NCBI GenBank assembly: GCA_030998015.1
Contig: JARWMV010000008.1
Span: forward strand, 310,001-374,000
Reading direction: 5' to 3'
Length of the DNA: 64,000 nt
Source: Ceratorhiza oryzae-sativae
Lineage: Eukaryota; Basidiomycota; Agaricomycetes; Cantharellales; Ceratobasidiaceae
This document shows positions 1 through 64,000 of the stretch, one piece after another (within the stretch, counting starts at the first letter, position 1; each line of letters starts with the position of its first letter). The translations under genes and the position numbers were made by a program. Below the pieces are notes generated by a model, which searched no databases, was not told the origin of the DNA, and saw nothing but the letters and a program-made list of their open reading frames with translations.

Positions 1-1465
1 CACTTTCGTTCATCGAATTTCCAGGCCCATCCAGGGCTTCAAATTCGAGCGTATGACTAGGCCAAGATCGTGTCAAGGGCTCCGATGGAATATCATCCGC
101 AAATGGAGGTGCAAGCGGGAGGGCCATAGAGAGACTGAGCAGGTTCGGCAGGACGATCGAAATCTTGAGTAAATCCGCATATTGAATGTCGAAGTGACTG
201 AGTTCAAGACGGATGAGTTGCGGCCAGCAGCTGCACCAGTGTGTAAAAGGCTCCCCCAGGACCAACTGCTCTTGGTAAAACATAGCGAAAGAAATAGAGA
301 GCAGTGGTAGGGACTTGAGAGGGAGAAGCAATAGTTGACTCTCGGTGTGACTGAGAAAGTCGACTTGAAAGGTTAATCGTTCGACGTTCGGTGTATGCTC
401 AGCGATGAGTGGAAGCGTAGCCTCAAGTTGATGCGGTAAGACGCTACAGCGAAATTCGAGATATAGTGTGACAATGTTACGAAGGGCGTTCGACTGCCAC
501 AAGTTGCGGAAGGACTCGAACGATACCCCGATCACGTTTAGCTCGCGGAGCGCACCGAAGGAACTTGATTTCACGTGGCCAGACAAGTCGTCTAAAAGGG
601 GAAGGTCGCTTTCGTCGCTGTTTGTCATGAGCTCCAAGCTCTCAAGCCCAGGGTGATTCATTGCCCAGACTAAAGAAGATGTTGTGAAGAAATTATTCGC
701 CAACTCTAGCGAGTTGAGCGAGGGTAAACTTGGCAACCCAACTGGTATGATTGGTCCGTCAACATCCAGATCCAACGTGGCCTTTGGGGTAATACTCAAT
801 GAGAGCCCCTCAAGCATCTTGCAGGTCTCAAGGACAAGGCCTGAAAACAGCTCGAGAGTGAGAATATGTCTTGGTTTGTACTCCTCATCAAATATTGAGA
901 TCGAGCCCAATCGAAAGTCAGTGATTGATGGCGAAATGAGCAAGAACAACCAATTGACACCCCCTAGATCATGGTCACTTATGGGAACCCCACTAATGCT
1001 CAATGCTTGTAGTTTAGGAAAGACCCTCTGATGAGTGACATACGACATAATTTTGGGAATGAATCTTTTCCGTTCTGCTTCGCCTGGTCCAGAAACGAGT
1101 CTGAAGAACTTGGCATCCACATGTGTAATAAAGGGAGCGTAAATTCTCAGACGTTTGAACATGGAAGAAGTGATTTCGTTGGGGAGTCTCTCTTGTGGCA
1201 GTGGGTTGACGTCAATCCAGTGCCTGGAACTGGGCAAGGAACGATCATCGCAGTAGCAAAACGCTCCAGGAATCAGACGGAGTATATCCTGGAATTCAAC
1301 ATAGCCTCCCCAGAGGAGAGGAATAAAAGTAGAGAACCAAACGCGGGAGACTTGTGCCCAACGCGCTAGATCTGCTCGCTCACCAGAGTAGCCATAGATA
1401 AGAAGGAGGATCTCAGGGATCTCAAGAACTTTGTGAGTGCCTGCATACAATGGCTTTAGGTCCAT
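1..1465 (-). CDS. F-box-like leucine-rich protein, 3' end cut by window edge
   Basis: An open frame of 488 codons runs without a stop from an ATG at 1463-1465 to the window edge, so the C terminus is missing. Residues about 12-52 look like a degenerate F-box: a hydrophobic IPEILLLIYGY stretch, then ARWAQVSRVWFS and a Leu-Trp pair. The rest has the spaced Leu/Ile pattern of LRR-like fungal F-box proteins (for example LESLELMTNSDESDLPLLDD). The C-terminal part resembles the gene at 40519-42045, which shares a YADLL..S..LP.L motif, so the two are probably distant paralogues. Such proteins are thought to recruit substrates to SCF ubiquitin ligases, but that role is family knowledge. No intron is needed in the visible part. 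The plus-strand ORFs here are shadows. Confidence 0.8.
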   Translation of the reverse strand, partial: MDLKPLYAGTHKVLEIPEILLLIYGYSGERADLARWAQVSRVWFSTFIPLLWGGYVEFQDILRLIPGAFCYCDDRSLPSSRHWIDVNPLPQERLPNEITSSMFKRLRIYAPFITHVDAKFFRLVSGPGEAERKRFIPKIMSYVTHQRVFPKLQALSISGVPISDHDLGGVNWLFLLISPSITDFRLGSISIFDEEYKPRHILTLELFSGLVLETCKMLEGLSLSITPKATLDLDVDGPIIPVGLPSLPSLNSLELANNFFTTSSLVWAMNHPGLESLELMTNSDESDLPLLDDLSGHVKSSSFGALRELNVIGVSFESFRNLWQSNALRNIVTLYLEFRCSVLPHQLEATLPLIAEHTPNVERLTFQVDFLSHTESQLLLLPLKSLPLLSISFAMFYQEQLVLGEPFTHWCSCWPQLIRLELSHFDIQYADLLKISIVLPNLLSLSMALPLAPPFADDIPSEPLTRSWPSHTLEFEALDGPGNSMNES

Positions 1466-2163
1466 TACATAAAAGGGCAAGCAACGACTTGTCGTTAGCT
1501 AAAGTGTCGTAGATCACGATAGAGGGACTCGGCACGCTTCGCACGGCTTACATAAGCAGATCTGCCCGAAAAGTGGCACACATTATAGACACTTGTTTAA
1601 TGATAGCATAAGGTACCAGGAGAGACCGGTTTCCGGCCGGTCCAATTTTGAACCCATTTTTGGCCAACTTGAGGTTTGTGTAGAATCGAGAAGATTTAAA
1701 AATCTGGCATAAATACTACCCTATGTAAGGCCCTCATGTGCACCTAAAGTCAAGTTTTTGTGAGAGAATCTGAAAGGAGCGGGGAGTAATGGTGCATACA
1801 TCCTGTTTTTTGCACATGAACCGGAGCATCGGAATGCCTTCGGATGTCTTTTTTCAACAGTACGCGGCTTTTTTTGCTGTTGATTTTTGAGCTAGATAAA
1901 TGCACCATTGTTGGGAACCTTATTACCCTCAAATATGTTTAGTTTTGTAACCGTCGTGCACATAGCATTGCACCTTGGCACTGAAATGGCCACCGGAGCC
2001 AATTAAATCCGCCGGATGCAAGAAAATAATTCAACTATTCTAAATTAGTCTAGTAATGCTAAAGTACCCAAGGAGACCCATTGGTGGCCATCCTACGCCA
2101 TCCTCACTATCACTGACCACACTCCAAAGGTGAAATAACATTTTCTGCTTTGATCTTGACTTT
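1466..2163. other. Intergenic, no gene seen
   Basis: The stretch upstream of the F-box-like gene holds no convincing ORF or RNA. It should contain that gene's promoter and, towards the right, the unmarked left end of the decayed pogo-type transposon. I could not identify a terminal inverted repeat. Confidence 0.5.
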
Positions 2164-2588
2164 ATGCTGAGTATCAATCAACAGATGCCTAAAGTAGGTA
2201 CAAATAGACTCACATGTGAAGATTGCATCCAGAATGCATTGCAAGATCTGCGTAAGGGGGTCTTCCAGAAGATCAGCAAAGCTGCTGAGTTCCATAACAT
2301 TCCACACAAGACACTGTCAAATTGCTCAAGAGGCCTGCATTCTAGTGCTAGGATTGGACATGCTCACTGTCAAAAGCTCTCCCCTGCTGCTGAATCTGCC
2401 CTTGTTGATTGGTGTATCTTCTCTGGCGGAATTGGCCTTCCATGGACCAAGGAAGATCTACTTGAACAAGCTCAATCACTCACTAGACCTGGTGTTGAAA
2501 TCTCAACAAACTGGTACAAGCAATTTATCAAGTGACACTCCTTGTACCTCAAATTCAAACAAGCTTACAGCCTTGATCCAAAGTGTGC
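2164..2588 (+). pseudogene. pogo/CENP-B-like transposase, N-terminal part (fragment 1)
   Basis: This encodes the DNA-binding half of a pogo-type (Tc1/mariner superfamily) transposase: a Psq-like helix-turn-helix around residues 18-50 (IQNALQDLRKGVFQKISKAA) and a CENP-B-like helix-turn-helix ending in STNWYKQFIK. The frame is closed by TGA at 2533-2535, where family members normally have Arg; CGA to TGA is a CpG transition. The frame continues after the stop with a SLDPK motif up to 2588, where the LINE is inserted. The same gene resumes at 9023 and at 26323. The transposase is dead: one stop, at least one later frame break and three insertions. Confidence 0.75.
2576..2588 (+). repeat. Target-site duplication of the LINE, left copy
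   Basis: ATCCAAAGTGTGC occurs here and again at 9023-9035. Removing one copy plus 2589-9022 restores a continuous transposase frame, so this is a true TSD of 13 bp, typical of target-primed reverse transcription. Confidence 0.9.
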
Positions 2589-2943
2589 TGTTGTAATCCA
2601 GTTTATTCTGTCCGCTCAGCCCGCGACTATGTAAGACAGTTACAACAGTTTGTGGTATAGGAAACCGCCTTCTACCCCGCCCCATCGTCGGCCCCTGAGC
2701 CTGTTATCCCAATACTCCGAGCAATGCCCGGCAGACGAGCCTACGCCCCCCTGCCGTCCGACCTTCTAGGTCGTTTTAGTGCCCCAGAGCTCCCCAAATC
2801 TGCAATTGCAGTTTTGTGTCCTTTCTGGTAGTCTCCTGGTTCTCTTCGCCCGATCTTGTGTATCTTAATGTGTATGTGTTCTAATGTATGCGGTGTTATC
2901 CTTTTAGTCAATGCGCGAATTGGTACAGTCACCTGTTCGTCCG

Positions 2944-5900
2944 TTATAGTAGTCCTATGCGCTCGAGGTATTGCATCAAATGCTTCGTCGCCTTCCCTGG
3001 TTCCAGCAGAGCCCTAAACGATCTTGACGCGTCTCCCAAATCGCGCGTTCTCAGTACCCGTTCCGCCTTGTGCGCCGGACAGATCATCAGCACGTGGAAT
3101 ATCGTCTGGTCTTGAAGCTTGCAGTTCGGGCACGTTGGGGAGTCGATGATTTTGAATCGGCTGAGGTACGCTGCAACCGGGAAGTGCTCGAGACGTAGTT
3201 GGACCAAAGCTGCAAAATCGCGTCGGGGAAGGGCCTTGGCCATCTTGAAAAAGTTGAGCGACGGGTATGTTGGGTCTAGGTTCTGTAATCTGTCTTTTCT
3301 TATTGTGTCTTCAACTTCTTCCTTCCATCGGCGTAAAAGTAGTTTCCGGAACATTCGAATCGCCGCCGTAGGATTGATCGGTATGCGTCCTCTCAGATGT
3401 CCCGGGAGCAGTTCGATTTGACTTCTGCCGCCTTGCCCTGCATCTCTCGCCGCCTTGTCCGCCTTCTCGTTTCCGTCCACTCCTTCGTGTCCTGGTATCC
3501 ATCTTGCTTCGATTCTTGCCTGCCCGTGTCTCTCCGATACCCTGCGCAGTAAGGATGCCATGTCAGCAAACATGTTCGACAACTGTTTCGTCTTTCCTGC
3601 CTCCAGCGTGCGCAGCACCGCCTGGTTATCCACAAATATAGCTGCGTCCTCAAACGGCCATCTCTCCGTCTCTAGTAGGTGCAGACCAAGCTGCAGGCCT
3701 ATAATCTCTGCCTCGTACACCTCGTGCTCCTCGTCTGAGCCCAAGTACACCTTGAGTGTTCGATCCACCGCTCCATCTCTGACTAGCACCGCCGCAGCTC
3801 CTACTCCGCCGTCTTTCATGGACCCGTCCGTGTAGATTTTTACATCTGCTGCAAGATTCTTCTCAGCTTCTATCGCCTCCTCTCGTGTCTCGTCTATCGT
3901 GATCTTAAGTTTTGAGAGTATTCTCCGTAATTCCCCGCTCTGGGTCTCGGTGCAAAATCTGCCACATTAACTTCAGTAGTCATGAATAGGATGTGTAAAG
4001 GTGAACGATGCTCAGCTGGTATGTGTTTCCCTTCTCGGTCGACCAAACTCCTGAGCGGATGGCTTTGCGGGATCGATGCTAGCCGTACCGCCGCCCGATG
4101 ACAGGCCCTTTGCAGTTCTAGCTTCACCGGGAGAATGCCGGCATGTACATCGAGTGCGTCGGTTGGTGATGTTCGCAGGGCGCCCGTTATATTGAGTGCT
4201 GAGATACGTTGGATTGTCTGTAATCGTTTCGTGAAACCCGCCGCGCCGAGGTCTCTGGTTCCGAGTTCATTCCTGCGGACGTGTTCCCACCAAACGTCAG
4301 CTGCATAAGTCACTTTTGGTAGAAAAACTGCCTGATGTAGACGACGCGCTGCCTCCGGCTTCAGGCCGTGCCTCGTTCTGGACACTCTCCTCAAGAGATT
4401 GACCCAGGTGGAAGCCGTCTTTAGCACTCCAGCTCTCTGCTCTCCCCATCTCAACTCCTCGTCGAATATCACCCCGAGGAAACGGTGCGATTTAACCGGC
4501 TCAATCAGCACACCTCCAATCTGAATCGCCTCGGCTTTTTTTCCTTGCTCCTCGTAAATCCAACTAGTGCCGTCTTGTCCAGCGCAAACTCCGAGGTGTG
4601 CAGCTTCGCCCACTTTAACGCCCCATCTTCCCTTTCCAACATGTCCTTGAGCATCTCCTCCGCCTGCTCCATATTCGCCGCCCTCGTCAAAAGAGCCACA
4701 TCGTCAATATATCCAACCGCTAGCTCCTCCCGTTTGCCCCTCCCTTTTGGTTCTTGGGCTACCCTAATTAGATCGCTGTTGTAGAATATATAAAAAATAC
4801 ACGAGAGCGGACAGCCCTGGTCTATCCCATGTTTGATTTCGAATTTTCCTGATTCGTAGTCGTCGAACTTGAGAACAGTAGTCCGGCCGGCTAGTTTACG
4901 CTCCATCCAAGTTACGTAGTCTTCGGGGATTCCACTTTTCCGAAGGTTGTGAGCCAGCCTGGCCGGGCTCGCGTTTGGGAAGGCTCCCGATACGTCCAAG
5001 AAAAGCCCAGCTACTACGTCTCCGTTGCGCCACGCGTTTTTGATGAACGAAGTGAGTGTGTGCATAGAGTCGGATGTCGTGCGTCCTTGTCGACCTCCGA
5101 AGTGGTGCTCCGGTAGCAGGTTCCACTTTTCCGCTAGCCTGTTGAGCTCCTCCGCCACACATGCTGACAGTAGCTTTGAGATGACGTTGAGTAGTGCGAT
5201 AGGTCTGTAGGCTTTAGGTTTCGAGTAGTCCGGTTTTCCTGGTTTCCGTAAGACTATGGTGGTTGATTCTCGCCAGGCTTGCGGGTAGTATTGTAGAGTG
5301 AAGGTTGCTCGATAGAGGGGAACAAGTAGAGGCACAAGCGTGTCGGCACAGTATATGTAGATGCAGTTGGGTATTCCATCCGGGCCGGGGGCTTTGTACA
5401 GCTGAAGTCTGTCAATCGCGCGGCGCAGCTGCGCACCTGTTACTCTTCGGAATGGTTCTACGTCGTCAATGTAGTCCTCTTCGTCAAAAGGCGCATCGGC
5501 TTCCGGAGTTGGGAAGAGAGTGTCGTAGAAGACCGATCCCTTCTCCTCGTTCGTCTCGCATTTTTGTTGCTCTCCGTTTGGCCTGTCGACTACCAGGGTG
5601 GGGACTCGAGTCGCGCCGCCATCCCCCTTAGCGCTTGTAAGATATCGGTGGGCTGTCCAGAGGTCGTCTGCGTCGGCTGTGTCGATGAAGTTGTTCCAGC
5701 ACATCTTCTGCGAGTCTTTCATCGCGTTCCTAAAGTCTTCTTCAGCCTGTTTGAGTTCGTCGTATGCAGGGTGACCAATCTCGTAATCATAACGGTTGAC
5801 GGTTCTACTCAGCTTGTTTTTTGCTTTCCAAAGTTCCGTGAGCTGGGGAGTCCACCAACGTTTTGAGTGCGGGCTTTGCTTAATTTCCGGTACCAGTTCT

Positions 5901-6822
5901 TCGATAGTTGCTTGAATGGCTTGCATCAGGTCCCCTAGCCGCTTGTTAAAGTTCCTGACCGTGGTGACTTTTCCTGTAGGCAGCGCATCAGTTCGTGTTT
6001 TAAGTTTTTCGTTGAACTCATCCCAATTCGTCTTCCTGTAGTTCCTTCGAGTCTCTGTCTTCGCCCTTTCGCACGTGAGGATTATCACTGTGTGGATTGC
6101 AAAATGATCGGTCGAAGTGATATTTGGGTCTGGGGAGGCTGTGCAGAGGTCGACGTAGTCTTCGAGTCTTGACGAAATAAAAACGTTGTCTAGTCTAGAA
6201 AGGTTCTGAGTAGTGTACAGTTTATGTGTAGGCATCCCACCAGGTAGGGTCATAACGAGGTCGTTGTTCGAGGTCAGGTCTATCAACTTCTCCGCTGCCT
6301 CCATTCGTGCGTCCGTGAAAAGGTGTTCGTTCCTTGGTTCATCCCAAAGTGGATGATGTCGATTGAAGTCGCCTAGTAGTATAACGTTGATGTGTCTGGG
6401 TAGACTTGCAAAGTGGGATTCCAAGAGTTCGATTGTATCGTGTGTGCGCCGTCGTTATAAACATTGTAGATCCTAGTTTTCCCTTGAGAGGTTTCGAGTT
6501 CGATTGCTGTAACATCCGCTGTTCGTAGAGCTACTGTTCGCCAACAGTTGGTTGAGAGTTTCCGATTAACTAGTAGAAGCGATCTAGAGCGAGGTTGGCC
6601 GTCATGAAGGTGGTTCGTAGGGTAGGCTGAGATCCATTTAGATGTAATTCCAATAGCGTTTTTATCTTTGAGTGCCGGTTCCTGAATAGCTAGTATATCC
6701 CAGTTGTCTGGGTTTACTGATTTCATAAGGTCGTGGTGAGCAGTAGGAGACGTGTTAACATTTTGTTGCCATATCCTGAGTTTTCCAAGTCTTGTGTTGT
6801 TTGCGTTTGGTCGTCTAGGCAT
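2944..6822 (-). pseudogene. LINE ORF2 polyprotein: AP endonuclease, reverse transcriptase, RNase H; three frameshifts
   Basis: The ATG at 6822 overlaps the end of ORF1 by 8 nt (ATGCCTAG). The domains are in the usual order. The endonuclease begins LRIWQQNVNTS, with AIQEP and later GDFNRHHPLWD and DNVFIS. The RT has FLDVSGAFPN, GIDQGCPLS and the catalytic box GYIDDV. The RNase H follows with YTDGS, YEAEIIGL, VDNQAV and HEGVDGNEKAD, and a CPNC...H....C knuckle lies near the C terminus. Frame breaks fall near 6430 (inside the endonuclease), near 4530 in an A-run (after RT), and near 3915 (before RNase H). Each looks like a one-base change, because sensible protein continues in the next frame. 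All catalytic boxes read intact. ORF2 ends with a TAA/TAG-type stop at 2944. Confidence 0.88.
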
Positions 6823-8902
6823 GAGCGGTTTCTGGAGATACTAGCGTGCTGGGGGAAGAGGAGGTTGGGGCGTTGGTGTATTCGGTGAGTGTTGTTTGTC
6901 TAGGAGGGATGACCAATCCGCCTAGTGTTGGTTGAGCTAAGTTATCCGGTCGTGGGTGGGCTTCCTGAGGGCCTAGTGTTGGTTCAACTGGAGGTGGTGC
7001 TGGCGCATAAGTGTGCTCTTTGCGTGTGCGAGGGGGTCGGAAGCGTTGCTCGATCTCTCTAGCTCCAAGGAGCTCCCATGTCCACGCTTCACTAGTAACA
7101 AAGAAACGATAGCGGTTATCTGGGATTCTGTCAGAGAGGTTGGCACACCTGGTAGCGTAGCCTGGGCAGGATGTCGACCAGGTTGGGTGTCCCTTGGTCT
7201 TGCACGTTACGCAGTAGGTGTCTAGCCGATTCGTGCACTTCTCGGTTCGATGTTCGCCCCCGCAGGTGCCACACGTCTGCGTGGCAGAGCAGTCCTTAGC
7301 TTGGTGACCTGGTAGCTGGCAATTATAGCATCGCAGCGGGGTTGATAATAGCTTCACCGTAGAGCAGTCCTTCCCCTCTAAAGTCATTCGATTCGCAATC
7401 CAGAGGTTTGCCGTCTCCTTCGTCGTACAGTGGACAATCAAGTGTGCGTGTCTTTGCCCTGGCTCGCGTTTTGAAGGGTCCCTGATCCACCTCAGGCTGA
7501 GTATCGAGCCCTTCGGAAGGTTGTTGGTCTCTTCTAGATAATCGACTGTCGCCTTCTTTGCAACATCAAGGGAGATTGGGACGTGCTGAACTAGAACTGG
7601 GAATTTGCGTTCTCGAATCTGGACTGCACAGCCAAAGCCATCAGTAAATCTGTTGCAAACGTCTGGGCGCACCAGCCAACTCCTCGCTTCCACTGAGTTC
7701 ATTTTGTAGAGCAGCCCCCCATTTGCTTGTCTTGCGACCAAGGTAAACTGAACTTTCTCGGGTTTCCCGTTGAGCAGTTCTGGCTCTACAATCTTCTCTA
7801 CCGCCTTCCGTGCCTGTTCAAGTAAATCCTGTTCAGCAACGTTCTGGAGTCCCCTCTGACCCGAGACCACTTCTGGGTCAATCATCAGTTGCTTCTCTCG
7901 TCTCTCTTCTCCTCGCCTTAATCTCTCTGCTCCTTGTTGAACTTGTTTCTCCGATAGAGAGTTCTCAGGGGCTACCTCTTCCAGTGGAGGCCAGACTCCC
8001 CCCCTTGCCACTGCCGCCGCGTACGATCCACTTCTGCCCCCCGTCTCCTCTTGTCCCTCCACTGGTTCATATCCCCATCCCACTCTTCCTGCTGGCTGTG
8101 CTCCCCAAACTGGCGGAGTTGGGTCAGTGCTCGTCGCTGGGGGTATCACTGGGTCTTTCGCTTGCGCGATTGCTCCCTCCTCCCTCATCTTCGTCCATTC
8201 TCCCCTTTCCACTTCAAGTTTCCTCAGAGTAGCCTTCATCCCATCCAGTACTCTATCTAGCAAGGCCCTTTCAAGCTCCTGCTGTCTCTTCTCCTCCACA
8301 AAACGGCCCCTCTCCCCAGCTAACTCCCTTTTTTCTTGCGTAAGGACCTCCTCCGTCGCACTCACTGTCTCCTCCCTCTCTTCAAGTCTCCTCTTTTCTT
8401 CCTGTAGACCCTCCATCACCTCCTTCTTTGCGCACTCCCTTGCCTCGTCTCTAACGCTCATATATCTATGAAAGGACGCGTCAGCCGTGGCCTCCGAAAC
8501 GATTTTTCCAAGCGCGTCTTTTAACAGTGTGCCTACTGCTACTGGCACCTCCCAAACTTCCTCGAAGTCCGAGTCTCCAGCCGTCTCCTTGCCCGTGAAG
8601 TTCAAGAGTATTTCGATTAGCTTCTCAAACGCAGGGTGAGAGGTGCCCTGGATGAGGCCTCTGCTCGACAACTCCTTGATTGCAACTGTCGTCGACATGG
8701 CCCGTCGCACCGGCATAGTGGGTGGCTCTACAGGCGCTGGGGCAGTCAACAGATTCAGCGCAGTAAGGACAACTGGCGAGGGAGGGGTAGAGATCGCGGA
8801 AAGACTGGTAGCACGGTTTCCTGCTGGGGTGTTCGCTCTCCTAGATGTCGCAACGCCTGGTAGTGATGGTTTCGGTATTATATTTCTGTTTCTGGTAGAC
8901 AT
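6815..8902 (-). CDS. LINE ORF1 gag-like RNA-binding protein
   Basis: An intact frame of about 695 codons from the ATG of MSTRNRNIIPK. The open frame extends upstream to 9037, but that part includes target-site sequence, so the internal ATG after a short 5' UTR is the better start. From N to C: a Pro/Thr-rich disordered segment, a long charged coiled coil (EEKRRLEEREETVSATEEVL), a central domain, then three zinc knuckles (CYNCQLPGHQAKDC, CGTCGGEHRTEKC and CVTCKTKGHPTWSTSC) and a Pro-rich tail. This matches ORF1 of Tad1/I-type LINEs, which binds element RNA. It ends TAG at 6815-6817, inside the start of ORF2, suggesting reinitiation or translational coupling. Confidence 0.88.
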   Translation of the reverse strand: MSTRNRNIIPKPSLPGVATSRRANTPAGNRATSLSAISTPPSPVVLTALNLLTAPAPVEPPTMPVRRAMSTTVAIKELSSRGLIQGTSHPAFEKLIEILLNFTGKETAGDSDFEEVWEVPVAVGTLLKDALGKIVSEATADASFHRYMSVRDEARECAKKEVMEGLQEEKRRLEEREETVSATEEVLTQEKRELAGERGRFVEEKRQQELERALLDRVLDGMKATLRKLEVERGEWTKMREEGAIAQAKDPVIPPATSTDPTPPVWGAQPAGRVGWGYEPVEGQEETGGRSGSYAAAVARGGVWPPLEEVAPENSLSEKQVQQGAERLRRGEERREKQLMIDPEVVSGQRGLQNVAEQDLLEQARKAVEKIVEPELLNGKPEKVQFTLVARQANGGLLYKMNSVEARSWLVRPDVCNRFTDGFGCAVQIRERKFPVLVQHVPISLDVAKKATVDYLEETNNLPKGSILSLRWIRDPSKREPGQRHAHLIVHCTTKETANLWIANRMTLEGKDCSTVKLLSTPLRCYNCQLPGHQAKDCSATQTCGTCGGEHRTEKCTNRLDTYCVTCKTKGHPTWSTSCPGYATRCANLSDRIPDNRYRFFVTSEAWTWELLGAREIEQRFRPPRTRKEHTYAPAPPPVEPTLGPQEAHPRPDNLAQPTLGGLVIPPRQTTLTEYTNAPTSSSPSTLVSPETAHA

Positions 8903-9022
8903 TCCGGCCAGTTCCAGTAGTGAAGCTAAGTAGCAAAGAGTATGAAAAGTGTCGAAAAACCAAGAATGAGCGACCCAGATTTCAAACAAGTCCAGTGTGG
9001 CTGTGCTTGATGGTGGTCGTCC

Positions 9023-9105
9023 ATCCAAAGTGTGCATCTGGTTTCAATAAGCCCACAATATTAGCACATTTTGAATCCTACCATAATATGATCAAACATT
9101 ACAAC
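9023..9105 (+). pseudogene. pogo-type transposase, bridge fragment (fragment 2)
   Basis: This 83-bp piece lies between the LINE and chromovirus C. It starts with the LINE TSD and reads SGFNKPTILAHFESYHNMIK. It continues in frame across the removed C element into YNIPPEHQWNMD at 26323. It shows that both insertions hit the same gene. Confidence 0.85.
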
Positions 9106-9481
9106 TGTCACGAACTGACACGCATATATCCACTCTATAATATTTTCTCAATTTACTACATTTTATGAGATCATCTTCAAAACATACTTGCCTTTTATGG
9201 TATATCTGTGTCATGTGACTCATGGAATGTTCCGGACTGGTAACCGAGATGTATTTCAACTCCAATGTGAAATTCCGCAGTTCCGCAGTCGCTTCTACTG
9301 CTTCTATCTCTTATCTGTCATGACTCACTGTACAGACTTGTTTGTTATGATGTGGCTCGTACTATGTATATAAACCAGGTCAAGTTTGCAGAGGACTCCT
9401 CAAGAACTTGACCTCTTGTTGAATACAAGTTCTTTTATTTTCTTACCATTTTCCTTGTCACCTGACTTGTCGTTGTTGACA
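9106..9481 (+). repeat. 5' LTR of chromovirus C
   Basis: 376 bp, TGTCACGAACTGACA...TTGACA. It contains a TATA box (9367-9374) and, 34 bp downstream, the self-priming sequence. It differs from the 3' LTR mainly at CG/TG or CG/CA positions. Confidence 0.95.
9367..9374 (+). promoter_or_regulatory. TATA box of chromovirus C
   Basis: TATATAAA, placed so that a transcript would begin close to CAAGAACTTGACCT (9401-9414), the sequence that matches the primer-binding site. The position is inferred. Confidence 0.6.
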
Positions 9482-9812
9482 TCAGGTCAAGTTCTTGACA
9501 ATCGTAAGTCTCAGTGTTGTCTGGGATACTTTTGGAACGCTGTTGGCATCGTCTCAAGATAACTCCCTGTTGCCTTCCCCAATCCTACTCCACCTACCCA
9601 CAGCCACAAGATATCATTGCCCTATACACACCTCTGTGAAACCTTGCATAGTCAGGTCCCTCACACGTTGTAACAAGCTTTGGTTCTCTAATCTCTTTTG
9701 TCAACAAGAGGTGGGGTCGCTCATTGCCCTTAAGTAGCTGAGCAACGGAGGTCACCTTCCTATTCCAATAGACTCAGGAAAGGGTCTATTTTTCTCTTTT
9801 ATCATGCTCTTG
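9482..9812 (+). other. Leader of chromovirus C up to the copy A insertion
   Basis: Untranslated leader after the primer site. The last 9 bases (ATG at 9804) open an accessory ORF that continues at 20085 after copy A. No other gene is seen. Confidence 0.6.
9484..9497 (+). promoter_or_regulatory. Self-complementary primer-binding site of chromovirus C
   Basis: AGGTCAAGTTCTTG lies 2 nt after the 5' LTR. It is the exact reverse complement of 9401-9414 inside the LTR, just downstream of the TATA box. This is the arrangement of Tf1/sushi elements, where the 5' end of the RNA folds back as primer. No tRNA 3' end is required. Confidence 0.75.
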
Positions 9813-9817
9813 CTCGA

Positions 9818-10373
9818 TGTTATGACCTGTCAAACAGACATAACAAAACAACCAAATATTTCTACAGATTTATGGCATTTTTCCTAAGCGGAACAAGCCA
9901 TAAACAAGGTCACATGACCTCGGCGCTTAGCCAGCGCTTACGGTGGTTACCCTGAACTTGCTCCAGCATTTCTCTCCATTGTTACTTGGAGCGAGGAGCG
10001 AGTTGTCACGTGATCTTGGCGCTTACGGCAGGATCATGTGACCTCAGCGCCTACCCCTTGGACCTTGTGTGGCTCTATAAGATTCGGAGCCGCACAAACT
10101 TAAGACAAACAATTACCTAACCCGTAGTACTGTACATAACCTACACCTACTGCGGAGTGTGCTTAGATCATACGTCCGCAGCCACCGCAGCCACAGGTAT
10201 ATATAAGGAGGATAAAGCAAGACTGGACGCCTCAGCTTGCTTTATCTCGTCAACCACCATAGACCATAGCAAACACTGTAACTAGAACGCTAAATACATA
10301 CTGCATAGCACCAAACTGTAAACGCAGCCACTACTTAAGTGCTCCACAAGGGAGCCTCCAGAGGGTCACGACA
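9818..10373 (+). repeat. 5' LTR of copy A, one 113-bp unit
   Basis: 556 bp. U3 carries a single repeat unit (GTTACCCTGAACTTGCTCC... to a GTCACGTGA-type palindrome). Compared with the 3' LTR it shows T or A at many former CpG sites (for example ACATGAC for ACGTGAC). A hairpin GATAAAGCAAG/CTTGCTTTATC lies at 10211-10246. Confidence 0.95.
10198..10206 (+). promoter_or_regulatory. TATA box in the copy A LTR
   Basis: TATATATAA sits 36 bp upstream of AGCTTGCTTTAT (10234-10245), the proposed 5' end of the element RNA. The same arrangement is present in the 3' LTR and in copy B. Confidence 0.65.
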
Positions 10374-10375
10374 TT

Positions 10376-10387
10376 ATAAAGCAAGCT
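10376..10387 (+). promoter_or_regulatory. Self-complementary primer-binding site of copy A
   Basis: ATAAAGCAAGCT, 2 nt after the LTR, is the reverse complement of AGCTTGCTTTAT at 10234-10245, as expected for Tf1/sushi-type self-priming. Copy B has the same site at 61091-61102. Confidence 0.75.
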
Positions 10388-10494
10388 CTTAACTTAACTA
10401 GTGGCGAACATAAGTATACTGCACAGATACTAAGGGCTGAGTACACAAGAAAACCAGCTAACTCCTGTGATACATAAGAGAACATAAAGAAACA

Positions 10495-12318
10495 ATGTCA
10501 CAGAGACCACAAACTCGATCTCAAAGCAGAGTGGCAAATAGTAGGCCACAATCACCCAAACCCATTGCTTCCCCAGAGGCTGAAGGTAACCCAGATGAGA
10601 CCCTCCAAGGAATGCCAGGGGGGTTGCCACAAAACCCACGACCAGTGGCTCAACCCAACCCCACTCGGGCCCCCATCCTGGGAGGGGAAATAGGGGGAAT
10701 ACCACTCCGCAGCCCTCAACCGCCAATTCACCTGATAAATCCAGACCCAGAAGATCTCAAATCCAGAGAGGGATGAGGTAGAAGATATGACCCGAACCAT
10801 ATGAACAAGGCACGGCCTTGGCGGAAGAGGCAAGGACACAACCCCAGCCAGGTCCTGGAGCCATAGCCACTGCCAACCCTATTCACACCATTGCCACAGC
10901 CATCAGGGCGGGGCTCAAGGAACTTAGAGACAATAATCATAGGGAACTAGAAAAGGCAATCACGGGTATAAATCAGTGTCAAATATCACTAACCCGACAA
11001 GAAGGAAACGTGGACTGGATGGTAAGGTCAATGGAAACATCCAACAAAAATGTCCTCTATGTGGCAAAGAACCAGGACAACCTAAAAGCAGAAATGGGGA
11101 ACCTGATAAAAGAATTAAAGGACATCTCCATGGAAATAAACCGGGTACTGGGAATGCAAGAGCGAAAGCTCGAAAGCTTAGAGAAGAAAACTGAAAACAC
11201 AGGGGAGATCCTAATCGCACTAGAACACGGGTAACCGATCTAGGAAATGAGCTCCGAAACAACTGAAGCAGGAAGGCCAAGGGAAAGGACAGAAGAAACC
11301 AGGGGAAGAACTAGGGTGGTCATAGGAAGCCCCTCACGATCCCCCTCAGCCTCCCCAGTACAAACACCCTTTCTGGGAAGAACCTTCCAGGCTGAGTCCA
11401 CAATAAGACCCTGAACAGAACCTCCATCCCAAGCAAACCAACCTACCCTTGCTGCAAACCACACCCTAAGGAGGCGAGACTAGGGAGACCCAGCAAATTT
11501 AATGGGAAAAAGGGGAAGGAAGCAGAGAACTTCATAATCAGCATGGAACTTTTCTTTGCTGACTATGACGAATCAGCCTTTGATGACCGAAAAAAGATAT
11601 CTGCTGTGCTAATGAACATGGAGGATGGGGAAGCAGCAAACTGGGCACAACCTTACTGCCGGAAACTACTAGCAGGCGAACACACAGGTATTCTTGCATC
11701 CTGGAAGGATTTCAGGAAGGGATTCCTGGATGCTTTTAATGACCCAGTCATAAAGGAAAAGACCATCGGAAACTAAGGAAATTAACACAGACCAAGAGTG
11801 CATTGGATTATGCTACCCAATTCGGATCCTGATCCAAGAGGTAGACTGGAACCAGGAAGCCCTCAAGGACCAATTCAGGGAAGGTTAAAACCCGAAGTAC
11901 GACAAGAGATCTTAAGGATTGAAGTACTGGCAAATGAGGCTGAAGGTCCATCATATACCTTAGATCAATTAATCGACTTTGCCTGCAAAATGGATGACAT
12001 GCAGTTTGCAAACCAGAAAATGAATACAAGGACCAGCAACTCATCAAATTCAACCTGGGCACCAGCGAAATACAAACAAGGGGGGAACAAGCCTTTAGGG
12101 ACCAGCGGCAAACAGGGAATACCCAAACCAACAACATGGTAAGGATACCAAACAGTGAAAAGGACAGGCGAAGGAAAGAAGGACTCTGTATCAAATGCGG
12201 TAAATCAGGGCATGTCCTGAAGGAGTGCCGAGGCCAGTGGACCTACGACAAAGCTAAGATACAAGGGAAGGCCAGCAGACAAGTTGAGGAAGAAAGCAGC
12301 TCTGAGTCGGAAAACTAA
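10495..12318 (+). pseudogene. Copy A gag, frameshifted
   Basis: The N terminus MSQRPQTRSQSRVANSRPQS is followed by a coiled-coil region, a retrotransposon capsid domain (MELFFADYDESAFDDRKK... AANWAQPYCRKLLAGEHTG) and a CCHC knuckle CIKCGKSGHVLKEC. Comparison with copy B locates small deletions: 2 nt near 10763, 2 nt near 10802, 1 nt near 11227, and others near 11240, 11470, 11768, 11820 and 12070-12110. The protein packages element RNA in the cytoplasmic particle. Gag ends TAA at 12316-12318, and pol follows in the -1 frame. Confidence 0.85.
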
Positions 12319-12335
12319 TTGGTCCTGCCACTTCC

Positions 12336-15300
12336 ATGTTGGAGGACCCCAATATAACCCCTACCGCAGATGTATGTTACCTCAAGAAGTCTAGTAATCA
12401 ATCAATAATATACACTACGGTAGAGGGAATCATGGAACCAGCTAAGACGCTGATTGACTCAGGATCTTCAACCAACTTCATCGATAAGGCCTATTCAAGG
12501 GAAAAAGGGATCCCAACCACTCCCCTCAAACACAAGAAATCAATTGTGGCCATTGATGGGAATGAAATCAAGGATGCCATAGAAGAAAGGGCAGAACTAA
12601 ACATTGAAGTGGAAGGGAAGACACTAAAATGCTCCCTTTATGTAATGACCCTAGGTGATACAGACATAGTCCTAGGGAAAGAATGGCTTGAAGAAGCAGA
12701 ACCTATCATAGATTGGAAAGACCTTACCATCTCATACCCAAACGAAATCAAGGCAAGGGCAGCAAGTGAAGGCCTACAAATCCCAGAAGAATTTAGGGAT
12801 TTTGAAGACCTATTTGGGGAAGAAGGTTTCCAAGAACTTCCACCCCACCAAGGTAACCTAGACTTCAAAATGGACCTGATCGAGGGAGTGGAGCTGCCAA
12901 AGCCTGCAAAGAGGTACAGTATGTCGCCAGCAGAAACAAAGGCGCTCAGGGAGTACCTAGAGGAGGAACTAAGAAACGGGAAAATAAGGCCCAGCCAGTC
13001 AGTTGTAGCTGCACCCTGCTTCTATGTGAACAAAGCAGATGGAGGGCTTAGGTTGGTAGTCAACTACTGTAAGATGAATGACATCACCAAGCCAGACAGG
13101 TTTCCACTTCCAATCCAAATAGAATTGATTGAGAGACTGAAGGATGCAACCATCTATTCAAAAATGGATGTTCGATGGGGGTTCAACAACATCAGGGTAA
13201 AAGAGGGAGACGAATGGAAAACAGCTTTCAGGACAGGAGAAGGCCAGTTTGAATGCTTGGTCATGCCATTGGAGTAAAAGAGGGACCAAGAACCTTTACC
13301 AGGTTCATGATGGAAAAGTTCCGTGATATAATAGACGATTATGTGGTAATCTACATGGACAATGTACTAGTGTTTTCCAGAAACAGGGAAGAACACGTAC
13401 AACATGTCAGGGAAGTGTTAAGAAGAATGAGGGAAAACCACCTCTTCCTCAAACCACACAAGTGTCAGTTCTTTGTGAAGGAGGTAAGCTTCATGGAATT
13501 GTCATATCCCCAGAAGGGATATCGATGGAAAAGGAAAAGGTAAAGGCAGTTCTAGAATGGCCAGAACCTAACACAGTAAAAGAAGTCCAAGCCTTCCTAG
13601 GCTTCGTGGGGTTCTATAGAAGGTGGATAGAGAAGTTTAGTACCTTAGCCAAACCCCTCACAGATCTCACCCAAAAAGATGTCAAATTCCTGTGGGAAAG
13701 AAAACAACAGGAAGCATTTGAAGCTATCAAAGAAGCAGTAGCAAGAGAACCAGTCCTGATCCACCCAAACCCAAACAGGCCATACATACTGGAAACAGAC
13801 GCCTCAGGAGTGGCCATGGGGGGGTACTAAGCCAAAAGGGTGATGACAACCGATTGCATCCAATTGCCTTCCTATCGAAGAGCTTCACCCCACCAGAGAA
13901 AAATTATGACACCTACGACAAGGAGTTGCTTGCAATTGTTAGGTCCTTAGAGCACTGGAGGTTATACTTAGAAGGGACAGAGGAACCTATTGTGATATAC
14001 ACTGACCATAGGAACCTCCAGTACTGGCAAAATGCCCAGATGTGGAATAGAAGGCATGCCAGATGGTATCTCACTCTGGCACCCTTCAATTTTCAGATTG
14101 TGTATAGACCAGGGAAACTCTCACAGAAGCCAGATGCCCTTTCCAGAAGGAGCGACCATGGGGATACCCCTATGGAACCACAGATCATGATTCCAGAAGA
14201 AAGGTTCATAGGTTTCATGGCAGAAGTACAGGGGAATTTCTGGGAAGAGCTTAAAGAAGCTCAGGAAGAAGACAAATCTATCAGATCCTTAAGGCTGAGT
14301 GTGGCAAATAAAGAACAACTACCGCCCTCAGTACAGAAGGAATTTAGACGGTATGAAATGAAGGAGGGCCTATTAAGGTATGACGATAGGCTCTACATCC
14401 CAGATGACAAGGACTTGAGGTTGAGTCTCCTTGAGGAGTGCCATGATGCCCCAGTGGCAGGTCATCAGGGACAAGCCCGAACACTAGAATTACTATCAAG
14501 GGATTACTATTGGCCAGGAATGAAGGCCCAAGTAAACCGATACGTGGAATCTTGTGAAACGTGTCAAAGAAGCAAAGGACACAAACAAGGCACTCCCCTG
14601 AAGTCCTTACCAATCCCATGGAAACCATGGGCAGATGTCGCATATGATTTCATCGTCAAATTACCTGTCTCAAAGGGGTACGACAGTATCTTGACAGTTG
14701 TAGATCGCTTCTCCTGGCAGGCCCATTTTGTACCATGTCTGGAGAGCACCAATGCAGAAGAACTGGCAGAAATATTCATAAGGGAAGTATGGAGACATCA
14801 CGGGACCCCAGAAACCACTGTCTCAGACCGAGGGCCAACCTTTAACAGCCAATTCCTAAAGGCCCTATACAAAGGAATTGGGACAAAGCCCAGATTCTCC
14901 ACTGCTTTCCATCCAGAAACAGATGGTCTGTCGGAAAGGACAAATCAATGGGTAGAAGGGTTCTTAAGAACCTTCTGCAATTATAGACAAGATGATTGGG
15001 TAAAATGGTTACCCATTGCCGAATTCTGCCATAACAACCACGTAAATGCTACAACAGGACAAACCCCATTTGAAACAGTATATGGAAAAAACCCAAGATG
15101 GGTTGTCCGAGAGGGAGAAGAACCATCTGAGGCACCGCTGCAGACAACATGCGTAATCAAATGGAAAAGGTATGGGATGAGGCAAGAGCCTCAATGGAAT
15201 TACACCAACAAATGGAAAAGAAAGGGAGGGAATTCAAGGTAGGAGACAAGGTTTGGCTGCTCCTAACAAACCTCTCGTCCAAGAGACCCTCCAAGAAACT

Positions 15301-15747
15301 GGACAACCGAAAAGGGGGGCCCTTTGAAATCACAGAAAAGATCTCATCCCATGCATATCGCCTGGACCTACCTAAAACTATACGTGTACACAATGTATTC
15401 CATGTAAATCTCCTCTTGCCTTTCACAGAAGATAAAGACTTCCGAAGAAGGCAGGCCAAGCCACCACCAATCATAACGGAAAAAGGAGAGGAGGAATACA
15501 CAAGGTGGACCACATTGCAAATTATGAATGGCGGAATGGCGAGCTGTTTTACCAAATCAGATGGAAGGGCTACGACCCAATAGAAGACACCATGGAATGT
15601 GCCAGCAAGTTTGCTGACATGAAAGAGGTTCTAAATGACTTGCAAAGGTGCTTACCAGACGCACCAATGCCAGTCAAGACAAGTCAGCACTCAGGTGACT
15701 TGAAAGGCAGGCCAAAGAGAACCAAACGAGGATCTGGAAAGCTTTAA
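12336..15747 (+). pseudogene. Copy A pol: protease, RT, RNase H, integrase, chromodomain; frameshifted
   Basis: Protease has LIDSGSSTNFID. RT reads to CLVMPLE, where a lost C (restored in copy B as MPFGVK) shifts the frame at about 13268. Its catalytic box is YMDN, not YMDD. RNase H has ETDASG, KELLAIV and TDHRN. Integrase has an H-H-C-C finger ending CETCQRS, then YDFIVKL, VSDRGPTF and the Glu of LSERTNQWVE. After a break near 15140-15200 the GPF-type module (KGGPFEIT) appears. The chromodomain (VDHIANYEWRNGELFYQIRW) is in a third frame at 15505-15747. Further breaks lie near 13500 and 13830. Integrase plus chromodomain would target insertion to modified chromatin. The element is a chromovirus. 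Confidence 0.9.
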
Positions 15748-15800
15748 AAAGAGCCATCCAGGATACCCAAGAAAGGCCAGAGCCTGCTCTACCACCTCAC

Positions 15801-16653
15801 TTGCACCACAACACACCTGCAAAACCCCAAAACATGCCTTTCGCCACTCACCCAGTCGCACATCCCAACCGTTACACCCCACTTGCTGAAAATCAGGTGG
15901 CCCCACTTTGGCAGCCACCCACCACCAGGCGGCCAGCACCCTACCCTGGCAGGGAAAATCGTCCTAAACCAGGGATGTACTGCTCCAGTGTGGAAGACGC
16001 CCAGAGGTACGCTGAACGACTGTTGCCAGGGGCTAACCTAGTATACATCCCAAAGAAGTTAAGGGATGAAAGGAACTGGATTGACGATGACAAGTACCTG
16101 GATCCCAGGTTAGGGGTCCTGACATGGCATGGAAGCCGGAAGCCAACAACAAGAAACGCCTTGTTAAGAACACCGATGTATTGTCGACAATATCGTGGGA
16201 CCAACAGTCGACGTGGTGACCAAGGCAGCAAGACAACAGAGGAGGGCCACAGGCCAAATGGCAGACGGAGGGGACTGGGAGGTGGAGCGCCGGGCAAAGG
16301 CATTGCTGGAAGAATGGAAGTTGACACCAGCTGCACCGTATGTGGGACTGCTCGAAGCAACTACCACTGATGAGATGTTTACTGCTATCAGGACAAAGCA
16401 GGCAAACATGAATGACTTCCAAAATTGGGTGAAGGTGCACCCAAACAAAAACACCAATTACGACACTGATATGACAAGCCTTACATCAAGCCTAGAATCA
16501 CTGGTCGTGGCTGAGGAAGAAGCCAAGCCAGAAATAAAGGAACCCACCCTGGACCCAGCTGCGGAGGAAGCCAAACAGGACTGGGACCGGTGGGAAAACA
16601 AGCTTGTTGAAGCTCTGGAGGAGGTGCCACTGTTGGAACCAACCCCCATATGA
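15801..16653 (+). pseudogene. Unidentified ORF after the chromodomain (possible pol tail or separate gene), one frameshift
   Basis: Two overlapping frames, 15801-16370 and 16195-16653, read as one protein of roughly 280 residues broken by a one-base shift near 16160-16180. The first part is Pro-rich, then MYCSSVEDAQRYAERLLPGA and YIPKKLRDERNWIDDDKYLD. The second part has WEVERRAKALLEEWKLTPAA and an acidic C terminus (EEEAKPEIKEPTLDPAAEEA). I recognise no family. Upstream the frame is open back towards the chromodomain in another phase, so this could be a C-terminal extension of Pol or a cargo gene. It is convergent with the antisense gene, 82 bp apart. Confidence 0.5.
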
Positions 16654-16735
16654 CCACTTTGCCTCCCACAAATTGTCTCCCGAATGTATAAGAGTTTTTA
16701 TTTTTCTTTTACACACCAAACTTAATACATTTCTT

Positions 16736-17277
16736 TTACTCTCTATTTTTACGTTTGCCCTTGAGGGGCCGGGTATAGGGCTTCTTGCCCCTGTTATCCT
16801 TCTTATTGGTCCAAACAACTGACTGGGTAGTGGGCTGCAGCCAAGGAGCCTCCCCCCCTGGGAAGTCGGCCATGTAGTTCTGGAAACACCCAGAACCAGA
16901 CACTGCAAAGGGCGAAGCCTCATCAAACAAGGGAGCAGAGCCCTCCTTGAAGAATTTGGCAAGAGCAGCCTGGTGAGACCGCTCCTCAAAGGACTTGTAC
17001 TCCTGATCAACGAGTGCCCAGACACGCTCAAGGGTGGCCTCATGGGCCCGACCATCAAGGAGGATGCGCTCTTCTACAGAACAAGTTAGCTACGTGAGAA
17101 TGACGAAGAACGAACACACATACCTGGCACCCCACAGAAGAACCAGTCCCCAACACCTTGATAGAAGTCTTCAAGGGAGGCGTCGCACACAGCATCACAG
17201 TAGGCGCAGTACTCCCCCTCAGGGAGAGACCAGCAGGTGCAGTCAAGGGGATTGTAGTTAAGGGAAATAACACGCAT
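16736..17277 (-). CDS. Antisense two-exon gene of unknown function inside copy A
   Basis: Exon 1 is 17277-17124, exon 2 is 17073-16736, with a 50-bp intron (17123-17074) starting GTATGT and ending CTGTAG, and a CTAAC branch site 11 nt before the acceptor. Splicing joins two long frames exactly and gives 163 residues. The N-terminal third is Cys-rich (CTCWSLPEGEYCAYCDAVCD), the middle is acidic-helical (ERVWALVDQEYKSFEERSHQ), and the C terminus is strongly basic (KKDNRGKKPYTRPLKGKRKN). I do not recognise it. Its orientation, divergent from Rep across a shared intergenic region, copies the ambisense layout of CRESS DNA viruses, where the opposite-strand gene is the capsid gene; that role is only a guess. 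Earlier in-frame Met codons exist (to 17364). Confidence 0.6.
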
Positions 17278-17394
17278 AGTAAAGAACGGGATGAGGAAGG
17301 AAAACAACAAAACCACAAACATTAAAAAATCATGGTGCAACACAATAACCTGCACAAACATCAAAACAAGGACTGGTCAGGTGACACCAACAGA

Positions 17395-17516
17395 CACGTG
17401 ACCATCTGCCAGAAAACAAACAACAAAGCATGGGAATCACATGACCTAGCCTAGTCACGTGACCACCTGCCAGAAAACAAACAACAAAGCACAGGAATCA
17501 CATGACCTAGCCTAGT
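17395..17516 (+). repeat. Two 61-bp direct repeats beginning CACGTG
   Basis: Units 17395-17455 and 17456-17516 are nearly identical (CACGTGACCATCTGCCAGAA...). A third CACGTG follows at 17517-17522. They could act as iterons bound by Rep or as activator sites; the same palindrome, in GTCACGTGA, fills the LTR repeats. Confidence 0.85.
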
Positions 17517-17534
17517 CACGTGAATATACGCTAT

Positions 17535-17553
17535 CCCCTAACTACCGGAGGGG
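17535..17553 (+). other. Small hairpin in the intergenic region
   Basis: CCCCT / AGGGG stem with a 9-nt loop AACTACCGG, directly after the direct repeats. It is a weak candidate for a nick-site hairpin; 5 bp could be chance. Confidence 0.3.
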
Positions 17554-17736
17554 TCGGAGAGGGGGCACTGACCAAAGTGGGGGAGCGGAGGCCCCGAGCG
17601 TAGCGAGGATCAAGGCTGACGTGGAGGAACGGATGGGAGGGCACCCCTCGGAGATGCGTCATCACCAAAATAAGGTCATGTGATCACAACAAATGCAAGA
17701 CAGAGTCATGTGACAATCAAAACGGACCTTGCAGCT

Positions 17737-17743
17737 TATATAG
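17737..17743 (+). promoter_or_regulatory. TATA box upstream of Rep
   Basis: TATATAG, 40 bp before the first possible ATG (17777, other frame) and 83 bp before the Rep ATG at 17820. It suggests that Rep has its own internal promoter, independent of the LTR. Confidence 0.5.
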
Positions 17744-17819
17744 ACAAGCACAAGGCCCGAGATAACCCGCACTCTCATGCTCTCTTCCCAGTCCCCAAAT
17801 ACCTCTAAAACTGTAAACG

Positions 17820-19106
17820 ATGCTAAGCGGAAATGGATCGAATGTGGCAACACCCCAGCCAAGCGGATCAAGCGAAGGGCAGAGGTCGGCGTCACCATCG
17901 CCAGTGCCCTTGGTATCAAGCCGAGCCCCCTCGCCTGCTTCTATGCGGCCTACGCCGACGGATCAAGGGTCCGAAGAGCTGACCGAAACCGTGCCGGCCC
18001 CTCGGTTCCGCGTCCAGACCAGGGCGGTGCTGCTGACCTGGTTGAAGCTACACGATCAGCCCTCAAGTGGGCTTGTTGCCCGATACAAGGCATTCTGCCG
18101 CCAACGGCCAAATCATTGGGCAACTTTGGCAGTGGTGGAACGCCACAACCCCGAGGAACCGAACTACGACCCGGCCCGGCCCCTCCATGTCCATGCCCTC
18201 TCCATCAGTCAGGAGCGGAAGGGCGGCTGGAACACCCAGAACACCCGGTTCTGGGACTTTGAGGGGCAACACCCCAACATCCTGCTGAAGGACCTCAAGG
18301 ACGGACCAGGAGGCAACCCAGCAAGGGATGCCTTCAACTATCTTTGGAAGGACGTTGGAGCTAATGGCGAGGAGATAGAGGACCTGATGGCAGGGGACCT
18401 GACCTTGGAAAGGTTGGAGGAGATTTTGGTAAAGGGAAAGGGTGGAAAAAGGTCAAGGATGGAGGCAGACCTGGAGGATGGGACGGAGATTGTTGCCTCA
18501 GCAACAAAACAGGAGTACTACCAGGCGTTCAAGCGCCTCCGCCCCCTCCAGATGGTGACAACGTGGAACTCGGTATGAGCATATGCCAAGTACACATACA
18601 AGGAAGACCGGGGTTGCATGCCTGCAATCCCTGTGGAGTTAGAGGTCCCGGAAGACCGGGAGCACATCGACCGAGCAGACAGATGGTTTGCTGAGGAAGT
18701 CGAGAAGAAGGGAAGAGGGGTGCGCCATCGCATCCTGGTGATAGAAGGAGAAACTGGAACGGGGAAAACGGCATATGCACGATCCAAGGGCTGCCACAGC
18801 CGGATGTGCAATGTGTGGAATATGGGCAACTTGTCGGAAGATGCCGACATTTGGATCCTGGATGACATGGTCCAGTCGAACAGGAAGTACTCGCTCAAGG
18901 CCCTGAGCCAGTACAAGGCGGACTTCACAGGCAGGTGCGCGCACGTGAAATCGATGAAGGTATGGCCAACAGTCATTCTGGGAAATAGCTGGTCAGCAAT
19001 CATGAAATGTTGGTCGGACATAGAGGGGGAAGAAGGGGACTTATGGGTATCAAGAAATGTGGAATGGGTGTATGCAGGAGGAAAGCCATTCTTTGTATTC
19101 CCTTAG
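17820..19106 (+). pseudogene. CRESS-DNA-virus-like Rep: HUH endonuclease plus SF3 helicase, one internal stop
   Basis: Two ORFs in the same frame, 17820-18578 and 18618-19106, are separated only by TGA at 18576-18578. The first (252 residues) has a disordered N terminus, motif I AVLLTWLK (69-76), motif II PLHVHAL with His123 and His125, a geminivirus-like RFWDFEGQHPNI (143-154), and motif III YLWKD with Tyr174 and Lys177. The second has Walker A GETGTGKT, Walker B IWILDDM and a motif C PTVILGNS. This is the domain order of gemini/genomovirus-like Rep, which nicks the origin and unwinds DNA during rolling-circle replication. It is not a Helitron Rep-Hel: one Tyr, SF3 and not SF1. The TGA could be a CpG transition of CGA. 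An overlapping frame from 17777 makes the start uncertain. Confidence 0.88.
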
Positions 19107-19223
19107 AATAATTTATGGTACTGTACAACTTCTGCTATGCCCATCCAAACGGTTGGGGCTTTCTGAGAAGAAGCAGACAAATCCTCACCCCTAAATAACC
19201 TCCACAACAAAGAAAAGAAAAAC

Positions 19224-19350
19224 AATCTCATGTAACGGAGAGGTTAAGGGGTCTAGCCTGACTCAGCCTGACCTCATCGAACAATACTGAATCAGCCGAA
19301 AGGTCGTTGGTTCGAGTCCAGCGCCCTTAACCTCCTTGGTGCATGAGATT
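19224..19350 (+). other. tRNA-like inverted-repeat structure with a Pol III B-box
   Basis: Outer arms AATCTCATG (19224-19232) and CATGAGATT (19342-19350) are perfect complements. Inner arms AGGTTAAGGG (19241-19250) and CCCTTAACCT (19324-19333) are too. Inside is GGTTCGAGTCC (19309-19319), a perfect B-box in a T-arm-like stem GTTGG/CCAGC. The 5' part CGGAGAGGTTAAGG resembles the D-arm of Leu/Ser tRNAs. It does not fold as a standard tRNA: 19 extra bases separate the T-arm from the outer stem. It may be a decayed intron-bearing tRNA gene or a functional hairpin. Confidence 0.4.
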
Positions 19351-19401
19351 CCTTTTGCATAAGGAACTAAACCATGTCTTGAGGTCCCCCACGACATGTC
19401 C

Positions 19402-19412
19402 AAAGGGGGGGA
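19402..19412 (+). promoter_or_regulatory. Polypurine tract of copy A
   Basis: AAAGGGGGGGA ends 3 nt before the 3' LTR at 19416. It primes plus-strand DNA synthesis. Its position after Rep proves that Rep lies inside the retrotransposon. Confidence 0.85.
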
Positions 19413-19415
19413 TAA

Positions 19416-20084
19416 TGTTATGACCCGTCAAACGGACATAACAAAACAACCAAATATTTCTACAGATTTATGGCATTTTTCCTAAGCGGAACAAGCCATA
19501 AACAAGGTCACGTGACCTTGGCGCTTAGCCGGCGCTTACGGTGGTTACCCTGAACTCGCTCCAGCATTTCTCTCCCTTGTTACTTGGAGCGAGGAGCGAG
19601 TTGTCACGTGATCTTGGCGCTCACAGAAGGGTCACGTGACCTCAGCGCTTATGGTTGTTACCCTGAACTCGCTCCAGCATTTCTCTCCCATGTTACTTGG
19701 AGCGAGGAGCGAGTTGTCACGTGATCTCGGCGCTTACGGCAGGATCACGTGACCTCAGCGCCTACCCCTCGGACCTCGCGTGGCTCTATAAGATTCGGAG
19801 CCGCACAAACTTAAGACAAACAATTACCTAACCCGTAGTACTGTACATAACCTACACCTACTGCGGAGTGTGCTTAGATCATACGTCCGCAGCCACCGCA
19901 GCCACAGGTATATATAAGGAGGATAAAGCAAGACTGGACGCCTCAGCTTGCTTTATCTTGTCAACCACCATAGACCATAGCAAACACTGTAACTAGAACG
20001 CTAAATACATACTGCATAGCACCAAACTGTAAACGCAGCCACTACTTAAGTGCTCCACAAGGGAGCCTCCAGAGGGTCACGACA
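19416..20084 (+). repeat. 3' LTR of copy A, two 113-bp units
   Basis: 669 bp, the 5' LTR length plus exactly one further 113-bp U3 unit. CpG sites are better preserved than in the 5' LTR. It is followed by the TSD CTCGA. Confidence 0.95.
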
Positions 20085-21016
20085 CTCGAGTACGTCTCTG
20101 ACGGAACGCACAGCCCTCAAGTGGCACAACCTTTTACAGAAGACCAGTGCTGCCATCTGTGTGGGTGGTTCGGACACCTGTCGATCCACTGTTTCACCCT
20201 CAACTTGGTCGAAAGTATCCTTGAAGAAGCCAGGCACATCGATTTCAACCGAGTAGTAATCATCAAAGTCCGCCCCCAGAAAGTCGGACATGCTCAACAA
20301 GCCTTTGTCACTGAGCCAGGTGCCCCTGAGTGCAAAATTTGCCATCAGGCAAACGGAGCCACCTTCCCAGCACGCTGCCCTTACTGTCCTAAGAAGGACA
20401 AATTCCTTTATTACTACACCATCCCCCGCAACCAGCTATAAGCTGGAGAACCTTGGCCAACAGCTTCTTTGTCACCTGCTAAACACTATCGAAAACTTCC
20501 AAGACAGGTACCATTACTACTGGAATAAGTACGAAGAAACCTGTGAAAAACTTCACAAAGCCAAGGCCCATTGCGTATACCTAACCAAGCGGTTGCGCGA
20601 ACACCAGGAGGACTACCTATCCCTCCTCCAAGACCACCTCAGACTAGAATCTATAGTCCAAGAATCAATTGCACCCCAAGAGTACACCTTCCCTGTCTTC
20701 TCAACACCATCAGACCTTCCTCACCCCACCTTTCTAAGTGGCACGGGCTTGCCAATTCAGGAAGAAGCACCCCTTCCGGCAGCCCAAATCAATCCTCCCC
20801 AAGGAAGCACTCCTTTGGGATCAAATTAAACTAAAGAGGGTGGAGTGCCCATATCATTGCCAAGACACCAAAAGTTGGGACTTGGACGATACTTGGTTGA
20901 GGTTTGCAGGAATCGGGAACTTCAAAATTTACAGACTCGTGAGGGGAACGGAAATCCTCTATTACCAAAACAATTCTCAATTCCCTGTACTTCCTTACCA
21001 TCTCCATCGCCTTTAA
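20085..21016 (+). pseudogene. Accessory zinc-knuckle/coiled-coil ORF of chromovirus C, upstream of gag
   Basis: The ORF starts at ATG 9804 in the C leader, is cut by copy A after the codons of MLLL, and resumes here. It reads into QCCHLCGWFGHLSIHC, a C-x2-C-x4-H-x4-C knuckle, and a second Cys/His group CKICHQ...CPYC. A frame break near 20420 leads into a coiled coil (YHYYWNKYEETCEKLHKAKA). A second break near 20800 leads to SWDLDDTWLRFAGIGNFKIY and a stop at 21014-21016. The total would be roughly 300 residues. I know no such ORF as standard between LTR and gag in chromoviruses. It might be an RNA-binding factor; this is inference. Confidence 0.55.
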
Positions 21017-21040
21017 AAATTTACTCAAGTCCCTTCTGAA

Positions 21041-22432
21041 ATGGCGTCACAACCCCCTGCCCCTGCTTGGGCAAATATGTCTGATGGGGAAAAAGTTGTC
21101 TATATGCTCCAGTCAATGGACGAACTGCAAGAGCAAACCAATAACCTCCAAAATGATATTGGGGATGTTGAACACAATAACAAAACCTACACAGACTCAC
21201 TTGAGGCCAAACTTACCACCAATCAGACAAAATTAGATGCAGACGTGGCTGGATTAGCCACCAATGTCAACAATCTAGTGGGGATGTTAGCCATTCTCCA
21301 GACCACTATCATGCGTATCGAAGCGCAAATCAACACTTCCACGGGAGGCTCAGGCGCTGCCCAAGCACTAGCTCCCTCCAGTGCAGCCCAACCACAACCA
21401 ACAGCACCTGCCCCCTCTGGTGGGTCGACCACAAAGGTTAAGATGGCCGCCCCTCAAAAGTTTGATGGCACAAAACGGGAAGACGCCATCTCATTCAGAA
21501 TTGCATGTGCCCGATATATCAATACAAACATGAGTGGGCACTCGGCTGACCAAGTGGTCGCCTTCATCACCTCTTATCTTGAAGGGTCAGCAGCTGAATG
21601 GGTTAACTCGTATGAAGAATTCGAAATTCTCAACCCTGGAACTGCGATCCCCTGGCTTCACAATGCCAATTTATTCTGGCAAGAATTCACTACCCAATAT
21701 GGGGATCTGAATCGCACCGAAAATAACTGCGACAAGTGGTGGAAGTTGAAACAATCCAAGACAGTTCAAGACTACCTCACCCTATTCAACTTATATTCCA
21801 CAGGCCTCAACTACAACGATGCCGCCATGCATGATCAGTTCTATGATGGTCTGTTGTCAGACGTAACAGATAGCATGGTGGCCCAAAACTATGATCCCCA
21901 CACAAAGACATTCGCCCAGCTCACACAGCGGGCCCTGGAAATTGACCGCCACCTCATTTCCTTTGGTAGCAAAAGGACATCTCATGGGGGTAATAAGTCC
22001 AGCAGCAACAATGCTTCAACTAGCAGGCCCACAAATAACCCCCAAAGCGCTCCCCAAAAGGAAAAATTCAAGAATGGGGAACGCATATACAAGATTAAAG
22101 ATGGCAGGGCTGTAAAAGGTCAAATTGTAGCCATTGGCCCCAATGCAAAGGGCTTCACGGTTCCAACCGTTCGTTATGATGGCAGTAATGCCAACGTACA
22201 AGAATCCTTCAAGGACATAAAGAAGGATAACCATCTGCCAGTGGCCCCCAAGGCAAAGGACCCAGACGCAATGGATCTGGATAGCGCAGGGAAAGGGAAG
22301 GGTACAAACACCTGCTACAACTGTGGAGGGCGCGGCCACGTTGCCGCCAAATGCCCTTCAGCCAAGATGTCAGGATATGAGGCAGCAGTTGAGGATGTAG
22401 AAACAACCGACAACAAGTCGGTAAAAGAATGA
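21041..22432 (+). CDS. Chromovirus C gag
   Basis: An intact 463-residue frame from MASQPPAPAWANMSDGEKVV. An N-terminal coiled coil (NNLQNDIGDVEHNNKTYTDS) is followed by a Ser/Ala/Pro-rich linker, the retrotransposon capsid domain (about residues 140-310, with WVNSYEEFE, FWQEFTTQYGD and LKQSKTVQDYLTLFN), a basic linker and one CCHC knuckle CYNCGGRGHVAAKC near residue 425. The product forms virus-like particles and binds RNA. Its stop TGA overlaps the pol ATG as ATGA (22429-22432), with pol in the -1 frame, so pol is probably made by reinitiation or a frameshift. Confidence 0.92.
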   Translation: MASQPPAPAWANMSDGEKVVYMLQSMDELQEQTNNLQNDIGDVEHNNKTYTDSLEAKLTTNQTKLDADVAGLATNVNNLVGMLAILQTTIMRIEAQINTSTGGSGAAQALAPSSAAQPQPTAPAPSGGSTTKVKMAAPQKFDGTKREDAISFRIACARYINTNMSGHSADQVVAFITSYLEGSAAEWVNSYEEFEILNPGTAIPWLHNANLFWQEFTTQYGDLNRTENNCDKWWKLKQSKTVQDYLTLFNLYSTGLNYNDAAMHDQFYDGLLSDVTDSMVAQNYDPHTKTFAQLTQRALEIDRHLISFGSKRTSHGGNKSSSNNASTSRPTNNPQSAPQKEKFKNGERIYKIKDGRAVKGQIVAIGPNAKGFTVPTVRYDGSNANVQESFKDIKKDNHLPVAPKAKDPDAMDLDSAGKGKGTNTCYNCGGRGHVAAKCPSAKMSGYEAAVEDVETTDNKSVKE

Positions 22433-25400
22433 GCTCAAACCGCGCCAGGGGGGCGGTCTTGGGCGCTATGTTACAAAATGCGCATAATGAAAATAAAAAT
22501 ATGGAAATGGAATGTATGTCATTAGGAAACCAATCACAACTACAGTTTTTCTTTCATGCATTCCCTCTGCACATAACCCCTGAACACAAGTCTGCATATA
22601 ACATGAAAAAATTCAACGGATGGGCCATGATCGACTCAGGGGCCACATCAGTATTTATACATGAAGATTTGGTTAAACAATACCGTATTCCTACCGTTGC
22701 CCTAAGAACACCCAAGAAACTGAGGGTAATCGATGGAAGGGAGATAGACTCTGGGTCTGTGACCCATTACTGCACCTTTGAGTTGTGCATTCAAGAGCAC
22801 TGAGAAATCCTCAGTGCCTATGTTGTGAATGTTGGCAAAAATGATTTAGTCCTGGGCATGTCATGGCTCAAATTCCATAACCCCAATATTGATTGGGACA
22901 GGAAAGACATGAAGTTCAACTCACCAATATGCCTGAAGCACTGCATCACAAAACCCCTGCATGTGCAAGCAAATGAACCTAAGGAGCTTCAGTTGGACTC
23001 CTTAGACTCCCTCCCAACAAAATATAAAGAATTCCAGAAAATATTCGCTGAAGAAGACAACGTCCAACCATTACCACCCCATAGGAAGTGGGATATGGAA
23101 ATAGATTTAAAACCGGATGCCAAGCCAAGGCATGGTCCCATATATAGCGTGGGTGTCAAGGAAGATGCAGAATTGCACAAAACCCTGGACCACCAACTGA
23201 AAGCAGGGCATATCAGACCCTCAAGGTCACCAATGGCATCTCCAGTCATATTCATCAAAAAGAAGAATGGGAAGCTGTGCATGTGCATTGACTACCGGCA
23301 GCTAAACAAAATGACTGTCTCCAATGTGTACCCGCTCCCACGCATCAATGATATTGTGGAAACTTTGCGTGGGGCAAAGATATTCACCAAGTTTGACCTA
23401 AAGTGGGGTTTCAACCTCATACAAATTCGGGAAGGAGACGAATGGAAGGCCGCTTTCAAGACCAAATACAGGCTGTATGAGCCCCTAGTCATGCAATTTG
23501 GTCAAAAGAATGCACCAGGAACCTGCATGGCCATGATCCAGGAGGAATTCCAGGACATCGAAGGCATTTACGTTGTAATTTACATGGACGACATATTAGT
23601 ATTCTCCAAAAACCAGGAAGAACACAATGAACATGTCAAGGAAGTCTTACATCGCCTTCAAAAAGCTGGCCTATATTGCGCTCTGGAAAAATGCTTTTTC
23701 GATGTCACTGAAGTTGATTACCTGGGAATAGTAGTGACTCCCCAGGGAATTGAAGTAGACCCAGCCAAGGTTGAAAAGGCTGTTGAATGGCCAACCCCTA
23801 CCAACCCAACCGAAGTCCTGGAAGGGTTGGGGTTTGCAAATTGGTTGAGGCACTTCATAAAAGACTTCTCGAAAATTACAAGATGTCTTTATGAACTTGT
23901 CAAGAAGGATGTAAAATGGGAATGGACAGAAGAAAGGGATCAAGCATGGAATCTGCTGAAGCAAAAATTAAAAGAAGCCCCCCTCCTAATCCAGCCAGAG
24001 CCCAACAAACCATTCATTTTGGAAACTGACGCCTCAGGCTATGCCACAGGTGCTGTATTATTGCAATATGGGGAGGATGGAATGCTCCACCCAATTTCCT
24101 ATTACTCCAAGGCAATGGTCCCAGCAGAGAGAAACTACGATATTTACAACAAAGAAATGCTGGCAATTATCAAGGCCCTTAAACACTGGCGTCATTTGTT
24201 AGAAGGGGCCGAACACCCAGTAAACATTGTTTGTGACCACAAGAATTTGGAGTATTGGAAGACAAATCGGCCACTGAACAGTCGGGTCACACGGTGGCAT
24301 GAGTTCTTATCCAGGTTTGAATTCAAGATTCTATACATTGAAGGGGCAAAGAATGGCTGGGCAGACATACTCTCTAGGCTGTCAAGACACATCCCTAAAG
24401 AGGGGGGTGAGAGCCAAGCTCTGCTTGCGCAAAACCAATTTTTGGAGCTGAAATCACTATGCCTGCAAGCAATCACGCCAGACAATGACCTAGAACAACT
24501 CATTAGGGATGCTATCCCAGGGGACGAACACCTATCAAAAGTCCTCAAAGCCCTAGATGACAATGAGAAGGTCAAAGATTGGGAATGGGACAAAGGACTC
24601 TTACGACACAAAGGCAGAATCTACATCCCAAATAACAAAGAACTTTGCAAACTGGTCATTGAAAGCCATCATGATAACCCAGCAGCAGGACACCCAGGAC
24701 AGTTCAGAACATATGAACTGTTAAATTGCAAATACACGTGGTTATCAATGAAAAAATCAGTCAACAAATATGTCACACACTGTGAGTCATGCATCAGGAA
24801 CAAGCACAGCAACCAAGTTCCCCCAGGGCTCTTAAACCCAATACCTGCACCAGAAAAACCTTGGGAGGAAATTACTTATGATCTGATCACTGGGCTACCC
24901 CTGTCAGAGGGATTTGATGCCATATTTACAGTTGTCGATCGCCTGACAAAAATGGTCCACTTTATTCCATGTCAATCGGAAGCCAGTGCTATGGATTGCG
25001 CCAACCTGTTCCTAACATATGTATGGAAACTCCATGGGTTACCACGGAAAACAATTTCAGACCGCAGCCCCAACTTCGCATCCAAATTCTTAAGGCACTT
25101 ATACAAACAACTGGATATAAAACCCTCTTACTCCACAGCATACCACCCTCAGACAGATGGCCAGTCCGAACAGGTCAACCAAGTAGTGGAAGGGTACATC
25201 AGACACTATGTATCAGACAGACAAGATGACTGGGTCTTGCTCCTACCATTAGCTGAATTTGCCTACAATAATGGTGTCAATGCCTCAACTGGCAAATCAC
25301 CATTCTTTGCAAACTACGGTTTCCACCCAAGGCTAGCAGTCGGGGACAGGGAGGAACCAGAACTCCCTTTAGCGGACAACCATGCAGAATGGCTCCAAAA

Positions 25401-25959
25401 GGGCCATGACGAACTTAAGGCAGCCCTGGAAATAGCAAACCAGAGGATCAAGGAATACTATGACCAGAAGCATCGGACCCCCGAAGCTATTAAGGTTGGA
25501 GACAAAGTCTGGCTTGATACCAAAAACATACGGACACAGCAGGCCTCCAGGAAACTGGCCCACAAAAGAGTTGGACCATTCAAGGTGGTAGCACAACATG
25601 GCACACATGCCTACAAACTGGACCTGCCGATAACCATGAAAATACACCCAGTGTTTCACGTCTCACTCCTGACCAAATATAAAGATGACCCCTATGGCCG
25701 TCAGGTTCCCCCACCACCACCTGTGGTAACTCCTGAAGGGGAAGAAGAATTCAAAGTGGAACAGATCATAAAGTCACAATACAACAAAAGATCCAACATC
25801 TTTGAATACTATGTCAAGTGGCTTGGCTACAACGAGCAACAATGGTTAACCTATGATGACCTGGTGAACACGCCAGAACTCATCGCCAACTATGTCAAGT
25901 TGCACCCGAAGGCACCTCAGGACCCCCGTGCCTTGAAGGGGGGAAGTGTCATGAACTGA
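22429..25959 (+). pseudogene. Chromovirus C pol: protease, RT, RNase H, integrase, chromodomain; one internal stop
   Basis: One frame throughout, broken only by TGA at 22801-22803 (after CIQEH), perhaps CGA to TGA. Protease MIDSGATSVFI; RT IYMDDILVFS intact; RNase H ETDASGYATGAVL, NKEMLAI and CDHKNLEYW; integrase HHDNPAAGHPGQ... HCESCIRNK, TYDLITGLPL with VVDRLTKMV, ISDRSPNF and the Glu of GQSEQVNQ; GPF module RVGPFKVV; chromodomain FKVEQIIKSQYNKRSNIFEY and YVKWLGYNEQQWLTYDDL. About 1170 codons. The reading frame ends 13 nt inside the 3' LTR. Apart from the stop this pol looks functional. Confidence 0.92.
25935..25946 (+). promoter_or_regulatory. Polypurine tract of chromovirus C
   Basis: GAAGGGGGGAAG immediately precedes the 3' LTR and overlaps the end of pol. 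The same tract, inverted, marks element D at 57699-57710. Confidence 0.85.
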
Positions 25960-26322
25960 CACGCATATATCCACTCTATAATATTTTCTCAATTTACTAC
26001 ATTTTATGAGATCATCTTCAAAACATACTTGCCTTTTATGGTATATCTGTGTCATGTGACTCATGGAATGTTCCGGACCGGTAACCGAGATGTATTTCAA
26101 CTCCAATGTGAAATTCTGCAGTTCCGCAGTCGCTTCTACTGCTTCTATCTCTTATCTGTCATGACTCACTGTACGGACTTGTTTGTTATGATGTGGCTTG
26201 TACTATGTATATAAACCAGGTCAAGTTTGCAGAGGACTCCTCAAGAACTTGACCTCTTGTCGAATACAAGTTCTTTTATTTTCTTACCATTTTCCTCGTC
26301 ACCTGACTTGTCGTCATTGACA
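25947..26322 (+). repeat. 3' LTR of chromovirus C
   Basis: 376 bp, same length as the 5' LTR, ending TTGACA, then TSD ACAAC at 26323-26327. Confidence 0.95.
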
Positions 26323-27534
26323 ACAACATACCTCCAGAGCACCAGTGGAATATGGACAAGAAAGGGATACAAGGTGGTGGTGGCCGATCAACTACACCTC
26401 AGAAACACTTCTTCAGCCTACTAGAGAAGTTGCAGTATAAGCCTAAAAACAATAGTCTAGAGCTTACTACAGCCATTGAGTGCATGAACATGAAGGGTGC
26501 TGCTATAAAACCAAGCTTTGTACACCAGAAGGGGGATGTTGGAAAGTGGTGGGAAGATGATCATATTGGATGGTCAGTACACGTTACAAAAGAAAAGTAG
26601 AAGGTGAACTCACATTTTATCAAGCTGTGTCCCAAGTGACAATGGCTGGACCTCAGACAACATTTGTGAGCAGTGGTTCAAGAAGGTATTCATACCTGAA
26701 GCAAACAAATACTGAGTGTCCAACACACCAATGGTCCTTCTCTTGGATGGCCACAGTTCGCACATATCATCACAAATATGCCAAACTGCATTTGAAGAAA
26801 AGATATTTATCTTTTGCCTTCCACCAAAAACAACACACAAAACACAGCTGCTTGACATCAGCATGTTCAATCAGGTCCAGGTGGAATGGAAAAAGATATG
26901 TGAACGCAGCACATGGGTTGATAATTTGGTCAGCAAAGCAACAAAAATCAAGAATTATATGACCACCCAACAGGCAGGCATGCAGCCAGACATCATTATC
27001 AATGCCTGGTGCCATACTGGCCATTATCCCTTCAATCCCAATATCTTTACAGACATGGATTACACACCTAGCAAAATTACCTTGACTGTCACCCATTTTC
27101 CACCCTTGTTCCCAGTTGCCCCATTTACATTTGTGGAGGCAGATCAGCCCAGTTTCTACTCATTCATGGCCCCTGCCCACAATCCCATGAATAGCCAAAG
27201 CAATACTACACCCCAACACTCACCTGTTGCTCCCATGGTAGATGGATTGACTCTCCATAGCCAGGTTGAGTGCAACCCCACTGCCACACTTATCGCCACA
27301 GCTGGGAACCCAATTCCTATAGATCCAGCTCTTGTTTCCAATGACTACATCACTCCAGTTGATGCTACAGTGCACAATACTTCAGCAACACTCCATGTCA
27401 TAAACACTGAAGAGCTATGAAATGTTGGCATGCTTGGTGGTGGTATTGTTAATTTTGACCAACTGGAGCCAAGTTTATCTACTGGCCAAACTACTTCAGA
27501 TGAACTGGAGCACAGTCAAGGTAAGCATGTTAAC
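26323..27534 (+). pseudogene. pogo-type transposase, DDE catalytic part (fragment 3)
   Basis: Continues fragment 2 with IPPEHQWNMDKKGIQGGGG, the first catalytic Asp. A frame break near 26570-26700 follows. Then VLLLDGHSSH (second Asp), the FIFCLPPKTTHKTQLLDISM segment (third Asp) and a C-terminal region to a stop at 27418-27420. This is the DDE_1-type nuclease of pogo/CENP-B-like elements. CpG is scarce and several codons look deaminated. The sequence runs to the solo LTR at 27535 and resumes at 27910. Confidence 0.8.
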
Positions 27535-27909
27535 TGTCACGAACTGACACACATATATCCACTCTATAATATTTTCTCAATTTACTACATTTTATGAGAT
27601 CATCTTCAAAACATACTTGCCTTTTATGGTATATCTGTGTCATGTGATTCAGGGAATGTTCCAGACCAGTAACCAAGATGTATTTCAACTCCAATGTGAA
27701 ATTCTGCAGTTCCACAGTTGCTTCTACTGCTTCTATCTCTTATCAGTTGTGACTCACTGTACAGACTTGTTTGTTATGATGTGGCTTGTACTATGTATAT
27801 AAACCAGGTCAAGTTTGCAGAGGACTCCTCAAGAACTTGACCTCTCATCAAATACAAGTTCTTTTCTTTCTTACTATTTTCCTCGTTGCCTGACTTGTCA
27901 TTGTCGACA
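27535..27909 (+). mobile_element. Solo LTR of the chromovirus C family
   Basis: 375 bp, TGTCACGAACTGACA to TCGACA, flanked by TSD TTAAC (27530-27534 and 27910-27914). There is no internal sequence, so it is the product of LTR-LTR recombination. It carries more CpG losses than the C element LTRs. Confidence 0.93.
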
Positions 27910-28710
27910 TTAACATGGGATAATAGCAAAATGGCACTAACATCAAAGATAGCCTTGATGCAACTGCCAGCCACTCCTCAATCCCAGCTTGTTCATAGCC
28001 AATTCATTGGCGATTGGCAAGGACTACCACTCAAAGAACAAGTAGTGCAATACAAGCAGGGAAGCAAGGCACTATGGCAAACATTAGTCCAAGTCACCAA
28101 GTATGCACAAGGGGTTTATACTCACCTTGTGCTGCTTAAACGCCAATATGAGGACCTTTGGCACCAGCTTGATGCACAGAACAAGCCAAAGCACACCTCT
28201 GCCAAGGCCACCACAATGTCAAAGATTCAGAAGTATGGGTTTTTGACCAACCCAGAGATGCAAGAGGCGTTTGAGAAGGCACTTGGGGAGGAGGAAGCAA
28301 AGCAAGCAGCTGAGGCAGACAAGATAGCTAAGAAGGAGGCAAAATCAAAAGAGGTTGAGGGAAAGAGGAGCCTGATAATTGCAGATCAAACTCATGTGTT
28401 GAACAGGACCTTCCAAAGTTACAAGATGAAGAATCTTGAGTGGTTGGGTGACTTGGCAGTGTGTCTTGGTGTGTCATTTGTGAACTTGAAGTGCTCTGAA
28501 AATTTTGATAGAATTTCAGTGCACTTCAAAGCTCACCTGGAGCTCAAAGCACTCCCACACTACTCAAGCATGTTTAGCAACACCTGGGCATCTCAGCAGG
28601 TTGCAAATCACAGGTCAGGCATTGTGGAGATGGAAGCCCTGGTTTCTACATCACTAGGCACTGATTTCCCTCCTGTACTGCCAAGTTTACCAGGCCCATT
28701 AGTTGGATAG
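27910..28710 (+). pseudogene. Helical C-terminal region of the transposase locus (fragment 4)
   Basis: An open frame of about 260 residues begins in or just after the solo LTR; the first plausible Met is MALTSKIALMQLPATPQSQ. It has a long charged helix (EEAKQAAEADKIAKKEAKSK) and ends DFPPVLPSLPGPLVG. It is probably the accessory or C-terminal part of the same transposon, because it follows the DDE region directly once the solo LTR is removed. Function unknown. It is open over its whole length, unlike the other fragments. Confidence 0.5.
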
Positions 28711-29868
28711 ACAATGTATATAGCATACCAATCTTACTTTAATGAGTTTGTTTGAAGAGCCTGCAAATAAGCAATGTGTGCTGGTTGAGTTGATGGGTGA
28801 TTCTGATTGGATCTCAGGTAGAGCCGCCAGATCCGAGTTGGTTCAAATGGGTCTGAGACTGGCCAGAGATGGGTCCCAGACCCCCCTGGTTTCTGCTGCC
28901 TTGTGTAGCACAACACATAATTTAAAATATTTATTGCTTGGATGTGAGATAAATGACATGCAAGGCTTCCATATGGTTAATTTTCTCAGCTCAAATATAG
29001 CCTATAGCAAATCCTACAGTGCTTGAAGGCAAGATGCAGCTGGAAACAGGTCACCCCTTGTAGTTCAAACAAAATTGAAAATATGATCCTTGTCTCAAAA
29101 TATGTAGCATGGGGCAAGGGGCGAACAATTGAATATAACAAGTGAGAAGCATGCCTAAAGCTAAACTTTATCATAAAAGCGCAATGTACCTGTGTATTAA
29201 GAAGTAGTTTGAATGCTGGAATGCATTTGTACATATCTCAATGCCAACTTTGAGACCAAAACCTGCTGTTTGGCAGCATTAAGCTTGCTTGCACTTGGGA
29301 AATCATTCATGTTGGCAAAGACTTGTTGGTACACTTTGATCTGATCATTAATTTCTCCTCCCATTAGTCTTGCTATCTTGTCTTGATCAGGCTTGAGCTG
29401 AATACTAGCAATATTTTGATGCTTCTGTATTCACCAATCTGTGCATTTATCCTGTGCAACCTTGTTTTTTCCACCACTTGCACTGCAGAAAAAACTAGCT
29501 CTGTCTTGCCCTTTTCTTCTACATTTGAGGAGTCAATACATGGTGACTCCACTTGAGCCTGTCAAGACCTGAGACTAATTTTAAGGGAGAACTCTGCAAT
29601 GCTCATGACAGGAGGTCAAGTTCTTGGGGATCCTCCCTTGAGCTTGACCCTCCTTATATATCCACAGAGACACAGCCAAGTCTACACAGATGCATACAAC
29701 AATTGGCAAACAGATATCAAACAATGACATCTCAGTGTCTTACAAAGATTCCAGAATGTTCCTTGAGTCATATGACTATTAAACTATAGAAGAATATATG
29801 AAGGAAATTTTGATAATTAGCAGGAAAATGCAGCAGCTTCTATTGCTTAGCAACATGACTTGTAGTAT
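28711..29868. other. CpG-poor repeat debris
   Basis: No intact gene. The minus strand at about 29225-29440 has a coding remnant (DQDKIARLMGGEINDQIKVY). 29560-29800 resembles an inverted, decayed LTR of the chromovirus C type (GGTCAAGTTCTTG motif). The right end of the pogo-type element must lie here but has no clear inverted repeat. Confidence 0.45.
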
Positions 29869-30386
29869 TGTCAGAGCTACAACCTGAAGGGTAATGTCAA
29901 ACACCTAAGTGGCAATGACAAGCCTATGGGCAGCGATGCCGGAGGCTGTACTGACAATGTCTAAGGTAGGACGTGCAGTGAGGGTGTGATAAGACACAAG
30001 GATGTGGAAGTAGGTGCACTTGACCTTAAGAGGACTGGGCAGGGACTATGGACTATAAGTCACACAGGTAGTAGAGGGGATACAACAGGAGGTCAAGTTC
30101 TGAGGCTTAAGGCTCTCAGACTCTCCCTTATATATTCATACGATGAGCTATATCAAATACACATATGGTGTGAGACGACTATTGTACAATGTAAGCATGG
30201 TGCCATGTATCAGAATATTCCAGAAGGTACAAACAGAACATAAACAACAACAAGGTCATGTGATCATGTAAGTAATTCTATGCATATATCCAATTAAACA
30301 GGATTTGTCCAAAAATATGAGAAAGAGAGATGTATAAAATATAGGAAAATCATAATAAAATCTGCATCATGGTCTAGGCCATGACA
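29869..30386 (-). mobile_element. Solo LTR, 518-bp family (TGTCATGGCCTAGACC), inverted
   Basis: 518 bp, the same length as the copy at 57949-58466 and its reverse complement by sequence, flanked by TSD AGTAT (29864-29868 and 30387-30391). The TATA-like ATATATAAG lies on the minus strand. No internal region of this LTR family is present in the window. Confidence 0.9.
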
Positions 30387-30606
30387 AGTATAGCTGTGTT
30401 TATTTTGATATGGCTTGAAGGATGTATATATACTGGGTCAAGTTCAACAAGGTCTCCTCACAAACTTGACCTTCTCATCAATACAAGTTCACCTTTATCT
30501 CCTTCTCACTGCATGACATGATGTCATCATTGCCTTACTACCCCACATTGTTTGAGGCAAGTCTCCTTGGGTTCTGCCCCCTCTCACTTGACTTGTCATC
30601 ATAACA
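30387..30606 (+). repeat. Remnant of a C-like subfamily LTR
   Basis: It matches the right half of the LTR at 56414-56867 read in reverse (GGCTTGAAGGATGTATATA, then GGTCAAGTTCAACAAGG...) and ends ATAACA. The matching left part is before 29869; the solo LTR split it. Confidence 0.55.
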
Positions 30607-30960
30607 ATGCAACAGCAAGATTGGCATGTCCTGTTACTCTACAATAATGCCAGCTTGCACAGCCTTAACAGAGTGTTGTACTTGCACATTGAGGTGGTCC
30701 ACCTGCCTCCAAATCTCACATCCTGGCTCCAGCCAATGGACACAGGGATTATCCAAGCATTCAAGGCAACTACCAGTGCACTTTGGGCCTGCATGCACTG
30801 AAATTGGACAGGCAAGGCATCCAAGACCCATACCACATGGACCAACTCAGTGGAATGCACCAAGAACAGCAGGCCTAGAATGCTATAGACACAAATACCA
30901 TTCAAAATTGGTGGTGCAATACTGGGGTTTTTCTGGAGGAGTAGAAGGTCTCATTTATGT
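30607..30960 (+). pseudogene. pogo/Tigger-like transposase fragment
   Basis: VLLLYNNASLHSLNRVLYLH, VVHLPPNLTSWLQPMDTGII and FKATTSALW match the second and third catalytic segments of Tigger/jerky-type DDE transposases, with Asn in place of the second catalytic Asp. After a stop, another frame gives QNWWCNTG, like the family's NCWRHTG motif. It is a different element from the one at 2164-28710. It is short and broken. Confidence 0.6.
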
Positions 30961-33640
30961 ACCAATTCTTTTGTGTTTCTCTCTATACTTAGTTTCCTCT
31001 GTGCATTACTACATGGGAACTGTGATGACTAACTCCTTTATCCAGGCCAGAGCAACCCAAGCCTAGGAGTGAGAGTAAACAAAGGCCTACCCTATGTGAA
31101 CCTTCCTTGTCTGTATTGCATATGTAGTAGTACTGGACTTGTATTGTACCATTGTAACTGCCTTTATACAATGGTACCATTGTTGCTACCTTAATATGGC
31201 CTTGTGGTGACAGATATGACTCAGTGGTTTCAACAATGACTCACCTATGTCATGAGCTATGATCTAAGGTCTCATGGCTAAGGGTGCTGTGCCAGGCTCC
31301 TGCAGATGGAATGTGCAGGAATTCTGTATGAAATTCTGGCATATTCTGGTGCTGCAGGAGACGGAGATGGTGCAGGAATTGCCCCAGGGGTGCTGGAGTC
31401 CTGGGCAGAGTCCTGCAGCTCCTGCATTCCTGCATTCCTGCATTCCTGCAGACTGCCATTCCTGCACCATTGCATGACCCCCACCATTTGTAGTGTTCAA
31501 TATACCATTAAATGCACAAAATTTAGTGCATCTCATTAATGTATACATCATGTATTAGAAGTTGAAATTGAGCAAGATCAATGTACTTTAGTCCTGGGAA
31601 AATAATCAGGGGTAAGCACAACCACTCATGCTCACCTAACTAAGTGTTGAACAGGAGCATATACATACCATTTGACTTGTCTTGCTGAGGGGAATTGAAT
31701 GAGCTCACTCACATCCTAATCCAACTCATTTCTGAGGAGATATAAGTGATATACAGGGGGTTAGCCCCTGAGCATGTTATGGATCACTAACATTTTTCTA
31801 TTATTTTAGTCTGCTCTGCCAACCTCAAGTGATGCCTCTGTAATTTTCTTGAAATTAAATGAATTTGTATGCATCTGAATTTGTACCATTTGTGTTCCAT
31901 TGAATAGTACAAAATCTCCTCTTTCCAACGCATATTTTATCGTGATTTTATCTTAAGAACTCAGAGAGATATAGAGGTTGCAATATTTCCTCTTATCAGG
32001 AGATATTGATTACAACATCGCACCACTCATATCTTGGCAACCGCTTACGCTATCAAAGCGATCTTATGCTCTATCGATAGCTAATCTTCGGCGGTATCTG
32101 CTGCCCGAAGATCGTCGCGATCCACTGGATCCTCGTGCTGGAATGACCCGAAGATCATTAGAATCTTACTGGACCATCAATCAAGATCTAATGACTCCAG
32201 TGAGTCAGGAGAGCCTTCCAAATTGATCCAGAAGCTTCTCTGACTCACTTTATGACTCACTGAGATGTAGCCTCCATTCATTACATGTATATACTATGAT
32301 AATATGATCTACAAGCCAATAGCAGGTCTCAGATGCATCAATGCCTTTGATCCACACCCTGTCTTTACTCTCTTATCCTATACTGGGCTAGGGTGTACCC
32401 CAAGTATAGCAGTACCCTCTTTGATGATTGCACTGGCATGCATGCATCTATTTGGCTCTGGAATGCCCTCCTCAGGGTATAAAAGGACCTCCTCTGAGGC
32501 CCTTCCAGACCACCTCCCACTCTTACTCAACCCAGACTGGTTATTGGTTTCTTTTCTCTTTCTATTTTCTCTTGTCTGTGTGTGATTTCTTATATAACTA
32601 GTACTGAGGAATAAAGTACCATATTAGTTATATACTGTCTGATTCATTGTATCTTATATACAGAGATATATATAAGGATACAATATTGCCTGATTGAGTG
32701 TGACATTAAGTACCAGCTATTAGAGGAAATCTAAGTACCTGTAGCTGAGGAAGTACATGCATTAGGCAGCCCACCATCTATCCTATAAGCTATTGCTTAA
32801 GTCCAGTATTAAGATTAGTATCAGTTAGTCCAAGCAACTAGGGCTGAACTAGATTTAAGATATCTAAGGGAACCTGACCATATTAGTCTTGCTCTTTATA
32901 CCTATAAATTAGTCAGTTTACACTGTGAAAGATTAAGACTACCTTGAGTGTTACTTGATTGCATTGCAACTACTTTGAGCCTTCTTACTCTAGATGAAGA
33001 AGTATTGAGTACAATAAGAGTATACTAACATATCTACATTTGCTTAGGCTCTAGATATTCAAGTGTACCCTGACCTGTAACGATAATACCACTGAGCAAA
33101 CTTTGGTAAGGGTGCTTTTTGAATGCACACTCTCAGATCATGAATTTGCATACACTTGAGCTATCTGCATTTCAATACACCTAATATAAACAATTTCCAC
33201 CCTTACCATTTCTCTTAGAAACACATGCTATTAAACATTCTACAACTTTAGGAGCTTCAAAGTTTCCCTCCATTGACAATTGAGAGGTCAATTTTGTGTG
33301 CCATTTTTTTAAATCAAAGGCACCACATGACCTGGGGGCACAGCATGCTTTGTGTGCCAACCCCCACTCATTATGAAAGAGAGATTTAAGAGGAGTGACT
33401 TAGTAAGCACTCAGCTAAGTGCTGAGGTCACATGACAACTTGCTCCTCACTCCTCATTACTAAGGAGAGATTTAAGAGGAGTGACTTGGTAAGCACCAAG
33501 ATAAGCACCCAAGGTCACATGATCTTGTTTACCACCTGTTTGCCTTGGGAGGTAATGCTACTCATAGTAGATTGACTCCCTAGTTTTGTTATGACTGCTG
33601 AGTAGGTCATGACACCTAGTACAGCTTTCATTGAAGATGC
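30961..33640. other. Decayed repeats; no gene recognised
   Basis: AT-rich and mostly CpG-poor. Contains a short CCTGCATT-type microsatellite at about 31420-31450. An LTR-like promoter/terminator pair (TATAAAAGG near 32479, AATAAAG near 32610) may be part of an unidentified LTR. A duplicated segment (GAGAGATTTAAGAGGAGTGA at about 33379 and 33465) resembles an inverted, deaminated copy A-type LTR (TCACATGAC for TCACGTGAC). 31970-32240 keeps normal CpG and has an 82-codon ORF that I cannot identify. Confidence 0.45.
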
Positions 33641-33921
33641 CACAGTCCAAAGGCTACATAAAATCTGAAAGTGGACAAAAAGTCTATTTTAAATGGAATT
33701 GTCCAAAAACATTTGGACATTCCCAATCTGCAGAGTGTATCATGCATCAACTTTATGCTAGAGTTGAATACATAATGCCAAGGGTTTCGTGCCTGCTCTG
33801 CAGGTTGAAATACCTTTGCATCCCCCTTAATACACCTGTCGGTCTTAGTACGAGCCCTCCAACAGGTTGTAGCAAAATGGCTGTAATTTGTTTACAGATT
33901 TGATCTTTACACCAGCTCCGA

Positions 33922-35163
33922 TCATTTATCCATTGCCTCGACTGAAAAAAAAAGGCCCAACCTCTCTAAGGGGCTGAACGAAATTGTAATATTATATGTC
34001 AGATTATTTTGATTCGCTGGATCTAATTTGTGCTCCGCCCTTTTCCTCTCATCCCACCCCTCATCGTGCTGCTGTTGGAGCTCGGATATTATTTGAACCA
34101 TCGCGTGAATGGCATTGTGGATTTCCTCGGTACCTTTTTCGAGTAACTCAAGACGCTCAATGCGACTGTTGACGGTTTCAATCAATCTTCGAAGCTCAGT
34201 CCGAGCCTGAGCAGCGGTAGCTGTCGCTATAAGGCCCTTCTTGAACTGTGCGAGATTGGTATGAGAAATATGACTGGAATGTTATTATACGAGAGACCTA
34301 CAGAAAACATGGTGATACGACCTTGGATGTGCTCCGTAGAATACAAACACAAAAGTACATAAATACACATCGAATATACTAGAATCAACTAACAATCGCA
34401 TGACTCGTGTAGTACGAATCTCGTACATACTGTAACATTCTACGATGTACTAGAGCGTCTCTTTTTCGTGTATATAAGGAGTTCTGTTTCGCTCCGTAGG
34501 TAGTCATCCGCACACCTGAATATAAAATACTTTTACTAGTCTTAAGCACACTGCGCTTCACGCATATAGCATGATATACATATTTTTATAGTATAGATAT
34601 CAACATGCTTGTCCGTGGTTCGAAGGAGCCGTTGAATCTCTTCTTGTGAGCCAAACTTGACGGCTGGAGACTCGGTGAGTACGCCCTGGATCTTGAGAAA
34701 GCTATCCAAGACATCCCTAGAGGATGCGTCAGTATTGAATTCGGTAAGGCGGCTGTCGGCTCGTACTCGGTAAACTCGCCAATGAGAACTATATGTTCAT
34801 CGTCAACTCCATTCGAACCATTTTCTCGAATACGCTCGATCTGCTGGACGACATTTTTCGCAAACTGGGTGTACTCTTCGATCCGTGTGGCCTTCTCTCA
34901 GGCGTTTTCGTCATTGGCAACTGGCACCTGTAACACATCAGGCTAGGCTCGCATTCAGCCTGATACCAACGAGCCGTTTCGCAGTGTAGAGTTGGCTTAC
35001 CTTCAGCGTCGCTGCCCATGCGCTCGGCACGCGAGCAAACTCGGCGGTGGCTGGTATATTGATGACGCGCATAGCCTTTTTGGCTAGTAGACGTTGGGCA
35101 GGGCGCGCGAGGGGAGAGCGGGTGTAGGCTGTGCGACGGCAACGGTGGCCATGGTATCGACGG
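33922..35163 (-). CDS. Uncertain multi-exon gene for a helical protein
   Basis: Minus-strand coding segments alternate with intron-like gaps. From the 5' side: about 35065-34990 (MRVINIPATAEFARVPSAWA, then GTAAGC), about 34927-34770 (RIEEYTQFAKNVVQQIERIR), a further segment (DVLDSFLKIQGVLTESPAVK) and 34260-33922 (RRLIETVNSRIERLELLEKG). The pattern of amphipathic helices resembles the N-terminal helical adaptor of fungal MLKL/HeLo-type proteins, but only in general character. One TGA interrupts the second segment. The first exon and start are not settled. It could be a pseudogene or a gene with unrecognised splice sites. Confidence 0.35.
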
Positions 35164-35289
35164 CCTCGAGCGGTCTGCTGGGCGTGGTGGAAGGGAAAAC
35201 AAATGATAAGCGCTCCCTCGCTGGCATGGGTGGCTGCACACTATCGACTAGCGTGCATGTATGCGTTCTGAATCTCATGTAACGAGTCC

Positions 35290-36072
35290 CCGCGGGATAG
35301 GCTGGCCGAAATCAAGATATTTGTTCGAATATTTGCGTCTGCCCGTTGGCGTTGCGTGACCGATGGTCGACATCGCAGTTCCTGGTGGGCATTCAGCTAG
35401 CCTGAGATACGCCAACGGGTTGTGTTGAGGACGTCGATTGAGGAAGCCCGAATCGTCACGAAGCACTGATCGCTTCGTCTGATGCTCGTTGACGTAGCGT
35501 CGCTGATTGGATCAACGCTTCGTTGATCCCTACCATCAGCGCGTGTTTATTGCCTGCTCTCTCCCGTCTCTCGTTGTATACATTTATTCTGTGTTCCACT
35601 GATGTGTACTCTCTCGCCATTCACGCATTCACTTGCTATGCGTATGGTTAATATAAACACGCCTGTACTGTGTCGTCTTTGGACACCGATCTCTTGTCGT
35701 TTTTACTCTAATCTACTGGTATTGCTCTTCCCAAGCGCTTTGAAGCTTTATTATATTGAGTGGCGATCGTTCTACTGTTACCTAATTGCATAATTCTCAA
35801 CAGGTTGCTCTTGGTTACCTGGAATGGAATAATATATCACGAAAGAGGCTGATTAATGACCTAGGCTCGGTAGCAAACGTCGAGCTGTACGTGCAAGCTC
35901 ACAGTGCTCCCGCCTTGCCGCAGTCATTAGCCATTTGCGTGGGGGCACCACGTGATCCCGAGATCGTGTTCCTGGGGGCCGTGCAGACCTGCCATGTATA
36001 GCGCTCGCGAATGTGGCCTTGACGGCTCGGGCGTTGTTGGCAAGACCCCTCCAGCTCCATCCCGTGCTTGCC
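35290..36072. other. Intergenic upstream of the Hsp70-like gene
   Basis: Normal CpG content. Short ORFs only, none convincing. It should hold the Hsp70-like promoter; no TATA box stands out next to the start. Confidence 0.5.
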
Positions 36073-38985
36073 ATGGCATGCTGCGCCGAGTCTCGCAACA
36101 AGCAGGAAAAAAACCAGGGCAACTACGTCGCCGGCGTCAACGGCACAGTCCAGCAGCAGCCGGGCATACAACCGGACATGGTCCACCAGCCGCAACCGGT
36201 CGCCACGTCCCCGCCGCCGCCGTCGTACCAGGCCCAGCGACAGAGCAGCTATGGACAACCATTGCTCCACAACCAGCCAAACGGCATGGGTAGAATGCAG
36301 ATGAACCAGTTCGGCCAATTCGGATCGTCGGCTCCCCCGGGTTCGACACTGGTAAACACGCAACAGCCCTCAGTTCATGGCGAGGAGCCGACGGCGAGCT
36401 CGCTTCGTGACAGTATGACCTCCTCGCCGCCCATGGCGATCTATCCCAATACCGGGGGGATGGGCCAGTTTGGAGGCGGGATGGGTATGGGTGCTGTCCC
36501 AGCGCAGATCGTATCCTATGCCCCGCCGCAGGCACCAGAAGATGGCAGAATTAGTGTGTCGATTGATTTCGGTACTGCGTTCTCGGGTGTAGTGAGTCTC
36601 TTACTCTTCATCAATCATCGAGCTAGAGCTGATGACAAATTCGCCAGGCGTTTGCGTCGGCTCGTTTCGCAGGAGGCCGCGTGCAGCAGATCTTAAAGTG
36701 GCCGGGCTCGTTTGAAGACTTCCGCACGATCCCAACATGTCTGCTCTACAACGAACAGGGACAGCTCCTTGCTTGGGGTCTCGAAGCCAAGGTACGACGC
36801 AGAACGCTTGTCATTCGATACACTGCCCCACGAATGAGCGTGCCCAGAATGCCCGCCTATTCCTGGTTCCTTTCAATGTGAATGTGAGTATTGGTGTACC
36901 GTTGCGAGACAGAATGCTCATCGGCTTTCTGATCAGGGTTCAAGCTGTACTTGGAACCCAAGAGTCTGCGATCAGGAATAATTGACCCTCGTTTGCCGGC
37001 CTTGCCGGTCAGTTTTCTTCTCAGCTGTTGTGGACTCGTCTAGACGTTTGTTTAATCCCACAGCCTGGCAAGAGGCCCATCGATTTGATCATTGACTTTT
37101 TGTCCTGCCTTTGGAACTACGCCAAGAAACAGATTACTCACCGGATCGGTGCTGTGGCGGACTTGGGTGAGCCTCGATTTGTCACCTCATCAGAACAACT
37201 GCTTAGCGATCTACACCAACAGATACCGCCAATGTTTGGCTCACTGTTCCTGCAGCGTGGGATGCCAAAGGATGTGATATCTTGCACGATGCCGCTATCA
37301 TGGCGGGACTCGTCCGAAACAAATCCATAAGCAAGGGTTACGACGAGTATTGGAGAGACCGGCTTCGCATCATCACGTACCTCCTTTCCTCATCTCCTAC
37401 TAATCCCATTTAGCTAATCTTGGACCCACAGCGAACCCGAAGCAGTTGCAGTCCACTGTGCCCACCTCACAGATCTCCATCAACTCTGTCCGTTGCAAAA
37501 CTTTATGATCTGCGATGCCGGAGGCAGAGCCGTGGACTTGGCCATCTACAAGATTCTCGGTAGTTTGAGCAGTCTCGAGATTGGCGAAGTCTGCGCCCGA
37601 CGCGGTGCCAATTGCGGTAGTCTGTTCCTCGACTTGCGGTTCAGGGATCTGGTAGCCCGGCTGTTGGAGAGGCATCCAGCCCATACAGATGCATCGAGCT
37701 TGGACTACTTCCAGTACGCGTTTGCGGAGACGGATAAGCTTGCGTTCAGGGGTGAGGAGGATGATCGTGAGTGTTTTTGATTTCCTTTTGGTTCACCAGG
37801 AGGTTGACACGGGATATTAGGAACGCCATTCCAGTTCAACTGTTTCAATGTCGAAGGTCAGGATGATCATTCGGTTGGATTGATCAACGGCGAGTTGAAC
37901 ATTCCCGGAGGGCTGCTGAGGACCGAGGTGAGTTGGTGGTCTCCGATTTGGTGCGAGAGAGATGCTGACGAAAGGGCATCGGCATAGGTCTTCGATCCGG
38001 TGATCGCCCAAATGCTGCAGTTGATCGAGGATCAGCTTTCCCGATGCCAACAAAAGATCGATGCACTCTTGTTGGTCGGTGTGTTCTCCAGGAGCGAGTA
38101 TCTCTTCAAGCATCGATGTGAGTGGAGATCTCAGCCCACTCAGGGACACTAAATAATCGGGATTTGCGCTCCAGGAACGCTTTAGCTCTCGAATTGGTAT
38201 CATTGCACGACCGGCGGATGCAGATACTGCGGCTTGCCGAGGGGCTGCACGATACGGTCTTTCGAACCGGGCGTTGGTATCAAGTGTGATTGCGCCTAGG
38301 GCATATATCATGAAGGTCGGTTTCTCCCGACTTGGGTCGATCGAATTGCCACTAATGATTTGAATAGGTCAAACTTCCCGCTGAGCCCGAGGATTGGCAA
38401 GAAAGACCAGCATATATCAGCCAGAACAACGCCGGGGTCAACATTTGCGAGAACCGGTTGCAGTATCTTGTCCACAAGGGCACGATTCTCCGAAAGGGCC
38501 AGAGGGTCAAGACCAAGTTTTGCAAGTTTTCCCAAGGTCCGCGAGGTACGCATTCATTCTTACCCTTCCCCCTTCCAACTTGAATTCGTTTTCTGGCGAC
38601 TAATCTACGTGATGACCAGACTCGAGATTCATGGCAGTGCTATATACATCCGACAGCGAGCGTGTGATGCGATACACCGACGAGGGCGAAACGACCGAGC
38701 TGTGCAAGTGGACTATCGACTTAAGTTCGTTGCCCAGCTTTGCGGACCACGCGAGGATGGGCGGTCGGGACGGGTTCTACACAGGTAACGTGGCGCCGCT
38801 TAGACCTTGTTGCTTTTTTCAACTGACCTTGTGGGACGCATGTGTTCGTTTTTTTTTTTTTTTTTCTTCTTCACCCACCAGAATTTGAAGTCGGGCTCGA
38901 ACTTGATAGTGCAGAAGTCCGGGGTGTGTTGTTGTACAACGGAGACGAGTGGGGTCGGGTTGTGTTTGAGTTTTTGAATGGGTAA
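36073..38985 (+). CDS. Hsp70-like (HSPA12-type) actin-like ATPase, about 12 exons
   Basis: Start MACCAESRNKQEKNQGNY in a GCCATGG context. A Gln/Pro/Met-rich N-terminal region is followed by the nucleotide-binding fold: phosphate 1 loop SIDFGTAFSGV, VQQILKWPGSFEDFRTIPTC, KPIDLIIDFLSCLWNY, ANVWLTVPAAWDAKG, RIITEPEAVAV, and phosphate 2 NFMICDAGGRAVDLAIY, where Arg replaces the usual Gly/Thr. Introns of 50-60 bp fit at 36592-36647, 36792-36847, 36878-36936, 37008-37063, 37167-37222, 37377-37431, 37767-37820, 37928-37987, about 38118-38174, then near 38310-38367, 38546-38620 and 38785-38880. The exon 9/10 join is one base out of frame in my model. The last exon ends TAA at 38983-38985. Such proteins are abundant in basidiomycetes; substrates are unknown. 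Confidence 0.85.
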
Positions 38986-40518
38986 AGGGGCGGGAAAGGT
39001 TGTCGAGTTAGGGTCTTCTGGGTTTTTTTTTTGTTTTTGTTTTTGTGATCTTGTGGTTGTTGGGACTCGGTGTTCTGGCTGGCTCTTTTTCTGTATGCAC
39101 TACTTGTTTATATATATACTGTTGAACGATCCCGCGCATTTATCGAAGTGATATCGATGATATCCCCTCTTATTGTTCTCTCTCCGATGATAGATGTTTT
39201 ATCTCCGCTTGTATCTTCTTTCTTCCGTATACACGCCGATGTACCACCTTGTTTTGCCGTTGTATGCTATATAAACCAAATGTACATGTCGCTCATTCTT
39301 CGGCGACCTCTCCACCTCTCATATACTGTGTGCTCTACCCGCTCCGCTAAGTACATACATAGCGCATACATTTGTCTTTTGCGCCTTAACAAATACATCT
39401 TATTTTGGCGTTACACAACGTTGGGCTGTCGTCAACTACAACTCTGTACTCATGCTAGTTTGAAACTGAGGGCATTTCTGGGTCATATATAAATACTCTT
39501 GTTGACTATGTTCGGTCGCTCATTCTAAGGACTCGGTGCACGAACGCGCAGATCGCGTGGATGGCAGCATATCAAAGGCAATGTATGTCTCAACTGCCAT
39601 TTTACAATGTGGAAACCATGAGTTCTTTTCAAAAACAAACTCAGAGCGACAGGTAGAGGGATTTCAAGAAATTCATTTCCTTCTTTACAACTTTGTTGGC
39701 GTATTGAAATTTCATTTAAATGGATCCGCTTACAACAGCTGGCTACAATGTTCTGGCATATACGATACATAGTAGTGGCTATGTAGCCAAACAAGACCCT
39801 GTCGAAAGAAGCCGGACATCAGATGCTTTCGTGTACTATGGGGGGGGGGTTGCCGACTCCAAATATTAGAGGGTGGGACCAAACCATGACCCCAGCCCAC
39901 CCTCCTCTTTTTGTCCCCTTAAACCCAGGTTTTAAACCGGAGACTGTTGCATTGGAATCATAAATAACCGCTATGTAAAGATATAAAAACTAATATAGGT
40001 ATTCTGAGGCATTAAACAACCCAAACTGGGTGGTGGTTTTGCGGGGCCCTGGATAGTTCCTGTACCCTAATGCATATAAAGGACATTCGGAACCGAAACG
40101 GCTGTGCGACCACGAAACAGAAAGCGAATATTGACCCACTAGGATTTTTGATTATATGACTTGGACATCACTTTCCAACAATATTATGGCACACAGTGGC
40201 ATAGAAATGATAACCTGACCACAACCTTACTGAGACCAACAACTCCATAAAACACAGATCCTCTCGAACGTAAGACGCGCTAGCCGGAAGTGCGACATCC
40301 AAAAAAGATCTCTTTTATACTCTTTAGGAATACCTAAGGCTATCAGGGAAATGCACTGCACGAATGAAAGCCGAGTGGGCTTCAAACGACCGAGCTATCA
40401 TCCTTTGGCTATCGGCACCAGGGTCATGGTAAATCCGAACATAACTCATTCCTGGCCAAGCCGTCGCCAGTATTCTATATCAACCAGTTAGACCACTCAC
40501 ATTTTGTGGTGGATGAAC
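38986..40518. other. Intergenic between Hsp70-like and F-box-like genes
   Basis: Convergent 3' flanks. No gene or RNA seen; ORFs here are short and have no protein-like character. A G-run lies at 39840-39849. Confidence 0.5.
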
Positions 40519-42045
40519 TTACATTCCGAGGTCCTCGTACTGGCGTTCGCTGCATGCTGGTGAAAGCGGCCCATCCCGTATATTGAATTGCAGTTGGTGG
40601 TTTGGCCAAGCATCAGGCATGGCTAACTCGTTCGGAAAGTTGATTCCCCTAGCTGGTGGTGCCTTAGGGAGTGAAGCTGTGAGTTGAAAAAGATGCGGGA
40701 GACCGGTAGAAAGGTCGAGCAAATCCGCATAATTGAACGTCAGATTAGCGGCGAGTAACACTGTCATGTTCTTCCAGGAGGGATAAAGCGACTTCAAACC
40801 ATCTGGCACGAGAAAGTCACGAGAGCGGAATCCGACCATACGCAAGGAAGTCAGGGGCAGAGGCAACATTGTGGCCAGGGGAAGGGAGTCGCTTTGGGGA
40901 ATTGATCCCAATATTCCTATGGACAGCTTGGACAGATTCGGTGCCTCCGCCCCAGCGAGCGATATCATAAGTCCAATATGGTTAAAAGGTATGCGGCGTG
41001 AGTAATGCAGTTTGAGGCTCGTAAGCCGGGAAACAAATAACGGCCGCCATATCAGACTCATCGAAATCAAACAAAAGTCCAAGAGTCTCAACTCACGAAG
41101 CCTCGGAAAGGGGTTGGGCGTAGAGAAAGTGACCACGTCATCGCGGAGGCCTCTGTGGAAGTTGTCAAGAAATAGCTCTTCAAGATTGGGCAGTCGTTGC
41201 AACCATTCAAAAGCTGACGCGTCACAGAGGTGAGAAGCCATTTGCACACAGCGAATATTCGAAGTCAGCGCGCCTGACCAGGAAACTGGGCTCAAAGCCC
41301 AAACCTGACTCAAAGGTCGTGGTGGAGCGGGCGGCCTAAATAAATCCAGCTTAGGGCAGTTCTCAATGAGCATGTGGGAGAAAACCTCGAGCAAGCGGAC
41401 ACAGGCAAAATTTGGATACTCAGAAAAACTCATCTGTCCGCGAAGGAACTGCCAACTAACAGACACGAGGGATGGGGAAATGAGCATAAAACACCAAACG
41501 AGATTGGTTATGGTTCTTGGAATGCACCCTGATATAATTAATTCAAGATTTTGAAGGCGAGGGAATAAGACGCGGCCGGACGTATACTCAAGGAGTCGGA
41601 ATAACGCTTGGATTTCCCCCTGAGATTCCCTCCCGTCGATCACGTTGCATCCGGCTATCACAGTGGTAATCCACGGCGCGTATATAACTAACCGGGCGAA
41701 AGTGTCTTTCGTGAGTTTCACCGGTATAAGGTACTGTAATGATGTATTAGTACACCCTGTAGCTTTTCTGAAGGCGACTGGGCTCACCTGCGGAGTAGCA
41801 TTGGGTATGTGATCAGAAATACTTTCGAGAGCATCACCGGGATTGCTCTCATGGATAACACGAGGTATAAGTCTGAGCACATCATCAAAATTAATGTGAT
41901 CCTTCCACAAGAATGGGATGGCTGAGCTGAAACAGCTTCGAGAGGTGCGAGCTAGACACACAAGATCTGAGTTGTATCTGACGCGAGCACAAATCATGTC
42001 CAGAATTTCAGTAATAGATAAAGCGGCACGTGTCGAGGTATTCAT
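40519..42045 (-). CDS. F-box-like leucine-rich protein, one intron
   Basis: The frame is open to 42117, but MNTSTRAALSITEILDMICA at 42045 fits the F-box family better. F-box-like N terminus: ITEILDMICARVRYNSDLVC, LARTSRSCFSSAIPFLWKDH. The body has irregular leucine-rich segments (PNLEELFLDN, PRLRELRLLDF, SRLTSLKLHYS, LTSLRMVGF). An in-frame 54-bp intron at 41787-41734 is betrayed by GTGAGC, a perfect TACTAAT branch site and TTACAG; removing it deletes a non-conserved insert. About 490 residues after splicing. It is related to the gene at 1-1465. Probably an SCF adaptor, by family. Stop at 40519-40521. Confidence 0.82.
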   Translation of the reverse strand: MNTSTRAALSITEILDMICARVRYNSDLVCLARTSRSCFSSAIPFLWKDHINFDDVLRLIPRVIHESNPGDALESISDHIPNATPQVSPVAFRKATGCTNTSLQYLIPVKLTKDTFARLVIYAPWITTVIAGCNVIDGRESQGEIQALFRLLEYTSGRVLFPRLQNLELIISGCIPRTITNLVWCFMLISPSLVSVSWQFLRGQMSFSEYPNFACVRLLEVFSHMLIENCPKLDLFRPPAPPRPLSQVWALSPVSWSGALTSNIRCVQMASHLCDASAFEWLQRLPNLEELFLDNFHRGLRDDVVTFSTPNPFPRLRELRLLDFCLISMSLIWRPLFVSRLTSLKLHYSRRIPFNHIGLMISLAGAEAPNLSKLSIGILGSIPQSDSLPLATMLPLPLTSLRMVGFRSRDFLVPDGLKSLYPSWKNMTVLLAANLTFNYADLLDLSTGLPHLFQLTASLPKAPPARGINFPNELAMPDAWPNHQLQFNIRDGPLSPACSERQYEDLGM

Positions 42046-42417
42046 TTTGGTATCCAAGTGCAAGCGTTGAAACCGATAGAGGTGGGGCCGGATTCTGGAC
42101 GATGGCGGTCCAGCCAATGGTGGTTCAAGGCCAATGCTGGCTGAGGGGTCATTGAGCGCTCGGCGCTATCATGACATAAGCCAATATCCTTGGAACGTGG
42201 ATGTCGTGAACTCCACCTCGACCTTGTTTGTCGCGTCTGCGGCACCAGGTGCTGCAAGATTGTGGCAAGGCAAGTACAGGATTTTACAAAATTATCATAG
42301 GCTCAACTGCGGGTGTCTCGGTTAGGATCCCTTTGCCTGGTGAGCATCTAGGAGCTTGCCTTTGCTATTTATTTAGTCACTGCATCTACAGGTCAAACGT
42401 CCAACGTAAATCGTTCA
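42046..42417. other. Divergent promoter region of F-box-like and SSK1-like genes
   Basis: The two genes point away from each other, so this 370-bp stretch should hold both promoters. No clear element is visible. Confidence 0.45.
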
Positions 42418-45400
42418 ATGCATTCTTTGCCTCTTCAGACCGTCCGTTTGACGCCAAACCGCGATTCGACTTCAAACGACTCGTCTCCCACTTCTGCCGC
42501 AACATCACTCCCAGTCTCAGCGCCTCTCCGACTGCCTCCTGAACTCGCCAATAGCTCCAAGTTCGGATTTGCATTCCCAGATGCTGACCCAGGTGTCACA
42601 TCGCTGCCTCTGATTCCACCTGTCGATGAAATCCCAGACACAGCAGATGGGCCGGATGCGGGCGCAGCGGAAGCACAGGATCGCCCGACTTCTCCCAACG
42701 CAGATCTCCCAGGCGCAACTCCGCTCCCTCGACTTGCCCGTGCGTTCTCCATGCCTGTCGCCTCGCAACTCGGCCATCTGAGACACCCTCGTCGGTCTCC
42801 TGGTTTTGGATCCCCGGCTCTTCGTCGTACAGCAGTCAGCCATATACTCCCGGTCTGTCCACCATCTACTCGGTCCCCAACTCGGCGATCCCACAGGACT
42901 ATGTTGGGACTCAGCAAAATTCTCTCCCGTTTTCTGGCTTGTCTCTCGAACTGGCTGATACTGCGCAACTTATCATCCAGACGCTGCTACAACTGTCCCC
43001 TCCCCATCTACTCGATCCTGCTCACGAACAGTTCTCGGGATGCACACTCCAAATGCCAACGACGAGCGTCGGAGCCATGTTGACAACTATGAAAGGCCTG
43101 AACTGGATGAGTGTCCGATTACCGGGTTTCGTCGAGGGCGAGAATTCTAGTTTGGACAGTGTTGTGGAAGTAGACAAGCAGGAGGAGGTGTTCGACATTG
43201 GAGAGATGCTACAAAGAGTGGGCGACGTGCTGGCAGGCATCGCGGCTCAGGCAGGCATCGATGTGGTCATTTACCACGCGGACGTGGGCATGAGACACGT
43301 TGGAGTCAAAGGCGAGGAGGGTGGCGTTGCTTATGTGCTCTCTCACGTGCGTTGAAGTGTCTGGTTGGTGTTCGCGTCTCATCTGTGGTTTGCAGATTGT
43401 CCGCCAGATTATTGCGGTAGCCGAGCCGGGCGACGCAATTGAACTTGGATTGCATTTGGATACCAAGAACAGCGATATTTCAGTTTGTGTTTTCGATATC
43501 ATCCATCGACTGGCCACCCCTGATATTTCGCAACCACCCCGGCTCGAAGATCGTGTGCCTCCTCAATTCGATACGGTTATTCTACGCCGGCTCCTCACTC
43601 ATATCCGTGCTACATTTCAAGCCAAGCCCACACCTGTGCCCTCGTCTCCGTCTCTGACAGCAATCACCACCACACCGGCACCACCTGCGTCATTGCCAAA
43701 TCCACCTCCTTCCCAAGCCTATACCCTATCTATTCCGTTCAAATCTTCCCCAGTCCCCCTTTCGGTACCCTCGCTGAGTGCCGTGGAAGAAGCCGAGCGA
43801 CAGCCATTTCCAACGCTCAAACTGGCTCGAGAACCGACCTTGGACGAGCTGATCAAATTTGCCGATACTCAACTGAGAGGGAAACATGCGATGTTCTACG
43901 CCAGCGCGACGGGCGGCTTTGCGCATCATTTGACGAGTTACTTGACGGCGTGGGGAATGAACGTTGAGCACAGGAACGTGGGTGCCGGTGAGGATACTGC
44001 CAAGGACGAGACAGGGCCGACACCGGCCGAGTCGGAAACCTCATCAGGCGGGGAGAGCGCGCATCCTCAGGAAGCTATACTTTCCGGCTCGGGGCCAGTC
44101 CCCAACTCGTCATACATCATCATCGATGATGACGTTACGATCCTTCGAAAACGTCTAGTTCAGATGCGTAGCGACTATTCGCCAGCCATCCCTAGCTCGA
44201 TCGCATCTCGTAAACGACCTTCTCTCGCGGCGCATCACCGACCGCGCTCGTCGCCCCAGGTCAGGCAGCTGATTGGGATACCTGAAGCGCCGGCAGTACC
44301 TGGCGCGGTCATCGTGCATTTCACGAGTCTGGCCAACTTCAAACTCGTTAGGGACATTGTACAGAGCGTACTTTTCACCTCATCCGGATGTGGACCATGG
44401 CCTGGGATGATGGGCGGTGCGGCATGGGGTCTGCCCGAGGTTCTCGTTATACCCAAACCCGCCGGACCAAGACGATTCCTCACCGCGCTGCATACCGCAA
44501 CGACTAAACCTCTCGTCGACCCCGTATTCTCGCCCATCGCTACATCACCCATGAGCCCTTCTGCCCACTCTCAAGCCCCCCATCTTTGTGCACAATCCCA
44601 TCGAAGCTCACCAGGAGGAAAACTACAACCAAGCCCCCTGGCAGTGGAACCACGTGAATATTTCTCAGAAACGGCGGAGATGGTTTTGGAGAGCGCGTCA
44701 CCCGAGAACGCGACGGCCGCCGGAGCAGGCGTGATGTTGCAGGACCTTGAAGGACGTCCGGCCGGTATTCTGTTCCAACCAAAGCCGCGTCCCAAAGATA
44801 GTCCGTCTCCTACCACTGCCTCGACTTCGCCCGCTGCTGCTGCAATCGCTGCTCGAGCCAATGGACTAGCACCAAAGAGGGGATTGACGCTCGAAAGTGT
44901 GGTGCGCGCTGCGAGCCCGGCCAACTCGGGAGGTCTATCGGCGGGCGGGAGCCCGAACAGCATTCGGAAAAGTGCACCCTCTAGCCCGACCACTCCGCTC
45001 AGCGCCGGGGTGCTGGTGAACGTCGCGTCCAGGCGGGTGCCAGCCGATGCGACAGCCGGAGGAGTAATGGCTGGCACACCGGCCCGAAGCGCAACAACCG
45101 GCTCGGCCGCCCCCGTGACGGCGACCATCCTCCAACCGGCGTTTGTCCGGACCAAGTCGGGTGGCACTCGGCCGAGCGCGAGCGGACGCCCAAGGCAAAA
45201 TTCAGGGAACAAGGTGGATCTAGGTTCACCCACGGTGGAAGAGGCTGCACGTAAAGAGTTGCCGGTCTCTAGACGGACGAGCGGGGCATCGGTAGGTGGG
45301 GTTGGATCGGAAGTCGGAGCAAAGAAGCCGGAAGTGGCAACCCGGAGACGGGGGAGTGGGGTCGAGGGAAAATCTCCTGGCTCTGCGGGTATGGCCAAAG

Positions 45401-46746
45401 TGACTGGGAAGAAGGCCGCGAAAGGCAAGGACACGGGTATCGCACCCCCCATTAGTGTTTTGATCGTGGAAGGTGTGTTGGCCACACTGAGAAAGCTTTA
45501 AAGCAATGATTTACTCATTATCTGAAACGATAGACAACCCGATCAACCAAACCATATTGTCGACCTTTATTAAGAGGAAGAAAATCAAATGCGAAGTTGC
45601 CCAAAATGGACTGCAGGCGGTAGAAAAGTGGAAGACTGGCCGTTTCCATTTGATTTTCGTAAGTCTCGACTTTGGCTTTTTTCCATCCCTTGAGCTTACG
45701 CAAATCAAAGATGGACATCCAAATGCCGGTTATGGATGGAATCGAGGCTACCCGAGAAATTCGCCGGCGAAAAGGTCCATCACCTCGGTTCAAACTCTAC
45801 CCCACCTATCGAATCTCCGTCTATGCTTGCCGAAACAAGACAGATCCACCAATCCCCCTCAGATTCCAACAAACTTTTTGTGTCCGGTCCGAGCTCACCC
45901 TTTCGGTCGTCGGTGGTCATCGTTGCTCTCACTGCTTCGAATCTCCAATCCGATCGTGTGGCGGCCCTCGCAGCTGGATGCAACGATTTCTTGACCAAGC
46001 CTGTCGCACTAGATTGGTTGGACAAGAAAATTATCGAGTGGGGCTCGATTAAGGCTCTCCAGATGTGGGCCGACCCTGAGATGGCGAAACTGTTCCAAAG
46101 AGGGCAGGATGCGAAAGCCAAAGCTGTTGCCACGCATCTCCACATCGAACGAAGCTCCATTCGGAGTCGGAATGCGACTCAGGATGGAATTCAGCGCGCC
46201 GGTGTGCAGATCAATGTCCAGGCTCCCACTCCGCCGGCTGTGAACACCACCACGCCCCAACGAGCGCAGAAACCACCACTGTCCGAACAGTCACAAAGAG
46301 TCCCTCTCCATTGAGTAACTCAATGACTTTGCCGAGTGAACCTCCAGCGCCGCCGAATCCGACCCAGACCGACACACCAGAGATTCCGAAGCCGGCCGAG
46401 GCTGAGGCTGCTAGAAAAGGCGCGTTAGAGGCTGTGGATAAAGCGCTTGAACAACATTTGGAGGACAGTAAGCCGGAAGAGAGCGGTGGACTTGCCGACG
46501 TCCCTGAAGGATCTGGAGAGGATGCGCAGAAGCCAGCCGAGGAGACGGTAGGTGCCGACAGATCATGTTCCAGAACTTGTACTGGATCCGCCGGTCGAGC
46601 CAGCCCGAGCCGAAACGGTCGAACCCACAATTGCCGCTACGCTCGCCCCCAAAACTGCCCGGCATAGCTCTGTCGCCAGTCTCGCCTTCAATCCGGACCG
46701 ATACGCCTTACCTATCCGCCACCTCGAATCCCGGCAGCCCGGTTGA
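42418..46746 (+). CDS. SSK1: SSK1-like response regulator of the osmostress (HOG) phosphorelay, with several frame breaks
   Basis: A long Ser/Pro/Ala-rich N-terminal region precedes a receiver domain. The receiver reads PPISVLIVEDNPINQ, GLQAVEKWKTGRFH, IFMDIQMPVMDGIEATREIR (phospho-acceptor Asp), VVIVALTASNLQSDRVAALA and CNDFLTKPV, then IIEWGSIKALQMWAD, typical of Ssk1/Mcs4. In the pathway, phosphorylated Ssk1 is inactive; the unphosphorylated form activates the MAPKKK upstream of Hog1. Introns at 43347-43395, 45473-45533 and 45659-45710 rejoin exactly. Four places need a one-base shift that no intron explains: near 42820, near 45770 (between the Asp and the Thr/Lys motifs), near 46250 and near 46545. 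The gene is either a pseudogene or carries assembly indels. Confidence 0.8.
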
Positions 46747-47571
46747 CTCTTTAGGTTGACATGAGGCGGGGGGTCGCCGGAATTGGATCGGCTGGGTGAT
46801 GGCGTTCCTGCTTCCAGTATACTGTGGACGACGGTCATCCGAGCGGTGATGGGTGAATCCACTTGCCCCCCACTACACCCCTTCCTCTGAACCTGATACT
46901 GCTGCACCTGCGTTTGCTCGTTGTGTCCCTTTTTTTTTTTGCCTGGGATCTTAGTTTTTTTGTGGGCTTGGGTTGGATTCTGGTCTGTTGCTCATGTCTT
47001 GGTACATACATGCACCAGTTGTACTTTGGGGTTACCTTTATTGTGCTTTCAATACACGACCAGTTACTTATGTGCAACAATCTATGATTATTTATTCAAG
47101 GCGAGGATTTTTGTAAATTAGATAGCCCCTGTGGAAACAGCAATGATCGCGTCGCTCACAGGTCTGTCAATATACACGTTCATAGGGCGTAGACGCAATC
47201 CACGAATAACAAGCGCGCAAAGTCAGGTGGGCGTTGGAATAAAGCGGGTACCAATCAAGGGTCTGAACAAGCATGCAGAACGCGAGGGGTTTGAGCTTCG
47301 AGACGGAGGAAGCTAAATGAGGCGCATTTACTTTCATCGGCAGCTAAAATTTGAAAGCAGGTAAGGCTAAGACGTAGTCTTGGAAAGAACACCGACTTGG
47401 ATTATTACCAGGGTCAAATATTTGATAGAATAGCACGCATGCAGCTAAACGCCCAAGCACTGGAAAATGAGACCAAGAACACAACAAGTCTATTCGTATA
47501 CTGAAATCTACTACACGATAGCTCTCAACAACGACAAGCTACAGCAGACCAATACACAAGTAGGGGGCCGT
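46747..47571. other. Intergenic; 3' flank of SSK1-like gene
   Basis: Pyrimidine-rich tract near 46930-46960. No gene seen. It marks the change from the conserved gene island to the secreted-protein cluster. Confidence 0.5.
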
Positions 47572-48296
47572 TTAGAGGCTAATGAGGCCCAAGACGTTGG
47601 CGACGACCTGCAAGTGGAGGGTGATGAAGATGCGGACGTTGACGTCAACAATGCTTGATGAACGATGTCAGACGAAATCATGCTGAAGGATTGAAATGTA
47701 TACTCACGCCTCGAGGACAACAGCAATGACGGCGCCAATGCAGACGTCGAGCTTGACGACTAGGAGCTGGATGCATGCCTGGAGCTCAACGCAGAGACCA
47801 ATCACGACAGTGAGGCCAAACTTGACAACGAGCTGGATGCAGGCCTGGACGATGACCTGGAAACACATTTGAGAAGATATTCAGGACATTCGACGCAGTA
47901 AACTTACAGTGATGATCAAGGCAACCTTAGCGCAGATATCAAGCTTCACGGAGATATCGATGTCGGCAATCACGCCGAGGTCAATGATGGCAGCAACGCA
48001 AGCCTTGATGAGCACAACCAACGCGGCAATCGCGACCTTCACATCAGCGATAACAGAAGCCGCAACTAAAATCCACCATGTTGAGTAATGTGGAGGAAAG
48101 CAGTGCTGCATTACTTACGAATAACCTTGATCTGGACTTGGACGTCGACGAGGAGACGCGCGATAAGCCCGGCGAGGGCTTCAACCGACACTTCGCGCGC
48201 CTGAAGTTCCTTGCTCTCGGTAGGACGAGCAGAGACGAGGAAGCTCAAAGAGAGCATGAAGAAGGCGACCATGGCAATGCGGCTGAAGGAAGACAT
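47572..48296 (-). CDS. Small secreted hydrophobic protein, family copy 1
   Basis: Four exons: 48296-48119, 48065-47908, 47856-47708, 47653-47572, total 567 nt, 188 residues. Splice sites GTAAGT..TTTTAG, GTAAGT..TTCCAG, GTGAGT..TCAAG. Exon 1 has a signal peptide (MSSFSRIAMVAFFMLSLSFL, cleavage probably after VSA). The mature part has alternating Val/Ile/Ala-rich helices with regular Cys: KACVAAI, DICAKVAL, QACIQLV, GLCVELQACIQ, LDVCIGA. This differs from hydrophobins (eight Cys with paired CC). No known family recognised; perhaps a secreted surface or effector-like protein. Its exons 1-3 have the same lengths as the copies at 52400 and 54817. Confidence 0.8.
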
Positions 48297-50151
48297 GGTA
48301 GTGGATTTAGTAGAGTGTACGAAGAGAATGTGGTGGGTAAGTGAATGAGTGACTGTAGCTGAAGAGAACTGCGAGACGATGGAGTTTTGAGATCAGTTTC
48401 TGCCCGCATTTATACCCCGTTGACTAGCCCGTAAGCGCGTTTGGACGCCTGCTTGAAATGGGCGAAGCCTTCTTTGCGTATTCCGCATCCAGTCCTAGCA
48501 TGGAACTGAAAAAGAAAAGAAGATCTCCAGAGCGGGAAGGACGTAAGCGTCACGAAAGAAGCCTAATTACAAACACTCCACCCAAGCCTCGGGTACAGTC
48601 CATCGAGTGGCGCCCATAGGCTGTCACGTTTCCGACTATTTGACAGCTAGAGAAGCTTCGAGCCTAGGCATCAATCCATCTAGCGCTTAGCTTCAACACC
48701 ATAGTGCACCATAGGTCATACTTCTTTTACATCGCTGGCGGCTGGTATAGCACTTGGCTTCAAGCCTGATATGCAGCAGGCGAGCCGCTTGTTCTTTTTT
48801 TGTCTCGTCGAAATACACATAACTCGTGGATCGTCCCGAAGGAAGCGGGTTTGTAAAGGCCAATGTGGGAATGAAGCATGATGCGTGGGCTCCATCGAAA
48901 CCTGGCTTTTGCAAAACGCGCGAGGATGGGCTGAGACATCCCTCGGGCTTCTTCGGAGGCTTCTTCATAGGGACTGCTCCCTGATGAAGCGCCGGTGACG
49001 ATTCATTCATGACAGATGCGATGTCACCCTGTCACCTATGTCAATATCCGTCCTCGCCAAAGTGAACAAAACTACTTGGCAGTACCACGAGCACCGATAC
49101 GGTTAGACGTGGTTTTATATGATAGTCTAGCGACTGGCTTTCGGAGCGAAGATCGCCGGTCAAATTCCCCCAGAGAAGTATTCAAGGTTAGATGGAAAAA
49201 AAACGGACCACGGCATTGACATGAAGCCTCAGCTCAGAGAAGAGCTACTATCCCTGACCGAGAGGGAGGGGCTTGTACATTTTCCAAAGGCCTGGCAGGC
49301 TGCTCAATGTCAGCCTGGGGTGTGTGATTTGTCCTAAAGCCGGTTAATGCCATCGGTTGTGAGGGCAACCGGTCCCGCGTCGTAGACTTAACAAGTTGCG
49401 GATACACGGAAGACCGTTCTGAGCTTCTCGGTATTCTAAGATGATTGATGGACGCTGCGGAGGAAAAAATGAATGAAGTGGATGATCCTCATATTCCGCT
49501 AAATCACACCACCAGAGACTAGGAAGGTCTCTCGTCAACAACGTACGTGCTCATCGTTGCAACGGCCAGAATGATGCTTCTGGGCCCTGTTTGGAGTCCC
49601 CTATTAAAAATTGAATGGGAGCACACGCGTTGCGTCAGGTCTCCTACTGACATCGATCAACGAGAGATCAAATCAATGCCCAAGTATTACCAAGTTTGGG
49701 TGCGTTTGAATGCGAATGGTGACCACCGAATTTTGCGTCGAAACTTGTCCCAGCTATTCGATGGATGGTTTGCACAGAGGGGGCAAATATCGGCACATTC
49801 AGTGAATGAGAGCTGCAGACATACTCAGGCGCAGGCTTAGTTTCCGAACATGGTGAGCAATGAAACTCAAGGGCTCATTCAAATGATTGTGCATTCAGTT
49901 GAAGGCACTCGCGAGAAGAATCTTCGGGCTAGAAGATATCGACGCATGCATCCAAGGCAAATGCAACAGATACTACACTAAGAATGCACACGCCTTCGCT
50001 AGTGAAATCTTCCAAAGGATAAGCCCACACGTTAAATAACTGGAGATCTACGTCGTGAGAAGCAGGCTCGTATGGATGATATCAGGCTATTGATTACAGG
50101 CAATAAGAAAATGTCCAAACATAATGTCCAAATACATAACTCGTTATTTGC
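48297..50151. other. Intergenic between family copies 1 and 2
   Basis: 48297-48500 is the promoter of copy 1, with a TATAAA (minus strand, about 48410) like that of the other copies. The rest has only short ORFs without protein-like character; no RNA gene seen. Confidence 0.5.
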
Positions 50152-50927
50152 CTAGTAGGCACCAGTACCGGCACCAATGCCGAGGTTGATACCAGCACCA
50201 AGACCCAAGACGCCCAGGCAGAGACCGAGGTGGACTTGGCCCATGAGACCGATGGTGGCTCCGGCAAGACTACATGGCCAGTTAGATGCGTAAACAAACG
50301 GAGGCGCAGTGATACATACCCCTTGACAATCAACGAAATCACACCACCAACGCAGATGTTCAAGTTCAAAAGTAGAACCTTGAGGCAAACGTCAATCTGG
50401 ACGAATAGGCCGACAACCGCGAAGATTCCGAATTTGGCGGATACTGCGACGCAGACTTTCACGAGGAGCTGGGTATCGGAATGGTTAGGGAGTGCAGGAT
50501 CATAAAGAACTATTCAGGTAACTTACAGAGATGATGGAGCAGATACAGGCAACAAGGCTAGCCTTGGCCTCGACAGTAATTGCGACACCAGCTCCAATTT
50601 TTAACAGTTCGGCCGCGCATCCCTGGAATACGGTGACGAGAGCTTTAATTGCGATTTCGAGTTCAGTTTTGCTGCCGCAACCAGCTGTATATGCGAGCGA
50701 TGAGAGACTAGATAAAGATCATTTCGTACGAAAATACACCTACCAATACTGTTAATCTTGGCTTCGATATCGGTCGCAAGGCGGAGAAAGAGAGCCGAGA
50801 CCGCGTCCGTGCCAGTGGGCCGACAAACCGTACCGTAGGTACGAGAAGCAAGCGGAATAGCGCTGACCAAGAAGCTCAGCGAGAGCAGGACGAATGCGAA
50901 TGTGGCGATGCGGGTGAACGAGAACAT
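50152..50927 (-). CDS. Small secreted hydrophobic protein, divergent family copy 2
   Basis: Exons 50927-50744, 50684-50527, 50468-50320, 50269-50152, total 609 nt, 202 residues. Exons 2 and 3 are exactly 158 and 149 nt, as in all other copies, which proves shared ancestry although the sequence has diverged. Signal peptide MFSFTRIATFAFVLLSLSFL. Cys pattern kept in VACICSII, VKVCVAV, VCLKVLL and NICVGGV, with an added Cys pair (TVCRP, AGCGS). The C terminus is Gly-rich (GLGAGINLGIGAGTGAY), unlike the other copies. Introns GTAGGT..TACAG, GTAAGT..CCCAG, GTATGT..TGTAG. Secreted; function unknown. Confidence 0.78.
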
Positions 50928-52091
50928 TTCAAGTAAATGAATGGAAGCCGAAAGAATGGATGGAAGCGTTGCAGAGCAGAGAACCGAATCGAATTGATGA
51001 GGATTCGGGCTTCACGAAGCCGACTTTTATACAATGTGGCTCTCCTTGTCGCCAGAGGCGAGCAGCAAAACTCGAGCGACCTACGGCGGCCGTTTGTCGG
51101 GCTCGAAATATTATTCCATGTCTTCGCTGTCGCGGGATAACGTGAGTCTAGGAACGGGTTGGCAAGTACGAGCGTGTTCCAGCTGAATTTTCGTATTCTG
51201 TCGCTGTCAAGAGTAACAAATCGGTCTTCGCGCGACATGATTCATTTAGTGATCCGCTTGCTTCCGATTGATACCCACTCACGGCATCTCGGACCGTCCA
51301 GCCGGGGCTGTGCTCGCTGCCGATCAGCTGAGGTTGAGCTAATCTTTGAGACAAGGTCGAGGATAGATCCTAGACACGAGGGTCGAGATTTGCCACAAAC
51401 GCAACCGCACAATGCGAATAGCCGATATCGACGTCGCCCTAGGGTTATACCGCATTCTACACCCACTCGAAACCTTCTCTTGGCGAGCCTTTGTCGTCAG
51501 AAAAGCGCAACAAAGAATCAAATTATCAACGAACCAGCTCGTTGCGTTACGAGATAGAGGAAAATCCGCTCCTTGGCTTCAATGAAACGTGTTCCGGTGG
51601 TTTAAACAAATACCTGAGCGGTCGAGCGTCGGCGAAATAGAACCGTGATTGGAAGGACTATGTTCTGGATAGGATTTGCATCGATGTTGGAATTAGACCC
51701 GTGGGACAGATCCCAGGGGATCTCCGAATTGCTCGAAACAGGGGGACCAAAATGATGCATAGATTTTTCAATCAAATCTTCAAAAATGAGATACTGTGAG
51801 TAGCTGCATTCTGTAGTTCTGGACAATCTATTGCAACGATGTATCTTCATTGACCGTCGACCTATCCTTCGTAAACATAGTTAGGCCCAAGCTGTAGTAT
51901 AGCTACGGGCATCTGCCTAGGTGATTGTGATGTCAGGAAGGGGAAGACCGGGAAGGCGAGTGGAATGGATAAGAGGTAAGATGCACTAAAAACTTTACCG
52001 ACGCATATAAGTCATCGGCCGTGTACAGTCAAGACACCCATAAGCGCCGAGTAAGCACGAAACTGACCACAAGCCAACAGTGGTGAGGCAA
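50928..52091. other. Intergenic between family copies 2 and 3
   Basis: No gene seen. ORFs on both strands are short and overlap each other in conflicting frames. Confidence 0.5.
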
Positions 52092-53340
52092 TAGCGACGT
52101 GAGGCTGAGCCCTCGGTGATGGTGACGGTTAATTGTGGCTGGCGATGGGAACAGACGGGGAGGGGGAGAGGGGCTGAGAGGCCGGATGGAACAAGGGGAC
52201 ATAAAATTCAAGGACTGCGCGGTCGCTCACAAGAGACAGGCGAGTTTAATGGCTCAAGAAAGTCGATTTCTGGCAAGCACTTTCGAAGCTAACAAAAGAT
52301 CATGAAACCGAATCAATCCATTAGTGTACTGTGCTCTACTACATGAGTGTGTCTAAAGTCCAACAGGACGAAGCAGAACGATACACGTCCGACGGTCACT
52401 TATAGACCAAGGACGAGAGCAAGGACGGAAAGGTTGATCTTGATGAAGGCGCGAACGTCGACATCGACGATACTGAAACAAGACGTATTTAGAATGAAAC
52501 AAGGTGCGACAGGACAATTTTAACTTACGCCTGGAGGACGATGGCAATAACGGCACCGATGCAGACATCGAGCTTGACGAGCAGGAGCTGGAGGCAAGCT
52601 TGGAGCTCAACGCAGAGACCAATGACGACCGACAGTCCGAACTTCACAACGAGCTGGATGCAAGCCTTGACGATGACCTGAGGAATGGTACAATCAGCGA
52701 ATGCATAACAAGCATTCTATGGATGAGCTTACGGTGATGATTAGAGCAACCTTAGCGCAGATATCGGCCTTGACGGCGACGTCAATGTCGGCGATAACAC
52801 CAAGGTCAATGATGGCAGCAACGCAGGCTTTGATTAGCACAACCAACGCGGCAATCGCAACCTTCACATCAGCGATAACAGAAGCCGCAACTAAAATGCG
52901 CCATGTTGAGTAATGTGAAGGAAAGCAGTGCTGCATTACTTACGAATAACCTCGATCTGGGCTCGGACGTCGACGAGGAGACGCGCGATAAGCCCGGCGA
53001 GGGCTTCAACCGACACTTCGCGCGCCTGAAGTTCCTTGCTCTCGGTAGGACGAGCAGAGACGAGGAAGCTCAAAGAGAGCATGAAGAAGGCGACCATGGC
53101 AATGCGGCTGAAGGAAGACATGGTAGTGGATTTAGTAGAGTGTACGGAGAGAACGTGGTGAGTTGGTGAAAGAGTGACTGTAGCTGAGGAGAGCTGCGAG
53201 ACGATGGAGCTTTGGGATGAGTTTCTACCCGCATTTATACCCCGTTGAACAGTCCGAAAGCGCGGTTGAACGCCCGTTGCAAATGGACGAGGCCTTCTTT
53301 GCGCATTCCGCATCAAGCCCTAGCTTGGAACTGGAAACGA
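52092..53340 (+). repeat. Left arm of a 1249-bp inverted duplication
   Basis: It pairs with 54598-55846 (position p pairs with 107938 minus p). All ORFs of one arm recur unchanged in the other, and the arms have equal length, so there are no net indels. The arm contains a complete secreted-protein gene with its promoter. Boundaries: outer TAGCGACGTGAGG, inner GGAAACGA. Confidence 0.92.
52400..53121 (-). CDS. Small secreted hydrophobic protein, family copy 3 (left arm)
   Basis: Mirror image of the gene at 54817-55538 with the same sequence: exons 53121-52944, 52890-52733, 52677-52529 and 52472-52400, 185 residues. Signal peptide MSSFSRIAMVAFFMLSLSFL. Mature repeats of amphipathic V/I/A helices with six Cys. 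The TATAAA box is mirrored at 53234-53239. Transcribed away from the centre of the inverted repeat. Compared with copy 1 the 5' UTR and introns are also similar, so duplication included the flanks. Confidence 0.83.
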
Positions 53341-54597
53341 GTAGAAGACGGGAAGTAACGTGAGTTATGATACGTTGTTGAAACGAGGCCATCTATTTGC
53401 TCCAACCGAATAATATATCCCTGGAGGCTAGGCGGTCGCCCTGCCCCATGCAGCGGTAGATATTGAAAATTTGTTTCGCCATTATTAGCAAAACTTCTAG
53501 CCTATTCTACTAGTCGAAGGCGAAGACCTTCCCATGGAGCACTCCCTTCGTAGGCGATGCCTTGACTCAGGTACAAGAGGCAAAAGATGTTGGAACTTGG
53601 TGTTGGAACTTGGTCATTACAATGCGAACGGCGCGTATGTGTCTGACTGTACAGTTCCTCGGGTGGATATCTTTGTATCAGCTTTTATACTCAATGCATT
53701 CCAGCGCTCGTTGATCTGGCTGATGATGCTCATCGTCTCCTACAACCCGTCTCGCCTTGCGCGTCGTAAACACCAAAAACCTGAGGTGTAATGAAACTGG
53801 GGGGTGTAGTAATGGTCTAATACCATATAATGACACATAATGATATATCATTACACCATTATGCCAGTGTAATTTGGTATAATTTTACCATTACTACACC
53901 ACTGTTTTCATTACACCTCTTTACACCTAATTACACCTAATTACCCCCACAGGTTTTGGTGTGTAGTCTGCCATCTACACAGCCACCGCTTCCATACTCT
54001 TCCCGCGCCTTTTTTCCTTCACTGCACCACAAGGATCTACGTCACAACGACGCTGAATAAAGCCCGATCAGAACGAAGAAAAAGAAAATACCCTGCTCGC
54101 TGCACTGGTAAGCGATCGACGTGAGTGAAAGGGCTTCTGACATAATTGACACTATGTGATCGGTGAAGGCTCGCTGGCGCTCGCAGTCAGGGACCCACAC
54201 CCGAGCCTGCCAAAAAAAAGTTTCGAAGGAAACCCAACCCGTCCTCAACGCGTTTCGTGAAAATCAGATTTCGGCGGTGTCTACTCATCACACTACATTC
54301 CTATTGTGACTTTCATGATCTCCTGCCTATAGCCGTTCAACTTCATTGTCCAAACTATGGATTTTTTGAGCCTGTATTGGGTTCCAAGTGAGCGAGTTAA
54401 GACGGGAAGCACGTGTTGAAAATTATGTGGCGACCCTAAGAGCGAGATGGAGGACGCCTCGCCGCGAAGCTCTACTAGCTGTCCAATGATTGGACAGGCT
54501 CCAGCCTCCGGGACGCCACTCAATGGGATAAACCCGAGATCAGGCTGGAGCGTTGGTAATTTGGCTTCTTTTACGGCGCTTCGGCGCGAATCTTCTT
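53341..54597. other. Spacer of the inverted duplication
   Basis: 1257 bp between the arms. Contains a MITE-like repeat (53771-53961). No supported gene; short ORFs only. Both flanking genes have promoters facing this spacer. Confidence 0.6.
53771..53961. mobile_element. MITE-like element with imperfect terminal inverted repeats
   Basis: 191 bp, AT-rich. The left end CACCAAAAACCTGAGG and right end CCCACAGGTTTTGGTG are inverted. Inner GGTGTAATGAAAC and GTGTAGTAATGGT have complements near the right end, so it can fold into a long hairpin. TTACACC is repeated at the right. No clear TSD. Confidence 0.5.
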
Positions 54598-54698
54598 TCG
54601 TTTCCAGTTCCAAGCTAGGGCTTGATGCGGAATGCGCAAAGAAGGCCTCGTCCATTTGCAACGGGCGTTCAACCGCGCTTTCGGACTGTTCAACGGGG

Positions 54699-54704
54699 TA
54701 TAAA
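54699..54704 (+). promoter_or_regulatory. TATA box of family copy 4
   Basis: TATAAA within GGGGTATAAATGCGGG, 118 bp before the ATG; conserved in copies 1 and 3. Confidence 0.65.
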
Positions 54705-54816
54705 TGCGGGTAGAAACTCATCCCAAAGCTCCATCGTCTCGCAGCTCTCCTCAGCTACAGTCACTCTTTCACCAACTCACCACGTTCTCTCCGTACACTC
54801 TACTAAATCCACTACC

Positions 54817-55538
54817 ATGTCTTCCTTCAGCCGCATTGCCATGGTCGCCTTCTTCATGCTCTCTTTGAGCTTCCTCGTCTCTGCTCGTCCTACCGAGAGC
54901 AAGGAACTTCAGGCGCGCGAAGTGTCGGTTGAAGCCCTCGCCGGGCTTATCGCGCGTCTCCTCGTCGACGTCCGAGCCCAGATCGAGGTTATTCGTAAGT
55001 AATGCAGCACTGCTTTCCTTCACATTACTCAACATGGCGCATTTTAGTTGCGGCTTCTGTTATCGCTGATGTGAAGGTTGCGATTGCCGCGTTGGTTGTG
55101 CTAATCAAAGCCTGCGTTGCTGCCATCATTGACCTTGGTGTTATCGCCGACATTGACGTCGCCGTCAAGGCCGATATCTGCGCTAAGGTTGCTCTAATCA
55201 TCACCGTAAGCTCATCCATAGAATGCTTGTTATGCATTCGCTGATTGTACCATTCCTCAGGTCATCGTCAAGGCTTGCATCCAGCTCGTTGTGAAGTTCG
55301 GACTGTCGGTCGTCATTGGTCTCTGCGTTGAGCTCCAAGCTTGCCTCCAGCTCCTGCTCGTCAAGCTCGATGTCTGCATCGGTGCCGTTATTGCCATCGT
55401 CCTCCAGGCGTAAGTTAAAATTGTCCTGTCGCACCTTGTTTCATTCTAAATACGTCTTGTTTCAGTATCGTCGATGTCGACGTTCGCGCCTTCATCAAGA
55501 TCAACCTTTCCGTCCTTGCTCTCGTCCTTGGTCTATAA
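54817..55538 (+). CDS. Small secreted hydrophobic protein, family copy 4 (right arm)
   Basis: Exons 54817-54994, 55048-55205, 55261-55409, 55466-55538; 558 nt, 185 residues; stop TAA at 55536-55538. Introns GTAAGT..TTTTAG, GTAAGC..CCTCAG, GTAAGT..TTTCAG. The signal peptide and ARPTESKELQAREVSVEALA are followed by hydrophobic segments with Cys in KACVAAI, DICAKVAL, KACIQLVVKFGL, GLCVELQACLQ and LDVCIGAVI. The protein ends LSVLALVLGL. Probably exported; could coat cell walls or act at the host surface, but nothing in the sequence proves it. Identical to copy 3, so expression differences would have to come from the flanks. Confidence 0.85.
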
Positions 55539-55846
55539 GTGACCGTCGGACGTGTATCGTTCTGCTTCGTCCTGTTGGACTTTAGACACACTCATGTAGT
55601 AGAGCACAGTACACTAATGGATTGATTCGGTTTCATGATCTTTTGTTAGCTTCGAAAGTGCTTGCCAGAAATCGACTTTCTTGAGCCATTAAACTCGCCT
55701 GTCTCTTGTGAGCGACCGCGCAGTCCTTGAATTTTATGTCCCCTTGTTCCATCCGGCCTCTCAGCCCCTCTCCCCCTCCCCGTCTGTTCCCATCGCCAGC
55801 CACAATTAACCGTCACCATCACCGAGGGCTCAGCCTCACGTCGCTA

Positions 55847-56413
55847 CTGCCACGCAACCCTCATCCTCATGCCATCATTAATACTTTTGCTACAATTTGG
55901 AGAGTGCATGTGTAGCACCATTCAATCTGCTTTTTGTAGTGCTTCGGTACTGACAACCATTTTACAGAAATCAAATGTACATATTTATTGTATAGAAACG
56001 GTTTACAAAAGGAATGTATGAGTCTGAGTAAAAACGATGGGGTAAAAGGGGCTTGCAGAGCCCATATTCATACTCTACAAATTCACCTGAGACATATGGT
56101 TTGCTGCTGCCCAGATACTGTGCATACATGATGCATTCACACTTGATTCAACTACTGACTTGCACACATTCTAGATCATTTGAGTATGCACATGAAGATT
56201 CCACAGATTTTTTGTATCACATTAGCCCCTGTTTGGCATAGGGAACTTTAATTTTTTGCTGACCTCAAAAAGTGCAATTCTCTGGCTCCATGGACCCATA
56301 TGTTTCAATACAAGCATTGAAAGGCTACATGCAATTACAGTCAAAGCCTCTCTGTAGTTCATTTCCTCAGCCAAAAGCCAAAAATCTTACCAGCCATGCA
56401 CTAACAGCCCAGC
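55847..56413. other. Intergenic, becoming CpG-poor
   Basis: Right flank of the inverted repeat, passing into decayed repeat DNA at about 56000. No gene seen. Confidence 0.5.
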
Positions 56414-56867
56414 TGTCAGTGGCAACAAGTCAGGTAATGGCATGGATGCCTTGGATCATGAGGGCAGAGCCCAGGAACAACTTGGCAGCCACAACAAGGG
56501 AGGTAAGGGCAACAACAACATGTCACAAGATAGTGAGTAGAGAGAGAACAAGACTTGTATTGACAAGGAGGTCAAGTTCATGTGGAGACCTTGTCAAACT
56601 TGACCTGGATTATATACAATCTTCAAGCCACATCAAAACAAACACAACTATACTACAAGTCATATTGCTAAGCAATAGAAGCTGCTGCAGAGCTGTGGAA
56701 TTTCACATCAAAGTTGAAATACATCTTGGTAAGCAGTCTGGAACATTCCATGAGTCACATGATACAGTTGTCCCATAAAAGGAAAGTGTGTTTTGAAAAT
56801 GTTCCTAAAAATTGTAATAATTCAAGAAAATATTATATGGTGAATATATGTGTGTCAGGTTGTGACA
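56414..56867 (-). mobile_element. Solo LTR, C-like subfamily, inverted
   Basis: 454 bp, TGTCAGTGGCAACAAGTCAG to GGTTGTGACA, TSD CCAGC (56409-56413 and 56868-56872). Read on the minus strand it resembles the chromovirus C LTR but is longer and CpG-free. Confidence 0.88.
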
Positions 56868-57068
56868 CCAGCATATACAGTGCTGCTCAAAATGATTGTA
56901 ACAAGTAATGCCAAAGCAGTAATTCCCACCACAAATCACAGAGACACATTTGAATTGTATGAGATGTACATAGATCAACTTGTATTGTCAGTACATGTAT
57001 TGCAAAAAAAATAAGCAAGAGAATCAATAATGAGAATATGGAGAAGCCACCAAAAGAGACTTGGAATC

Positions 57069-57337
57069 TGTCATGGCCTAGACCATTACCACAAATGTAT
57101 TCTGATTTATTTTGATTTTATCTCATCTCTATTTTCCAGTTTTTGGACAAGTCCTGTTTATTCAGATATATGCATAGAATTATTAACTGAGTCATGTGAC
57201 CATTGTTGATGTATTCTGGAATATTCTGTTGATGTGGCACCATCTCTCTTATAGTACAATTTGGCTTAGCTTCCCATTTCACATGTACAGCCTTTCTCAT
57301 GAATATATAAGGGAGAGTCTGAGAGCCTTAAGCCTCA
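57069..57337 (+). repeat. Left part of a 518-bp-family LTR, cut by element D
   Basis: Starts TGTCATGGCCTAGACCATTA and follows the LTR at 57949 up to AAGCCTCA, where element D is inserted (57338). Confidence 0.75.
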
Positions 57338-57710
57338 TGTCGACAACAACAAGTCAGGTGACAAGGAAAATGGTAAGAAAGAACTTGTATTTGATGAGAG
57401 GTCAAGTTCTTGAGGAGTCCTCTGCAAACTTGACCTGGCTTATATACATGATACAAGCCACATCATAACAAACAAGTCTGTACAGTGAGTCATGACTGAT
57501 AAGAGATAGAAGCAACTGCAGAACTGTGGAATTTCACATCAGAGTTGAAATACATCTTGGTTATCAGTCCAGAACATCCTTTGAATCACATGACACAGAT
57601 ATACCATAAAAGGCAAGTATGTTTTGAAAATGATCTCATAAAATGTAATAAATCAAGAAAATATTGTAGAGTGGATATATGCATGTCAGTTCATGACACT
57701 TCCCCCCTTC

Positions 57711-59771
57711 AAGGCACAGGGGTCATGGGGTGCCTTTGGATGTGACTTGACATAGTCAGCCATGAGTTCCAGTGTGTTTACCAGGTCATCGTAAGTTAAC
57801 CATTGTTGCTTGTCATAACCAAGCCATTTGACATAGTATTTGAAGACGTTAGACCTTTTGTTGTATCACAACTTTATGATCTGTTCAACTTCAAATTCTT
57901 CTTCCCCTTCAGGAGTTACCACCAGTGGTGGTGGGGGAACCTGGCACCTGTCATGGCCTAGACCATGACATGGATTTTATTATGATTTTCCTATATTTTA
58001 TACATCTCTCTTTCTCATATTTGTGGACAAGTCCCATTTAATCAGATATATGCATAGAATTACTTACATGATCACATGACCTTGTTGTTGTTTATGTTCT
58101 GTTTGTACCTTCTGGAATATTCCATTACACAGCACCATTCTTACATTGTACAATAGTTGTCTTGCACCATATGTGTATTTGATATAGCTCATTGTATGAA
58201 TATATAAGGGAGAGTCTGAGAGCCTTAAGCCTCAGAACTCGACCTCCTGTTGTATCCCCTCTACTACCTGTGTGACTTACAGTCCATAGTCCCTGCCCAG
58301 TCCTCTTAAGGACAAGTGCACCTACTTCTATATCCTTGCATCTTATTGCACCCTCACTGCATGTCCTACCTTAGACACTGTCAGTACAGCCTCTGGCATT
58401 GCTGCCCATATGCTTGTCATTGCCACTTAGGTGTTTGATGTTACCCTTCAGGTTGTAGCTCTGACAGCACCCATAGGGGTTGTCTTTATATTTGGTTAGG
58501 AGTGAGACATGAAATACTGGGTGTATTTTCATGGTTACTGGCAAGTCCAGTTTGAAGGCATGAGTGCTGTGTTGCACTACCACCTTGAATGGTCCAACTC
58601 TCTTGTGGGCCAGTTTCCTGGAGGCCTGTTGTGTCTGTATGTTCTTGGTGTCAAGCCAGACTTTGTTTCCAACCTTAATGGCTTCTGGGGTTTGATGTTT
58701 CCAGTCATAGTATTCTTTGATCTTCTGGTTTGATATTTCCAAAGCAGCCTTAAGTTCATTGTGACCCTTTTGGAGCCATTCTGTGTGGTTGTCTGCTAGG
58801 GGGAATTCTTGTCCCTCCTTGTCCCCAACTGCCAGCCTTGGGTGGAAACCAGAGTTTGCAAAGAATGGTGATTTGCCAGTTGAGGCATTGACACCATTGT
58901 TGTAGGCAAATTCAGCCAAGGGTAAGAGTGAGACCCAGTTGTCCTGCTGATCTGATACATAGTGTCTAATGTATCCTTCTACTACTTGGTTGGCCCTTTC
59001 AGACTGGCCATCCGTTTGAGGGTGGTATGCTGTAGAGTAGGAGGGTTTTATATCCAGCTGTTTGTACAAGTACCTTAAGAATTTGGATGCAAAGTTGGGG
59101 CCACAATCTGAAATGGTTTTCCATGGTAACCTGTGAAGTTTCCATACATAGGTTAGGAACAGGTTGGTGCAATCCATAGCACTTGCTTCTGATTGACATG
59201 GAATGACGTGGACCATTTTTGTCAGGCAGTCGACAATGGTAAATATGGCATCAAACCCTTCTGACAGGGGTAACCCAGTGATCAGGTCATAGGTGATTTC
59301 CTCCCAAGGTTTTTCTGGTGCTGGTATTGGGTTTAGGAGCCCTGGGGGAACTTGGTTGCTGTGCTTGTTCCTGATACAGGATTCACAATGCATGACACAT
59401 TTGTTGACTGATTTTTTCATTGATGACCATGTGTATTTGTGGTTTAGCAGCTCATATGTTCTGAACTGCCCTGGGTGTCCTGCCGCTGGGTTATCATGGC
59501 AACTTTCAATGACCAGCTTGTGGAGTTCTTTATTGTTTGGGACATAGACTCAGCCTTTGTATCATAAAAGTCCTTTGTCCCATTCCCAGTTTTTGACCTT
59601 CTCATTGTCATCTAAGGCTTTCAGCACTTTTGATAGGTGTTTGTCCCCTGGGATAGCATCCCTAATGAGTTGTTCCAGGTCATGGTCTGGTGTGATTGCT
59701 TGTAGCCACAATGATTTTAGCTCCAAAAATTGGTCTTGTGCCAGCAGAGCTTGGCTCTCACCCCCCTCCTT
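57711..59771 (-). pseudogene. Element D pol remnant: RNase H end, integrase, start of chromodomain region
   Basis: Open piece 59420-58467 reads HCESCIRNKHSNQVPPG, TYDLITGLPLSEG, ISDCGPNFAS and the Glu of GQSERANQVVEG, very close to element C integrase. A piece at about 59775-59562 matches the linker before integrase (GGESQALLAQDQFLELKSLW). The region 57948-57711, beyond the solo LTR, matches the chromodomain and C terminus (DDLVNT.EL). Frame breaks near 59550 and 57880. Confidence 0.85.
57949..58466 (+). mobile_element. Solo LTR, 518-bp family
   Basis: TGTCATGGCCTAGACCATGA to AGCTCTGACA, 518 bp, TSD GCACC (57944-57948 and 58467-58471), inserted into element D pol. Same length as the inverted copy at 29869. 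Confidence 0.92.
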
Positions 59772-60193
59772 TGTTGTGACCCTCTGGATGCTTCCTTGCA
59801 AAGCACTTAAGTAGTGGCTGCGTTGATGGTTTGGTGCTATGCAGTATGTATTGAGTGTTCTAGTTACAGTGTTTGCTATGGTTTATGGTGGTTGACAAGA
59901 TAAAGCAAGCTGAGGCATCCAGTCTTGCTTTATCCTTCTTATATATGCCTGTGGCTGTGGTGGCTGCAGATGTATTATCTAAGCACAATCTGCAGTAGGT
60001 GCAGGTTATATACAGTACTATGGTTTAGGTAATTGTTTATCTTAAGTTTGTGTGGCTCCAAATCTTATAGAGCCATGCGAGGTCTGAGGGGTAAGTGCTG
60101 AGGTCACATGATCCTGCTGTAAGTGCCAAGATCATGTGACAACTTGCTCCTCACTCCAAGTAACAATGGAGAGAAATGCTGGAGCAAGTTCAG
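59772..60193 (-). repeat. Copy A-type LTR, inverted and truncated by copy B
   Basis: Begins TGTTGTGACCCTCTGG, the reverse complement of the LTR 3' end, and runs through the TATA region into the U3 repeat, where copy B starts at 60194. CG is replaced by TG or CA almost throughout (ATCATGTGAC, CTTGCTCC). Confidence 0.85.
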
Positions 60194-61088
60194 TGTTATG
60201 ACCCGTCAAACGGACATAACAAAACAACCAAATATTTCTACAGATTTATGGCATTTTTCCTAAGCGGAACAAGCCATAAACAAGGTCACGTGACCTCGGC
60301 GCTTAGCCGGCGCTTACGGTGGTTACCCTGAACTTGCTCCAGCATTTCTCTCCATTGTTACTTGGAGCAAGGAGCGAGTTGTCATGTGATCTTGGCGCTT
60401 ACGGCAGGATCACGTGACCTCAGCACCTATGGTGGTTACCCTGAACTCGCTCCAGCATTTCTCTCCATTGTTACTTGGAGCGAGGAGCGAGTTGTCACGT
60501 GATCTCGGCACTTACGGCAGGATCACGTGACCTCAGCCCCTACGGTGGTTACCCTGAACTCGCTCCAGCATTTCTCTCCCTTGTTACTTGGAGCGAGGAG
60601 CGAATTGTCACGTGATCTCGGCGCTTATGGAAGGGTCACGTGATCTCGGCGCTTACAGTTGTTACCCTGAACTCGCTCCAGCATTTCTCTCCCATGTTAC
60701 TTGGAGCAAGGAGCGAGTTGTCACGTGATCTCGGCGCTTACGGAAGGGTCACGTGACCTCAGCGCCTACCCCTCGGACCTTGTGCGGCTCTATAAGATTC
60801 AGAGCCACACAAACTTAAGACAAACAATTACCTAACCCATAGTACTATACATAACCTACACCTACTGCGGAGTGTGCTTAGATAATACATCTGCAGCCAC
60901 CGCAGCCACAGGTATATATAAGGAGGATAAAGCAAGACTGGACACCTCAGCTTGCTTTATCTTGTCAACCACCATAGACCATAGCAAACACTGTAACTAG
61001 AACACTCAATACATACTGCATAGCACCAAACCGTCAACACAGCCACTACTTAAGTGCTCCACAAGGGAGCCTCCAGAGGGTCACAACA
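60194..61088 (+). repeat. 5' LTR of copy B, four 113-bp units
   Basis: 895 bp, that is 556 plus 3 x 113. GTTACCCTGAACT occurs four times, each followed by a GTCACGTGAT-type palindrome. TATATATAA and AGCTTGCTTTAT are as in copy A. Confidence 0.93.
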
Positions 61089-61090
61089 TT

Positions 61091-61102
61091 ATAAAGCAAG
61101 CT
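61091..61102 (+). promoter_or_regulatory. Self-complementary primer-binding site of copy B
   Basis: ATAAAGCAAGCT, 2 nt after the LTR, complementary to AGCTTGCTTTAT inside it. Confidence 0.72.
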
Positions 61103-61209
61103 CTTAACTTAACTAGTGGCGAACATAAGTATACTGCACAGATACTAAGGGCTGAGTACACAAGAAAACCAGCTAACTCCTGTGATACATAAGAGAACAC
61201 AAAGAAACT

Positions 61210-63040
61210 ATGTCACAGAGACCACAAACTCGATCTCAAAGCAGAGTGGCAAATAGTAGGCCACAATCACCCAAACCCATTGCTTCCCCAGAGGCAGAAG
61301 GTAACCCAGATGAGACCCTCCAAGGAATGCCAGGGGGGTTGCCACAAAACCCACGACCAGTGGCTCAACCCAACCCCACTCAGGCCCCCATCTTGGGAGG
61401 GGAAATAGGGGGAATACCACTCCGCAGCCCTCAACCGCCAATTCACCTGATAAATCCAGACCCAGAAGATATCTCAAATCCAGAGAGGGATGAGGTAGAA
61501 GATATGACCCGAACCATATACGAACAAGGCACGGCCTTGGCGGAAGAGGCAAGGACACAACCCCAGCCAGGTCCCGGAACCATAGCCACTGCCAACCCTA
61601 TTCACACCATTGCCACAGCCATCAGGGCGGGGCTCAAGGAACTTAGAGACAATAATCATAGGGAACTAGAAAAGGCAATCACGGGTATAAATCAGTGTCA
61701 AATATCACTAACCCGACAAGAAGGAAACGTGGACTGGATGGTAAGGTCTATGGAAACATCCAACAAAAATGTCCTCTATGTGGCAAAGAACCAGGACGAC
61801 CTAAAAGCAGAAATGGGGAACCTGATAAAAGAATTAAAGGACATCTCCATGGAAATAAACCGGGTACTGGGAATGCAAGAACGAAAGCTCGAAAGCTTAG
61901 AGAAGAAAACCGAAAACACAGGGGAGATCCTAATCGCACTAGAACAACGGGTAACCATCTAGGAAATGAGCTCCGGAAAACAACTGAAGCAGGAAGGCCA
62001 AGGGAAAGGACAGAAGAAACCAGGGGAAGAACTAGGGTGGTCATAGGAAGCCCCTCACGATCCCCCTCAGCCTCCCCAGTACGAACACCTTTTCTGGGAA
62101 GAACCTTCCAGGCTGAGTCCACAATAAGACCCCGAACAGAACCTCCATCCCAAGCAAACCAACCTACCCTTGCTGCAAACCACACTCCTAAGGAGGCAGA
62201 CTAGGGAGACCCAGCAAATTTAATGGGAAAAAGGGAAGGAAGCAGAGAACTTCATAATCAGCATGGAACTTTTCTTTGCTGACTATGACGAATCAGCCTT
62301 TGATGACCGAAAAAAGATATCTGCTGTGCTAATGAACATGGAGGATGGGGAAGCAGCAAACTGGGCACAACCTTACCGCCGGAAACTACTAGCAGGCGAA
62401 CACACAGGTATTCTTGCATCCTGGAAGGATTTCAGGAAGGGATTCCTGGATGCTTTTAATGACCCAGTCATAAAGGAAAAGACCATCCGGAAACTAAGGA
62501 AATTAACACAGACCAAGAGTGCATTGGATTATGCTACCCAATTCCGGATCCTGATCCAAGAGGTAGACTGGAACCAGGAAGCCTCAAGGACCAATTCAGG
62601 GAAGGGTTAAAACCCGAAGTACGACAAGAGATCTTAAGGATTGAAGTACTGGCAAATGAGGCTGAAGGTCCATCATATACCTTAGATCAATTAATTGACT
62701 TTGCCTGCAAAATGGATGACATGCAGTTTGCAAACCAGAAAATGAATACAAGGACCAGCAACTCATCAAATTCAACCTGGGCACCAGCGAAATACAAACA
62801 AGGGGGAACAAGCCTTTAGGGACCAGCGGCAAACAGGGGAATACCCAAACCAACAACATGGTAAGGATACCAAACAGTGAAAAGGACAGGCGAAGGAAAG
62901 AAGGACTCTGTATCAAATGCGGTAAATCAGGGCATGTCCTGAAGGAGTGCCGAGGCCAGTGGACCTACGACAAAGCTAAGATACAAGGGAAGGCCAGCAG
63001 ACAAGTTGAGGAAGAAAGCAGCTCTGAGTCGGAAAACTAA
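61210..63040 (+). pseudogene. Copy B gag, frameshifted
   Basis: The N-terminal frame is open for 250 codons (MSQRPQTRSQSRVANSRPQS... through EDMTRTIYEQGTALAEEART), where copy A has two deletions. A lost G near 61955 causes a stop. Capsid segment 62263-62610, then breaks near 62580 and 62800. CCHC knuckle CIKCGKSGHVLKEC, end SSSESEN with TAA at 63038-63040. The breaks lie at positions different from those of copy A, so the common ancestor had an open gag. Confidence 0.85.
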
Positions 63041-63057
63041 TTGGTCCTACCACTTCC

Positions 63058-64000
63058 ATGTTGGAGGACCCCAATATAACCCCTACCGCAGATGTATGTT
63101 ACCTCAAGAAGTCTAGTAATCAATCAATAATATACACTACGGTAGAGGGAATCATGGAACCAGCTAAAACGCTGATTGACTCAGGATCTTCAACCAACTT
63201 CATCGATAAGGCCTATTCAAGGGAAAAAGGGATTCCAACCACTCCCCTCAAACACAAGAAATCAATTGTGGCCATTGATGGAAATGAAATCAAGGATGCC
63301 ATAGAAGAAAGGGCAGAACTAAACATCGAAGTGGAAGGGAAGACACTAAAATGCTCCCTTTATGTAATGACCCTAGGTGACAGACATAGTCCTAGGGAAA
63401 GAATGGCTTGAAGAAGCAGAACCTATCATAGATTGGAAAGACCTTACCATCTCATACCCAGATGAAATCAAGGCAAGGGCAGCAAGTGAAAGCCTACAAA
63501 TCCCAGAAGAATTTAGGGATTTTGAAGACCTATTTGGGGAAGAAGGTTTCCGAGAACTTCCACCCCACCGAGGTAACCTAGACTTCAAAATGGACCTGAT
63601 CGAGGGAGCGGAGCTGCCAAAGCCTGCAAAGAGGTACAGTATGTCACTGGCAGAAACAAAGGCGCTCAGGGAGTACCTAGAGGAGGAACTAAGAAACGGG
63701 AAAATAAGGCCCAGCCAGTCAGTTGTAGCTGCACCCTGTTTCTATGTGAACAAAGCAGATGGAGGGCTTAGGTTGGTAGTCGACTACCGTAAGATGAATG
63801 ACATCACCAAGCCAGACAGGTTTCCACTTCCAATCCAAATAGAATTGATTGAGAGACTGAAGGATGCAACCATCTATTCAAAAATGGATGTTCGATGGGG
63901 TTTCAACAACATCAGGGTAAAAGAGGGAGACGAATGGAAAACAGCTTTCAGGACAGGAGAAGGCCAGTTTGAATGCTTGGTCATGCCATTCGGAGTAAAA
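63058..64000 (+). pseudogene. Copy B pol, protease and start of RT, cut by window end
   Basis: Protease LIDSGSSTNFID. A 2-nt deletion at about 63379 breaks the frame before the conserved TDIVLGKEWL. From there the frame is open to the window end: FEDLFGEEGF, RYSMSLAETKALREYLEEEL, RLVVDYRKMNDITKPDRFPL and LVMPFGVK. VVDYRKMN is the canonical RT motif that copy A has lost (VVNYCKMN). Confidence 0.85.

Follow-up and report, generated by a model that had tools for sequence, protein, structure and literature searches.

The replication routes of LTR retrotransposons and CRESS viruses are regarded as unrelated. How, then, does an apparently CRESS-type Rep gene come to lie within an LTR retrotransposon, and does it serve the element that carries it? 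In the window (the whole stretch of 64,000 nucleotides under analysis), positions 9818-20084 comprise a young Ty3/gypsy-type LTR element of Ceratorhiza oryzae-sativae, the LTRs of which start with TG and end with CA and are flanked by the short (5-bp) TSD CTCGA that the initial annotation had described (Table 1). The 3′ LTR exceeds the 5′ LTR by 113 bp owing to an internal tandem duplication, which places the end of the element at 20084 and not near 19415. Eleven of the 12 substitutions between the two LTRs are CpG-type, indicating strong CpG-type decay, and a genome search with the LTR yielded 656 candidates, of which the best 40 were scored as matches. No inverted repeats of at least 60 bp, a size above that of a 37-bp TIR, were found in 9000-20500, and the Pfam matches of the tested ORFs included no transposase. 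We regard this anatomy, including the internal genes described below, as nearly certain.

The gag region has a CCHC knuckle, read by eye, near its 3′ end. The pol gene is frameshifted in the window copy and forms a single 1147-aa frame in copy L031, where the domains follow the order PR-RT-RH-INT (RVP_2 28-138, RVT_1 241-401, RNase H 464-595, H2C2 702-758 and rve 783-871, the rve match lying under its cut-off). PR, RT, RNase H, INT and SH3 are supported by Pfam in the window copy, with a strong SH3_Tf2-1 match in both copies, and a Chromo match at the INT C-terminus falls below the cut-off of 25.1 bits in the window (E 5.7e-05, 23.4 bits) and in L031 (E 0.00047, 20.5 bits). Four features occupy the interval between pol and the PPT: ORF3 on the sense strand comes first, followed by a spliced gene on the antisense strand, a non-coding region that holds tandem repeats (LIR) and finally Rep. 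The initial annotation had named neither ORF3, the antisense gene nor the LIR, and it also lacked the hairpin of the 3′ UTR. ORF3 has no Pfam family above cut-off. The antisense gene, predicted as the spliced complement(17277-16736), encodes 163 aa and shares 61.5% and 64.7% amino-acid identity with its counterparts in two sister-type loci; its exon 2 has a dN/dS of 0.25 between subtypes A and B. A search for a candidate capsid gene found no homologue of this protein at E 0.01 and no Pfam match above cut-off. The tRNA-like hairpin of the 3′ UTR is kept in the sister family; a tRNA gene was rejected at this place, as ARAGORN gave no match (including a set of four sequences), and the three matches of an Rfam search were all at chance level.

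Table 1. Features of the element and its flanks in the window
Feature	Position	Strand	Evidence
5′ TSD copy, CTCGA	9813..9817		sequence
5′ LTR, TG...CA, 556 bp	9818..10373	+	LTR comparison
gag region, broken frames	10471..12318	+	Pfam DUF4939 and Ty3_capsid, both below cut-off
pol: PR, RT, RNase H, INT, SH3, chromodomain (chromo below cut-off)	12306..15747	+	Pfam
Sense ORF3	15699..16653	+	340-aa open frame in L031, broken in window copy
Antisense gene exon 2, basic C-terminus	16736..17073	-	prediction
Antisense gene intron (predicted), 50 nt, GTATGT...CTAAC...TAG	17074..17123	-	splice signals
Antisense gene exon 1, starts MRVISLNYNPLDC	17124..17277	-	prediction; comparison of two sister-type loci
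LIR, non-coding, between divergent antisense gene and Rep	17278..17819		sequence
61-bp tandem repeat in LIR	17392-17513		sequence
Four CGGAG motifs in LIR	17546, 17555, 17586, 17649		sequence
TATA box in LIR, Rep side	17737-17742		sequence
Rep, 428 codons, HUH and SF3 motifs	17820..19106	+	ordered motifs, genome copies, selection
3′ UTR structured block, tRNA-T-arm-like GGTTCGAGTCC	19222..19351	+	folding, sister comparison
Polypurine tract region, abuts 3′ LTR	19400..19415	+	sequence
3′ LTR, 669 bp, including 113-bp tandem duplication	19416..20084	+	LTR comparison
3′ TSD copy, CTCGA	20085..20089		sequence

CRESS-type Reps carry the HUH motifs I-III, followed by the SF3 Walker A, Walker B and motif C. 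This order is present in A3, and the Rep frame of the window reads LLTW, LHVHAL, FWDFEGQHPNI, NYLWK, GETGTGKT, IWILDDM and VILGN in succession, which bears out the earlier claim of correctly ordered Rep-type motifs between the chromodomain and the PPT. An in-frame TGA (18576-18578) interrupts the window Rep; stop-free copies exist elsewhere in the genome, and the frame is open in at least 13 of the 34 loci read. A genome search with Rep gave 151 matches and 226 candidates, 150 loci being scored and listed, many of which carry stops. The profile check proposed at the outset gave no Rep-domain hit that passes a curated cut-off: Gemini_AL1_M matched 9 of 23 relatives, all beneath its threshold of 24 bits (best E 0.001, 19.5 bits), and Gemini_AL1 matched no Rep and was equally silent on its controls. 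The Gemini_AL1_M alignment spans about positions 10-106 of 107 and ends at Walker A, the expected place. Ordered motifs and this weak, position-consistent match (best E 0.001) together make Rep very probably CRESS-type.

An unrelated P-loop ATPase in which HUH-like motifs arose by chance would fit several results: nSTAND3 (11/23) and AAA_22 (6/23) match the relatives as weakly, single members reach E 0.005-0.007 against unrelated families, and a six-frame genome search with Gemini_AL1_M hit three weak places, none of them a listed Rep locus. No profile or fold match is significant; the AF2 models are of low quality (pLDDT 33.7 and 48.6), and Foldseek returned nothing reaching E 0.001 with them. 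The seven motifs are, however, correctly ordered and nearly invariant across the 23 relatives in both catalytic domains together, the Gemini_AL1_M match is near full-length at the expected place, and an HUH-like strand/helix order is predicted, at the low confidence of a poor model, so that we consider chance resemblance very unlikely.

Searches for a donor of the putatively CRESS-type Rep covered viruses and plasmids. Scans of IMG/VR with Rep revealed no free viral relatives; the motif pattern occurred there in 24 stretches, the shortest contig being 8140 bases, and a second pattern in none. PLSDB gave no tblastn match and PHROGs nothing relevant. Rep genes were found in the assemblies of Ceratobasidium AG-Ba, 395 and 428. 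The initial suggestion of a captured CRESS replicon is consistent with the ambisense layout, but these searches found no donor.

Rep belongs regularly to both the window family and a sister family. Of 85 related INT loci, 78 have Rep DNA downstream; the outcome initially named as refuting, Rep in no other copy, did not occur. These pairs comprise 68 from the main comparison (64 at 2.4-4.1 kb, and four at 4.5-8.4 kb that may join two copies), one at 9.6 kb placed by coordinates, and 9 of 16 fetched loci, some of them partial. The junction between 3′ UTR and LTR is present in 30/30 top Rep loci and in 18/20 sampled lower-ranked ones. A sister copy (C20:285605-295968), the one in which sister LTRs were checked, has the same gene order and LTRs 94% alike to each other. 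Sister-type INT (66-70% identity, three loci) and Rep exon 2 (70-73%, four copies) have diverged from the window family by about equal amounts. A single chance insertion of Rep is thereby refuted, long maintenance of Rep in the element is well supported, and a private TSD around Rep is very unlikely given one junction common to diverged copies. All five sister-type copies contain a 61-nt intron in Rep (GTAAGC...ATAG, codon 88), and the window family lacks precisely this intron; such a clean absence points to passage of the Rep gene through RNA.

Rep might also be cargo that serves the host or acts against viruses, a role proposed, in the portion of PMC6338049 drawn on here, for the viral SF1 helicases that insect retrotransposons have captured. 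Rep stays, however, between pol and the PPT of a high-copy element, and 49 of the 50 loci checked adjoin LTR sequence of the family (30/30 top, 19/20 lower-ranked), as expected for an element-serving gene, which leaves this alternative quite improbable. We consider it probable that Rep serves the element.

Strong purifying selection acts on the larger, 3′ part of Rep: over codons 163-428, dN is 0.048, dS 0.791 and dN/dS 0.061 (42 pairs), whereas four sister copies in decay give a dN/dS of 0.82 (6 pairs). Rep was divided by region because the unsplit ratio (0.113, or 0.071 without CpG codons) mixes two histories. Motifs I, II and the GRS lie in codons 1-162, where dN is 0.026-0.062 against a dS of 0.07 between subtypes A and B, and no purifying selection is seen between the subtypes at this dS; owing to recent exchange between them, this part cannot reveal selection. 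Whole-gene ratios inside subtypes are 0.43 (A-A) and 0.31 (B-B), and comparison with the sister family gives 0.079 for A and no computable value for B, with dS near or past saturation. The choice of open copies biases these figures against stops, not against missense changes. An old CRESS-derived DNA element, nested in one master LTR element and carried as a neutral passenger, would agree with the stop in the window Rep, the stops in many listed copies and the ratios over codons 1-162; it is contradicted by the dN/dS of 0.061 at dS 0.79 over codons 163-428, against 0.82 in the decayed copies, and by retention of the cassette in two diverged LTR families, and we regard it as extremely unlikely.

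If Rep serves the element, the LIR would be a natural site of action. About 190 bp of it are 76% identical to the sister family, and its similarity between subtypes A and B reflects, at least in part, recent exchange and not constraint. CACGTG occurs three times in the LIR, once in the 5′ LTR, five times in the 3′ LTR and once in the remaining internal region. A canonical CRESS origin was rejected, since the NANTATTAC nonanucleotide is missing from both strands of the element and the LIR stretch 17524-17670 (147 nt) folds no better than its shuffles (z 0.10). Tandem cassettes from rolling circle were likewise rejected in four stretches, chosen by eye among the listed Rep loci, in which same-strand Reps lie about 2.5-10.3 kb from each other: in L102-L104 the 3′ LTR is directly followed by internal sequence at unrelated positions, and the second Rep of L101 has an LTR of its own after it. 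To judge from these junctions, such close pairs look like nested insertions of one copy within another. With neither the nonanucleotide, an unusual hairpin in the folded stretch nor a concatemer, the initial idea that element circles replicate by rolling circle stays plausible and unproven.

These observations also bear on Rep as an accessory regulator, which would use its HUH and SF3 domains to bind site-specifically at the LIR, and perhaps at the LTRs through the common CACGTG, and control transcription or host chromatin with no circle replication. The partial conservation of the LIR, the TATA box on the Rep side, the repeats between two divergent genes, the distribution of CACGTG and the want of an origin-like nonanucleotide or unusual hairpin all agree with such a role, as does the downregulation of host DNA methyltransferases by geminivirus Rep, described in the consulted portion of PMC6338049, beside the strong CpG-type decay of the element. 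In 23 relatives, however, the two catalytic domains keep their motif residues together, which goes beyond what pure DNA binding would need, and we hold this role to be rather unlikely.

The explanation that we put forward is that a high-copy, chromodomain-type Ty3/gypsy lineage of a fungus near Ceratobasidium stably acquired a CRESS-virus-like ambisense module, comprising Rep (HUH nickase and SF3 helicase) together with a small spliced gene on the opposite strand, the two diverging from the repeat-bearing LIR. Rep would be transcribed from its own promoter, marked by the TATA box, enter the nucleus and bind the LIR; there it may nick and unwind element DNA, most likely extrachromosomal circles formed after reverse transcription, and so yield more DNA copies for integration. 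That the lineage took up such a module and that Rep works on the DNA of the element by way of the LIR is, taken whole, a statement for which we see the case as evenly balanced. Rolling-circle amplification as the mode of action is more tentative and falls short of that balance, and an element with two modes, reverse transcription and integrase on the one hand and rolling circle of circular DNA via its own Rep and an LIR origin on the other, is unlikely. Were the two-mode reading true, a retroelement and a CRESS replicon would have merged into one replicating unit, and the exchange island centred on the LIR would be an origin-linked recombination hot spot.

Whichever way Rep acts, an RNA-copying element steadily carries a replication gene of ssDNA-virus type, apparently preserved by selection; it can thereby be tested directly whether a retroelement is able to use a viral rolling-circle initiator, and one way is shown in which Rep genes persist and spread among the genomes of eukaryotes. 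Our literature search found no report of an LTR retrotransposon carrying such a Rep. In Tuber melanosporum, a geminivirus-like transposable element (Liu et al. 2011, PMC3198968) is likewise present in many copies, amplified recently and equipped with a Rep of gemini type; it is bounded by 37-bp TIRs, has two ORFs for transposases and shows no obvious TSD, whereas the Rep described here lies inside an LTR retrotransposon with a 5-bp TSD, and the term retrotransposon does not occur in the main text of that report. Additional ORFs located between pol and the 3′ LTR of LTR retrotransposons are reviewed in PMC7264820, which has Boty brtn of Botrytis cinerea in a reference title; the terms helicase and geminivirus do not occur in that review, and its consulted part names no replication initiator. 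In contrast, Rep and the antisense spliced gene here make up an ambisense unit. Bdelloid rotifer LTR elements resemble the present one in having an enzymatic third ORF fixed per family, but their captured ORF3 encodes a GDSL esterase or DEDDy exonuclease, and the terms "Rep protein" and geminivirus do not occur in PMC5408684. Retrotransposons with a captured SF1 helicase of RNA-virus origin (PMC6338049) and orchid Ty3/gypsy elements with an AlkB demethylase (PMC9289625) likewise have a viral or host nucleic-acid enzyme fixed in a retrotransposon; as far as the consulted parts of these sources describe them, they lack an HUH-SF3 Rep and a non-coding replicator-like region, both of which appear to be combined in the Ceratorhiza element.

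The LTR retrotransposon flanked by the TSD CTCGA that the initial annotation described was confirmed by its LTRs, TG...CA ends and TSD on both sides, so that integration was of the LTR type and the element ends at 20084. Aligned over 556 sites, the two LTRs of the window copy show 12 differences, and all but one (11) are CpG-type transitions; the insertion is therefore young, with decay mainly at CpG. Judged from these 11 of 12 LTR-LTR differences (9818-10373 vs 19416-20084), CpG decay is strong in this genome. Pfam detected the pol domains of the window copy, in which pol is frameshifted; a single 1147-aa pol frame from protease through chromo is found at locus L031, where other sequence replaces the element's own 5' part. 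At loci L102, L103 and L104, family copies are apparently nested in the same orientation, since a complete LTR end runs into internal sequence, and does so at a different point from case to case. The window also holds a 742-aa open frame on the reverse strand (6815-9043) with coiled-coil-like and CCHC-like stretches, as read by eye, possibly encoding a gag-like or LINE ORF1 protein.

Coordinates of the element and of its cassette features in the window
Feature	Position	Strand	Length	Remarks
LTR element	9818-20084			LTRs 556 and 669 bp; TG...CA ends; TSD CTCGA both sides
Antisense gene	complement(17277-17124, 17073-16736)	-	163 aa	predicted 50-nt intron; basic C-terminus
LIR	17278-17819			non-coding, between antisense gene and Rep; 61-bp tandem repeat; TATA box (17737-17742)
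Rep	17820-19106	+	428 codons	in-frame stop 18576-18578 in window copy

Rep is a family trait of the element, and its initially annotated position within the LTR element proved regular. Searching the 48.8-Mb genome with Rep gave 151 matches (150 listed) out of 226 candidates, and the integrase (INT) search gave 93 rows (85 of 1351 candidates scored); eight of these were second fragments of copies already counted and were set aside, leaving 85 for use. At 68 of the 85 INT loci a listed Rep follows downstream in the same orientation at no more than 9 kb, with a spacing of 2.4-4.1 kb in 64 pairs and of 4.5-8.4 kb in four, whose INT and Rep may come from different copies. Among the remaining 17, the locus on contig C243 has Rep 9.6 kb off, with foreign sequence adjoining the cassette; the other 16 were fetched and contain Rep DNA in nine cases (some partial), the antisense gene and LIR without Rep in one, an ORF3 piece only in one, a contig edge in one and no cassette in four. 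Rep DNA thus lies downstream of INT at 78/85 loci. The LTR search scored 40 of 656 candidates, and 16 of the 40 flank a listed Rep. The junction between 3' UTR and LTR is present at all 30 top Rep loci and at 18 of 20 loci sampled from the 66 lower-ranked Rep loci without a listed INT, the exceptions being L100 (distal LTR part only) and L084 (nothing).

The gene product is very probably a CRESS-type Rep, as initially proposed: the motif residues stood up to comparison, and Pfam gave sub-threshold matches only. Of the 34 loci read, 13 or more keep the full 428-codon frame open, a count from a listing entered only by loci with the filter motifs. The search for relatives found 50, the named ones all from Ceratobasidium (best 77% identity) and others including metagenomes; the host thus probably belongs in Ceratobasidiaceae or close to that family. 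Across 23 aligned relatives, the key residues are, where present, nearly invariant: T73 (18/19), H123 (21/21), H125 (20/21), H151 (22/22), Y174 (21/22), K177 (22/23), K316 (18/19), D348 (17/17) and N389 (16/16), which we take to represent motifs I-III, GRS, Walker A/B and C. Gemini_AL1_M matches 9/23 members at E 1 or better, all below the Pfam threshold (best 0.001, in relative P0009), and the matches tabulated, including those from a closer run on 10 of the 23, stop at Walker A. Equally weak matches to nSTAND3 (11/23) and AAA_22 (6/23) are expected for a P-loop protein; PRMT5_TIM matches four members and further families one or two each, down to E 0.0048. A six-frame genome search with Gemini_AL1_M hit three places weakly (E 0.5-5.9), all of them outside the listed Rep loci; Gemini_AL1 gave nothing, its controls being equally silent, and PDB sequence searches with Rep revealed no Rep. 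Two AF2 models were of low quality (pLDDT 33.7 and 48.6). In the second, structural elements follow the order strand-helix-strand-strand-strand-helix, which is that of HUH domains, at low confidence; this model matched nothing in PDB or BFVD at E 0.001. A long open frame overlaps the Rep 5' part in another frame (17744-18262, +), and gene models of Ceratobasidium AG-Ba share its portion AYADGSRVRRADR.

The Rep 3' part is under selection. Between subtypes A and B, codons 163-428 (motif III and helicase) have a dN of 0.048 and a dS of 0.791, with a ratio of 0.061 (range 0.038-0.094, 42 pairs), compared to 0.82 (6 pairs) among four decayed copies of the sister family. In the part that holds motifs I, II and GRS (codons 1-162), A-B dS is 0.07, no higher than within subtypes, and dN is 0.026-0.062; here the split is too recent for selection to show. 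Whole-gene ratios within subtypes are 0.43 (A-A, 15 pairs) and 0.31 (B-B, 21 pairs). Identity between the window copy (A) and L025 (B), taking the best aligned piece of each part, rises from 75% at the ORF3 end through 87% in antisense exon 2 to 97% in exon 1, and falls from 96% in the LIR (367 columns) through 94% and 85% in the Rep 5' and 3' parts to 77% in the UTR (220 columns). A and B are nearly identical across antisense exon 1, the LIR and Rep codons 1-162 (about 17100-18305; loci L001-L038), a stretch that lies between old flanks. Among 32 loci given a subtype on either side of it, 7 are recombinants (4 B-A, 3 A-B), and the subtypes of the Rep 3' part and UTR agree at 34/34 loci. Together, the identity profile and the recombinants indicate that this ~1.2-kb segment has been swapped between otherwise old lineages. 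Template switching in reverse transcription explains the exchange; a bolder reading is recombination at an origin, the geminivirus origin being a recombination hot spot.

The same cassette occurs in a second LTR family, the sister family (C20:285605-295968), whose LTRs, checked in this copy only, are 653 bp long, 94% alike mutually and about 65% identical to those of the window. Compared to the window element, identity is 71% in INT-chromo DNA, 62% (aa) in antisense exon 1 and 70% (aa) in Rep exon 2; the non-coding region is partly conserved, with 76% over about 190 bp of the LIR. All five sister-type copies read (C12, C237, C90, C20, C238) carry a 61-nt Rep intron (GTAAGC...ATAG) at codon 88, whose removal in C90 gives V-A-R-Y-K-A-F, the uninterrupted reading of the window family; the other four have W for R. 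Judged from protein letters, not DNA, metagenome relatives P0023, P0046, P0053 and P0066 show an insertion at this site, P0024, P0026, P0044 and P0058 seem to begin in or near it, and P0009, P0020, P0022 and P0031 are without it. On a 28-row Rep tree, intron presence requires four changes, at least three forced by well-supported branches; seven rows were given no intron state, since splicing may already have been applied in the published gene models. We take this to reflect precise loss on several occasions, which passage via spliced RNA would lead one to expect, repeated gain being the alternative.

The cassette occupies the stretch from pol to the PPT, in the order sense ORF3, antisense gene, LIR and Rep. 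The 340-codon frame of sense ORF3, intact in L031, matched no Pfam family above cut-off. Both antisense exons were matched in 32/34 loci (partial in a few), with splice donor and acceptor visible and stops within the exon 2 match in three (L002, L007, L018). The A-B dN/dS of the antisense gene is 0.25 (80 pairs, about 108 codons), based on the 18 loci that could be extracted among 19 chosen as looking open; for its product, the protein search turned up no homologue and no Pfam family reached its cut-off. Gene model P0025 of Ceratobasidium AG-Ba joins Rep to a tail resembling antisense exon 2 (tblastn E 3.5e-5 to L031), which suggests that the pair is present there in a different arrangement. 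A block of the 3' UTR (19222-19351; L077:572-697) is predicted to fold into a long hairpin that includes GGTTCGAGTCC, similar to a tRNA T arm (fold z -5.3). The hairpin is conserved across 14 sequences from the A, B and sister families, with two-sided change in 3/35 pairs and 13/490 cells broken, in an alignment built jointly with the fold.

We propose that Rep would be produced from its own promoter at the TATA box, may bind the LIR, with CGGAG motifs and the tandem repeats as candidate sites, and might nick and unwind element DNA, perhaps as circular forms. Counting against replicative action, the CRESS-type nonanucleotide is absent, the folded LIR stretch has no unusual hairpin (z 0.10) and the four stretches checked hold no concatemers; the main rival is that Rep is a regulatory protein.

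None of the literature matches listed describes an LTR retrotransposon that contains a CRESS Rep, in a coverage mostly outside subscription journals, preprints and Repbase. Gene capture by retrotransposons is already known; a Rep replicator module is, as far as could be seen, a new form of it.
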